This document shows positions 1-64,000 of a stretch of 64,000 bases of DNA, one piece after another. The stretch is from Primulina eburnea (lineage: Eukaryota; Streptophyta; Magnoliopsida; Lamiales; Gesneriaceae), in assembly GCF_022965805.1 (NCBI RefSeq), contig NC_133101.1, positions 50,796,342 through 50,860,341 of the forward strand, in the 5' to 3' direction. The notes beneath the pieces are model-generated. The model made no database searches and was not told where the DNA came from. It saw only the letters and a program-made list of their open reading frames with translations. The number at the start of each line of letters is the position of its first letter. The first letter of the stretch is position 1. A program made the translations under genes and the position numbers.

Positions 1-98
1 GACATATATTCCCATGGGTGTGAATGCTCAGACAACAAATGAAAGAAATGAGAAATATATATGTCTTACCACATATAAATAAAGAAATTAATATGTAG

Positions 99-1045
99 TT
101 GAAACTACCAATACTCCCTACTGGATTGCATTATACACATATAAGTCCAATTGAATCAAATACGATAGTTGATAATTCTTCAATATTAATCAATTGGCAT
201 GATCGATTAGGACATCCTGGTTCAATAATGATACGAATAATGATAGAAAATACACATGATCATCCGTTGAATGACAAGAAGATCTTTCAAAATAACAAAT
301 TTCAATGCAAATCATGTTCTTTTGGAGAACTTATTACAAGACCATCACTAGCTAAAATCCAAACTGAATCACCTATGTTTCTTGAACATATTCAGGGTGA
401 TATTTGTGGGTCAATTCATCCACATCCACTATATAGACCATTTAGATATTTTTATGGTATTGAGCGATGCCTCTAGCAGATGGTCACATGTATTTTTATT
501 ATCAACTCAGAATGTGGCATTTGCAAGATTACTTGCTCAAATAATAAAATTTCGGAATCAATTTCTTGATCATCCAATCAAGAAAATTAGACTTGATAAT
601 GCTGTTGAATTTACTTCCCAGACTTTCAATGATTATTGTATGTCGATGTGAATCACTGTTGAGCATCATATTGCTCATGTACATACACAAAATGGATTAT
701 TTGAATCATTGATAAAACGTCTAAAACTGATTGCTAAACTAATGATTATGAAAACAAAACTCCCTGTTTCTATATGGGGACATGCAATTTTACAATCTGC
801 TGCATTAATTCGCATCAAACTAAGTGCATATCATAAATACTCCTCATTGCAGCTTACCTTTGGTAAAGAACCAAACATTTCTCATCTGGGAATTTTTTTG
901 ATGTATGATATATGTGCCTGTTGCACCGCATCGACGAACAAAAATGGGACCTCAAAGAAATATCGTAATTTATATTGGTTTTGATAGTCCATCAATCATT
1001 CGATATCTTGAGCCTTAGATAAGCGACGTGTTTACAACACGTTTT
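99..1045 (+). pseudogene. copia GAG-pre-integrase and integrase remnant
   Basis: Translated fragments show a GAG-pre-integrase segment (WHDRLGHPGS, then CKSCSFGE, the conserved His and Cys pairs). An integrase core follows with its three acidic positions visible: D in EHIQGDICG, D in IRLDNAVEF and E in NGLFESLIKR. In the intact family this enzyme inserts the cDNA into the chromosome. At least two frame changes (near 470 and 650-710) and a loss of frame near 900 break it. No full-length product is possible. Confidence 0.85.
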
Positions 1046-1576
1046 GCTGATTGTTATTTTAATGAGGAAAGCTTCCTAATGTTAGGAGGAGAAAAGAAAC
1101 ATATCGAAAAGGAAATTACATGGTATATATCATCATTGTTACATCTGGATCCAAGAACTAAACAATGTGAAAAATATGTATAGCAAATTGTGCACTTGTA
1201 AAATTGAAAATCAAATACTAGATGCAATTGCATACACAAAAGAGGCCACTAAATTATATATACATGTTGTAAATGCCCATTCTCGAATTGAAATTCCAAA
1301 AAAACAAATTGAAACACTCATGATGTCTTATAATGATGGAAGCGTGGAAGGCCAATCGGTTCCAAAGATAGGAATCCTCGAAAAAGAAAATGCATAGAGA
1401 AACACGATGATCACAAAATAGAGAATGATATTCCGGCAGAAATACATGATGATGAAAATGTTCTGTTAAAACCATAAAGTGATGAGAATCATGAAATATC
1501 AATCAATTATATTAATACTGAAAAAATATGGAACCGAAAAGATATAAAAGAAATTGATGAGATATTTTCTTACAAT

Positions 1577-3125
1577 GTGGCATTTGAAATCATAACTGAC
1601 GATGAAGGTCATGAACCAAAATATTTTAGCGAATGTAAAAATCGACATGACTGGATAAAATGGAAAGAGGTCATCCAAGTTGAATTAGATTCGCTAAATA
1701 AACGTAACGTTTTTGGACCTATAGTCCTTACATTTGAAGGTATAAAACATGTTGGGTAAAAATGAATTTTTATTCAAAAACGAAATGAGAAAAATGAAAT
1801 AGTAAGATATAAAGCTTGACTTGTTGCATAAGGTTTTTCTCAAATGCCTGTCATTGATTATGAAGAAACGTATTCTTCTGTTATGGATGCAATTACGTTT
1901 CGGTATTTGATTAGTTTGGCGATATCTGAAAATTTAGAAATGTATCTTATGGATGTTGTCACAGCATATTTATACCCAAAGCACAAAGTTCAAAACCCAA
2001 ATAATGTTATTCTATGAAATTGCAAAGATCATTATATGTGTTAAAGCAATCCGACCGAATGTGGTATAATCGGCTAAATGAACACTTAATGAAAAATGGA
2101 TATGTTAACAATTCAATATGTCCTTGCGTTTTCATTAGAAAACAACATTCGCATGCATAATTATTACTGTATATGTTGATGATTTAAACATCATTGGAAC
2201 GAATAAGGAAATTCAAGAAGTTGTGTCGTACTTGAAGGAAGAATTTGAAATGAAATACCTTAGAAAAACAAAGTATTTTTTGGGTTTGCAAATTGAACTA
2301 AAAGAATGTGGAATATTTGTTCACTATTCATATTATACAGAAAAGATCCTTAAATATTTTAATATGGATAAATCAAATCCTTTAAGTACTTTAATGTTTG
2401 TTAGATCATTAAACATAGAAAATGATCCATTCTGTCTAAGTAAAGACGATGAAGTTATTCTTGGTCCAGAATTACTATATCTAAGTGCTATTGTTGCCCT
2501 TATGTATCTTGCAAATTGTACAAGACCTGATATATCTTTTGCTGTAAATTTATTGGCAAGATTTACCTCATATACAACAAAGAGACACTGGAACGGAATT
2601 AAACATATATTCTGTTATCTACGAGTAACGATATATTTGAAACTTTTCTATTCAAAAGATACCAATCAAAGTATAACTGCTAATGCTGATGATGGGTACT
2701 TATCTGATCCACACAAGACACGTTTCTAAACCGGATATATATACTCATGGAGGCACTGCAATTTCTTGACGTTCATAGAAACAAACATTCGTAACAAGTT
2801 CATCAAATCACGTCGAGATTATTGTACTACATGAAGCAAGCTTTGAATGTGTATGGCTAAAATCAATGACCGAACATATCCAAATCTCATGCGGATGATC
2901 ATTCGACAAGAAGCATGTGACACTATATGAAGATATGTTGTATGTGTTGCTCAAATGAAAGAATGATACATAAAGGGCGACGGAACTAAACATATTCTCC
3001 CTCAAGTTCTTCGCATTCTCTCAAGAGCTTGAGAAGAATAAAGATATTGTGATTCGTTACATTCAATCAAATGAAAACTAATCAGATCTCTTCACAAAGA
3101 CACTTCCTACGACAATATTCATAAA
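1577..3125 (+). pseudogene. copia reverse transcriptase and RNase H remnant
   Basis: The segment at 1577-1759 matches the start of a copia RT domain (HDWIKWKEVIQVELDSLNKR). The catalytic YVDD motif is readable near 2170, and the RT C-terminal part runs through 2223-2729 (KYFLGLQIE, then TRPDISFAVNLLARF). RNase H-like sequence continues to about 3125 but is full of stops. In an active element this protein copies RNA to DNA and degrades the template. Here it is split by at least four frame changes. Confidence 0.85.
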
Positions 3126-3331
3126 ACATATATAATATTGGGATGCGCAATCTACGAAATTTTTGAAGAATCTTTTGTGTTAACATGATGAGGAGTTTAC
3201 GTGATTGCACTCTTTTTCCCTTATTATGGTTTTTATCCCAATGGGTTTTTCCTAGCAAGGTTTTTAACGAGACGCTATAAAAAAATTTAATAAAGACAAT
3301 CATTGTATTATGATCATCATCACAAGTGGGG

Positions 3332-3566
3332 TGTTGAAAATAAGAATTGAAATTATTGAATGTTAAAAATCATAGTTGCTAAATATTGAAAATTAGTGTG
3401 TGATGATGTATTTATTTTTGGATTATTTCCAAAAAAATCTATAAATAGGTCTCTCAATTTGTGAAGAAAAATACAATTGAGTGAAGAAAATTTTATAAAG
3501 TGTGTAGTTTAATATATTTTGTGAGTTTGAGATTTTTATTTTTTACTGTAACTTTTTTCTTTTAAC
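3332..3566 (+). repeat. 3' LTR of the 1-3566 copia element
   Basis: The sequence TGTTGAAAATAAG follows a purine-rich tract (AAGTGGGG) just downstream of the pol remnant, as expected for a 3' LTR start. A TATA-like CTATAAATAGG lies near 3439. The end is placed at TTTAACA (3560-3566), which roughly mirrors the start. The left LTR is not in the window, so the right boundary is an inference. Confidence 0.6.
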
Positions 3567-5543
3567 AATATCTATTAATATTGTTAATAATACGTATAAT
3601 AGAGACAAACAATGATTTCATGGTTTTTTTTCTCTTTTTAATGTCATTTTATAATTTCAAATTACAATATAACCTCTATTTAATTTTTATAATTATGATA
3701 TCATTTTATTTTAATCTAATTATTTCAAATTACACCATTGCATTTTATTAACTTTTATAATTACGAAATTATTGGTAAAGTTAAATCAAATTAATTATAA
3801 AAAGTGAATTAGTGATAATTAAGCTATGGGTTTTGATAGAGGTGAGAAGCCGAGCCAGAGATCTATTCGAGCCGAGCTGTGAAGATGTCAAATACGAAGA
3901 GTGGACTTTGTCATTGTGGCTTTACAGCTGGCTTCAGATTTTGGACACGGCATATATAGGATAAGATTCATAATTTTTTTGAGTGATAAGATTCATAAGT
4001 TTATCCACCTAACGATTTGGTGTGGGATATATCCTATTTTTCCATAGTAATGACAAATATATCAATGTCTAATTTTTTTCAACACCAAACATGTTTAAGT
4101 AGAATTCTAACCAACATTACAATCAAATTTGTAATGGCTTTCAAATTACACCCCGTTAGTATTACTTCTATGGATAATATATATAATATCAAAAATTGCT
4201 TGCCATAAACTCATTTCTGCTTAGATCATCTTGTTAGTGTAGATTCTCCTTTAATACTTTCATTTGAATTGTAACTTGAAGATGATTAAACTCATGAAGA
4301 TATGTTAGCAAATTTGAAGTCGATGCAAGAAAAAATTATTTTTCCTTAAGATGAATTTGCCTTGTATACAGTGCTCAAGGGATATGACAATTGTCTCCCA
4401 AAATATAACGACTTCCAACTTGTAATAGTAGCACTTAAAATCAAAAGTTTCATAACCATAAAATGAAACAAACTCCTTTTTGAGAAGAAAGAAGAAAAAT
4501 AAATTCAAAACAAATGCAAATGCTCTTCTTTTATTTGATCTTCTCAAATTTTATGTTTTATATTAATTCATTAAGATAGATTGACATTTAAATCAAAAAT
4601 CTCGAAAAAGCACCTCCCTCTCTGTCCTGGAATATCCAAAGTAGCAAGGGAAAGTGCTAAGGTGTCTATTTACTTGCGCCTCAGCACCTCCGAAGTGCTG
4701 AGGCGTCTCTTTACAGATGTCTCGGCACGTCCCTTACTATTTTAAAAACTTTATCACAGCTTTTAAGACGCAAATTGAACGTTCTTCTTCTGTCGAGTTT
4801 TTTGTATCTTTTATTTTGCTTAATTTCTATTCATTAAGCTCAAACATTCAAACAATCCCCAAAATGAATGAAATTAATACATGAATGCAAGATATGTCGA
4901 AAGAGAGTTTACACAGAAAAGCATCGCATCAAGAGATGTGGCTTTTGGCTTGGAACTTTTCTTAGTAGGATACTATTTGATTTACTAGGTCATTAAGTGA
5001 ACATGATGTCTTCAACTTCTTTGCGGTTTGTGTAAAACCAGACAATAATACATACATGATAATTTACCTATCATTTCCTTTTGGTTTTTTAGTTGTGTCC
5101 ATTTTGTCCATTGAATACATTTTGGTTTCATAAATGTTTCTTTAAGACAGCTTGTCCTCACACTTACGTAGGTGGATTTTCTTTAAGATTATCCTATCAT
5201 ACTCCACCTTTTATAGGTAAATGAATCATTAAAAATACAATATTTAACATCACTTACATTAGTACGTTACAACATTCATCGTCCTAGGAATGAGGATGGA
5301 TTAATTCTCGAGTTTTAGCTCAATTTCTCATATATTTTTTTTTTCTCATTGAACCAATATATTAAGATCTCCAATCAATAAGGTTGGGTTGCCAGTACAA
5401 AAAATTTATTTTGTATATTTAAGCTCATTCCTCTTGACGAGATATACTTGATCTCCATATAAGATTTTATGCAACAGATCTGTTAAATTATTTTATGATT
5501 TTACTCGATCAAAATTATAACACCATTGGACATTAAGTTTAGC
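3567..5543. other. AT-rich spacer, no gene seen
   Basis: The stretch is AT-rich and only short unconvincing reading frames occur. I recognise no coding sequence, RNA gene or complete mobile element here, apart from the dispersed repeat at 4230-4855. Confidence 0.6.
4230..4855. repeat. Dispersed repeat, uninterrupted copy 1
   Basis: About 630 bp here align along their whole length with 16948-17152 joined to 27357-27785. Shared words include GATTAAACTCATGA, CGATGCAAGA, AATGCTCTTCTTTT and TCGAGTTTT. Copy 1 carries the uninterrupted site (CACTT at 4432-4436) where the retroelement at 17153-27356 entered copy 2. I do not recognise the repeat and see no ORF or terminal repeats in it. Confidence 0.75.
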
Positions 5544-6343
5544 ACTGTTGTAACACTCGTGACTAAAATGCGTAATTAGTGCGGAAGCTTTAAAATATAT
5601 TTGGAGAAAATGTGTTAATCTAAAAAAATTTGGGCAGCATCTCCCCGTAAATAGGGCATGCCACCTGTGGGGACCCGGACGCTAATCATGTTCTTAATCA
5701 TCATTGGGACTAATTAATCAATTATAAAACAGGGTCTAAATTTTATTTTTAAAATACAAAGCGAAAACGTAATGTAATTTACTCAAATTACATAGTAAAC
5801 ATGAACATACAAATCTTGTGTTATCTACAAGAGTTCAACTAGGTTCAACTACATATCAGTGCTGAATCCTATGTTGCTTCGAAGCCCGGATCTCCACGCT
5901 ATCTAATCTTCTCTCATCCTCTTCTTGACCCTGATCCAGCCCCACCTGTTGTCATGTACACATACAAAACAAGACAACAGCCGGATAACTCCGGTGAGAT
6001 ATAAATATCCCAGTATAAACAATGTAAACATGCAGTCATATAAAAACATATACGAAAGCATATAAGGATTATTCATAACATGTCTCAAATCAGAAACATA
6101 AATCCATATCAAACATTCAATAATCATGAATGGTATAAACAATGTAACTCAACATGTCATATCAGACTCACTCAACCGACGCGTCATCTCAGACTCGACT
6201 CAACTGACACGTCGTCTCATACTCGACTCAACTCTAACCTAGGGATCCCGATATCTGGATATAGGTAATCATATCGAATCTCAGTCGATAGGAATGAATC
6301 AATCCCTAAACGGCATCGATATAATTCATATATCAGTGTCTGG

Positions 6344-6543
6344 GCGAATCAGCCGCAGAATTGACGACTCAGTCAATAACCCGACGAATCAGCCGGTAAT
6401 TAGGCGAATCAGCCAACAACCAGACAACTCAGCCTGTAATTAAGCGAATCAGCTTAAGTTTAGACGAATCAGTCCATAACCAGACGAATCAGCCGGAGAC
6501 TAGGCGAATCAGCCTATGACTCAACGACTCAGTAGTCCATACA
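6344..6543. repeat. 20-bp minisatellite in the left gypsy LTR
   Basis: Ten imperfect units of exactly 20 bp follow one another, each built around the core RCGAATCAGCC with a variable second half. The same array is at 11968-12167 in the partner LTR. The unit length equals roughly two turns of the helix. It is not a CRISPR array: there are no unique spacers and it lies inside an LTR. Confidence 0.85.
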
Positions 6544-7361
6544 TGCACTCAGTATCTAAGCAAATCAATCGATGACTCGCGAGTCAGCAGTCATCACATG
6601 CAGTAGCTATAAATCAATAGACTACAAATATCAATCTTATCACGCATTAGATATAATTCAATAACCTACAATCATAAGTCTCATCAATTGCAAATATCAA
6701 TGCAATAAATAAAAGTATGTGATTTAGGGAAACTCGAGTCAAACCTCACTCGAGTTGTGCAATCCCAACTCAACATTAATTTATACCTTTCTTTCTGATA
6801 CTCTGATTCTGTCGAAGTCTCGAACTCGAATCTGTCAATACTCAATCTGACAATAACGATATCGAGGAGTATAATATCAATACATTACTCCAATTAAATC
6901 TGTTCTGCACAATACTCAATCTAATTCAATATGGACGGCATAACGGTATAATCTCAATATACCCAGCCATATCATATCAGTCAGATATCAATTCTAATAT
7001 CTCATAATCAATAACAACTCAATTCTGATATCAAATCGGCTCCAAAACTACTCCGAAAATCATAACAATTCCATAATCAGTCCGTTTCTTAATCTGACTT
7101 CGATTCTATGATGTCTAATATGTCAAGAACAACATATATGAGTTCCATTCAATTCTGACAATATCATAATTTCAAAGCATGTCAAAACGTAGTAAACTTA
7201 CGTCCTGTTGTAGCCTACGTTGCTAGGAACTCGGTACTGAAGTCAGATTCAAAATCAGACGGACGGATTTCTCGTAATCAATTTTAAAAGCTTCGAAGGA
7301 AAAGTGAAATATTCTAAGCTCTATCCTCGTTTCTTTATTTCTGAATCTTCAAGAATGAAGT

Positions 7362-7362
7362 T

Positions 7363-7402
<40 letters not shown>
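7362..7402. repeat. (TA)n microsatellite in LTR
   Basis: An uninterrupted TA run of about 40 bp. The partner LTR has only about 15 bp at the same place (near 12990), which is the main length difference between the two LTRs. Confidence 0.9.
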
Positions 7403-7403
<1 letters not shown>

Positions 7404-7446
7404 CATGTAATTCATACGTGGCTTCTCCAAAATTTGCCAAAACACC

Positions 7447-7650
7447 ACTCGCGCATATGCGCGCTTCATCTCGCGCATGTGCGCCAAAGATTCTGGAGGT
7501 CTCGCGCATATGCGCGCCTTTTCTCGCGCATATGCGCGAGGGCTTCTGGACCCCTCGCACATATGCGCGTGTTTCTTCGCGCATGTGCGCCGGTCACTTC
7601 TTTTGAGATGTTCGGCCGAACATCTCGAGATGTTCGGTTGAACATCTTGG
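7447..7650. repeat. Palindrome array in left gypsy LTR
   Basis: Six copies of a near-perfect palindrome of the form CGCGCATATGCGCG lie between 7449 and 7591, spaced by 10-20 bp. A second palindrome, AGATGTTCGGCCGAACATCT, and a degenerate copy of it follow at about 7606-7650. The partner LTR repeats the array at 13048-13250. On the coding strand it lies about 160-310 bp after the LTR start, in the probable U3 region. Confidence 0.85.
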
Positions 7651-7753
7651 CTTATATTGTAACGATGCCCGACTTCTTCATTCAAGTTCGTATAACCTCA
7701 ATCATGTCAATTAATCAATGTCTGATTACAGTAATTAAGTCTCGGGCATTACA

Positions 7754-7766
7754 TTTCTCCCCCTCT
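7754..7766 (-). promoter_or_regulatory. Polypurine tract of the gypsy element
   Basis: On the minus strand the sequence AGAGGGGGAGAAA directly precedes the 3' LTR start TGTAATGCCC. This is the expected plus-strand primer site for reverse transcription. Confidence 0.85.
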
Positions 7767-9892
7767 TAGATCTGAGTTCGTCCTCGAACTCACAAGTAAT
7801 CGATTCAGAAGAAATGTATATATAGAGTTTAAACCAAAACTCAAATATCTGATTCCGGTCTGGAATAAGAATTCACTAAGTATAATGTCATAATACTTCT
7901 CCATTTAATTCTGACAAAATCAATCCTGCCATGTTGGTTATACAACATCCGTATAAACCACTCCATAGTCTATAATGATTCAATACAGCCAACCATCATT
8001 AAATCTGTTGCTCTCGATCTAGGACATATTCAATCCTCGACCTCAAATACCAATCATCATCATCCGATGTTGGTTTATGACATCTGTTCTTTCTGAACTA
8101 TCTTCATCTTCCTTCGAATTTTCTTCAAAAGAAATCTACAGTATTCACTGTATACCGTCTCATCTATAACTATCTTATTACCCATCTGATAAGCTGATAG
8201 CTATTGTCACGTCATGATAATAAGTTATATCAATTAGTGCTAACATCTAGCACTAAAGCTGTACAAAAATCTTCTAATATCTGGCTAATACATTCTGACA
8301 GTCTGCCAATCTGTAAAACAATCTAAAAGAAAGCTCGTGATACATTCTGTCACGAATACAATCTCAAGCAAAATCACAATCTGACATAGTCTACTGTGGC
8401 AATCTGATCTTTCTGACCACCTCTCTGACATCAATCTGTGTCATCTGGTCATGTTTGTACGTTATCTTGTACAAACTAATAGATTATAGATTGAAAAATC
8501 TATCAATCATAATCATATCATATCATAATCTGTAGGGAAATGGCAGTAATTTCATTACGAAAGCCATAGAAATGTATTCCCATTTCTATTCAGAATTATA
8601 CAATTCTGTAATAAATCTTCTGATTTCTATCTTTCTGTCTTTTCTGTTAGCGATTTAGACATATCAGTACAATTTCTGCCAACATTTCAATACAATTCTG
8701 TTATAACTGATCTCATCTGTCTATATCACCACTATCTGTTCGAATACAATACATTCTCAATCATCAGACTGCACACTGAATTCATTACTGTAAGTTTCTG
8801 ACACTATCTGTCCTTTCTGATTCAAACTATTTGACATAACATAAATTAAAGAGGAAATACCTACCTGGTATTCGGCTCTGACTATCACTATCAAGCTTTG
8901 CTGTACAATTCTGACACATCTGACATCACAGAATAATCAATCTCATACAAAATACAAAATCACATATCTGTTACTCTGATCGACACTCTGTTCTGACTAT
9001 CGATATTGAGTTCTAAACATTCTAATCAGCTTTTTGAACTGCTATCGTTTCAAAATCAGCTCTGATTCGGACGATACAACATAATCTCCGTTGTCTACAA
9101 TCAGTCTCAAATACGTATTCAGAATATCATCAATATTCAATCAAATTCAAAACATGCTAAACTCATAAACCGCAACTGTTTGACACTGATGCCAATCTCA
9201 GCTGACTAATTACGGTTTAATTCTGTGAAAATCAACGAATATATCATCTTCAGATATAACACTTCCTGAATGCAATCTGTCTCAATCAGGATTCAAATTT
9301 CAGCAATTTCTAATATCAGTTCAAGGCTAAAATCAATCTCTCTGCCTGAAATTAGATCTGAAATCTGATCGGGGAAAACATCAATAACTTTCATATCATT
9401 GGTAAATCAGCCAATGATAGACTCAATTTCAGTAAATCAACTGAATACATAAGGAGTCACTCTGCTCCTTTCTGTAATAATCGAGTCATAGCTAGTACGA
9501 ATATCAAAGAAATTCTCAGTCTAGAATTCTTATCGTACAATATTCATCTCTTGATCATCTCAGGTCTGATTCTTACCATCTTCTGGAACTAATCTATGGT
9601 AGCTCTGTACTTGGTCAGCATATCCATATCAGTAATTGCAGTTCCAAAATCATAGAACACCAGTACAATACAAGCTACTACATGATCTAGCTCGATCTCA
9701 TTCTTATCCTACTGTAGTATTCAAGATCTAACAGAAATCACTGATACAAGATCTTTTCTCAAATGAAAAGAAACAAATACTACAGTAAATAGGGACTCAA
9801 CAGTTAATGCATACATCAATGCAAATTTTTCAAAAATAAAAGTATGTGAAACACCAGTATCCCTCAATACATATGCAGGATAATCAAACAAA
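7767..9892 (-). pseudogene. Ruined gypsy pol remnant downstream of gag
   Basis: Immediately after gag, a retropepsin fragment is readable on the minus strand (9721-9915, with DTGVSHTFIF at the active-site position, so the usual Ala after DTG is Val). Short stretches around 9360-9700 resemble the protease-RT linker of chromovirus-type pol but are interrupted by stops. From about 9350 down to 7767 I can find no RT, RNase H or integrase motif. The text is rich in repeated CTGA/TCTGT words. The region is also too short for a whole pol. Confidence 0.6.
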
Positions 9893-11002
9893 TCAGTTAC
9901 CTGCAATATCATCATCTGGTGCTTCCAGAGCCTGCTCCTCGGTCAAAGTAAATACTCTGGCCTGCTGTCTAGGAGGTTGGCCAACTGTCTGGCTTCCTCC
10001 TGGCCTTTGCTGTGACTGAGATGGTGCTGGCTGAAATGAAGGAACGGCAGCTGATCGTCTACCCCACTGTGCCGCTGATCCAGATGGTTCAGCTCCCTGG
10101 GATCTTTGGGAACCCCTCTGTGGACATACTCTGGAAAAATGTCCCTGTTTTTTGCAGAAGTGGCAGCTACCAAGTACTCCTTGGCATTGTTCAGTGGAAT
10201 GTCTCCCTCCACAATTTCCGCAATAAACACCAGTATAACTCTGCTGAGAACCACTAGAGCTAGAAGAACTTCCGCCAGACTTCTTAAATTGCTTGCCTCT
10301 AGCCTTTAGAAAATCTTTCTTTCCACTACTGCTACTACCACCCTCGAATCGGGGAAGTGGTTGATGTGGTCTCGACACTGGAGGAACAAATTCAGCTCCT
10401 CTCTGCCTTATCAGGCCCGCCTCAGCGCCCTTTGCTCTATTCATGGCATCAGCAAAGTTATTCGGTCGCCCTGTGTTCACCAAGGTAAAAATATCGGGAT
10501 TCAGGCCATTGATGAACTGATCGGCAACGGCTTCGTCATTTTCAGACACATGTGGAGCAAACTTCAACAAGGTAGAGAACTTGGTCACATATTCTTCAAT
10601 GTTCAGATGACCCTGTCTCAAATTGGCAAACTCCGCCCCCTTGTCTTTTCTGTACGATATTGGGAACAATCTCTGATAAAACTCAGTTTTAAATACATCC
10701 CAAGTAACAATCGTACCTCGCTGCTCCAAGGCCCTCTTCATTGTAACCCACCAGCTTTGTGCAACATCAAGCAACTGGTGCCCAATCAATTTAATCCGGC
10801 GCTCATCACTGTACTCCAGTGAATCAAACAGAAACTCAATACTACCTAACCAACTCTCACACTCGATTGATGTCTCAGTACCCTTCAGCGCGGGTGGTTT
10901 GAATGACTGAAACCTCTTCAGCAAGGTTTCCATTGGAGTCGGTGTTACGTCCATTGGAGGATTCGATGTACTACCCTGTTCTGGTATTCTTCTGGGAGGC
11001 AT
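9893..11002 (-). CDS. gag: Intact gypsy Gag polyprotein with two zinc knuckles
   Basis: A single 369-codon frame encodes a Ty3/gypsy capsid-nucleocapsid protein. Residues about 25-200 form the Retrotrans_gag capsid region (WLGSIEFLFD, ADQFINGLNPDI). A Ser/Gly-rich basic linker follows. Two zinc knuckles then come at about residues 260-293: CGNCGGRHSTEQC (CX2CX3HX4C) and CHFCKKQGHFSRVC (CX2CX4HX4C). The C-terminal LTEEQALEAPDDD is the usual lead into the protease of chromovirus-type elements. In the family, Gag packages element RNA into cytoplasmic particles. The frame is intact while pol behind it is destroyed, so a Gag-only product is possible. The start at MPPRR lies about 290 bp after the LTR and fits the family. 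Confidence 0.9.
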   Translation of the reverse strand: MPPRRIPEQGSTSNPPMDVTPTPMETLLKRFQSFKPPALKGTETSIECESWLGSIEFLFDSLEYSDERRIKLIGHQLLDVAQSWWVTMKRALEQRGTIVTWDVFKTEFYQRLFPISYRKDKGAEFANLRQGHLNIEEYVTKFSTLLKFAPHVSENDEAVADQFINGLNPDIFTLVNTGRPNNFADAMNRAKGAEAGLIRQRGAEFVPPVSRPHQPLPRFEGGSSSSGKKDFLKARGKQFKKSGGSSSSSSGSQQSYTGVYCGNCGGRHSTEQCQGVLGSCHFCKKQGHFSRVCPQRGSQRSQGAEPSGSAAQWGRRSAAVPSFQPAPSQSQQRPGGSQTVGQPPRQQARVFTLTEEQALEAPDDDIAGN

Positions 11003-11271
11003 ATCTGAATATCACAAGGATTAGCAACTCAATCCAACACATCTGTTTAAATTCAATCCCCCTCCCGATCATCTTACTGCTGATCGAGAATCAGTTCAGA
11101 TTTGTTCCCAATAATACATATTACAAAATCAAATCAGATAAATCAAGTAACATGTATTATATACAGCAGTACAACATGCTAGCAATCAAAAGCAAGGAAA
11201 GAAAATTCAATCTACCCCGCTCGCTAGCCTCTTCTATCTCAATCTCAAGAATCTACAGTTCTAGTACCTAT

Positions 11272-11284
11272 GGCTCTGATACCA
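11272..11284 (-). promoter_or_regulatory. Primer-binding site (tRNA-iMet) of the gypsy element
   Basis: On the minus strand TGGTATCAGAGCC lies a few bases downstream of the 5' LTR end. It is complementary to the 3' end of initiator methionine tRNA, the usual primer of these elements. Confidence 0.88.
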
Positions 11285-11289
11285 CCTGT

Positions 11290-13355
11290 TGTGGGGACCC
11301 GGACGCAAATCATGTTCTTAATCATCATTGGGACTAATTAATCAATTATAAAACAGGGTCTAAATTTTATTTTTAAAATACAAAGCGGAAACGTAATGTA
11401 ATTTACTCAAATTACATAGTAAACATGAACATACAAATCTTGTGTTATCTACAAGAGTTCAACTAGGTTCAACTACATATCAGTGCTGAATCCTATGTTG
11501 CTTCGAAGCCCGGATCTCCACGCTATCTAATCTTCTCTCATCCTCTTCTTGACCCTGATCCAGCCCCACCTGTTGTCATGTACACATACAAAACAAGACA
11601 ACAGCCGGATAACTCCGGTGAGATATAAATATCCCAGTATAAACAATGTAAACATGCAGTCATATAAAAACATATACGAAAGCATATAAGGATTATTCAT
11701 AACATGTCTCAAATCAGAAACATAAATCCATATCAAACATTCAATAATCATGAATGGTATAAACAATGTAACTCAACATGTCATATCAGACTCACTCAAC
11801 CGACGCGTCATCTCAGACTCGACTCAACTGACACGTCGTCTCAGACTCGACTCAACTCTAACCTAGGGATCCCGATATTTGGATATAGGTAATCATATCG
11901 AATCTCAGTCGATAGGAATGAATCAATCCCTAAACGGCATCGATATAATTCATATATCAGTGTCTGGGCGAATCAGCCGCAGAATTGACGACTCAGTCAA
12001 TAACCCGACAAATCAGCCGGTAATTAGGCGAATCAGCCAACAACCAGACAACTCAGCCTGTAATTAAGCGAATCAGCTTAAGTTTAGACGAATCAGTCCA
12101 TAACCAGACGAATCAGTCGGTGACTAGGCGAATCAGCCTATGACTCAACGACTCAGTAGTCCATACATGCACTCAGTATCTAAGCAAATCAATCGATGAC
12201 TCGCGAGTCAGCAGTCATCACATGCAGTAGCTATAAATCAATAGACTACAAATATCAATCTTATCACACATTAGCTATAATTCAATAACCTACAATCATA
12301 AGTCTCATCAATTGCAAATATCAATGCAATAAATAAAAGTATGTGATTTAGGGAAACTCGAGTCAAACCTCACTCGAGTTGTGCAATCCCAACTCAACAT
12401 TAATTTATACCTTTCTTTCTGATACTCTGATTCTGTCGAAGTCTCGAACTCGAATCTGTCAATACTCAATCTGACAATAACGATATCGAGGAGTATAATA
12501 TCAATACATTACTCCAATTAAATCTGTTCTGCACAATACTCAATCTAATTCAATATGGATGGCATAACGGTATAATCTCAATATACCCAGCCATATCATA
12601 TCAGTCAGATATCAATTCTAATATCTCATAATCAATAACAACTCAATTCTGATATCAAATCGGCTCCAAAACTACTCCGAAAATCATAACAATTCCATAA
12701 TCAGTCCGTTTCTTAATCTGACTTCGATTCTATGATGTCTAATATGTCAAGAACAACATATATGAGTTCCATTCAATTCTGACAATATCATAATTTCAAA
12801 GCATGTCAAAACGTAGTAAACTTACGTCCTGTTGTAGCCTACGTTGCTAGGAACTCGGTACTGAAGTCAGATTCAAAATCAGACGGACGGATTTCTCGTA
12901 ATCAATTTTAAAAGCTTCGAAGGAAAAGTGAAATATTCTAAGCTCTATCCTCGTTTCTTTCTTTCTGAATCTTCAAGAATGAAGTTTGTATATATATATA
13001 TATTGCATGTAATTCATACGTGGCTTCTCCAAAATTTGCCAAAACACCACTCGCGCATATGCGCGCTTCATCTCGCGCATGTGCGCCAAAGATTCTGGAG
13101 GTCTCGCGCATATGCGCGCCTTTTCTCGCGCATATGCGCGAGGGCTTCTGGACCCCTCGCGCATATGAGCGTGTTTCTTCGCGCATGTGCGCCGGTCACT
13201 TCTTTTGAGATGTTCGGCCGAACATCTCGAGATGTTCGGTTGAAAATCTTGGCTTATATTGTAACGATGCCCGACTTCTTCATTCAAGTTCGTATAACCT
13301 CAATCATGTCAATTAATCAATGTCTGATTACAGTAATTAAGTCTCGGGCATTACA
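11290..13355 (-). repeat. 5' LTR of the 5666-13355 gypsy element
   Basis: This is the direct repeat of 5666-7753 and carries the promoter end of the minus-strand element. It includes the same 20-bp minisatellite (11968-12167), a shorter TA run and the palindrome array (13048-13250). One palindrome has lost symmetry (CATATGAGCG near 13165). It is followed by the second CCACC target copy. Confidence 0.93.
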
Positions 13356-14139
13356 CCACCTGTCTCAAACAACACATATTACACAAGCAAAAGATTTTCA
13401 TATACATCAGATACCAGTAAGTAAAGTATCTACACATCTTGCCAAAACCAAAGCACAAAACAAGTTTTTCAATGTTTGCCAAACTAGCCAAAAGCTTGAC
13501 AATAACAAAATAACATCCATTCAAAATCTCCAAAGTTTGGCATATTCCCTTCTCTCGCTTCGACAATTCAGGGATGATCAGTCTTTCTTACATGTGCCTG
13601 CATCACATGAACATAATTGGAATGAGTATAAAACTCAGCAAATGGAATCAATACTAACAAGATACATATATATCATTTTATTGTAAAACATAAAAGGGAT
13701 ATCCTCAATTTCATTTTCTTGAAAACATTATCCATCTCATTTCATAAACGTCGAATCACCATTAATATCATCCGTCAAAAATCATAATACAACAATACAT
13801 AGGGATGATATTCATTTCATTGATCAACTGAAGAATTGATAGTTCTTATAAGATAGTTCATTCATTGTTAACCCTCTTCGTAAAAACGAATCTTATAGGA
13901 GGGACACGTACCTCTGCATAAAATACATCTTATAAGAGAGAACATGTTTTCATCGTTAATTGGCCAATTACATTGCGGATTTAGAATTGCCAGAGACAAC
14001 ACCGATACTATCACTATCAATCCAATCATTCAATCATATAAAACTTCATTCAAGCATTTTATCAAACACATTAGAGGCATCTTGAAAAGTTTAACTCCTT
14101 TCAATCAAAATGCATATAATTGCACTAGCATATATACAT

Positions 14140-14207
14140 ATTTACATATATATATATATATATATAAATATAATGGAATTTGAAAGGAGTTAACATCATA
14201 AAATCAT

Positions 14208-14266
<59 letters not shown>

Positions 14267-14305
14267 GGAATTTGAAAGGAGTTAACATCATAAAATCATC
14301 AAAAC
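14140..14305. repeat. Duplicated block flanking two (TA)n tracts
   Basis: The block TAATGGAATTTGAAAGGAG...ATAAAATCATCAA occurs twice (about 14170-14210 and 14263-14301). TA tracts of about 23 and 52 bp lie before each copy. This looks like a local slippage duplication within the solo LTR. Confidence 0.8.
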
Positions 14306-14727
14306 ACATCTCATGTGATGCATTGAAGAAATGATTCCACTTACAACACTTAAAGTACTTTTTTTTCCTAAATCTTGATGGTGGTCCTACAATAATAAAC
14401 CCAATAACTAACCATCAATACCAAAATAACAACATTAGATGATCATTTAATCCAATACAACAATCACAACAATCATGCCCTAACTTCGCCATCTTCATTA
14501 ACTCAAGAACAAGAAGAAAAACTACTTACCTTTGTCCCTCTCACTGAAAAGATGAAGTTACAACTCCGGATTGAAGATTAATTGCTTGATTGAATAAGAG
14601 AAGAAGAAGATGATGAAGAACCCTAGCTAAGAATCGATGGAGAAGAGAAATGAGGAGAAGGGAAATGAGAAAAATGAGAGTCTCAACCGATTTTATACCT
14701 TAGAACACTCAAAACACGCTTTTGTAC

Positions 14728-14846
14728 TGTACTGGGCGCTCGGGCGGTCATATATTACCGCCCTAGTGTGGACGTTTCTGTCCGAAACACAAAATTTCAG
14801 AACCAGTGGCGCTCAGGCGGTAGTTTCTTACCGCTCGGGCGCCGCT
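14728..14846. repeat. Two GC-rich hairpins in the solo LTR
   Basis: Two inverted repeats with arms of the form GCGCTCGGGCGGT / ACCGCYCGGGCGC and 8-10 bp loops lie at about 14733-14770 and 14807-14843. The same hairpin type occurs three times in the solo LTR at 56801-59077. Confidence 0.8.
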
Positions 14847-15452
14847 CTGCGCACAGCCTCCTCAAAAATCGCCTCCGAAACGCCTCTTCCTATCATAATT
14901 TGGAAAAATGGTAAACTAGAAAGTTGTAGCTCTATGTCTTGGCTTACTTCTCCAATTGGCCTCATGTCATTTGAAGGTCTGAGTAAAAAGTTATGCTCAA
15001 TCACCCAACATGTGTCACTGGAGGAACGACGATACACACGACACATTTCGGGGCGCTTTTGGCTAGTCTTCCACAATGATTTGGACAAAACTCAAAATAA
15101 GAAAGGTATAGCATTATGTCTTATCTTTCTAATGAAAGTGGCCTCACATCATTTGGATCAATATACAAAACATTAAGCTAAAAACCACAACTACTGCCAC
15201 AGTTTCATACCGTTTTAGCACTTCTATTACTTATTTGGCTAAATATCAACTTTCTATTCTACCCATATATTCTCGGTTTCATTCTAAATCATTCAATACC
15301 ATTCATATCACATCTTGAAACCATAAACCATCACCATTACATCACATATCCCCGAACGATTATCATAATAAACCATAAATAATAATGACCATACTTAATA
15401 ATAATCATTACCTTACATCATATGTATACGAATGTCTGGGCGTTACAACTGT

Positions 15453-16947
15453 ATTATGTATTTGACATACGTCCAGAACTACCATCATTTATTTAATTTT
15501 ATATCATATTTTAACATATTATTTTTACCTTAAATATGACATCCCCACACTTTGAGTTATTTATAAGACTTTATGAAATTTATTAATTTACACAAACATT
15601 GAAATATAAGAGTCATATCAAATTTAAATTCCTAGAATTAAAACTTATAAATCCAACTCTAAGAATTAATTTTTTGTAAGCTTGGATTTAAGCACAATTT
15701 CTTAAAGAATTCAAAACAACTCTCTAATATAATTCTAAAATTCAAATTTGAAGTCCATAACTTAGAAAATCCAAACTCATGAAGAGTTTATATCTTGTAA
15801 TTTTTTTTTATTTTTAAGCGCGAAAGTTAAAAAAAATCGCATGTGGAATTAAATTAGAAATAAAAGAGACATGAGAATGATGTAGTTCAATTATAGTTGT
15901 CAAATGCTTCCCAACACAAATTTGGGTTAACTTAAATTTATCAAATTCTAAGCAATATGAACTTATACATTTAAATTCAAGATTTTATATCTTGCTAAAT
16001 TTGCATTTAATCGTTCTTGCTTTAAAAATTCAAACCTTATACATTATTATCAAATTTGATGACATCGTATTTTCCAAGTCTATTATTTCACTTAGCATTG
16101 GATTGATATTGAAACTTCCAAGTTTTCAAATTTTAAGTGTTATAAATTACAAATCTAAATTCAAGCCTTTAAATATCTTGGAAATTTAGATTTAAGCATA
16201 TTTGCTTACAAAATTTAAAATTTGAATCCCGAATTCCAATCACAATTTGAATTTTAAGTGTAAAAGCTTATAAAACTTATTTCAAGATTTAATATTTTAC
16301 AAATTCAAAGTTTTAAGCCTACACAGATTACAAAATTCAATTAGAATCAAACAACAGAAAGTATAACAATTTGTCACAATATATACAACATGTATATAAT
16401 TGATATTCATTCTTGTGTAAGTTAAAAGCCAATAAAGCTTCATATTTCATTTCGCAAGGTATACATCTTATATCTAGTACTATCATCAAAGAATATGATG
16501 AATTATTGTTCTATTCTATTTAAGGAGCCATAAAACTTTTCAATAAATGGGTTGCGATCATTTAAGTTTCAACGCATATCTCATTTGGTGCTGAATATTT
16601 TTAGATGTATGAATGATTATCTTTTTTATTCTATAGTCTAAATTTAAGATCTCGGGTCTCATTTCGATTTTCTATTTCTTTATTTTCAAGAATTTTCTTA
16701 AAATCAATACACAAAGTATTGAATTCTTAAGCAAAGAAACTACTTGAATGAACTTGCTCAGATTCATGTATTTTACATAATCCTCATGGTTCGTAATTTT
16801 TAAACCTTGTATTTCGCACATGAAATAAAAATATTAATAGTTTTTCGATCAAATGATTCAAAAGAAAATCAAATTTAAGAACCATTACAAAAAGAAGCAA
16901 TTAAAATTTAAAAATCAGATAATTTTCTTTGCAAAATTAGTCTTAAG
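15453..16947. other. AT-rich degenerate repetitive spacer, no gene
   Basis: The region is very AT-rich and is full of variants of AAATTTGAATTTTAAG and their complements, especially at 15550-16350. This suggests an old degenerate tandem or inverted array. I see no coding sequence or RNA gene. Confidence 0.55.
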
Positions 16948-17152
16948 ATTGTTGGTGTTCATTCTCCTTAACACGTTCATTTGAACTGCAAAGTGAAGAT
17001 AATTAAACTCATGAAAATATGTTATCAAATTTGAATTCGATGCAAGAGAAAACTTTTTTTCCTTGAGACAAATTTTCCTGCACATGATGCTCACGGGATA
17101 TAACAATCGTCTCCCTAGATACAACGAATTTTAACTTTTAATAGTAGCATTA
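16948..17152. repeat. Dispersed repeat copy 2, left part
   Basis: Aligns with 4230-4436. The copy is interrupted by the retroelement starting at 17153. Its last five bases, CATTA, form the left target duplication of that element. Confidence 0.75.
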
Positions 17153-18450
17153 TGTTGGAACATTTCATGTTCGCAATCTTGATTTTGATGTTAACAAAAC
17201 TTGTTATTGTGTTTTTAATATATTTACTCAAGTGTGAAATTGCAAATACAAGAAGCAAGCTGAAACTGAATTTCTGGCAAGATTAGGTTTTTTGATGATA
17301 AATAACAAATGGATGATCCAAATGATAATCCGTCAGCTTTAATGATTAGAAACCTCAATTTGGAACAAGTTGTATTTCACGCCAGTTGGGCAAAATCGGA
17401 TGTTATCATGGTCTAACTGATCGCTTAAAAACCAAACTGATAACACGAAAACAGCAATCAGTTGGGTTTGAGCAGTTGCAGTAATTTTGTCATATCTCTC
17501 AGCTCGGTTACCGAAATGAAGCGATTCAGTATGCGTTGGAAAGATAAGATGATGATCTACAAATCATCCTTAGAGGTCAAAGTCTGAATCAATTCTTAAG
17601 ATGCTGATAAATGACGATGAAGCTACTGGTTTTGAACAAACTGAAATCAGCTTGGCTGATTTCAGCACACCAGCTGAAACTGAACCAACTAAACCAGCTG
17701 CTGACCATATGAACTGAACTGATCCAGCTGCTGACCAGTTGAACTGAACGACCAGTTGAGCTGACCAGAGTTGACCAGTCGGGAAAATGTCTATCAAGGC
17801 GAATTTGACCGTTGCAATTGCAGAAACAGTACAGAAACTTTTCAAACGGTCATATTCTTGTATCTAACGTATATATCATTGTTGGAGCTTATAAATACAA
17901 CATCTAGAAGATCGAACAAGAGCTTTTGAAGTGGATTCAAAGCATGGGCAGTTAGCATGAAGAAATCAGCTAGTTGAGAGCACAAGTCTTTGTGTGAGGA
18001 TACATTAGAAATGTAAACTGTAAAGGATAAATTCCTCACACACAATCACTCACACATATACAAGAGAGTTGAAATTCAAAGTTTAGTTGAGTGAGTCTTT
18101 ACACAAATACGTAAAACATTGTGTTTGTATTCTTCGCATGTGAGACACTAAACAATATGCTGATTGTGAGGTGCTGCCTACAATCTTGAGTGCTAGGAGT
18201 TCAGTTTAGGCAGTGGGTAAGTCCTAGCTTAGTGGGTTTGTACAAAGAGTTGTATAAATCAAAGTCTTCTATGAATCCTTTCCTAGGGAAAGAAGGGGTG
18301 ACGTAGAAGTGTTTGAAATCTCCAAATATCCATAAACAAATTCGTGTCTATTTGTTTATTGCATTTACTTATCACTTTCCATAGTTTTGAAGATGCATTG
18401 TTGAAGCATTTTATGTGTTCTTCAAATACAAAATTATTGGATACCAAGTG
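17153..18450 (+). repeat. A1 5' LTR, part 1
   Basis: Direct repeat of 25877-27200 with many scattered differences. It contains a TATA-like CTTATAAATAC near 17889 and the shared TGACGTAG block at 18299-18306. It ends in AAGTG, the target site of A2. Part 2 is 25128-25339. Confidence 0.88.
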
Positions 18451-19152
18451 TGTTGGAACTTTTCAAGTTCGCAATCTTGATTTTGATGATAACAAAACTT
18501 GTTAATTGTTTTACTAATGATCTACCTTAGTGTGCAGCATCTAGGATCACTCACGAGATGTTTACATCGCAAAACTGAAGGCCCAACTGATCGTACAAAA
18601 TGAATCAGCCTAACTAGTTACGTCAATTGAGCAGTCCAGCTGATTGTCCAGTTGATAGGTGATTCAGCAGGAAAACCTCAGAAGTCTTTCCAGCCGAAGG
18701 AGTGTCCAACTGATGAAGAAACCCAGCTGATCAGTCCAATTGAGCGAAGTGTGAAATCAGTTCCACTAACGAGTCAACTAATTTCAGCAGCCCAACTGAA
18801 AGATTAGTTCAACTGACCAGTTCGTAGCATCAGTTAGAATCCTTAAGTTATGGATGAAGACAAAATATTTCAAGTGGATTCCATCTGTACGTGAAGGTAC
18901 AAAGCCATTATACAATCAAAGGACAATAATGGACATTGCATCAGAGCATTAAAGACAAAACGCTTCAGAAGGGCAGTCAAAAATACGAGACATAAAGTCC
19001 AAGAAGCCGATTCAAATGAAACGAATACAATAAATTAGTCTCACTGTACGATCAGTTTTCCCGCCTATATAAAGAGAAGATCGATGATGAAACGTCTGCT
19101 TATTCGTTTTCTTTAAAAGTACTAGAATTTTTTTTCCCTCACATTTTCGGCC

Positions 19153-19183
<31 letters not shown>

Positions 19184-22100
19184 CTTTTTGCACCATTTTT
19201 AAAATAAAACATTCAACTAGTACTTGATAAACCAAAGGGAATAGTCAAACATGAAATCGCAAGTCGTTTTACCAATCCTAAAAAGCAATAAATGTTGAAA
19301 AGTGTAGCCCATACTAAACCTCTCAAAATCTGGAAAAAAAAAACATAAATAAAATGTCGTAAATTTTTTTAACTTATAATCATAAACTTAAATGCGGAAA
19401 TAGCGCTGGTCCTCGGGTTATAAGCACCGACAGTCCAGCAAGTCACTCGTCAAGACCTCCAATATCATAGTTATTTATATCACCTGCATCATACAAATCT
19501 AGTGAGTCTAAAGACTCAACACGTCTTATCCTTGATAACAAGTAATACGTAATACAGTTAACATGTAACAGTGAAAAATACTTGTATTTAAAATATCATT
19601 TTCTTATTGATGCCTAAACTTTAAACTTAAACATTTTCAAAAAAACATAACCATATCCCATAAACATATTCATATTCATGTCCATATACGTATCCATATT
19701 CATATTCATATTCATGTTCATGTTCGTGTTTGTTGAATTCAGATTGTGATTGTGACTTGTATTCTTGATCGTATTGGGCGATGAATCCATCTAAAGAAAC
19801 CACAGTACTGGCGGCGAGGACACCAGCGACGTCTCACCGGTCAACTGGGCCTTGGCCAACGTATTAACATATTCGTATTCGTATCCAAGGAAACACGATC
19901 GTCGGGCTCCTACTGGGACCATAACCCTCACGATATTTCCAACATGTAGTAATCACAATCCCATCACGTCCTTCAACATGTTATCATCACTTAATAAAAA
20001 CATGCATATAATATCATTTTATTTTGAAACCAAGCATGCAACATATCTTTTAAATGTTCAATTTAATCCTTAATAATTCATGAACATTTTAAAATCATAT
20101 TTAAACATATAAAAATTCATAAACATATTACATCATATTAGCATATAAAACAGCAAATAGGACACTGCCATGACGTTTACTAATTTCTGGTGTAAAAAGA
20201 TCGTTTTACCCCTGGACGTGACATTTGACGTTTTTGACATTTTTTTTATTTTTTTGACTCTAACATGTCCCAAATAATTATTTAAGCCTAAATTAAAATT
20301 CCCATAATTTTATTTAGCTTAAAAACTAGGCTTTTTAATTAATTCGTAATTAGACGTTCTGAAGGCGTTTTAATTCTGAAAAATCCCAAACTTTAATATA
20401 AATTCCTAAATTCTAAATTTAGTCTTTTTATATTATTTTAGTCGCCATGGACCACGACTCGACCCTCTTGAGCCGTTTTTCAAGTTTTTAAGTTTAGCAA
20501 ACCTTAATATGACACAAAATCTTCGCCCCCGAGCCATGTTGATCCAAACTCTGACCAACACACTAGAGTACCCTAATGGACCCAAGGATCCCATGGAAAC
20601 CGCCCCAAACAGAAAAACGAAGCTCCAACATCAGCTATGTGTGTGTGGCCAAGAAGCCCTTTATGCACAGGACTCTTCATACCATCTTAGGACTGTGCCA
20701 CCCGACTTAGCCCCTGAACCGGCCCCTGGTGCACTTAACTATGACCCTAAGGACGCACCATGACCCAGCCCAGGCCCCCTGGACCAAGCCCACAAGTCTG
20801 CGAAATTCACAGAACCTGCGTGCCCCTCCTTAGCATCCCTCGGGTAGGAGTCCTTGCTGTCAAGGTCTCCTCCCAAGCCCCGAAGCTCGTGTCCTAGCAT
20901 GGCTAGGACTCTTCTCTTGACTCCCTTGTGACCTTGGCTAAGCCCTGACTCAAGCCAAGACCAAGCCCAGCCCTCCTACACAAAACCGAAGCCATGACCC
21001 TGTGACAGCAACTTACGTACCAACATGCATTCATGATCGCGGGTGGTGTTTAGGTGATGATCTAGGACTCTAATTACCATGTAAAACCATGACTAGACAT
21101 AACCAATATCATGGCAGACCTTAATCAATAAAAACACATGGGTTTTGAAGGAAAGTTCATGCAAAAAGTTGACATATGCCATCCATACGAAAATAATTCA
21201 AAGTTTTACATATTTTACAAACTTTTCATGCATAAAAATATAATATAGTGTGATGATGTTTTGAAGGAAAGAATAGGAGTGCTTTTGCATATTTAACGCG
21301 CGAAAACGTTGACGATATCGAAGAACGGAGAAAGATTTTGGCTTGAATTCTTCCTAGCCACCTCACGATTTTCTTCTTCAAATTGTGTTGTGTGTGCCGT
21401 GTTCTTGATGAGTGCTTTCGGTGTGTGCAGATTTCAGAAAAGCGGCGTGTACGTGTGATGGTGTTGGGAGGGCTACATATATTTATACATTAATTAACTC
21501 ACCAATTAAAGCTTAGGCCTAATAAGCAAGTTTTAGGCCCATCAGAGCTAGATTAGAGTTTAAGTATCATTTTAAAATAATTTTGGTAAAAATAAATTTG
21601 TGAATTTAATAGCCGGGTTGCCAAAAAGTTTATATTTTTTTCTGAAAAGCCAACGTCGATAAAGCTTACGTCCCGGCGTATAAAGTCACCTCAAAACCCC
21701 TTATTTTCAAAAATAAGAAAAACCATCAACCATATTTTAAATAATTAAAAATAATTATTTAATAAAAACATTTTACGTTTTTCAGCCCTCAGTCTCCATT
21801 CCTCGATCGCAACTTGAATATTCCTTAAAAATACAGTTTTATGAAAAATGACAATTAAATCATATTTAACATAAAATCATGCATGTCACACAAATAATTT
21901 AGAAATTAAATTAATCAATTACTCATTTTTTTTTTCCTAGATTTGCATGTAGTTGAATTACGTCGTCTTAATTTTGGACCATACAGATGCAGACTCATAT
22001 ATAATAATAAGATATACAACTCAAGAGAGAAAGAGAGAAGGGCACACTTCAAAGTCATATCAGCTTAAGAGAAGCATTCAGCCCAGTCGAGGGAACTCTT

Positions 22101-22763
22101 TACAGAAATATCAGCTTAGATTAGAAGCGCATTTCCTCACTGTGTAAGAACATCCTTGTTCAGTTCTCACACACACGGACACTCTCAAACACTCCAATAC
22201 AGTCTTGCACAAAGATGTTAAACTTGTGTATGTAGTCTTTGACACATAGACGTTAATGAAGTGTTGGCTGGAAGGTGCTGCCTTCAGTCGTAGCTAGGAG
22301 TTCAGTTTAGGCAGTAGTGTAAGTCCTAGCTGAGTGGGTTTGTACAAGTAGTTTTATAAATCAAAGTCTTCTAGTGGATCCTATCCGTGGAGATAGAAGG
22401 GGTGACGTAGGAGCAGTTGAAGTTTCCGAACATCCATAAACATATCTTGTGTATTTAACTGATTAACTATTGCTTTTAAACTGCTTTGATCAGTTGGAGT
22501 ATTCGTCAGTTCAGTTGACACCATAACTGAACTGAAGAATGCAAAAACTAATCCGTCTTCTTTCGGTTATTCAGTTTACATAAGATAAAATGTTTTCTAA
22601 GTTAACAGTCTTCTTCACGAAGGATTACTTCGAGTTTCTTCCGTTTGGTTTAAAACCAAACTCGATTTAATTCATCGGTGTTAATATTCTTAGAACACGA
22701 GCTATTGCAGCTTATTGGGAATATTTTTTTTGAAGCATCCCAAAGATACTGAGCGATCCTTCA
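18451..22763 (+). repeat. A2 5' LTR (contains a later solo LTR)
   Basis: Segments 18451-19087 and 21991-22763 match 23741-25122 almost base for base. The TATA-like CCTATATAAAG lies near 19063. The conserved TGACGTAG block is at 22403-22410. A 2.9-kb solo LTR entered just after the TATA region. Confidence 0.88.
19088..21985 (-). mobile_element. Large solo gypsy-type LTR nested in A2
   Basis: The 2,898-bp insert begins TGAAACG and ends CCATACA. It sits exactly where the A2 3' LTR is continuous and is flanked by GATGA (19083-19087) and GATGC (21986-21990). Its interior resembles 40850-42763, with words such as ACCTAGTGAGTCTAAAG-like text followed by CAACAC, and a shared GCCTTGGCC motif. That type of LTR I associate with Tekay/Del chromoviruses read on the minus strand. 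It has no internal coding region. The reading frame at 20509-20763 is incidental. Confidence 0.65.
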
Positions 22764-22765
22764 AT

Positions 22766-22777
22766 TGGTATCAGAGC
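22766..22777 (+). promoter_or_regulatory. A2 primer-binding site (tRNA-iMet)
   Basis: TGGTATCAGAGC lies two bases after the 5' LTR end, a perfect initiator-Met tRNA primer site. Confidence 0.92.
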
Positions 22778-23480
22778 AGGTTGTTCTAAGAAGAAATTAT
22801 TTGAAGAAAATTGTGTTTTATACAATTTTCGAAACTATTTGAAAATATTTATATGTCGCTCTTTGGTAAAGAGTTGTGAGGATTGGTCCTGCAATTTTCG
22901 TTATGGCCACTTCTCTAATTTCTTAACTTTGAGTTTTTAATTAGGCTGTAGGGGACTGAGGAACATATGCAAAGATACACAGCTAAATTGCTCACTGAAC
23001 AAGAAATCAGTTGCAAACCTACCAAGTCAGTTGTTCTTCAGACGAAATTCATCTCTGTTGGGATGTTGGTTGATTTAATCACCACTTGAACTCCACGTGA
23101 GCCTAGTCAGAGTCTGCTCGACCAGTTGGGTGAGCACAGAGGACAAGTCCAAAGTAGTTTAACTCATTTCTCTAGCAAATGGAACTCACAATTGATGCAG
23201 CAGTTCAAGCTATCAAGACAACTAGCTGATGGTATATCCAGTTCTGTCACAGAAACCGACCGATATCGATGCTGTTTAAAATATGCTATTGTTATAGAAA
23301 TTTTGCTTTTTCAACTGATGTATACACTCAGATGTAAATTCTTGAAAAAATTATTTAAGAAAACATCATGTTTATTCAGTTGTGTTCCGTTGGGATTGAA
23401 CATATATTCTCAGTTATATTGCTTAGGATGCTTGAATGATTAATTGACCAGTTTAAATATTTCTCAAATACGGGTTTTAT

Positions 23481-23740
23481 TCAGTTTCTGAGGGGGGAGC
23501 TTTCCTTTGTAACAAAATTTAGCTTAAAATCTAGTTACTCTCTCAGTCAACTGAAAAGTACTGTATTAAATCCTTTTTGACTACCAACTCAGTTTTAAAG
23601 GAGGAGTTTTTCTTTAGTCTTCAAAATTTCTTTAATTCAGTTTTTAAGGGGGAGATTTCGACAGTTTGAATGTACTAACTCTTAAACTGAATATATTGTG
23701 CTTAATTGTTCAAGTTTTGTATTCATCAAAAAGAGGAGAT
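23481..23740 (+). repeat. Repeated polypurine tracts before the A2 3' LTR
   Basis: Purine tracts AGGGGGGAG (23491), AAAGGAGGAG (about 23597), AAGGGGGAGA (23646) and AAGAGGAGA (23731) recur, the first three each after a TCAGTTTY word. Only the last abuts the LTR. Multiple polypurine tracts upstream of the 3' LTR are a recorded feature of plant sireviruses. Confidence 0.8.
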
Positions 23741-25122
23741 TGTTGGAACTTTTCAAGTTCGCAATCTTGATTTTGATGATAACAAAATTTGTTAATTGTG
23801 TTACTAATGATCTACCTTAGTGTGCAGCATCTAGGATCACTCACAAGATGTTTACATCGCAAAACTGAAGACCCAACTATCGAACAAAATGAATCAGTCT
23901 AACTAGTTACGTCAATTAAGAAGTCCAGCTGATTGTCCAATTGATAGGTGATTCAGCAGGAAAACCTCAGAAGCCCAGCCAGCCGAAGTCAACTGATGAA
24001 AAAACCCAGCTGATCAGTCCAACTGACAAGTCAACTGATTTCACCAGCCTAACTGAAAGATCAGTTCAACTGACCAGTTCGAAGCATCAGTTAGAATCCT
24101 TTATTTATGGATGAAGACAAACTATTTCAAGTGGATTTCAGCTGTATGTGAAGGTATAAAGACATTATACAGTCAAAGGACAATAATGGACGTTGCATCA
24201 GAGCATTAAAATAAAACGCTTCAGAAGGGCAGTCAAAAAGACGAGACACAAAGTCCAAGAAACCGAATCAAAAGAAACGGATACAATAAATGAATCTCAC
24301 TGTACGATCAGTTTTCCCGCCTATATAAAGAGAAGATCGGTGAAGACTCATATATAATAATAAGATATACAACTCAAGAGAGAAAGAGAGAAGGGCACAC
24401 TTCAAAGTCATATCAGCTTAAGAGAAGCATTCAGCCCAGTCGAGGGAACTCTTTACAGAAATATCAGCTTAGATTAGAAGCGCATTTCCTTCGGTGTGTG
24501 AGAACATCCTTGTTCAGTTCTCACACACACAGACACTCTCAAACACTCCAATACAGTCTTGCACAAAGATGTTAAACTTGTGTATGTAGTCTTTGACACA
24601 TAGACGTTAAAGAAGTGTTGGCTGGAAGGTGCTGCCTTCAGTCATAGCTAGGAGTTCAGTTTAGGCAGTAGTGTAAGTCCTAGCTGAGTGGGTTTGTACA
24701 AGTTGTTGCATAAATCAAAGTCTTCTAGTGGATCCTATCTGTGGAGATAGAAGGGGTGACGTAGGAGCAGTTGAAGTTTCCGAACATCCATAAACATATC
24801 TTGTGTATTTAACTGATTAACTATTGCTTTTAAACTGCTTTGATCAGTTGGAGTATTCGTCAGTTCAGTTGACACCATAACTGAACTGAAGAATGCAAAA
24901 ACTAATCTGTCTTCTTTCGGTTATTCAGTTTACATAAAATAAAATGCTTTCTAAGTTAACAGTCTTCTTTACGAAGGATAACTTCGAGTTTCTTCCGCTT
25001 GGTTTAAAACTAAACTCGATTTAACTCATCGGTGTTAATATTCTTAGAATACGAGCTATTGCAACTCATTGGAGAATATTTTGTTTGAAGCATCCCAAAG
25101 ATGCTGAGCAAACGATCCTTCA
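23741..25122 (+). repeat. A2 3' LTR
   Basis: A 1,382-bp LTR, TGTTGGAACTT to GATCCTTCA, is uninterrupted here. A TATA-like CTATATAAAGAG lies near 24321 and the TGACGTAG block at 24757-24764. Confidence 0.92.
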
Positions 25123-25127
25123 AAGTG

Positions 25128-25339
25128 TTTGATAAAATGCTTCAACTAAAATATTTTTATTCATTCAACTTGCACATATTTTAAATGATTGACAAAATGT
25201 TTAATCAGTTTCTACGAAGGATTATTTCGAGTGTCTTCCGCTTGCTTTGAAAACCAAACTCGATTTAATTCATCGATGTTCAATATTTCAAGAAACGAGC
25301 TATTGTAGCTCAACGATAACGCCCTATTCGATCCGGACA
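25128..25339 (+). repeat. A1 5' LTR, part 2
   Basis: Continues A1 sequence (GTTTGATAAAATGC onward) after the A2 insertion, matching the end of the A1 3' LTR. It ends GATCCGGACA. Confidence 0.85.
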
Positions 25340-25876
25340 ATTGGTAACAGAGCAGGTTGTTTTTGAAGAGCATTGAAACTGATTTTGATGTTTAAAATTC
25401 GAAAATTTCAGATTTTTTTAACACATATATGCAAAACTAAATTTTCGTGCGGCTTGTAGCAACCGTGGGAAAATTGACATATCTCCTTGCTCGATTGTCC
25501 AAATGATGAACCGTATTTTGCGTTGCAAATTAGACTTGTAGAGGTTTACAACGGTATAAAATTTGCAGGATAGTTATGCTCGAGAAAATACAGTTTATTC
25601 GTTGAAAGCAGAGCATATGTGCTGCAGCAGAAAATGAGCCATGCAGAAAATTGGTTAGTTATCCCTCTTCTTTTAAAATTTTCAAAATTTCAAAAATACA
25701 GAAGAAGAACTCATTATAATTTTAATGGAGATATTATTTTTAAATATTGAGGGGGAGAAAATTTTGTTTAAAATGTTTTGAAAATATGACTTTTTGATTC
25801 ACACAAAAAGGGAGAGAAATATGTTAGTTGAATCGATTGTTTATCCAAGTTTTGTGATCATCAAAAAGAGGGAGAT
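25340..25876 (+). other. A1 internal region, non-coding
   Basis: A primer-like TGGTAACAGAGC (25342-25353, one base different from the tRNA-iMet site) follows the LTR. The remaining 500 bp show no coding motif. Purine tracts at about 25749, 25808 and 25866 precede the 3' LTR. Confidence 0.8.
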
Positions 25877-27356
25877 TGTTAGAACATTTCATGGTCGCAA
25901 TCTTGATTTTGATTTTGACAAAATTTGTTATTGTGTTTCTAACATATTTACTCAAGTGTGAATTTGCAAACACAAGAAGCAAGCTAAAACTGAATTCTGC
26001 ACAAACTGAATTTTTGGCAAGCTTCGGTGTTTTGATGATAACTCTCAACTGGATTATCCAAATGATAATCCGCCAACTTGAATGATCAGAAAACTCAATT
26101 TGGAACAAGTTGTATTTCACGTCAGTTGGGCAAAATCGGATGTTATCATGGCCTAACTGATCGCTGAATTACCAAACTAATCACACGAAAAGAACAATCA
26201 TTTGGGTTTGAGCTGTTAAAGTATTTTGGTCATATCTCTCAGCTCGGTTATTAAAACGAAGCGATTCAGTATGCGTTGGAAATATAAGACAATGATCTAC
26301 AAATCATATTCAGAGGTCAAAGTCTAAATAGAAGCTTAATATACTGATAAATGATGATGAAGCTACTAGTTCTGAACAAACTGAAATCAGCTAGTCTGAT
26401 TTCAGCACACCAGCTGAAACTGAACCAGATGCTGACCAGCTGAACTGAACCAGCTGCTGAACCAGGTTGAGTTGACCAAAGTTGACCAGTCGGGAAAATG
26501 TCCAACAAGGCGAATTTGACTGTTGCAATTGCATAAACAGTACAGAAACTTTTCAAACGGTCATATTCTTGTATCTAACGTATATATCATTGTTGGAGCT
26601 TATAAATACAACATCTAGAAGATCAAATAAGAGCTTTTGAAGTGGATTCAAAGCATGGATAGTTAGCATGAAGAAATCAGCAAGTTGAGAGCACAAGTCC
26701 TTGTGTGAGGATACATTAGAGATGTACACTATAAAGGATAAATTCCTCACACATATACAAGACAACTAAACTTCAAAGTTTAGTTGAGTGAGTCTTTACA
26801 CAAATACGTAAAACATTGTGTTTGTAGTTTTGCATATGAGACATTAAATAATATGCTGATTGTGAGGTGCTGCCTACCATCTGAGTTCTAGGAGTTTAGT
26901 TTAGGCATTGGGTAAGTCCTAGCTGAGTGGGTTTGTACAAAGAGTTGTATAAATCTAAGTCTTCCAGTGAATCCTTTCCAAGGGGAAGAAGGGGTGACGT
27001 AGGAGTGTTTGAAATTTTTGAACATTCATAAACAATTTCATGTCTTGTTTATTGCATTTACTTATCACTTTCCATAGTTTTGAAGATGAATTATTGAATG
27101 ATTTTATGTGTTCTTCAAATACAAAATTATTGATTACCAAGTGTTTGATAAAATGCTTCAACTAAAGTATTTTTACTCATTCAACTTGCATATATTTTAA
27201 ATGATTTACAAAATGTTTAATCGGTTTCTACGAAAGATTATTTCGAGTGTTCTTCCGCTTGGTTTTATAACCAAACTCGATTTAATTCATCGGTGTTCAA
27301 TATTTCAAGAACGTAGCTATTGTAGCTCAACGATTAACCCCTAATCGATTCCAACA
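25877..27356 (+). repeat. A1 3' LTR
   Basis: A 1,480-bp LTR starts TGTTAGAACATTTC (one base changed from the 5' copy) and ends GATTCCAACA. A TATA-like TTATAAATAC lies near 26600 and the TGACGTAG block at 26995-27002. Confidence 0.9.
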
Positions 27357-27785
27357 CACTACAAATAACATATTTCATAATATAAAATGAATTAAACTCC
27401 CTTATGAGAAGAAAGAAGAAGAAGAAGAAGTTTAAAATTAATGCAAAATGCTCTTCTTTTGTTTGATCATCTAAAATTTTATGTTATGTTGTCTCTCTTT
27501 ATGTTAATTAATTCAGATGGATTAATATTTAAGTCACAAATCTAAAAATGTGACCAAGAGAGACCTTTTGGTAAAAAAAAAGATCCATGAAAAATTGCAA
27601 CCTTTGGTAAACGCCGCCAGAAGCCTTTCTCTGTGCCTTTGAATTTCCAGGCAAGCAAGAAAGGTGCTGAGACGCCTGCTTGAGAAATTTTCTTGCAGCT
27701 TTTAGGAAGCATATTTGAACTTTTTTGTTCGGTCGAGTTTTCTTTATCTTTTCTTTTACTTAATTTCTGTTCACAAACTCAAACA
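27357..27785. repeat. Dispersed repeat copy 2, right part
   Basis: Continues the alignment to copy 1 (4432-4855) after the A1 insertion, ending near CACAAACTCAAAC. Confidence 0.72.
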
Positions 27786-28492
27786 ATAGAGCACATCACA
27801 ATTTAATGATGTAGTTAAATTCACCATAAAACTATAAAGAGAGACGGATAATGGAAATGGATAAGGAAGGAGTTGGTGGGCATTAAATCCCAAAGTTCGC
27901 CATTTAAGACTTGATTCCAAAACTTCACTTATTTCTTCAATATTTTAACATCCATTAATTTTATTTCATTATTTTGATATCCTATTCATATTTGGTTGCG
28001 GAAATTTAGTTAACAAAGAGATATAATATACTCTTATACCAATTTGGATTAGCAATTTTCGTAAAATGATGACAAATAAGAGCTAGTTGTTACAGTAGTC
28101 CATTGTTCAGTCAAATTTTCATGGGCTTGGATCAGACACGTGATAGAAAGGTATCGAAGACGGTCACCAATATGAGCACTAGTAAATAAATGCAATGAAG
28201 GGTAAATGATACGTGTGTGAGAACCACATCTTAAATCTGTAAGAGTCATATCTAGATTCTCAGTGCTGACCGATTTATGGGTCAGACCATGACGAACGTA
28301 GTGTTACGAAGGAATGAGATTGTCATGTCCCATCTTACATCGAATTTTGAGGAGTATTTAAATTAGTTAATAAAATGATTATAATTTACTCATACATCAC
28401 CTTGAGTTAATCATTTTCATAAAACAATGAAATATATGAACTGATTCCACAAGAGTCCGTTGTGCAGCCATGTTTCCAATGACTTGGATCCG
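27786..28492. other. Spacer with a diverged ~140-bp direct duplication
   Basis: Segment 28005-28145 resembles 28355-28493. Both contain AGTTAAYAAA, AGTCCRTTGTKCAG and a CTTGGATC word in the same order. The two lie about 350 bp apart. I see no gene. The copia element B begins at or just after the end of the second copy. Confidence 0.55.
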
Positions 28493-28499
28493 TGTTAAG

Positions 28500-29830
28500 A
28501 AATTATTATTACACAAAATTTTTGGTGATTGACAAAATCAATATAGCACTTCACTATTTCAGGAAACAACTACATATCTTATGTGTAACAAGTATCGGTT
28601 CAACCTCCCAGCCTAGCAACCGGACTGCTTCACTACCGACTACGTCAAAAAGAGTTTAACCGCTTAAACAAAGGATATACTAAAGAATCTGACCGCTTGA
28701 ATTTTAGACCGCTGATAATTCAGCCGCTTAAAGTAAAGTAAGATGAACTTCTCAACCGGCTAATCCGAAGACATCATTAAAGAGGGTTATTTATTACCTA
28801 CTTAACGAAAGACATACTCTGAATAGTTCAAGACATTCAATAGTTTGCACTGCTTCAAAGTTAACTTGTCCCTACATCAGTCTCGATAATGATCTGCACT
28901 TATATCACTATCCCAGAAAGGAAATATCTTTTATTTTACAAAAGTCTAAGGATAAAAGCAGTTGCCATAAACGGTAACTCTGTAGCAAATCTTCAAAGAA
29001 CGGGACTCAAGGCAATATCAACAAAGAGAACATTTAATTCATATCTGAAGAACATTAAATGCAGTTGCAGATGATAGAGACGCAACATCTTTCTCTTACA
29101 AGTTAACGTTACTCAATCCTTTCGACCGTTGGAATGATCGCCTATATTAACAAAGAACAAAGTGTGCAAGAAAATGCACGATACATTATCAAATTCACAA
29201 CATTGAAATCATTACAAGCTTGCATACTTCATAGATTCAGAGCGCACTCAAAAGTCTACACACTTTATCGCTCATAAGCACGCACTGAACAGAAAGATAT
29301 CTGATTATTCAAGGATCATATTCGTGCTACCAAAATCAATTTGTTTACTTATATCAGTAACCTTTCGGTTATTTGTTTAATTTGTGGTGTCTGGTGAACC
29401 GAGTGTTCTTAAAATCCAAAATTGTAAAGTGATAATTAAGAGTTCCAAAACAGGCAGTGTGATAAGTCCTGATTGGAGTGGGCTGTTGCAAAGAGTTTTT
29501 GTAAACCCAAAGTATTTTAGTGTAATCCTTCCTAAAGAAGAAGAAGAATGGGTGACGTAGGAGTTTTCATCTACGAACATCCATAAAAACCTTAGGTCTT
29601 TACTTCTTGCAAGCATTTACTTTTCACTATATTTGTTGATAAGTTTGCCAACAAGTTTTAAGTTATCATTAGAAATCTTGAACCGTTTTTTCGCACTTTA
29701 CAGTGGTTCATATTTCTATAAATTTTGAGAAGAATTTTCAACCGCTTCAAAACGGTTGAAACCAGTTTTAGAAAGTAAAATTTGAAAGAGTTCATTCACC
29801 TCCCTTCTAAAATCTTTCCCGATCCCAACA
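28500..29830 (+). repeat. Element B 5' LTR
   Basis: Ends GATCCCAACA directly before the primer site. It holds the conserved block with TGACGTAG at 29553-29560, followed by GAACATCCATAAA, as in the other copia LTRs of the window. A TATA-like CCTATATTAAC lies near 29131. The exact start is uncertain. Confidence 0.7.
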
Positions 29831-29832
29831 AG

Positions 29833-29844
29833 TGGTATCACAGC
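29833..29844 (+). promoter_or_regulatory. Element B primer-binding site
   Basis: TGGTATCACAGC follows the LTR by two bases. It has one mismatch to the tRNA-iMet primer site TGGTATCAGAGC. Confidence 0.8.
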
Positions 29845-29880
29845 AGGACCTTCTCAAACATCGATAACCAAAAAATACTC

Positions 29881-31895
29881 ATGGAATATTTCAACAAAAT
29901 CCCTATGTTTTCAAAGGAAGATATGATGATTGGAAAATTCGTATGCAGGCTCATCTAGCAGCCCAGGATGAAGATATGTGGTATGTCACTGCTGACAGGC
30001 TAATGAAGATATTGAAAGAAAATACAGTTGCAATTACCACTGAAGGTGCTCCCCAAATGGTGGAAAGCATCATTCTGAATGGACAGCTGAGGACAAGAAG
30101 AAGGCAAATCTCGATAACATAGAAAAAAAAATTCTTCATTAGACCTTGGACACAAATATATTTGCCAAAATCAAGACCTGCACTGCAACAAAGAAATCTA
30201 GGAAAAACTCACACAACTGTGTGAGGGTAGTGATCAGACTAAAGAAAAAAAGTTGACTGTTGCTATCCAGAAGTTTGATAAGACAAAGATGAAGCCAGGA
30301 GAAACTCTTGCAGAATTTGACGAACGTTTCAGCAGTATTATCATCGAACTCATTTCCATGCGAAAAGAAAATTCCAATCTAGAAATTGCCCTCAAGGTTA
30401 TGCGAGCTCTTTCCAGATAATGGGACGTAAAAACTATAGCAATGCGAGAGTCGAACGATTTGAATAAACTGGAACTCCATGATCTTTTCGCTGATATTAA
30501 AGCATATGAGTTCGAACTTGGGATACAAATTGAAGAAGAACCATCCACCTCCCAAAAAACATAGGCCTTGGCACCTACCACGGGACTCTTCCGGTCGAAG
30601 AGTCCACAATTAAGAAATTGGTTGAGCAACTAAGCAATGAAGCCGTGTCCCTATTTGTTAAAAAGTTCGGTAAATTCATGCATACGAATAAATCTCATAC
30701 TAATAAACCTTAATTCAAAAAGGACCATACTGATGATGATCAAGCTTGCTTTAACTGTGAGAAAAAAGGGCATTTTATTGCAGAATGAAACAAGAAAAGA
30801 AATGATGAAAAGAGAACGTTTGATAGGAGACGGTCCAAAGATGATAAAAAGTTCACCAAAAAGACAAGTCAACAAGTTCTAGTAGCAGAAGAGGACAAAA
30901 ACAAATGGCTGACACAGATTCAGAAAAATCTATCTCTGAAGAATCTACAAGTGAAAGTGGAGATGAGACAGTAAAATGTCTCATGGCTAATGAAGATTCA
31001 GAACTCTCAAATGAAATTGTATTTAACTTTGACTCTATTGAATTCAATCGGGAAGATCTGGTAATGGCACTACATGATATGGTAAATGAGTTTAAAGGAC
31101 TATCGCGAAAATTCGATGAAGCCAAAGCAGAAAACAAGACTTAAAAAACAAGTTGACTCTCTCTAACTGCTCGCAGCAAAAAGAGGTCAATTGTTTGAAA
31201 GTGAAGTTAAGTCTGCTAGCTGCTGAGAACGATGATTTGCGTAGACTATTCCATACTACGTTAAAAGAGAACAAACATTTGATAAATATAGTCAACTCAT
31301 GGAACGAGTCATCTGCCTCACTTAATAAGATGCATGAGATGCAAAAACCAGCCGAAGACAAAACCAAGATAGGTTATAGTATCAATGAATGCAGTACTTC
31401 AGAAGCATCAACTCAAAGGTTACTAGAGAAAGACAGTTTAAAATCAATCAAATTTGTTAGATCTAGTGTGGTATATGAAAATGACAAGCCTGAAGTCCAA
31501 TGCATTCAGAATGTAAATCTTGAGAACAATGGAAGGCAATGTGATTTAGGATATGTCGAAGTTAAGGGTGCTAATTCCAACCGATCATGGCTCAGACGCA
31601 TGCCAAATCCAACCGTTCACAGTGGTTTTGATTGGTCCCGCAGAAAGCCAAGTTCAACCGATATCACTCAAAAACAAGACCTAACCGCTACCACAATAAC
31701 CGACCTATTCAAAAGAGGTACATAGTTATTGACAATGACAGATGGAAACAACAACATACTGAAAAAGAAAGAAAACTGCATACACCACCAGATTATGCAC
31801 TTAATCGCACTCACCTTGGTACACACCATGGAAAGCCCTTTAGGATAATCCATGTGTGGATTCCTAAGGGTGTAATCAGCTCAGGACCCAAATAG
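29881..31895 (+). pseudogene. Element B gag remnant
   Basis: The region begins with an ATG whose first residues (NKIPMFSKEDM) match the gag start of element C. Within about 15 codons a frame change follows. A capsid region lies around 30230-30550. A zinc-knuckle segment at about 30744-30790 has C, C and H in place, but the last Cys codon is replaced by TGA. The C-terminal gag region with Glu/Ser-rich coiled-coil-like text continues at 30905-31725. At least four stops or frame changes rule out a full protein. The minus-strand frames opposite (for example 30234-30629) are shadows. Confidence 0.8.
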
Positions 31896-31939
31896 GAAAG
31901 GGTGTCGATCTCTCATTTTCATAATTTCAGTAAAATAAA

Positions 31940-33600
31940 AAGAAATTGGAAGAGTCGATCTGGTTCCTGGACAGCGGTTGTTCCAGACACATGACCGGGA
32001 ATAAAATTCTTTTATCAGAAATTGTCAACTAAAGAGGACTAACTATCACCTTTGGTGATAACTCTAAAGATAAAGCTGTGGGAAAAGGTAAGACTATACT
32101 TGGAAAGATCATTATCAAAGATGTACTTTTGGTAGAAAACTTGTGTTATAACCTGATTAGAATAAGCCAACTATGTGACAACGGTTACACCGTTTTATTT
32201 CACAAACATATATGCACTGTTAAAACTCTGCAGGTAACTCGGTGCTAACCGATCATAGAGAGCAAAATACATATAAGGTAAAATGGAATGATGACTGTCT
32301 AAAGTTGCCCACTTGCTTCATTGCCTTAAATGGTAATAAAAATTGGCTCTGGCATAAACGACTTAATCATCTTAATTTCGAATCCATTGATACCATTAGC
32401 AAGCTTAAACTGATCTCTGGATTTCCTAACATTGATTTTTCCAAAGATAGAATCTACAATGCTTGTCAGCTAGGGAAACAAGTTCTCTCCACTTTCAAGA
32501 ACAAAGGAATAAACTTATCAATTAGATGCCTGGAACTTCTTCACATGGACTTGTTTGGACCTATACCAGTAATGAGCTTAGGGGGAAAGAAATATACCCT
32601 TGTGGTAATTGATGACTTCTCTAGATTCACAAGGATAATATTTTTAAGCTCCAAAGATCAAACCATGGTTCAACTAATCAAGCTCCTCAAAATACTTCAA
32701 AATGAGAAAACTACAGCAGTAGACATAATCAGAAGTGACAGAGCAACTGAATTTTTGAACCAATTCCTATCATCTTATCTCGAAGATCACGGCATACAAC
32801 ATGAGTTGTTAGCTGCTAGATCACCTCAACATAATGGAGTCGGTGAAAGAAGGAACCGCACACTGAAGGAAGCAGCTAGGACCATGCTGGCAGAATCCGG
32901 TATCTCACAAAGGTTTTGGGCGTAGGCTATCAATACATCCTGTTATACTCAGAACCGGTCTATGGTCAATGAAAATCATGAAAGACTCCATATGAAATAT
33001 GGACCGGCAAGCAGCTAGAAGTTTGATACTTCCGCATCTTCGGTTGTAATTTTTCATTAATAATAATGGCAAGACACACCTAACCGCATTTGATGTAAAA
33101 TCCGATAATGGTGTTTTCTTGGGATACTCAGCAGTGAGCAAAACATATAGAGATTATAATCAAAGAACTCTCACTGTTGAAAAATCCATACATATTGTAT
33201 TGGATGAATCATCCATATGTCACAAAAATAGCAGTAGCAGCATTCATGATCTAATCAATAAGCTTGATACTACTAACGTTGAACCAAGCAGTGATGACGA
33301 AACAGATTTGAGAGAAACAGGTGAACAAATCTCGGAGCAAAGTCCAACAGCTCAAGAACAGAATCATCAGACAAAAGAACCAGATAACAATCATCAACCC
33401 GAGATTGTTCAAATAGAAGAAGAGTCGCTGGAACAACAAAAATAGCATCACACAACCAATCGAGCCAGATCCATATGGACCATGTCTCCAGTGGAAAAAA
33501 TACAATCCACTTGAGCTGGTCATCGGTAACACCACCGCTTTTCTTAGAGGTAGAAATCAAATGATTAATGAATTTATTCATGCTGCGTTTGTCTCCCAGT
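31940..33600 (+). pseudogene. Element B protease and integrase remnant
   Basis: The copia protease motif DSGCSRHMTG is readable near 31968. At 32242-32925 an open 227-codon stretch carries the GAG-pre-integrase region (WHKRLNHLNF; the later CNACQLGKQ-type site reads NACQLGKQ) and the integrase core. D is seen in HMDLFGP, D in IRSDRATEF (the family's Gly after DR is Ala here) and E in NGVGERRNRT. The integrase tail and acidic linker continue at 33119-33445. Stops at about 32924 and other breaks inactivate it. Confidence 0.85.
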
Positions 33601-33639
33601 TATAACCTAAGAAGATTGATTATGCACTGCATGATATCA

Positions 33640-35123
33640 ATTGGATAGAGGCTATGCAGGAGGAACTTAATAAATTTGAAAGAAGCAAAGTTTGGCATCT
33701 AGTTCCTCGTCCTGATAATATGCACGTTATTGGTACTAGATGGGTGTTTAGAAACAAAATGGATAAAAATGGTTCAATAATCAGAAATAAGGCCGGACTA
33801 GTAGCTCAAGGCTATAGGCAGAAGGAAGGAAGAAAACTTTGATGAATCTTTTGTCTCTGTAGCTAGGCTAGAAGCAAAGATTCTTTCTGGCCTTTGCACC
33901 ATTTAAGGATTTTAAGGTATATCAGATTATGTTAAATCTACATTTCTAAATTTTTGTTAAATGAAGAAGTTTATGTAGAGTAACCACATGGCTTTATTAA
34001 TCACGTTCATCCTGATTATGTTTACAAACTAGATAAATCTCTGTATGGACTAAAACAAGCCCCTAGAACCTGGTATGACACGTTAACTAAATTCTTGCTT
34101 GAACGTGGCTTCTCAATTGAAACAGTTGACAAAACTTTAGTTAAATTTTCAAAAGATGGTAACTCATTATTTGTGCAAATATACATGGACGATATTATAT
34201 TCGGATCAACTAATCCTAAATTATGCGAGAGATTCTCTAAGATAATGCATGAGCAGTTTGAAATGAGCATGATGGGAGAAATGAACTTCTTTCTAGGCCT
34301 GCAAGTCAAGAAGTCAAAGGATGACATCTTCATTAACCAAGATAAATACACGACAGATATGCTGAAAAAGTTTGAAATGGAGAATTGATCCCTAGCCACT
34401 ACCTCAATGAGCTCATCAATCAAACTGGACAAAGATGAAGGGGGAATCTCTTTGGACACAAAAATGTACAAAGGATTAATTGGTTCACTATTGTATCTAA
34501 CCGCCACTCGTCCAGATATAATGTTTGTTGCTTGTCTATGCTCTTGATTTCAATCTAATCCAATGCAATTTCATTTTACTGTCGTTAAAAGAATCGTTAA
34601 ATATCTTAAGGGTACTATTAGGGCAGGTCATTGGTACACCAAATACACAAGTATTCATCTTGTAGGATATTCAGACGCAGACTATGCCGTTTGCAAAATT
34701 GACAGGAAAAGTACTAGTGGTTCATGTAAGTTTTTGTGTGATAGAATAATATCGTGGTTTAGCAAGAAACAAATGTCTATTTCCATATCAACCGCTGAAG
34801 CAGAGTACCTTGCGGCTGGAAGCTGTTGCGCACAAATACTGTGGATACAACAACAGCTCAAGGATTATGGAATTCAATCCACTGAGTCTCCTATCTTCTG
34901 TGACAACACAAGTGCAATCACAATCACATAAAATCCGGTTATGCACTCTCAGACAAAGCATATTGACATCAGACACGATTTTATCCGAGAACATCATGAA
35001 GAAAGAGATTCTGCTTGAATATGTGCATACTGATCAATAAGCGGTTGATATTTTCACAAAACCGTTACCAGAGGCTAAGTTTTCTTATTCCGAAATACGC
35101 TTGGTTTAATCGATTTATCTTAG
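33640..35123 (+). pseudogene. Element B reverse transcriptase and RNase H remnant
   Basis: RT begins with MQEELNKFERSKVWHLVPRP and shows GTRWVFRNK. The catalytic motif YMDDIIFGS lies near 34183. RNase H includes YSDADYAVCK, DRKSTSG and STAEAEYLAAG, with the terminal FTKPLP segment near 35055 and a stop at 35121-35123. In an active element this makes the cDNA. Frame changes near 33840, 34390 and 34545 break it. Its 3' end is 101 bp from the end of the convergent antisense ORF. Confidence 0.85.
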
Positions 35124-35224
35124 TCATTTGTTTAACATTCTTAGTTGATTGAATTATTACTAAGTTTGTTATGCAGGAAATAAAGAAATAGATAGACGAG
35201 GACTGGTAAAAACACAATAAAATT

Positions 35225-35641
35225 TCATAAATTAAGGCGGGCCCTTACAGCAGCAATTTCGTTTTTCACTGCACCCCTCCAGAAGGCCGACCAAATGGTC
35301 AGCCCTCCGACAGAGGTGCACATAAAGTTCTCTGAGAAGTAAATCCTTCTCAGGGCCCTCTGCTCCTTCAGAAGCATGAGGAGGTAGACACCTTCATCAG
35401 AGAAGATTTCTTTGGTATCAGCGACGCGGATGCGCCGCTGATACTTCTTCAGTGTTGCCACCCATTTGGGAGTAGCAACAAGCCCTCCCCCGAGGAAGGA
35501 CTGAAGTTCTCGGACTTTCATCCAAGATGACAACGTCTTCTTCAAGATGATGTCCTCCAGCACAGCCTTCCGTGCCATGATTATCTCTTGCATGAACTCT
35601 TCAGCGAGATCCGGCTCACTTGAACTACTTCCAGTATTCAT
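35225..35641 (-). CDS. Antisense ORF of sirevirus element B (138 aa), unknown function
   Basis: An intact 138-codon frame runs opposite to gag-pol between the pol stop and the third sense ORF. Its product is clearly related to the 139-aa product at 46783-47202 in element C: LAEEFM/MAEDFM near the start, RELQSFL/QELQFLW, LKKYQRRIRVA/LEKYRERLHVA and YLLMLLKEQRAL/YELMLYKERRIL come in the same order. It is charged, probably helical, and has no signal peptide, membrane segment or domain I know. A TATA box (TATAAATA, 35698-35705 on the minus strand) lies 56 bp upstream of the ATG. It stays open although gag, pol and ORF3 of the same copy are broken. Function is unknown; expression is inferred only from the promoter layout. 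Confidence 0.72.
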   Translation of the reverse strand: MNTGSSSSEPDLAEEFMQEIIMARKAVLEDIILKKTLSSWMKVRELQSFLGGGLVATPKWVATLKKYQRRIRVADTKEIFSDEGVYLLMLLKEQRALRRIYFSENFMCTSVGGLTIWSAFWRGAVKNEIAAVRARLNL

Positions 35642-35697
35642 TTTCTCTTATCTTGCTCTGCACCTTAAAATGATTTTGTGACTAAACCCTCTGGTTG

Positions 35698-35705
35698 TAT
35701 TTATA
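35698..35705 (-). promoter_or_regulatory. TATA box of the antisense ORF in element B
   Basis: TATAAATA on the minus strand, 56 bp upstream of the ATG at 35641. The element C counterpart has the same octamer 53 bp upstream of its ATG. Confidence 0.65.
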
Positions 35706-36027
35706 GATAAGAACCATACAAAAAGTCACCATCATAATTACTGTCAGGAGGATATAACGAGTTCTCTGCAAATCGACCGCCGTTTCATTACCTGAGGATA
35801 AGTTTACTTAATGCATTTGATTAGGGGAATACTGCTTTAGTCAATAAATTAATATGACTCAACCGCCTCCTCTCTAATCATCTTAAACAGATCATTTCTT
35901 CATTTTGGGCTCGTTTTGTTTTCCACGTCATTTCGAAAAAATTACGCGACTTTGCGTCTGCCCTATTTTGATGTGACAGCTACTTTCTCAAAATTCGAAA
36001 TTCATCATTTTATCGCCATCTAGTTTT

Positions 36028-36028
<1 letters not shown>

Positions 36029-36072
<44 letters not shown>
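36029..36072. repeat. (TAA)n microsatellite
   Basis: About 14 TAA/ATA repeats without interruption, within the divergent intergenic region of element B. Confidence 0.93.
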
Positions 36073-36090
36073 CACTCCACTAACAGTCCT

Positions 36091-36098
36091 CCACGTGG
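36091..36098. promoter_or_regulatory. G-box palindrome in element B
   Basis: CCACGTGG is a perfect G-box-type palindrome about 145 bp before the ORF3 ATG. Element C has GACACGTGTC at a similar distance (about 120 bp). G-boxes bind plant bZIP and bHLH factors; use here is inferred. Confidence 0.5.
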
Positions 36099-36242
36099 AC
36101 TGACTTGTGATTCTTTGAACCGGACATTCATACACAAATTCAGTATCATTCTGATCTTTGTTTTGCTGCAATCATACACAATTCCTCTTAAATATTTTCT
36201 GAGATTATCTTCTAGGTGTGTATTTCGATCTTTCCACATCAA

Positions 36243-39100
36243 ATGGCTGCATCAATTGTTCAAAATACAATTGCCATCAACGTTGCATCAGTATTTGCCA
36301 TGACCAACAAGCCAATGAAAGCCATGTTTCGTCTCCTTGAATCTTCTCGGCTTCGTTTATTTCTGGGAAGCAGTGAGAAGTATTCTGAGAATCTAGTGAA
36401 GCAATTCTTTGATTCAGCATACATGGAAAATGGATAAATTATTTGTGTTGTTCAAGGAAAAATCTTCATTTCATCCAGAAGATGTTTGCTGATTTGTTTA
36501 AACTACCAGTAGCTGGAATCACCGACTTCACTACACTTCCAGACGGCAATATTGAGCTTTTGAGAAGCAACTTCTCCATCACCGAATCTCCAATTTCTTC
36601 TCCAACTTGTCAAAAATGCGATCTGAAGATCGAATTCAGATTGCTGGCCGATATCGTGGAGAAAGTAGTCCTTGCCAAGGCTGGTGCATATGACAAGATA
36701 AATTTTGAAAAATTTCTTGTCATGGCCACCATCTCATCAAATCTGAAGGTCAACTGGTCCGAATTCTGTTCAAAACATTGGTGGCGATGATAAAGAAGGA
36801 AAATAAGTTCTCAAGGATTTGAGGCTCAAATATGTTATCTGCTAATTGACGCTGGAGTTCAACCGGTGGAAATGAATGAAGTTGAAAGACCAAGCTGTTC
36901 AACTAGATAACAGTTGAAAAGTTTATCAGAAAAATCGACCAACCGATGAGGAAATAGTCTCTATCAAAACAGAGACTGTGGTTGAATTTGTAAAACAAAA
37001 TAAGACTGAATCAACTCCCAATGGAACAGAGAGAAAGATGATCCTAAAATCTAGCTCTGATGATGAATCTAGGGAAGATGTCCCTGTCTCTCAAGTTTAC
37101 AAGATGAAACGGTACGAAAAGACCAAAAAACAAAGATCAAGTTGATTAAGCATCTTTCGGTGCCACATGTCCCTCCCCCAATCCTGCACTCCCTGCACAA
37201 AGCTCAAAGTATACAAATTACTGAACCAAAACTGAATCTTATTACTCAGAAGTACCTATCATTCTTTCAATAGACAAGGGAAAACAAGTCATGATCGAAG
37301 AACCACAAAAAACCAACTCAGTCCATACCGCCATAGCTCTTATCAGTGAACGAGTAAATGAGACCATTCAGAAGAAGATGGAGATGTTTGATCAATGGGT
37401 TCAATTTCGAACCGTCACAACCTTTTTGACTCATTGATTCAAATCGGTAAGATCAAAGCTGCTGCGAAGCTTGAACGGTCGATCTTAAAATGGACAGAAA
37501 CATCGGATATTCCAACCGCTCTGCATCAACAAGATTTCTTGGAAATTCAGATGAAAGAGAGTTCTCTCCGAGCACTTATGTTGGAACATTTCATGTTCGC
37601 AATCTTGATTTTGATGTTAACAAAACTTCTTTATTTGTTTCTAATGAGTTTACCTAAGTGCGCATAAACTGAAACTGATCAAGCTTCCAACTGATCAGTT
37701 GGCAAGTTTAAACTGAAGCTATCGAGACGAAAACTAAAAGTGCCAACTGATTGATCGAACTGAACAAGTACAACTGAAGCATCAAGAGTAGTTGAATTGA
37801 TTGTACAATTGATAGGTAGTTCAGCAGAAGACTTTCAGAATCCCGGCCAGCTGATGAAGTGTTCAACTGATTAAGAGCCAAAGTGATCAGTTCAGCTGAC
37901 GAGTCAACTGATTTCACATCACAAGATCAAGACTAGTTCAACTGACCAGTTCAAAACATCAGTTAGGAGCGAACCAGTTTGCAGATACGACAAGTTTAAT
38001 CCAGTTGTGCACAAAGGTACAAAAGCTATTGTACGATCAAGGTACAATAAGAGAAATTGCAGCAGTGCATAAAGCCAATTGTTCCAGATATCTATTTGGG
38101 GGAACAAATTCAAATTGCAACGGATTATTTCACTGAATCTCACTGTACATTCATTCAAACGCCTATAAATAGAAGCCAAAGCTTAGTGAAGACGATGACG
38201 AGAACTGACAAGTGAAAATAAGAAGGGCATGCATATTGCATATCAGCTTACAAGAGAGAAGCAATCAGCCTAGAGGGAACACTTCAATGTGTTATCAACT
38301 TAGTTTAGAAGCATATTTCCCTCAGTGTGTCAGAACACCTTCTTGGTGCTTTCAGATATCAGTTCTCACACACACACACACCCCACCACTCAATACAGTC
38401 TTGCACAAAGACAATAAAGTTGTGTATATAGTCTTTCTCACATAGAAATTAAAGAAGTATTTGCTGGAAGGTGTTGCCTTTAGTCTAGACTATGAGTTCA
38501 GTTAGGCAGTGGGTAAGTCCTAAGCTGAGAGGATTATTACACTTGTTGTAGTTAATCAAAGTCTTCTTGTATATTCTACCCGAGGAGGTAGAAAGGGTGA
38601 CGTAGGAGCAGTTGAAGTCTCCGAATATCCATAAAAATATCTTGTGTACTCTAACTGTTAACCCCTAGTTTTAAACTAAATTGATCAGTTCGAGTATCTA
38701 TCAGTTCAATTCTCACCATAACTGAACTGATACATGCGAGAACTGATCCCCCTTATCTTCAGTTAATCAGTTACACAAGATTAAAAGCTTTAACCGATTA
38801 GTTTTCTTAACGAAGGATTATTCGAGTATTTTCCGCTATATTTAATTTCAAACTCGATCTAATTCATCGGTGTAAACATTCTTAGAACACGAGCTATTGC
38901 AGCTCATCTTGTTTTTTGAGGATTTTCCCGATCCAAAAACTTATACAATTGAGACGGAACAATTTCGTTCCCACTTGCCTTGCTTCAAAGGATGACTCAA
39001 CTGTTATCTCCTAGCTTGAAATAGATGCTCTCTCGCTTTCTATGATCGTTGCTCAGATGAGGCATGACCTTCATCTTCTAGCGGTTGAAGAACAATGTTC
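36243..39100 (+). pseudogene. Third sense ORF (ORF3, env-like position) of element B
   Basis: From ATG at 36243 the text (MAASIVQNTIAIN, LRLFLGS) resembles the N-terminus of the element C ORF3. It continues through frame-shifted pieces at 36443-36790 (FRLLADIVEKVVLAKAGAYD, like C's VQLLADIIVKGILAKAGSFA) and basic, Ser-rich text to 37573. After removal of the solo LTR at 37579-38938 it resumes at 38944 and runs to about 39100. Proteins of this type follow pol in sirevirus-like elements. Their function is unknown, and the label 'env-like' describes position only. Several stops and frame changes inactivate it. Confidence 0.75.
37579..38938 (+). mobile_element. Solo sirevirus-like LTR inside ORF3 of element B
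   Basis: The 1,360-bp insert begins TGTTGGAACATTTCATG and ends GATCCAAAA (the expected final CA is AA). It is flanked by an exact ACTTA duplication (37574-37578 and 38939-38943). Removing it and one ACTTA rejoins ORF3 in the same frame. A TATA-like CCTATAAATAG lies near 38162 and TGACGTAG at 38598-38605. There is no internal region, so it is a recombination product. Confidence 0.88.
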
Positions 39101-39102
39101 AC

Positions 39103-40163
39103 AATCTTGATTTTGATGTTAACAAAACTTGTTATGTTGTTTATAATAAATTACCTTAGTGCGCAGGAAGCTGGAACTGATCAGGATTCGAACTGATTAG
39201 TTAAACGAGACAAAACGGAAGCTAGCGAGACGTAAGATGAAAACACCAACTGATCGACCAAACTATAAATAATAGCTCAAGACTATAAATAAACGAGACA
39301 AATAAATTCAAGCTGCAAAGATCACATGTGATAAGTCTTGAAGTACGGTTTCAGTGCCTCTATAAATAATAGCTCAAGACCATCAACAAAAAGACGAACA
39401 TACAAAAGTGTGTGAAGATAAAAAAAAAAAAAAAAAAAAAAGGCACGCATATTACTTATCAGCTTACAAGAAGAAATTTGCCTAGAGGAATACTCAGTCA
39501 TATCATCTTAGTTTAGAAGCTTACTTCCCTCAGTGTGTAAGAACACCTTTGTGGTGCATTCCTTGTTCAGTTCTTAGACATGCACACACAACACCACTCA
39601 ATACAGTCTTGTACAAAGACAATAAACTTGTATATGTAGTATTTGACACACATATGTTAAACAAGTGTTTACTGGAAGGTAATGCCTTCAGTCTAGTCTA
39701 GTAATTCAATTAGGTAGTGGGTAAGTCTTAAGCAAGGTGGGTTATTATACTTGTTGTAATTAATCAAAGTCTTCTAGTGAATCCTACTCGAGGTGGTAGA
39801 AGGGGTAACGTAGGAGCAGTTGGAGTCTCTGAACATCCATAAACATATCTTATATATTTAATTGTTTAACTATTGTTTTCAAACTGATTTGATCAGTAGG
39901 AGCATCTGTCGGTTCAGTTTTTCACCATAACTGAACTGCTATATGTCACAACTGATTCTTGTTATTTTCAGTTATTCAGTTACACAAGATATAAAATATA
40001 TCAGTGTTTCTTAACGAAGGATTATTTCGAGTGTTTTTCGCTTGGTTTAATACCAAACTTGATCTAATTCATCGGTGTATACATTCTTAGAACACGATCT
40101 ATTGCAGCTCTTGCAGAATATTTTGTTTGAAGCACCTCAAGGTAATCAACAAATGATCCTTCA
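39103..40163 (+). repeat. 5'-truncated sirevirus-like LTR fragment
   Basis: Starts at TGTTCACAATCTTGATTTTG, lacking the usual first bases, and runs to GATCCTTCA, the same end as the A2 LTR. A CTCTATAAATAA TATA-like site lies near 39359, a 23-24-bp A run at about 39420, and the conserved block is altered to TAACGTAG at 39806-39813. No target duplication is visible. It marks the point where element B is cut off. Confidence 0.8.
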
Positions 40164-40849
40164 CATATATTTATGCTTTAAATTAAATAAATTTTATTTA
40201 TTTACTTAATTAATTAATCTATTATAGACTCTTCTATAATGTTTAATTAGAATTTTACACTTCGTAGTCACTACTACTAATTCATTATTCAATTAGTATA
40301 TTCTAAATTTACTATCTATAATCATCGATCAGAAAACGCCGATGTGTCGATAGTACAAATCTTGTTCATATAATGAAAAATAAAAATTTCGAAGGACAAT
40401 TTTCCACGATCCATTTTTACATTTGTCAATTTTGTGAACTCATTCACTAAAACAAGCGTTTCTGCACTCCTAACTTAATTAGCAGTTAAACTACATTCCA
40501 CAACTTCAATTACATGGAATCAAATTATAAATTTCTTTATAAGTAACATGTATGATCTTTATCAAACTATTGTAATCAATTTCAAATCTTTGAACTTGAC
40601 TGTCTCAACGGGAACACAAAATTCAATATTTATGTGAATTTCAATGGTTTATGAATACAGTTAACCGTGAGTTCACAACTTCATGTGATTCCAAACTATA
40701 TAACCTTAAATTATTATTAGAGTACAATACTAAAACGTCTAATACATAAAATACTACTAGAAATTATTATTTATTTATTTTATAAATGAAATCTCAAAAA
40801 ATTACATTTAAATGCATATGAAATAACAGCTGTCAACTACCCATTTTAA
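40164..40849. other. AT-rich spacer, nothing recognised
   Basis: No coding, RNA or mobile-element signature was found in this stretch. It could be the outer part of the LTR-like sequence that follows. Confidence 0.5.
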
Positions 40850-42763
40850 AATAAAAGTATTCAAATACTGGTAAAAATACTGTAGTTTAAAAATAAGAGA
40901 AATCGTCAAACCCTATATTGTCGTGTAAAATAAGTCAAATGTGAAGCATGCAAAAATCCTCACAAACCATCGACATGTAAAAACAAAAGTGTATGAAAAT
41001 ATCCATATTCACTCCTAACTCATAAACATCATGTGCGGAAAAAGTATGGTCCTTAGGTTAGCATGCGCACATCCAGCTCCGCATACTCAGTCTTCGGCGC
41101 CTCTAGTCTCCTCATCAATATGCTCACCTGCATCATTCACACCTAGTGAGTCTAAAGAGTCAACACACATGTAACATTATAACAAGTACATATACATAAC
41201 ATGCAACAGTGAAAAGTATTTTAATTAACATACATTTCATGATCTTAAAAAAATGAACTTAAACATATCGTTTCAAAGCATAATGTGGCAAAAACAAGTC
41301 TCATCATATCAGCATATAAGTATTCATTTTTTAATTTGAATTTAGATCATTAGTTGTGATTTTCGTAACAGCTCTAATCGATGGATTCATCTACGTATAA
41401 CTGTGGTACCCGATGGCGGGGACATCAGGTTTTACCCATCCACTGAGCCTTGGCCTTACATGTTTGTGTTCGTATTAGTCACAACCAACTCACATCCTCC
41501 AAAACATATCATCATGTTCATCACTTGTAAAAATCATGTATATACGTAAATTTTCTTAAAATCAAGCACGCATCATATTTTTCATACTTCCAGAAAAAGT
41601 CATGTTCGTGGTAATATAAACATTTAAAACATGTCAAATTGTGATTAGGGCGTCGCCAGGACTGCTAACTCGACCCGAGTGCAAAATGACCATTTTGCTC
41701 CTGAAAACCCTAATTGACCATTTTTCCACTCGACCTCAAAATTTCGACCCGCGGCCAACCAAACTCCTTAAAACACCTCGAAACATATTTATAATTGTCT
41801 CCTAAATGTAAACTCGAGCCCAAACAAGAACTTCTAAAAATCGTTTTAAAACTTGGACCGGAGTCTCAATTTTAATTCGAATTAACCTAAAACTCAACCA
41901 AAACTTTCCAAACCTAGACCATGCCTTTACCGTACCCTACCAGCCCTTAAACCACCTAGATTAAACAACTTAAGACTCTCGAAGAGCACTAAAAGTTGCT
42001 GGATTTTTTTTCTGCACTAAAGCGAGCGAAACTCTATTGCGCCTATCCTCCTAAATCTCGATCCTATACCAAACCAACGGGGACCAGCCTTGAACCAACG
42101 TTACCTTGGACCACGATCAAGCCGAGGACACCCTACTGGACCGACCCCAACCACGCCTACTGTCCATGCATTCAGCCAAACGTGACCCACCCGAGACAAG
42201 CCACCAGTCCACCTTACCCGACTATTGTACCTCGAATGACTCCTAGCTCGTGACCAGTTGAGGTTGAGCCATTTTGGACCACAAATCAGACCCCTTAGAG
42301 CTGCACCATGGCTTGGTTCGACTCCTCTATGGTCGTACCCTTCCCAAGGCCTGAACTAGCCCAAGCACCAAATAAAAATCCCTAGACTCGATCGGCTCTC
42401 ACCGTAGTTCAATTGATCCTCGGCTCCAGGACTTTGATACCTTAACCCTCGACATGTTCAGCCCCCTTGAATCTCAAATCGACAGCCCCTTATAGAAGAA
42501 CAACAAAACGTTAGTTACATGTAAACGTGGATGCATATTTCGTGTCAAGATCAATTAAAACTTACACAAAATGATGCAACTAAAATTTACTCATACAAGG
42601 ACATACAAGCCGACATATATGGATATGAATGATGAGAAAATCAAGATATAGGCGTGTATTTGCGTTAATACGCTCGAAACCTTTGAGATATACGTGTAGA
42701 ACTTACATCAGAGAGATGGGGAATGAGTTCTTTGCAAAAGCTTGAGAAAACCTAAGGGGGAGA
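40850..42763 (-). repeat. Large gypsy-type LTR remnant (Tekay-like)
   Basis: The region parallels the solo LTR at 19088-21985. It shares text around ATGCGGAAA-like words, ACCTGCATCAT, CTAGTGAGTCTAAAG, AACAGTGAAAA and GCCTTGGCC, in the same order. Element C is inserted at 42764 within it, and whatever followed on the right has been lost. The left boundary is not resolved. The 41996-42253 frame is incidental. Confidence 0.55.
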
Positions 42764-43723
42764 TGAAAGGATCAGTTAAACGAATAAAGAGTGTTTAGAA
42801 GGGGGGGTTTGAATAAACACTCCTCAAAATTTAAAAATACTTCGACAATTTGAGTTCAGTTTTGTTACAAACTGATACTAGGTATCACGTCGGTCAATGA
42901 CAATAAGTTAAACTGAATGAAACAGTTGCGGAAAATAAATTGACTGAAAGATAGAGTATCTAACTGAAAAGTAACGACTGAAGTAAAGATAACACAATTT
43001 GTTTCTGGATGTTCGGAGACTTGAATAACTCCTACGTCACCCCTTCTATCACGAAGATATGATATCCACTAAAAGACTTTGATCAAATACAAGATACTGC
43101 ACTGACCCACTTCAGTTTGGACTTATCACTTTGCACAACTGAAACTCTTAGTATATAACACTTTTACAGATGATAACTGATCTTAGCACAACTTAGAAAA
43201 ACTTTATGAAAGATTACACAGTGCTATTTAATCTCGAAAATGTAGCCTTGAATGCTACTGATATAACCAGTAAACGTGAGCTTTTAACTTCTGAATGTGA
43301 GTAGATACTTTTGCAGCGTAACAACAAGTAGAATGTAATAGCTGAAATCAGTCTTTGTTTCTTCGGCTGCTATCTTCGATTATTTATAGGCTTCTCTCTC
43401 AACGGTAACATTAAAGGATATTTGAATATTCTAACCGTTGATTGTCACGTCGATATACTCTGACAGTCGTACACTGCTTATTCTGAAATGCGACGTTCCA
43501 CTACCAGTTGCAGGTAGCTGCACTATTTGTCGGTTGTCGCTTTCAACTGATGACGTGTACAGCTGAGAGATCAGCTGGTAAAGAGTCAGTTGACGAGAAT
43601 GACTGAAGAGATGTTTAGCTGAAAGAGCAGCTAGCTGTTCAGTTATAATTTAGTTGCGTCGATCAGTTAGCTGAATTCAGTTGGTTTATCTTTTTGTCAA
43701 ACACCGGAATTCAGTTTCCAACA
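42764..43723 (-). repeat. Element C 3' LTR (complete)
   Basis: 960 bp. On the coding strand it runs from TGTTGGAAACTG to CCTTTCA. It contains a TATA-like CCTATAAATAA at about 43381-43391 (minus strand) and the TGACGTAG block at 43032-43039 (as CTACGTCA). Confidence 0.9.
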
Positions 43724-43740
43724 ATTTCCCCCTTTATGGT
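43724..43740 (-). promoter_or_regulatory. Element C polypurine tract
   Basis: On the minus strand ATAAAGGGGGAAAT directly precedes the 3' LTR start TGTTGGAAACTG. Confidence 0.85.
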
Positions 43741-43852
43741 GTTTTGACAAAACTAGAGTAAAAGGAAATCGAATAACTGAACTCATAGTAGATAAAATAA
43801 GAGGTAGAACAACTGAACTCATATACTTCACAAATACAAGAAAGACTGTTGC

Positions 43853-46179
43853 TTATTGAGATTTCTTCTGCTGATCTAAAATCTCTTTGAGCTCTTCCCC
43901 TTTTTTGTCAAACAGCTCCATCTTGACAGATAATTTCCGAACGTCAGTAGATAGAAGCCGGACAGAGGTGGAAATGTTTTCAATAGCAGAGGTCATTGTG
44001 ACTTGAAGCAAATCTATCTTTATGGAGACGAGTGTCTCGACACTGTCAACTCGTTTGTTAATAGAATTTTGAGTTGCAGTGAGACTCAAAGCTATCCCCT
44101 TGTTCTTTTGGATTTCTTCAACTGCAAATGAGAGAGAGGTAACAGCAGTTTGGATAGCCTTCAGCTTCTCGGAGTTGAACTGTTGAGAGTCTTCCAATTT
44201 TAAGGTGTGAGATAGTTGTGTATTCTGAATCTTTGAGATGGCTGAGAGCATCTGATTCATACTATCCTGCATATTCTGAATTTCTTCGAGAACAAGATCA
44301 AAATCTGATGAGAATGGAGGAGGAGACTGATGAGAGGTTTCCGGTCCTCTTGTAGTTTGATCAAATATAATCAACTCTTGATCAGTTGATACTGTTTCAG
44401 CAACATTCTGAACTGAAGTGATTGCAGCAACTTCTTCTGGAACTGGAGGTGGAGAAGGTGGATTCTGATCAACAGATGAGCTGCCTAGAAATAATAGAAT
44501 CTGATGAAGCCAAAACTGGTGCTTCTAGAGGGTGATCTTGGGGATCAGTTGGCATCTGGATCTCCTTGATGAAGGACTAACTCTTGATCCATTTCCCAAA
44601 ACTTTATCTGAGATAGCAATCCAATCAGATCGGTGTCTAGCTGAGTAATCACCGCATGATCAGCATAGGCAGTAGGATTTGTTGGAACGTAGTTATCCTT
44701 CAGTTTGTCAAGAATTTGTGCTAACTTCTTTGCTCTCATCTGATCAAACAAATAAGTTTTTCTCTCCAGAACTTGAACAATTGTTGCCGCTTTGACCATC
44801 TTGAGGACAAAGGCTTCCAGTTTGATGAACTTGTTCAGCTGGGATTTCTTTCTTAGTTGCTTGGCAAAAATATGAGTACGATAAGCTGTCCAAGCATCAT
44901 AGAGTTGAAGTTTTGATGCTGCAAAATTGTTAACCCTATCCCAAACAAGGTCAATGTGGGTCTGAATGGCATTGGAAGGCCTAGGCTCTTCAATCAATTT
45001 GCCCTTGCCTTTATCAGAACTGAGGATGTGTGGAATTTCCAGACCAGTTCGAGTAGCATCCACCCGTTCTATAATAGTGATGCCTTTGGGTCGGGCAGGT
45101 GCCAGAACAGTAGGATGAGCAATATTAATCAGAGGAGCTTTGATCCTAACTGTTTCTTTCTTTGCACCAGCTGCTTTTTCTGGTGGGATGATCTTCAAAG
45201 GAACTGCTTCAATTGGTTGCTGAGCATCTGAAGAGATTGGCTTGTCAGTAGGAATAGATTTCTCTGTAGTTGTTGGCTTAATCCTCTGGGTTCTCGGTTT
45301 CTTGGCTATCTTTGGGGAAGGAGTTTTCTCTGAATCTGATTCACCCACAACTAATTTCCTTTTTGCTGACTTCAGTTGAGCCAATGTCTTGGCCTTTTTC
45401 ACTGATTTAGGGGCCGCCTGTTGAGTCCCAATCTCCTGCTTTATCTTTACAAACTGAGCAGGAGAAATGTCTAATTTGGTCTTGAGCGGCATAGTACTCT
45501 TCGCATTGAAGAATTTGAATTTGGATGATTTTTCTGAATCATCTGCCACTAACCCCTTCACTTTCAGCAAATAGCTCAGTTGCACGGCAAAGCCTTTGGA
45601 TTGTTTGGATGATAGAAACATATTCTTTAAAATATTGAATATAAGATGCTTCCAGTTGAGTTTACGTTCAGCCATAATGATAGAAATGGCCTGAAATTTT
45701 TCTAACGTAAGTTCAGCAAAAGATCCAGCTTTCGCCAAAATCCCTTTGACGATGATATCAGCAAGTAACTGAACCTCGTGCTTCAGCTTCTTCTTTGGAT
45801 CGGAAACTTTGATTTTCCGTTCATCAAAAGAAAGTGAGATTTGCATTTCTTCAACATCAGATGCTTTTACATCAGATAGGTGTGCCAGTCCTTCAGATGG
45901 TAAAGAAAAGATTTCTCCAAAGGAATCTTCAGAGATGGTCAGCAACTGACCATTGATAGTAGAGGTGATGTTTCCATCATTAATTGATCATACTGGTAGA
46001 GTAGAATTTCTTAAGTTCTTTGGGGTAGATCTCTTGTGATGATTGTCCCAAGAATGTCCTTAACCCAGAAATACGTTCTTGACATCAGCATCGCCGAAGG
46101 ATAGAATCGATCCGAAGTTGATAGCCATTGCATTCAGCATATAAGCGGGAGTTTGATTCGTCATTTGGAACTGAATCAT
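43853..46179 (-). pseudogene. Third sense ORF (ORF3) of element C, nearly intact
   Basis: From ATG at 46179 a short conserved N-terminal piece is broken by stops and frame changes near 46060 and 45990. A 466-codon open stretch (45945-44545) then continues through VQLLADIIVKGILAKAGSF to a Lys/Pro-rich middle and a basic C-terminal part. A further frame change near 44400-44545 leads to a 173-codon segment (44374-43853) that is Leu/Ile/Ser-rich with heptad spacing, probably a coiled coil. It ends about 115 bp before the polypurine tract. Homologous to ORF3 of element B. Function unknown; position is that of the env-like ORF of sireviruses. Confidence 0.78.
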
Positions 46180-46297
46180 TTCCTAGAAAATAGAAGGATG
46201 AGATTTGTTTTTGCTCTCAAGAGTTTGTAGATAAACGTAAAGTAAAACTGAAATGGAGCGGGGAATGGTACATATGTACGTGACTATTCAAATTCTG

Positions 46298-46307
46298 GAC
46301 ACGTGTC
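46298..46307. promoter_or_regulatory. G-box palindrome and ACGTG cluster in element C
   Basis: GACACGTGTC is a perfect 10-bp palindrome about 120 bp before the ORF3 ATG. Further ACGTG cores lie near 46278, 46332 and 46339, and CCACGT near 46384, all inside the 603-bp divergent region. Confidence 0.5.
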
Positions 46308-46721
46308 AGTCCATAGAAATTCTGAATTACAACGTGTGTACGTGTGCTGTAAGCGTGTGTAATTTAAACGGTTCAAAAGGTGTCCACGTTTCCACCAATC
46401 ATTTGCTGAAGGATAGCATTTAATGCTTGAAGAACAGTCACGTCACTTGATTTGGAATATAATATGGTTAATTAGTTAACTTATATGAGAAGATTAGTGA
46501 AAAACTCAACTGAATGATCAGTTGTGAGACTGTGTCCTCAGTTGAGAGTTGACTAACAATTGTCTTCTCAGTTAACCTTTTAAAACCAATATTCCCCCTT
46601 AATAGATGCATAAAAGAGAATTTCGAGAAAATAAACAAGATTAATTAAAAGAAATCCTGATACTTAGTAGTGTAAACGCCTGTCATAATGAAATAGTCCT
46701 TTCATCTTCTTTGTCTTGTTC

Positions 46722-46729
46722 TATAAATA
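46722..46729 (+). promoter_or_regulatory. TATA box of the antisense ORF in element C
   Basis: TATAAATA, 53 bp before the ATG at 46783. The upstream in-frame ATG at 46711 lies before the TATA box, so it is unlikely to be in the transcript. Confidence 0.68.
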
Positions 46730-46782
46730 AGAGCAGCTTTGTCATTTGCAAGAATATTATCAATTTATATTCAGTAAAGAAA

Positions 46783-47202
46783 ATGGCATGTGCAAGCAGT
46801 TCAAAATCTCCGGACATGGCTGAAGATTTTATGAAAGCAGCTCTGGAGAAGAGAAAGGTTGAGATGGAAGATGATGTTTTCCATCAAATGCTACGCTACT
46901 GGGAGAATCTCCAAGAACTTCAGTTTCTTTGGGAGAATGAGATGGCAAACACTCCCATTTTGCTGGAAAAACTGGAGAAATATCGGGAACGCTTGCACGT
47001 TGCCCATGCTGTGAATATTTTCGAACCAAACAATATTTACGAGCTGATGCTCTACAAGGAGAGGAGGATCCTAGAGCTCATATCTCAGTCTGACAGCTTT
47101 CATAAGACTTGCACTGGAGATTTAAATCAATGGATGGCCAAGTGGAGGGCTTTTGTTCAGGACGAATTGTATAATGTAATTCGCAACAATTTCTTCAAAT
47201 GA
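46783..47202 (+). CDS. Antisense ORF of sirevirus element C (139 aa), unknown function
   Basis: An intact 139-codon frame runs opposite to the element's own genes, between RNase H and ORF3. I chose the ATG at 46783 because the alignment to the element B antisense product begins there (ASSSKSPDMAEDFM versus SSSSEPDLAEEFM) and because the earlier ATG precedes the TATA box. The product is highly charged, rich in Glu, Lys and Leu, likely helical, and has no recognised domain, signal or membrane segment. Its stop is 224 bp from the convergent pol stop. Its start is 603 bp from the divergent ORF3 start, matching 601 bp in element B. Function unknown. Confidence 0.75.
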   Translation: MACASSSKSPDMAEDFMKAALEKRKVEMEDDVFHQMLRYWENLQELQFLWENEMANTPILLEKLEKYRERLHVAHAVNIFEPNNIYELMLYKERRILELISQSDSFHKTCTGDLNQWMAKWRAFVQDELYNVIRNNFFK

Positions 47203-47426
47203 ATGAAATAATTTTATCAGTTTATCTCTGTCTTGTTATTTTCCTGCATTACTGGATTTCATCAGTTGATAAGTAAATCATAAGCACAAGTACTGAATAC
47301 AATGAACTAATAGAAGATTAACTGACATCAGTTGAAAGTTATATCAATAAATAACTAACTGAATGATCAGCAAATGGCAGTAAAACTGACAAAGGAATTA
47401 ACAACCAAGACAGCAGCAAAAACTGA

Positions 47427-48880
47427 TTAGGATAAATCAATTAATCCAAGTATATTGCAAAAATGAGAAAACTTAGTCTCAGCCAGTGGTTTGGTGAAGA
47501 TATCAGCTGCTTGCTGCTCAGTTGAGACGTATTCCAGTCTGATGTTCTTCTTCAAGGCATGATCTCTGATGAAGTGATGCCTGACATCTATATGCTTGGT
47601 CCTGGAGTGAAGAACTGGATTGTAGGTGATAGCAATCGTACTTGTATTATCACAGAATATGGGCGATTCTTTAGCATCAATTCCATAATCTCTCAGTTGT
47701 TGCTGAATCCAGAGCAGTTGAGCACAGCAGCTTCCAGCAGCAAGATATTCTGCTTCAGTTGTGGAAGTTGCTATAGATGTTTGCTTCTTGCTGAACCAGG
47801 AGATCAGTCTGTCCCCTAGAAACTGACAAGATCCACTAGTACTTTTACGATCAAGCTTACATCCTGCATAATCTGCATCTGAATATCCAACTAAATTGAA
47901 AGATTAATCTTTAGAATACCATAACCCAACATTTTTTGTGCCCTTAAGATATTTCAAAATACGCTTGGCAGCTGTAAAGTGTGATTGCATAGGATTTGCT
48001 TGAAATCTAGCACACATACATACAGCAAATACAATATCAGGACGACTAGCAGTTAGACACAATACTGAACCTATTAAACCTCTGTAAAGTGTCGTCTCAA
48101 CTGATATTCCCCCTTTATCAGTGTCCAGTTTTACTGATGAGCTCATGGGAGTACTTGCATCTGAACACGATTCCATGCCAAACTTCTTCAGTAATTACTT
48201 CGTGTATTTAGTCTGACTAATGAAAGTTCCCGACTCCAGTTGCTTCACTTGTAATCCAAGAAAGAATGTCAGTTCACCCATCATGCTCATTTCAAATTTC
48301 TCCTGCATTAACTTAGCAAATTTCTCGCATAATTTGGGGTTAGTTGACCCAAAAATAATGTCATCAACATAAATTTGAACGAGTAGAATATGATCATTCT
48401 TGGACAATTTGAACAATGTCTTATCAACTGATCCAACAGAAAAATCGTGATCAGTTAGAAATTTTGAAAGGGTTCATACCAAGCTCTTGGAGCTTGCTTA
48501 AGACCATATAAAGCTTTGTTCAAATGGTAGACATGATCAGGAAGGTGATGATTGATAAAACCTGTCCTGCAACTGGCCATTCAGAAATGCACTTTTACAT
48601 CCATTTGATAGACTTTGAAGTTTTTGAATGAAGCATGGACAAGGAATATTCTGATTGCCTCCAGTCTTGCAACTGGTGCATATATCTCATCGTAATCAAT
48701 TCCTTCTTCTTGCCTATATCCTTGTGCTACTAGCCTTGCTTTGTTGCGCACAACTGAACCATCTTCGTTCAGTTTGTTCCTGTACACCCATTTTGTACCT
48801 ATAACAGTTTTTGAAATTGGCCTTGGAACTAAGTTCCAGACATTGTTATGGATAAACTGATTTAGCTCCTCTTGCATTGC
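47427..48880 (-). pseudogene. Element C reverse transcriptase and RNase H remnant
   Basis: RT starts at 48877 with [20 protein letters not shown] and includes GTKWVYRNK and [10 protein letters not shown]. The catalytic YVDDIIFGS is at about 48350-48375. RNase H follows (47427-47900) with the D, E and D positions in family-typical text ending at a stop at 47427-47429. Frame changes near 48580, 48190 and 47900 break it. It would otherwise copy the element RNA. Confidence 0.85.
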
Positions 48881-48924
48881 ATTTATCCAGTTTGGATCAG
48901 CAAGAGCTTCATCAGTCCTCTTGG

Positions 48925-50640
48925 GTTCTAGTTGTGATACGAAAGCTGAATGAATAGATTAAGCATATGATTTCTTGTTCTTACTGGATCAGATGGATTA
49001 CCTATTACCAACTCTGGAGGATGTGATTTCTTCCATCCGAGTTCAGCATTTATTGCTTCTAAATCAGCAACTGCTTCTGTGGACAACTCAACGTTTTCAG
49101 TTTCAGTTGGAGCAGTTTCAGTTGGTAACTGAATGTCATTTGGTTGCTCTATCAACTGATCGTTAGGAACAGCTTCTGGTTCAGCTGGTTTATCTGACAC
49201 TTCTGGTTTAGGTGTTTGGAGGTTTCTTTGATTAATATGGATGTCTTCTTCATCATCATCATCATCCAAGCTTATATCTGTAAATCTATCAGCTAGCTCA
49301 ACTTGATCAGTTGGCTTGTCAGTTAATACAGTTTCATCAAAAACAACATGGATAGATTCCTCAACATTTAAAGTTTTTTTGTTGAAGACTCTATAAGCTT
49401 TACTCACTGAAGAATAACCAAGAAATATTTCTTCTGCAGATTTAGCATCAAAAGCTTTTAAATGAGTTTTATCATTGACAAGTATAAAACATCTGCAACC
49501 GAATATTTTAAAATATGAAACCACACTTTTTCTTCAATGCCAGATCTCATAAGGTGTTTTCATATGATTCTTATTAATCATTGATCTGTTTTGAGTGTAA
49601 CACGCAGTGTTTATTGCCTCTGCCCAAAACCTTTGAGAGATACTAGAATCAGCAAGCATTGTTCTAGAAGCCTCTTTGAAGGTCCGATTTCTCCTTTCAG
49701 CTACACCATTTTGCTGAGGAATTCTAGCTGCTGAGAGCTCATGCTTGATTTCGGCATTCTCTAAATAATTTGAAAGAATTTTATCGATAAATTCAGTTCC
49801 TCGATCGGATCTGATTCTGTCAATTCCAACTGATTTTTCATTTAATAATCTTTTGAAAAGCTTGATCAGTTGAGCAGCAGTTTGGTTTTTGGACTTGAGA
49901 AATATAACCCAAGTGAATCTTGAAAAGTCATCTACAACCACCAAGGTGTATTTCATTCCCCCTAAGCTCATGACTGGTATTGGACCAAATAGATCCATAT
50001 GTAACAGCTCTAAGCATCGGGAAGAAGATTTACGACCTTGTTCTTAAAAGAAGATTTGATTTGTTTACCAAACTGACATGCTGAGCAAATTTTATTTTTG
50101 GTAAAATCTATTTTGGGCAATCCAGTAACAAGATCGTGGTTGCTCAAATATGCAATAGACTTGAAATTCAGGTGGTTTAATCTCTTATGCCACAACCAGT
50201 TTTTAGAAGAATTTGAAGAAATAAAATATACTGGTGCATAAGGTTGATAATTCCAACTGACTTTGTAAGCGTTTCCACACCTTTTTCCAGTTAAGATGAT
50301 CTCTTCAGTTGAGTTTTTGACTGAACAAGAATGTTTGTCAAACTGAACTGAGAATCAATTATCGCATAATTGACTGATGCTGATCAGAATATTCTTGAGA
50401 TTCTCAACTAATAAGACGTCATTAATGATGAAGTTACCATGGATAAGCTTACCCTTACCCACAGTTTTACCTTTAGAATTATCTCCAAAACTGATGTTTG
50501 GTCCAGTGTACTTAATCAGTTGAGATAATAAGTCTGAATCTCCTGTCATGTGGCGTGAACATCCACTATCCAAGTACCATATAGATTCAATGCTTGTAAC
50601 TGTTACCTGCAATCACACACAAGATAAGATTCTGGTACCC
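48925..50640 (-). pseudogene. Element C protease and integrase remnant
   Basis: Protease is at 50612-50355 with DSGCSRHMTG. The GAG-pre-integrase region is at 50195-50010 (WHKRLNHLNF, CSACQFGKQ). The integrase core is at 49998-49534, with D in MDLFGP, D in IRSDRGTEF and E in NGVAERRNRT all intact. The integrase tail and an acidic Asp/Glu-rich linker are at 49524-48928. Breaks near 50355, 50010 and 49530 leave four separate open pieces. Confidence 0.87.
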
Positions 50641-50680
50641 TTTTCTATTTGGGTCCAAAGTTGATTAGTCCTTTAGGAAT

Positions 50681-52611
50681 CTAGACTTGGATCAGTCTAA
50701 CTGACTGTCCAGTTGTTGTATTCCAGATGGTTTTTCCCGATCTGTGTGTGTTTAGTGTATGGTGTGCAGAAGAAACAACATGTGATTTGCCCTTTTTCAA
50801 CTGATTGTTCAGCCAGTAACTTTTCTGAACTGGCTTCCTGTTATAGTAATTTGAATAGTCATTTGAGTAATTTTTGCTGAAAATTTTTTGTGGCTGACTT
50901 CGTGAGTCAGTCACAACTTTTGGGCTATAACCAATACCACATCTTTTGCCCTTGTTCATACTTACAGTTGGCTGTTCGATCAGTTTACTTGGCTCAGATT
51001 GTTCTTGTACCATAGCTGATTTGACAAAGTGAATGTATTTCCCTTTATCCATATTCAGTTTTGGTCGAGTATCTTTGGGAGACATTTCATCTTGGTTACT
51101 GAACCCTAAACCAGTTTTATCAGTAACTAATTTCTGTGAGTTCTGTATGTCAGTCAATGCAATAGATGATTTGTTCCAAACCTGAATAAGCTCAGTTTGC
51201 TTTGAATTTTCAAGCATTAACTTTTGAATCACTAACTGATCCTTGCTTCTTTCAGTATTGAGTTCAGCAATTTCCTTTTTCAGACTCAACATGTCAACTG
51301 ATTCATCAATTTTAGTCTTATTGTCAATAGGATCATTTTGCTTTGCTCTATCGTTTTCAAATAATAAGGCAAGCTTATGATACTCACTGACGATGTCGTG
51401 CAATGTTGAAATAAGTTCTTCTCTTGTAAAATCGGTTGAGCTAAAGTCAAATACCTGTTGACTGCTGGACTCCAGTTATGTGTCACCAGCCATCAGACAT
51501 TTCACTTCCTCTTCATTGTCACTAGAACTGCATGAAGTTTCTGGTTCTGACTCCTCGCTGTTAGTGTCTGCCCACTTTGATTTGCTCTCTTCAGCCAAGA
51601 GCACTTCATGCTTCTTCCTGGAGAACTTCTTATCATCTTTGGATCTCTTTTTGTGCTCATATGGTTTCTTTCTTCTTTCAGTTGATCCTTGACTGTCTTT
51701 CTTTGGTTTGGTACAGTCAGCAATGAAGTGACCTGGTTTGCCACAGTTGTAGCAAGTATTTGATTCTTCCTTGGAATTGCTTCTTTGATATTTATTTTGA
51801 AAGTTTCCTTGATTTTTCCTCATAAATCTTCCAAAATTTTTTATGAACAATGACATGGCATCATTGCTTAGTCGATCAGTATCTTTTTCAACTGAACCAG
51901 TTGGTTCTTTTCTAACAGCAGCTAAGGCAGTCGTGGCTGCTGGAGTAGAAGATTCTCCTTCACGAGTTTGCAGCTCAAACTCGTAGGCTTTCAAATCAGC
52001 AAATAGATCATGAAGCTCAACTTTGTTCAGATCCTTGGACTCCCTCATTTCCATGGTCTTAACGTCCTTTCCTTGGGAAGACCTCTGATTATCTTCAATG
52101 CAACTTCTTTGTTTGTGTACACTTTTCCAAGTGCATTTAGTTCATTGATGATGCAGCTGGTTCTTTCATCATAATCATGCATCGTTTCACCAACTCTCAT
52201 TTTGATATTGTCAAACTTCTGAACAGCAACAGAAAGTTTGTTTTCTTTGGTTTGTTCGTTCCCTTCGCAAAGCTGGATCAGCTTCTCTCAAATCTCTTTG
52301 GTTGTCTTGCACATTTTGATTTTGCTGAAAGTTACTTTATCGAACGTCTTATATAGTATGTCTGTTGCCACATTATCCAAGTTGGCTTTTCTTTTATCCT
52401 CTGTGGTCCATTCTTCTCTGGGCTTTTCTATACGATGAGGTGCCCCATCAGTAATGGCAACAGCTGTGTTGGCTTTCAAAATCTTCATGGGTCCATCAGT
52501 TATAACGTACCACATATCATCATCTTGTGCAACTAGGTGAACCTGCATCCTGATCTTCCAATCATCGAAATCTTCTCTAGAGAACATAGGGATCTTATTG
52601 AACGAAGACAT
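50681..52611 (-). pseudogene. Element C gag remnant
   Basis: The ATG at 52611 lies 44 bp after the primer site (MSSFNKIPMFSREDFDDWK). The capsid region runs to a TGA near 52290, where the family has Trp, and continues in frame to a deletion near 52070. It then resumes at 52054-51476 with a zinc knuckle CYNCGKPGHFIADC (CX2CX4HX4C intact). The C-terminal, coiled-coil-like region follows at 51403-50681. Gag would coat the element RNA, but no complete protein can be made. Confidence 0.85.
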
Positions 52612-52654
52612 AATGAAAAATTTGAGTATAGATATTCTGAGACGAGATACAACT

Positions 52655-52666
52655 GCTCTGATACCA
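52655..52666 (-). promoter_or_regulatory. Element C primer-binding site
   Basis: On the minus strand TGGTATCAGAGC lies two bases after the 5' LTR end, a perfect tRNA-iMet primer site. Confidence 0.92.
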
Positions 52667-52668
52667 CT

Positions 52669-53362
52669 TGAAAGGATCGGTTAAACGAATAAAGAGTGTT
52701 TAGAAGGGGGCGTTGAATAAACACTCCTCAAAATTTAAAAATACTTCGACAATTTGAGTTCAGTTTTGTTACAAACTGATACTAGGTATCACGTCGGTCA
52801 ATGACAATCAGTTAAACTGAATGAAACAGTTGCGGAAAATAAATTGACTGAAAGATAGAGTATCTAACTGAAAAGTAACGACTGAAGTAAAGATAACACA
52901 ATTTGTTTCTGGATGTTCGGAGACTTGAATAACTCCTACGTCACCCCTTCTATCACGAAGATATGATATCCACTAAAAGACTTTGATCAAATACAAGATA
53001 CTGCACTGACCCACTTCAGTTTGGACTTATCACTTTGCACAACTGAAACTCTTAGTATATAACACTTTTACAGATGATAACTGATCTTAGCACAACTTAG
53101 AAAAACTTTATGAAAGATTACACAGTGCTATTTAAGCTCGAGAATGTAGCCTTGAATGCTACTGATATAACCAGTAAACGTGAGCTTTTAACTTCTGAAT
53201 GTGAGTAGATATTTTTGCAGCGTAACAAGTAGAATGTAATAGCTGAAATCAGTCTTTGTTTCTTCGGCTGCTATCTTCGATTATTTATAGGCTTCTCTCT
53301 CAACGGTAACATTAAAGGATATTTGAATATTCTAACAGTTGATTGTCACGTCGATATACTCT
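52669..53362 (-). repeat. Element C 5' LTR, truncated
   Basis: Nearly identical to 42764-43461 but stops abruptly after CGATATACTCT at 53362. The first 262 bp on the coding strand (most of U3) are gone, while the TATA-like site near 53280 remains. The following base belongs to the DnaJ 3' flank. Confidence 0.9.
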
Positions 53363-53478
53363 CGCGACAGCCCGGGATAGAGTAAAATGATCCCGTGACA
53401 GTAGAAATACATGCCCAAAGAATTGTACGATAGTAACCAGCAATCGCGCAAGATATGCCGGTAATATGCAGCTTGTTT

Positions 53479-56086
53479 CTAGGTTGATAGTGTAGAGTGA
53501 TTGCATGATGAGACGTCTTGGCCATGTGAAGTCTTCTGCTTCCTGCCATTCCTCCTGTCCTCGCCACTTTCTGCTGCTCTTTCTTCTCGATTGTCCACCT
53601 GTCAAACAAAGACATCCCATTTTTCCTTATATGCACGAATGCATAAACATTAGAGGTAGGGGTGACAACCCGTACTTTCTTCCCACGATTGAAAATAGAC
53701 GCAATATTCAGGGGAGCCTTGGTAAGAAAGATGGAGAAACTTTACCCCAGTGCAGAACCTTTCAAATTTAGTAGCTTGGGCTTTCAGATTGCCCGAGCTG
53801 ATTTGAGAGGAGTTCCTTTTGTTGGAGCAATAGGTGTCACTGTGAACGGTGCGGGGTGAGGAAGAAGACATGGGAGGGGCAGAAGCAGCAGCAGAAAACA
53901 AAGAAGAAGAAGATGCGAGGGACTCAATGTCACTCTCGAACATATCATTGAAGAGCTCTTGCAATTCTTCCAAACTCGTGTTTCCATTATCCTGTCAAAC
54001 CACGGAACTACAGATGAACATGATGCCATGATTCAGCTACTCGATTGATAAAATAAAATAGTCACACCGGTAACCAATACATCACCAAATTAGGGTGCAT
54101 TCTTAGGTCACTCGATGGTCAGTATTTCGCTAAAAGGGAATACAATATTCATAAATTAACTAAACTAATTGAACCAGGAATCTTTCCAACAGAAGAGGGA
54201 TCATTTCCAACAATTTCTATACCCTTCCAAGCAGGACCACACTCGGATAAGATGAGGGAGGTAAAGTGTAGTAGGCCAGTGGTAGAGCCAGAAATCTCCG
54301 AGAAAAGGGACAACTAAAAAAAGATGAAAATTTTTAGGAAGGGTGAGCTGTAAGTAAAAAATGTTAAAATATCGTATATTTCTCCAAAAAAAACAAGCTG
54401 CTAGGAACATAAAATAAAGGAAAGTCATCACTCACATTGGCTTCATGGCTGCTCATCATAGATGCCATTTCATCCAAGAAATTTACCATACCCTCCTGCG
54501 TCGAATCACACAGAAACATTAACTAATCGAAGCATGTGAACATCCATTAATATGCAGAAAACGAAACCAAACATTAGTTACATTTTCCAAATATATGCAT
54601 TTCCAGAAAACACAGAAAATAACCATAATTGCAAATGTTTTATAAAAAAAGTCACCATCACACTAGCCTGAAAATGACCCCACGGAAAAATGGATAAGCC
54701 AAACATGTTGTAGTTACTAAGAGGCGTCATAACTGCTGAAAAGTATTGAATTCAAGACCTCTCATTTGAATACAACATATTCAAAGAGATCACATCAAAT
54801 GAATGATCGAACTTATCCATATATAATACATTCACGGGCTTACATTTTCATCGTCGTGGTCGTCAAAATCATGGATTCCTAAGTCGTACAAAAACCTTCG
54901 GTTGGAATCTGAAAGCACTGTTCCAATTCAAACAATAAAGTATTGTGAGTCAAATTAAACAGAGGATGGCAGCTCATAAAAATAATAATAAAAAAAGATT
55001 CCAAGATAAAAAAAAAGTTATACACAAAAAAGACTCCCACAAACAACCAAGAGTTCGTTTGGGGAGCTTTTGGCGTTTTTGCTAAAATAAAAAGGTGCTG
55101 GATCGGATTTTTCAAAAAAAAAAGTACCTTAGAAGGCCTGCATACAGAAATGAGAAACCAGAATATCTAGCTTTCGAAAATTTCTAATGCTTCTCTTTGA
55201 GAGATTTGGAAGAAAAAAAGAAGAAGAACGAGAACAAGACTCTTCTTCCTATTCTATCCAACTGATTTTTTAAAAAGAGGCTTTGGATTCGGGTGCTGTG
55301 AATGTCAACCTGAATCAAAGAATTAGGCCAAAAGAACAATTTTTTGTTCTAATTCTTGAGCAATAATTTCACAAAACACATTTCATGATTAAAGAGATGG
55401 TTGAGGGAATGGAAAGTTTTGTTGTCACACACACATATACAAACGAAAAGAGAGCTTTCGCATAAATTGGACTTGTTCACGACATGAATCAAGTAGCTTT
55501 CTTCGAATAAATTGAAGATAGAAGGACCGAAATCACCAGAATAAGCTTCCTGAATGGCCTGAAATTTCTTTTTGCCTGTTCCACATGCTCTGAATTCCCC
55601 AGAGCAGAGCAGCGATCCGGGTGCCACTTCTACATTATTGAAATAATACCACAATTGGACTCCAATCAAACACAATCAAAGAAGTCTCAGAAAAGATCTG
55701 ATAAAAAAAATCAGAATGAAAAAGGCACACTTTTTTATTATACTAAACAAATTCCCAGAATAAAAACAGTATAATACACCAAAGATCTGATCTTTGTGTT
55801 CACGACAGCATATTTCCCCAAGATAATGAATGTGAAACACAAAGCGAAAAAGACATACGAGAACATCAAAAATAAAGAAAAACAGAGGCATTTTCTCCAA
55901 ATTTTCACATGGGAATCATCAACAAACGTGCTTTATCAATGTACAGAAAAACCAGAAAATAATTAATCTTCAAATCCCGACCAGTGCAAGCTTCTTGTAC
56001 GCATTCCTAAGCTCCGCTGTGGTGCACTCCTTCTTCAACTCCAAAACCCCATAAAGATCGGTACTTTTTTCTTCCTCATCCGCCAT
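53479..56086 (-). CDS. J-domain (DnaJ-type) co-chaperone gene, six coding exons, frameshift in exon 2
   Basis: Coding exons on the minus strand are 56086-55982, 55629-55537, 54917-54844, 54495-54436, 53991-53746 and 53598-53479, all bounded by GT-AG. Exons 1-3 encode a J-domain beginning MADEEEKSTDLYGVL, with the HPD motif (KWHPDRC) opening exon 2 and KKKFQAIQEAYS then VLSDSNRRFLYD after it. Exons 4-6 give an acidic EELQELFNDMF stretch, a Ser-rich region and a basic tail. A product of about 232 aa matches plant DnaJ proteins of the At3g14200 type (from memory), which stimulate Hsp70 ATPase. Exon 2 is one base short: an A run of five (55569-55573) shifts the frame between HPD and KKKFQ. It is either a recent pseudogene mutation or an assembly error. 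The 3' end is 117 bp from a retrotransposon LTR. Confidence 0.85.
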
Positions 56087-56359
56087 CGTACACCTCGAGC
56101 TATTCTGTAACAGAAAAATCGTTTTGTCGACAAATTGCAGGGATTATAATCCCACTCCGAGCCAACCCTTTACAAGACACAGCCCAAATCACACATGCAA
56201 CACCCGGAAAATGCACTAAGGCTAATCATCATTATCAACATCAAGAAGCCTAAAAGGTCGCTACAACTTTACATGGAAACTTGGCATTTTAGAGGAGGTT
56301 CATCTACAGAAGTCTCTAGATACAAATCCAAATATATCGAATTCATCAACTCCGTTTTA
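56087..56359 (-). promoter_or_regulatory. DnaJ 5' flank and possible 5'-UTR intron
   Basis: Just upstream of the ATG the minus strand reads TTTTTCTGTTACAG then AATAGC, a good splice acceptor. The 5' UTR may therefore contain an intron. No clear TATA box was located. The Harbinger element begins at about 56360, so the promoter may extend into it. Confidence 0.35.
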
Positions 56360-56930
56360 GGCCATCCAGTATAACAAGGGAATTTCCATCAAATATTTGT
56401 GGGTGTCGTACTCCACATCATCAATCAAATATTTCATTACTCAAATATCCTATATTTCACAATCAAATATCACACCAACCAAATATTTATGAATCTCACT
56501 GTTAGTTTAATTAATATTTTATTTTCATTTAAATAAAATCATTCAGGTTTATAACAATATTTATAACATTAATAATAGAAAATTACAAATCATAAAACAA
56601 CATCTATAATAATAATAATAATTGAAAATTAGTAATTCACGAAGATACTAAAATATAAGACATCAAAACAGAAATTACAAATCACGCATATAGTCAAATA
56701 CACCATTCGTTCACTCATCACGACGGCATGTCTCCCAAATGTGTTCAACCAAATCGTGACGAAGCTGATGATGCATATGACTATCACGTAACTCTGTATT
56801 TGTAATGCCCGGAAATTTAATCCTAGTAATCTATAATTATTGATATATAATGTGATATGATTATGAGAGGATTAATCGGGACACGAAAAGGAGACTACAT
56901 GTGAAATTCGGAAATCTTGGGCAGAAAGAG

Positions 56931-57111
56931 TGGCGCCCGAGCGGTAGTTTATGACCGCTTGAGCGCCAGTGGATAGCAAGGAAATGTTTGGGCAGAATGT
57001 ATGGCGCCCGAGCGGTAAAGAATTACCGCCCGAGCGCCATTGGATAACCAGCGTGGTTCCGGACAGAAGGCTCCGCGCTCGAGCGGTATATTTTGACCGC
57101 CCGAGCGCGAG
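56931..57111. repeat. Three GC-rich hairpins in the solo LTR
   Basis: Inverted repeats of 38-40 bp with arms GGCGCCCGAGCGGT / ACCGCYYGAGCGCC lie at 56931-56968, 57001-57040 and 57073-57111, spaced about 70 bp apart. They lie 130-310 bp after the LTR start and are followed by a TA repeat at 57151-57195. This is the same layout as the palindrome array of the 5666-13355 LTR. Confidence 0.9.
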
Positions 57112-57149
57112 TCATGCAAAATGTAAAGAAGCCACGTTTGTATACAGGC

Positions 57150-57199
<50 letters not shown>

Positions 57200-58150
57200 G
57201 TTGATAAAGTTATCCGGAAGAAATCGAGAAAAGCTTCTGTATATATATTGAAAATCCTTACGCCTTTTGCGAGAAATCCGTCCTTCTGATTTTGAATCTG
57301 AGTACAGTACCGAGTTCCTATCAACGTAGGCTACAACTGGACGTAAGTTTTGCTACGTTTTGATATGCTTTGAAATTATGATATTGTCAGAATTGAATAG
57401 GATTCATATATGATGTTCTTGACATAGTAGACATCGTATAAGTGAAGTCAGATTGAGAAACGGACCGTTTATGTAATTGTTATGATTTTCGGAGTCGATG
57501 TGACTGAGAATTCATATCAGATATGTATTGTTATTGAGATTATGACTAGTATCGATATTGATAATGAGCTCTGGTATTATATCTGTGATGTTGGGATTGA
57601 CGGGGTTACTGAAATTGTATTGTCATACCGTCGAAACATCAATGAATTGATGTTGATCAGACTCAGTATTGATTGTGATTATATCGGGATATTGTCGATA
57701 TGGATTAGATTGTGTCTTGACTTGACATTGATCAGATTATGTGTTGAATTGAGTATTGATCAGAACAGGTATTGAATTGAGTTGTTTATTGATATTATAT
57801 CTGTTCGGTATTGTGATTACCAGATTGGGAATGGACCGAGATAGAGTCGGGACTTCTTCTTCTTCTTCTGAGCGAGAAGATAAAGGTATAAGTCAATGTG
57901 GTATTGGGAGATGGACTTGAGTCGGTTTAGACTTGGGTTTCCCTAAATCACATACTTTACTTTATTGCATTAATATTTGCATTGATTGATTGATATACTT
58001 GTTTTCTTGAGTTATATATTACAGGTATTAGAAGAGTAATCTTATGACAGAAGTGCCGTTAGTGGTGGGATCACCACGGGCACATTGCACGATGTCATAA
58101 GATGGTGTATTGGCGGATGTGCCAAAGACGGTCACTGGATGTTGGTTATC

Positions 58151-58555
58151 GATGTGGATAGATTGATAGCTTCTTCTATTACTGTTAGTTGATATTATAT
58201 CGATGTGGATAGATGTATAGCTTATTCTATTACTGTTGATTGATATTATATCGATGTGGATAGATTCATCGTTCCTTCTATTACTGTTAATCGATGTTAT
58301 ATCGATGTGAATAGAATCAGACTTTGTTCTATTACTGGTAATCGATATCCTATCAATGTGGATAGAATCAAGGCTTGCTCTATTACTGTTAATCGATAAT
58401 ATATCAATGTAGATAGAATCAGGGCTTCGTCTATTACTGTTAATCGATACTGTATCGGTGTGGATAGAACTGGAGTCTTTTCTATTACTGTTAATCGATA
58501 CTATATCGGCGTGGATAGAACTGGAGTCTTTTCTATTACTGTTAGTCGATATATG
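58151..58555. repeat. 51-bp minisatellite (eight units) in the solo LTR
   Basis: Eight units start exactly 51 bp apart at 58151, 58202, 58253, 58304, 58355, 58406, 58457 and 58508. Each contains GTGGATAG, CTATTACTG and TCGATA words. Because 51 is a multiple of three, the minus strand stays open for 176 codons with 17-residue repeats such as SINSNRKDSSSIHTDTV. Confidence 0.93.
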
Positions 58556-60577
58556 CATACCAACTTCTGGAATCGGGATCCCTAGACTAGGATTGAGTCT
58601 AGTCTGAATTATGTAGCTACGAGTATTGTTGACAGCGTGCTATTGATTATGTTTCAGATTTGTTACATAGGATTGTTACCTGATTACATGCTTTATATTT
58701 GTTATATGATTGCATGTTTCATTGATTTATACTGGGAGTTATTCTCACCGGTTTATCCGGCTGTTGTCTTGTCTGTATGTGTACTTGACAACAGGTGGGA
58801 CAGGATAAGGGTCAGGAAGAGAACGAGGCTGGACTAGATAGCGTGGAGATCCGGGCTTCAGAAGCAACTTAGGATTCAGTACTGATATGTAATTGAACCT
58901 AGTTGGAGTATTGTAGATCATACAATAATTATATGTATGTTTAATATGTAATTTGAATTTAATTACATTACGTTTCCGCTTTGCATTTAAAAAAAAAAAA
59001 TTTTAGACCCTGTTTTACTAATTGATTAATTAGTCCCAATGATGATTAAGAACTTGATTAGCGTCCGGATCCCCACAGTATTTCTTTGAAGGTATTCGCC
59101 AAATTCTATGGTTGAACCCTGATTGGCTATGAAATTATCTCGTTCTTCAAAATCCCACATTGATATTGCATGACCTTCGTCCTCAACAATCATGTTGTGT
59201 AAGATAATGCATGTGTAGATGATTTCTTTGCATTTATCCATAAATCAATGTCTCCCTGGGCCTCTTATAATTGCCCAACGAGCTTGAACAACCCCAAATG
59301 CCCGTTCAACATCTTTTCTTGCAGCCTCTTGTCTTTCTTTGAATTTTATTCTTTTGGGATCCTGAGGGCATGAAAAACTCTTCACGAAAGTGGCCCATTC
59401 CGGGTATATACCATCTGTTAAGTAGTATCCTTTAGTATATTGTGTACCATTCACAAGAAAATTAACATCCGGTGCATTTCCTTTCAAGACGTCATTAAAA
59501 AGAGGCGACTCGTTAAGGACATTGATGTCATTACGAGACCCAGCCACTCCAAAAAACGTGCCATATCCACAAGTCGGCTGATGCAACTGCCTCGAGCACA
59601 ATTGTTGGGTAGCCATGATCGCCTCGAGTGTACTGGGCTCTCCATGCGACCGGACAATTTTTCCAAGCCCAATGCATGCAATCAAGGCTTCCTAACATGC
59701 CAGGAAAACCATGTCTTTGCTCATGCATTTCAAGCAAACGAGCGATGTCGGTTGCGTTGGGTTTTCTTAAGTACACACGCCCATATATTTGCATAACATA
59801 TTGACAAAAGTTGGACAAGCACTCAAGTGCAGTTGTTTCACCCATCCTTAGATACTCGTCCAATTGGTCGGCTGGGCCTCCATAAGCTAGTTGGCGGATA
59901 GCCGCCGTGCATTTCTGAAGTGGTGATAAGCATTTTCTTCTCGCAGCATCTTCTCTCCATTTAAAATATCCATCTGGATGATTTTGCAAATCAGTGGCTA
60001 TGCGTAAAAACAGCTCCTTTCTCATTCGGAATCGTCGTCGGAACATGTCATCGGTATAAACCGGCTCAATAGAGAAATAATAATTAACAAGTTGAATGTG
60101 CCCAGCTACACGCTCTCTGTTAATTGATCGTCTTCTTTGTGCATTTCCGTAAGAAGTATGAATGAATTCAGCCGCTCTATGTTGATTATGCAATATCGTC
60201 ATGGAATAATTCTTCACCAGGATCCGACGTTGTATCTTCTGGAATGTTTTCTCTGTTATTTTGAGTAGGATCTTGAGACATTTTGGAACAAATGAATAGT
60301 TGAGTATAAGAGAGAATGCAGACTGGATGTATTGTGAAGAATAATGAATGATTCATTTCCTACTTATATACATTTTTGTAACGGCTATTTCGTAACGGCT
60401 AGTTGGTAACGGCTGTTTCGTAACGGCTAGTTGGTAATAGCTATTTTGTAACGGCTAGTTCATACTTTTATCCACACATATATATCTGTGTACGTATGTA
60501 TGTATATGTTTAATATATACTATAGATCATTCACAAATTAATACATTATTTAAAAATAGAAATTTTAAATCACATTA

Positions 60578-60775
60578 CATGTTCAATCTTTTTAAAAACA
60601 TAAATTGCAAACCACAAACATAATAAAAACACACTAAAATACATGATTTAATAAACACAAATTTCAAACCACACACATAATAAAAGCACACTAAAATACA
60701 TGATTTAAAAAAATAAATTGCAACCACACACATAATAAAATACATGACATCAAATAGGAATTTCAAACCACATCA
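60578..60775. repeat. About three tandem ~65-bp AT-rich units beside the Harbinger second gene
   Basis: Units share CAAACCACACACATAATAAAA followed by AAAATACATGAT. The bases encoding the end of the upstream ORF (ATGTTCAATCTTTTT) occur at both sides of the array (near 60578 and 60777), so the array arose by duplication that included the stop region. Confidence 0.75.
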
Positions 60776-61981
60776 CATGTTCAATCTTTTTTTGAGCTGG
60801 TCACATATCGCTAGATGGTTATAAAGTTGTTCATCTGTCATACCTCGAGTGTCCATTACGAGTAGTTTATGAGCTTGAATGATTTGATCCACTTTCTTGT
60901 TGTTATTATATTCCTCCATCTGTGTTACTGACTGTTGCATAGCCTCGGTAATTTGATCAACATGGGTCACTCTTTCTTTGCCTTTATTTTTTGTGGCCTT
61001 ATGTCCCATAGGGCGAGATCGGGCTTCATTGTACTCTGTATCAACACTTGGTGTAGCATTAGACGAGTCAGTATGTGCACCTGATGATTCAGATGTCCTT
61101 GCCTTCTTCGCAGACCGGTGTCATGAGGATTGAGGCGCATACATAGGACTATCTTTAACTATCCTCCACACGTGTTCATATTGAAAAGTAGATTTGAAAA
61201 TATTCTTGTATTCTTCATGAGCTCGCATCATCAAATCCTCGTCACTCCATCCACTTGGCCGATCCGTGTACCATTTATTGTAAATTCCATTATATCTATT
61301 CACGATCCTTTTCACCGCAGCCCGGTTTGCTTTGGCTTTCTCCGCAGTCCTTTTTTTTTTTTTTTATTTCTTGTCTCGATTGGTATTGTAGTATTCTACA
61401 ACGCGTTTCCAAAAAGACTCACTCTTCTGGGCATTACCAATGGTTGGGTCTTCGCTCATCATTTTGTATGTTGCTGCAAGGAGCTTATCATCTGCTACTG
61501 TCCACGCTGTCCGCTTGCCACGATCTCCATCTGAATCTTGACCTGTCTCGCTTGCCTGATTGATAATAATATTTTCAAGTCCTATTTGGGACGAGAAAGG
61601 AGGAAATTGTGAATTTCGGAATTCATAAGGTGCTTCTAGCCTTTTATCACTGTCACTTGCATCAACACTAGCCCTTCTCGATTCAGTTGATTGAAGCCCC
61701 GGTGATCGAAGAGGATTAATTCCATGGGATGGAGCTTGTACCAAATACTGGCTACTCTGCCAATATTCTGGGGGACATGTATTCCACGGAGCTAGAGGGG
61801 CGTTCAAAAAATATGGTGGTGGATATGGAAAATGTTGCAAATTCTGTGGGTGTTGAGTAAGAAATGGAAATGGAGGATGTTGGACACTCGGACGAACTCG
61901 AGAATTTTCTCCACTTGAACTTTCATCGATATTTGGAGAGTTCAAAAAATCCCTAAAAAAATTACTGGAATTATTATCCAT
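60773..61981 (-). pseudogene. Harbinger second gene: Myb/SANT-like protein, broken
   Basis: A 205-codon stretch from ATG at 61981 has a Pro/Ser-rich N-terminus. A SANT/trihelix-like helix region then follows (RTAWTVADDKLLAATYKMM, FWKRVVEYYN). An A15 run at about 61350-61366 shifts it out of frame. It continues at 61315-61121 (RYNGIYNKWYTDRPSG, FKSTFQYEHVWRIVKDSP) and, after another break near 61120, ends in a Lys/Gln-rich tail at 61009-60773 (MGHKATKNKGK). In PIF/Harbinger elements this protein helps the transposase bind DNA and enter the nucleus. Confidence 0.78.
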
Positions 61982-62250
61982 TCCAAAAAAAATTTGTATG
62001 TAATTTTTTTTTTGTGAGAGAAATATTTTTATAAGATGTTAAAACTATGAATTTTAATTTCTTACAAATTTATGTATTTATAGAATAAAATTTGAACGTT
62101 GGGTAACGTTCAAAACCCAACGTTCAAAATATTCAAACGTTTGAAAAATAGTGAAAGTTGTGCACAATTCATATCCTATATATATGTAATTATTTATATC
62201 ATTATTAAATATAATTAAAAAATATTAAAAAACAAAAAAAAAAGTAAAGT

Positions 62251-62485
62251 AGAAACCTGCAGCGTGATTCACGCTGCAGGTTTCTCTCACACGCACGTGC
62301 ATTGCACGCGCGTGTAACTCACGCTGGCTTGATTAAATTAAAAAAAAAAAAAGTAATACCCGGTTACAATTTTGTAACCGGGTATTTGAATAGGACAAAT
62401 ATTCAGCATCCACAATGGTGGATATTTGGATAGCCGAAATATTTTGATGACATGGCTACCCAAATATCCACCATTGTGGATGCTC
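62251..62485. repeat. Four consecutive hairpins at the right Harbinger end
   Basis: In order: a perfect 35-bp palindrome with 17-bp arms (62251-62285, AGAAACCTGCAGCGTGA arm); an ACACGCACGTGCA / TGCACGCGCGTGT inverted repeat (about 62289-62315); a 15-bp-arm hairpin (62355-62386, AATACCCGGTTACAA arm); and a long inverted copy of the terminal repeat (AGCATCCACAATGGTGG, about 62406-62485). The last one places two inverted copies of the terminus at one end. Confidence 0.88.
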
Positions 62486-62488
62486 TAA

Positions 62489-63098
62489 GTATAACGCCAA
62501 ATTGTATTATTTTAATAATAATAATAATAATTGAATGACATAGAGTTGGTTCTCGATAGATATTGGGGTTAAAGATGAAGGGACAAGATTACATCCACTC
62601 GACATTTTTCATAGGAGTTGTTTCCAGAAAGTTCTTTATTAACTGAATAGTATTGCCTCCAAAAGGTGTAAAACTCATATATTAAATTAAAAGCCTTTTA
62701 TAATGTAGTATATTTTAAGGATAAAACCTCTGGATCGATTTGATTTATATCTATAATGAAAAACAATATTTTTTATATAAAAATTTATATTTTTTATAAG
62801 TTAATTGAGTCAAAAATCTTTCACACAAAACTAACATTTAAGACAGTTTTATAAAAAAAATATTGTTTTTAAAACCAAATAACTATTAAAAAAATTAGGT
62901 ACAATTGTCATACGTCTTATTTTTTAAAATAAAAGATTTTAAAATTTCATTAATTTTGTATAAGAGTTATGTGTTTTTGGGGGTCATAATATGTTAAATG
63001 TTGTTTCCCTACTTTATCGGAAGTTGCAAAATTATAATAAAATTTTAATTTGGATTAATTTGGTTATTTTATTACACCATTAATAAAACAATTATTAT
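62489..63098. other. AT-rich spacer, no gene seen
   Basis: Contains a short AAT repeat near 62513-62532 and otherwise plain AT-rich sequence. Nothing was recognised. Confidence 0.6.
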
Positions 63099-63103
63099 AG
63101 TAA

Positions 63104-63937
63104 TGATGTCACGGGTAATGATTAATGCCCGGGATGACCCAGGCTCTGGAATCCTGTTCGTTGAAGGTGCCCGAGTCAGAAGGATGGATTGCTCTCGGGT
63201 CAATAAAGCGACAAATGGGATCGACACTCGAGTCATAGGATTGCTCGGGTCAAGGAGAATACGATTTGAAGAAACCATGGAGGGGCCAGTCAGTCAAGAG
63301 GTCAGGCCATGGAAGCGCCCGGGACATTGTATACCCGGGGCCTTAGGAAGTCTCCCGAGAAACGCCCTACCCAGACCACTTCGATATGAGTGCCGCATTT
63401 AAATGCGCCGACATAATAGGGTGTGTGCGGTCAACCTATCTCTGACATTAATATACATGGTTGAAAAAATCAGGTGGGCTGGATGTGACTAGTATGAGAT
63501 TTGACGTGCCAGAATAATAGGGTATAATCAGCCACCCTACTATAAATAATGATCAGCACAAAGAACGAGGTCATCATTACATCCTCTACTATAAATACCA
63601 GGTTTTCTCCTTGCATTTACTCTCTATTCACACATTGAATGCTCTCATTTATTGTGCATTTACTACTCTTCTTCCACACCAATCTCACAACCATCACTTG
63701 GTTACATTGGTTTCTTGCTTGAGCTCCTCACTGACTTAAGCATCGGAGTGGTCACGCTGGACACCCCTCCGACACCCATTCACGTGGTTACTTTCTTGTT
63801 CGCAGATCTTTCAAATCGCCCAGGGAGGAAAGAAGTTCAATCCAGACGTACAACTCATATTTCCTTCAATATATTGATAGCAAACCCGATAGAGTGCCCG
63901 ACTCGACTCATCCTTTTCACCTGCGCGCGTTGCATCA
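63104..63937 (+). mobile_element. Solo LTR (gypsy, Tat-like by U5 text)
   Basis: 834 bp, TGATGTCACGGG to GTTGCATCA, with TGATG/CATCA inverted ends. It is flanked by AGTAA (63099-63103) and AGTAG (63938-63942), one base different. It has two CTACTATAAATA boxes about 50 bp apart. Downstream is ACTTAAGCATCGGAGTGG, a U5-type text I associate with Tat/Athila-group LTRs. No internal region follows. The frames at 63103-63402 and 63652-63942 are incidental. Confidence 0.7.
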
Positions 63938-64000
63938 AGTAGGGATGGGTCTCTTAAAATTTTCATTAATATTTTATAATTTTATAATGTAATTATTTGT

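Follow-up and report, generated by a model that had tools for sequence, protein, structure and literature searches.

Antisense ORFs lying between pol and the 3′ LTR are described as the aORF-3R class of Ty3/gypsy elements, with gene23 of maize Grande, rice RIRE2 and Silene Retand as examples (PMC7264820). For Grande gene23, a promoter is reported in its upstream region (PMC7264820; PMC4093653). In Retand, antisense TRP28 proteins (PF04195) encoded between pol and the 3′ LTR are reported for 97 % of the clusters studied (PMC11963269). In common bean, 15 Ty3/gypsy families have an antisense ORF2; in the two Ty1/copia families that have an additional ORF, this is envelope-like and is contrasted there with the oppositely oriented ORF2 (PMC4093653). 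A plant-wide survey of extra ORFs counted only those of at least 250 codons (PMC6317226) and, because of this minimum, an antisense ORF of 138 codons would escape it. In the literature searched, no antisense ORF between pol and the 3′ LTR was found reported for Ty1/copia elements. The AtCOPIA4 paper was considered as a precedent and rejected, being concerned with antisense knock-down rather than an antisense ORF (PMC3036077).

Antisense ORFs in two Sirevirus-like elements

The window analysed here is a stretch of 64,000 nucleotides from Primulina eburnea (NC_133101.1, positions 50,796,342 to 50,860,341), and all coordinates are positions within it. As originally predicted, element B contains an intact ORF of 138 codons on the opposite strand between pol and ORF3 (35225..35641, − strand, ATG start), which is base-exact in the sequence. 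The arrangement in element C is also as described, with an intact ORF of 139 aa counted from the ATG at 46783 (46783..47202, + strand). The two proteins are related (38 % identity over 132 codons, gap-free; tblastn E 3e-26 within the window). Re-measurement reproduced the reported distances, which are 56 bp (B) and 53 bp (C) between TATA box and ATG, and 601 bp (B) and 603 bp (C) between the antisense ATG and the ATG of ORF3. In B, the 3′ end of pol (34563..35123, + strand), read from the sequence as the RNase H region to the stop at 35121–35123, is tail-to-tail with the antisense gene at a distance of about 100 bp. No RNA families were found within 34800–36800.

Both pol and ORF3 are broken in B and in C, which the original prediction did not mention, and the antisense ORF is open despite this. 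Taken alone, the open frames in B and C are weak evidence, because 0.4 kb may escape decay by luck; it is the family-wide tests that carry weight. Broken neighbours would fit a chance ORF with a chance TATA box in two decayed elements, yet this is hardly conceivable and is already refuted by the homology between B and C and by the genome-wide homologues, selection and TATA conservation presented below.

The host elements are assigned to Sirevirus (Ty1/copia, SIRE lineage) on sequence features, C by its PBS, PPT and sense ORF, and B by its gag-pol DNA similarity to C (66–72 %). The 5′ LTR of C (52669..53362, − strand) is shorter than the 3′ LTR (42764..43723, − strand; its start deduced from the position of the terminal PPT, 43733, and the AT/TG after it), and the two are 98.4 % identical over 698 aligned columns. 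At the end of the 5′ LTR is a tRNA-Met-type PBS, TGGTATCAGAGC, at 52666 (− strand); the exact pattern was not found in B. The terminal PPT octamer of Sireviruses is given as AGGGGGAG and precedes AT/TG; in ToRTL1 and Tnd-1 it ends in A (PMC2829016). The terminal PPT of C, AGGGGGAA then AT/TG at 43733 (− strand), matches this definition. The linker of C holds two PPT copies (46599 and 43733), one of which precedes ORF3; this internal AGGGGGAA (46592..46599, − strand) and the antisense ATG are separated by about 184 bp. In B, a variant of the octamer, TAGGGGAA, forms an internal PPT-like site (35822..35829, + strand). Across the family, a PPT octamer is present on the element-sense strand 100–300 bp before the antisense ATG in 42 out of 82 loci, compared with 0 out of 82 in a control window. 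Both B and C retain remnants of a sense ORF between pol and the 3′ LTR, a Sirevirus feature, in the form of ORF3. A search for B's own LTR pair gave only weak partial matches downstream, and the 3′ end of this element is unsettled.

Homologues, co-inheritance with pol and selection

In its own 812-Mb genome, the antisense protein of B has at least 150 matches, from 4,837 first-look candidates, and that of C likewise at least 150, from 4,936; a pol query gave at least 150 among 16,183 candidates. By hand count, about 89 of the 150 matches listed for B have no internal stop. For comparison, 90 loci were assembled, consisting of B, C and 88 fetched loci (60 B-query matches, entries 2–21 of the C-query list, and eight from the mid-range). 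The fetched loci are not a random sample, the 60 B-query loci having been picked mostly as stop-free (11 have a stop). An early stop closes the frame below 118 codons in 16 of the 88, and another locus (L078) is shortened to 128. The lowest pairwise identity among the antisense proteins is 0.30.

Absence of a homologous ORF from other copies and a dN/dS near 1 had both been named as grounds for abandoning the prediction. Homologous ORFs are instead present in many diverged copies within the genome, and dN/dS is below 1 across the family as a whole. Codon models were applied to 73 of the 90 loci over 135 codons; the 17 omitted, with a frame from the ATG outside 118–180 codons, are the 16 closed early by a stop and one longer locus (L067), L078 being retained. 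For these 73 open copies, omega is 0.346 on internal and 0.592 on terminal branches, and the internal value differs from 1 (2dlnL 180.6), demonstrating purifying selection in the antisense frame. With 31 representatives of less than 90 % identity, excluding B and C, internal omega is 0.323 (2dlnL 133.0). In four of the five other frames, internal omega is 1.4–2.1. The fifth, on the opposite strand, has an omega of 0.46 (2dlnL 99.8), which is read as a shadow because third positions are common to this frame and the gene, and about 5 % of its codons are stops or missing. For the 16 copies that make up the close C group, omega on internal branches is 0.61 and shows no difference from 1 (2dlnL 1.0). 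Constraint is about tenfold stronger on pol (omega 0.033; 52 of 65 rows included) than on the antisense gene. It is also tighter on ORF3, for which two segments alignable between B and C gave omega of 0.03 and 0.06, with dS saturated. Diverged copies kept under purifying selection support the view that the antisense ORF of these sirevirus-like elements is a genuine protein gene.

The layout is likewise retained. In 59 of the 60 B-like loci, pol is antisense to the gene and downstream of it, and in none is it on the same strand; among C-like loci with enough flank, pol is antisense in 19 out of 20, the other (L074) having pol matches only on the same strand. An antisense ORF between pol and the 3′ LTR, the feature of the aORF-3R class, is present in B, C and these 59 and 19 loci. 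Divergence of the antisense protein follows that of pol (n=52; Mantel r 0.78, a value reached in none of 2000 permutations).

Protein searches returned nothing that points to a function, neither in Pfam nor among solved structures. In Pfam, B and C are without a match and ten further members have only sub-threshold ones; PF04195 (TRP28/Transposase_28) was unmatched by these 12 members at E up to 1. Nothing convincing was found among solved structures (best E 0.079), and there was no match in the viral contig and genome contig collections. The protein database gave no match for B alone or for the B and C alignment, in a search whose word filter may miss relatives of about 40 % identity. Classical NLS-like motifs are present in only 7 of the 73 open copies. 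Derivation of the antisense gene from ORF3 was considered and rejected, there being no significant BLAST or profile match. With no homologue among known families, an outside origin is possible, as would be expected of a host gene fragment newly captured by one element and carried without use. Such a fragment is nevertheless very improbable, as the gene occupies a common site in families differing by up to 70 % in the antisense protein, tracks pol divergence and is under selection.

Core promoter of the antisense gene and the start of ORF3

The TATA box noted upstream of the antisense gene proved to be conserved. The TATAAATA box is at 35698..35705 (− strand) in B and 46722..46729 (+ strand) in C, with the first T at −64 and −61 from the ATG, respectively; in dinucleotide-shuffled gaps, TATAAATA occurs 30–130 bp before the ATG at a frequency of 0.0085 (B) and 0.0065 (C). 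Across the family, TATAAA(T/A) is present 30–125 bp before the antisense start in 80 of the 90 copies, compared with 0–4 out of 82 in control windows, and CTATAAATA in 68 of the 90, compared with 0–1 out of 82. Ten copies have no TATA box. When open copies are clustered at 90 % identity, 25 of the 30 clusters have the box in most members. On this sequence evidence, the antisense gene is considered to have its own conserved TATA core promoter.

A pairwise conservation profile identified a second conserved core block, placed 19–23 nt downstream of the box; in B it is TTTAGTCAC (35678..35686, − strand), 19–27 nt past the TATA start. The profile is anchored on the TATA box and ungapped, using 64 open copies with the box, such that large subfamilies weigh more. 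The TAG(T/C)CA motif of this block is found in 32 out of 80 loci and in 0 out of 80 in two control windows. The block in B directly precedes the expected transcription start.

In the same 64 copies, the start context has A/G at −3 in 61 and G at +4 in 53, and only three have an upstream ATG. Good start context, few upstream ATGs and purifying selection confined to the frame of the protein all argue against the antisense transcript itself being the product, with the ORF incidental. Such a transcript would pair with the element's genomic RNA and limit copies through small RNAs or interference, as others have suggested for antisense RNAs from plant LTR elements (PMC7264820). It would also agree with the lack of an enriched poly(A) signal between the ORF and pol, which counts against the protein gene (AATAAA after the antisense stop in 29 out of 66, compared with 38 out of 66 on the other strand). 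As a replacement for the protein this is quite unlikely, however an RNA role may exist alongside the protein role.

The original prediction placed the antisense gene and ORF3 under one internal divergent promoter. In B, ORF3 (36243..37413, + strand) contains stops and frameshifts; in an alignment with a Dorcoceras protein, its ATG at 36243 falls on residue 1. In C, ORF3 (44545..46179, − strand; ATG 46179) is broken near the start, with a 466-codon open part (44545–45945), and has three related proteins from Dorcoceras hygrometricum in the protein database. The starts of ORF3 could be placed in 62 of the 90 loci (67 matched, four were without a usable ATG, and L067 was omitted); eight short loci end before reaching ORF3. 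Outward-pointing starts on a common intergenic stretch, and a gap of 500–700 bp in 44 out of 62 loci, are what a true divergent pair on a bidirectional promoter would have. TATAAA(T/A) is, however, in the matching position for ORF3 in only 1 out of 62 loci, compared with 80 out of 90 for the antisense gene, a comparison that bears on TATA-containing promoters only. Likewise, the gap exceeds 900 bp in 18 loci (900–1,000 bp in two and 1,300–1,600 bp in 16). Across these 62 loci, the distance between the two starts is variable.

The region before ORF3 also resembles a splice acceptor. The best acceptor score there has a median of 3.98, compared with no more than 0.79 in five control windows, and a cut-off of 4 is passed in 17 out of 62 loci, compared with 0–1 out of 62 in controls; the weight matrix is home-made. 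In B, the acceptor-like site is TTCTAG followed by G (36210..36215, + strand). The looser, simpler rule is weak and discriminates poorly (satisfied in 52 out of 62 loci, compared with 7–42 out of 62 for control windows placed upstream, and 19 out of 62 inside ORF3). A splice acceptor before ORF3 is suggestive only; even so, it is more likely that ORF3 is read from a spliced LTR transcript, and a single promoter driving both genes is unlikely.

Candidate function and comparison with known systems

Because of the homology, frame-specific purifying selection, conserved TATA box and start codon, tail-to-tail layout and co-inheritance with pol, many Sireviruses of this genome very probably carry an antisense gene that encodes a functional protein and has a promoter of its own. 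The accessory gene sits antisense between pol and ORF3, the latter in the env position. On the strand that opposes gag-pol, RNA polymerase II would start about 30 bp past the TATA box and give a short antisense mRNA with a leader of roughly 30 nt that would encode a protein of about 137 aa. As the gene is inherited together with its element and is under purifying selection, the protein would help the element to spread.

The favoured role for the protein, if a little short of an even chance, is that of a regulator acting in trans, whose production would not depend on the LTR and would continue when transcription from the LTR is low or silenced. More specifically, it could be a counter-silencing or activation factor of the Ty1/copia clan that acts in trans and wakes or protects sibling copies; with an LTR-independent promoter, it would already be expressed at a time when silencing of the LTR persists. 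This narrower role is doubtful.

Antisense accessory genes of plant LTR elements have so far been a puzzle of the gypsy side, with no assigned function. That the copia superfamily also has an antisense gene under selection, with a core promoter of its own, points to more than one origin of the arrangement. The case further shows how a 250-codon length cut-off can conceal a conserved transposon gene. Many open copies within one genome make a compact test case, in which LTR-independent expression of a transposon regulator becomes testable by ordinary RNA mapping.

An antisense ORF in this place is known from Ty3/gypsy, whereas no precedent was found for the Ty1/copia case. Like the aORF-3R class, the Primulina elements carry an extra opposite-strand ORF between pol and the 3′ LTR, across families (PMC7264820; PMC4093653); unlike it, they are Ty1/copia Sireviruses, and their protein is without a Pfam match above cut-off. 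The antisense position between pol and the 3′ LTR is also shared with TRP28 of Retand (PMC11963269), although the PF04195 match is absent from the 12 Primulina members. The counterpart of the Sirevirus env-like ORF (SIRE eORF-3′F) is the sense ORF3, in the same place, and the antisense gene is its neighbour.

The antisense ORFs and their elements

The antisense ORF of B (35225-35641, in a copia-type element) has a counterpart in element C, and the original prediction is upheld as an observation: both ORFs are present at the lengths described (138 and 139 aa), with TATA spacings of 56 bp in B and 53 bp in C and distances to the ORF3 start of 601 and 603 bp, respectively. The two encoded proteins are homologous, with 38% identity, gapless over 132 codons. 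Past the end of pol and up to the LTR, no similarity between B and C is found by blastn, and in tblastx comparisons the parts of this region that can still be aligned are limited to the antisense ORF and two segments of ORF3. The antisense gene is real, small, and apparently overlooked to date.

In element C the PBS is of the tRNA-Met type, and AT/TG comes directly after the terminal PPT, AGGGGGAA; such features are given as marks of Sireviruses in PMC2829016. Its LTRs, at 52669-53362 (5′) and 42764-43723 (3′), are 98.4% identical across the aligned part, the 5′ LTR being shorter by about 260 bp. Despite this identity there are frame changes in pol of C, which may be due to either real decay or assembly errors. 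The exact PBS pattern has no match in B, and the 3′ end of B is unsettled; B is placed with C because their gag-pol regions share 66-72% DNA similarity. ORF3 of C matches three proteins of Dorcoceras hygrometricum (Gesneriaceae, Lamiales), with residue 1 of one of these aligning with the ORF3 start in B. Both pol and ORF3 are broken in each element. Elsewhere in the window, a short, probably non-autonomous LTR element is found at 22001-25123, with a PBS at 22766 and about 1.6 kb of internal sequence; its LTRs are 96% identical to each other and resemble other sirevirus-like LTRs in the window. A tandem array of 51-bp period is present at 58096-58554.

Conservation of the antisense gene across the genome

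Homologous ORFs are present in other copies, as was to be checked from the original prediction, with at least 150 matches for each query in the 812-Mb genome that contains the window, from 4,837 candidates for the B protein and 4,936 for the C protein. The comparison set of 90 comprised B and C themselves, 60 B-like stretches (about 3.6 kb each, except one of 6.5 kb), 20 C-like stretches (2.4 kb each), and 8 short stretches. In 59 of the 60 B-like loci pol is downstream and antisense, and in none is it on the same strand; no pol match was found in the remaining B-like locus, L010. Likewise, of 20 C-like loci whose flank was long enough, 19 have pol antisense and one, L074, has it on the gene's own strand. 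Antisense-gene divergence is correlated with pol divergence (Mantel r 0.78; n=52; 0 of 2000 permutations), therefore the gene descends with its element. At one locus, L067 (G000:C8:36743446 and 36745300), the antisense gene occurs twice, 1.85 kb apart, as open copies that match equally well; their open frames are long (229 and 215 aa), and they look like a local duplication.

Comparison of B and C alone gives an omega of 0.48 (LRT 6.3; 1 of 150 neutral simulations equally extreme), and among the six frames omega is significantly below 1 only in that of the antisense gene. For the family, a purpose-written codon model was used, with internal and terminal branches separate and relative branch lengths fixed from the nucleotide tree. 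Across 73 open copies, omega is well under 1, at 0.346 on internal branches (2dlnL 180.6 against internal omega 1) and 0.592 on terminal branches; the higher terminal value is as decay after insertion would give. Omega is 1.4-2.1 in four of the five other frames and 0.459 (2dlnL 99.8) in the remaining one, opposite frame 1, whose third positions are also third positions of the antisense gene and in which about 5% of codons are stop or missing. The result holds with one copy per 90% cluster, excluding B and C (31 copies, omega 0.323, 2dlnL 133.0), in the B-like set (49 copies, 0.352), and in the C-like set (24 copies, 0.291). The exception is the close C group (0.608 across 16 copies, 2dlnL 1.0), where time for divergence has been short. 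Given omega of 0.033 on internal branches for the pol RNase H tail of the same loci (52 copies), and pairwise omega of 0.03 and 0.06 for two ORF3 segments compared between B and C, where dS is saturated, the constraint on the antisense gene is real yet moderate.

The putative antisense promoter and the proposed expression of ORF3

A candidate TATA box of its own, as originally predicted for the antisense gene, recurs across the family: 80 of 90 copies have TATAAA(T/A) in the interval 30-125 bp upstream of the start and 68 of 90 have CTATAAATA, compared with 0-4 and 0-1 of 82, respectively, in six upstream control windows. The box is present in most copies for 25 of 30 90%-identity clusters of open copies. 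When pairs at 50-75% gene identity are anchored on it, the upstream sequence is near random (mean 0.27) and a second block lies 19-23 nt downstream (0.67-0.87), at which place TAG(T/C)CA is seen in 32/80, versus 0/80 in two control windows. TATA and ATG are a median of 61 nt apart. Of the 64 open copies that have the box, 61 have A or G at -3, 53 have G at +4, and only three have an upstream ATG. Judged from sequence, this layout is what would be expected if the TATA box drove an mRNA whose leader is short.

It had also been proposed that the antisense gene and ORF3 are a pair driven from one internal divergent promoter. This is not supported in the 62 loci where ORF3 starts could be placed: TATAAA(T/A) is in the matching window before ORF3 in just one, and the two starts are separated by 500-700 bp in 44 loci, 900-1,000 bp in two, and 1,300-1,600 bp in 16. 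Upstream of the ORF3 ATG there is often a pyrimidine tract and AG, for example CTTGCAG/GTG or TTTTCTAG/GAA; an acceptor-like sequence of this kind lies at 36210-36215 (+) in B and recurs shortly before ORF3 in related loci across families. Splice-acceptor weight-matrix scores have a median of 3.98 here, compared with at most 0.79 in five control windows, and 17/62 pass a cut-off of 4, versus 0-1/62 in the controls. This suggests that ORF3, the gene in the env position, may be expressed by splicing, weakly so by a simpler acceptor rule, which discriminates poorly. Because the ORF3 box is so rare, the gaps vary, and acceptor-like sequence precedes ORF3, the favoured reading is that ORF3 would be spliced from the LTR transcript and the antisense gene would have an independent promoter.

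The antisense protein and comparison with known Sireviruses

The antisense protein has a median length of 137 aa and a median pI of 6.6. The highest 19-residue hydropathy per protein has a median of 0.73, reaching 2.11 in one copy, and classical NLS-like motifs are present in 7 of 73. Among the strongly conserved positions are three tryptophans and several charged residues. Searches of Pfam, PDB, and the protein database gave no relatives above the cut-off, therefore function can be approached only from context. The protein is conserved, evolves faster than pol, and has a putative promoter apart from the LTR, which would fit a role as a trans-acting regulator in contact with host factors.

No report of a Ty1/copia antisense gene of this kind was recognised in the mostly open-access literature searched, and the word "antisense" is absent from the main texts of the Sirevirus papers PMC2829016, PMC3599292, and PMC3414828. 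A plant-wide survey, which lists the forward 3′ ORF among SIRE features, took in only extra ORFs of at least 250 codons (PMC6317226). The Sirevirus PPT octamer precedes the antisense ATG by 100-300 bp in 42 of 82 loci, compared with none of 82 for a control window, and in fetched loci with at least 500 bp upstream it is mostly 150-240 bp from the start. In B a variant form is at 35822-35829 (+), and in C the octamer is at 46592-46599 (-). Whereas most of the extra PPTs described for Sireviruses in PMC2829016 follow the env-like gene, the octamer here precedes ORF3.
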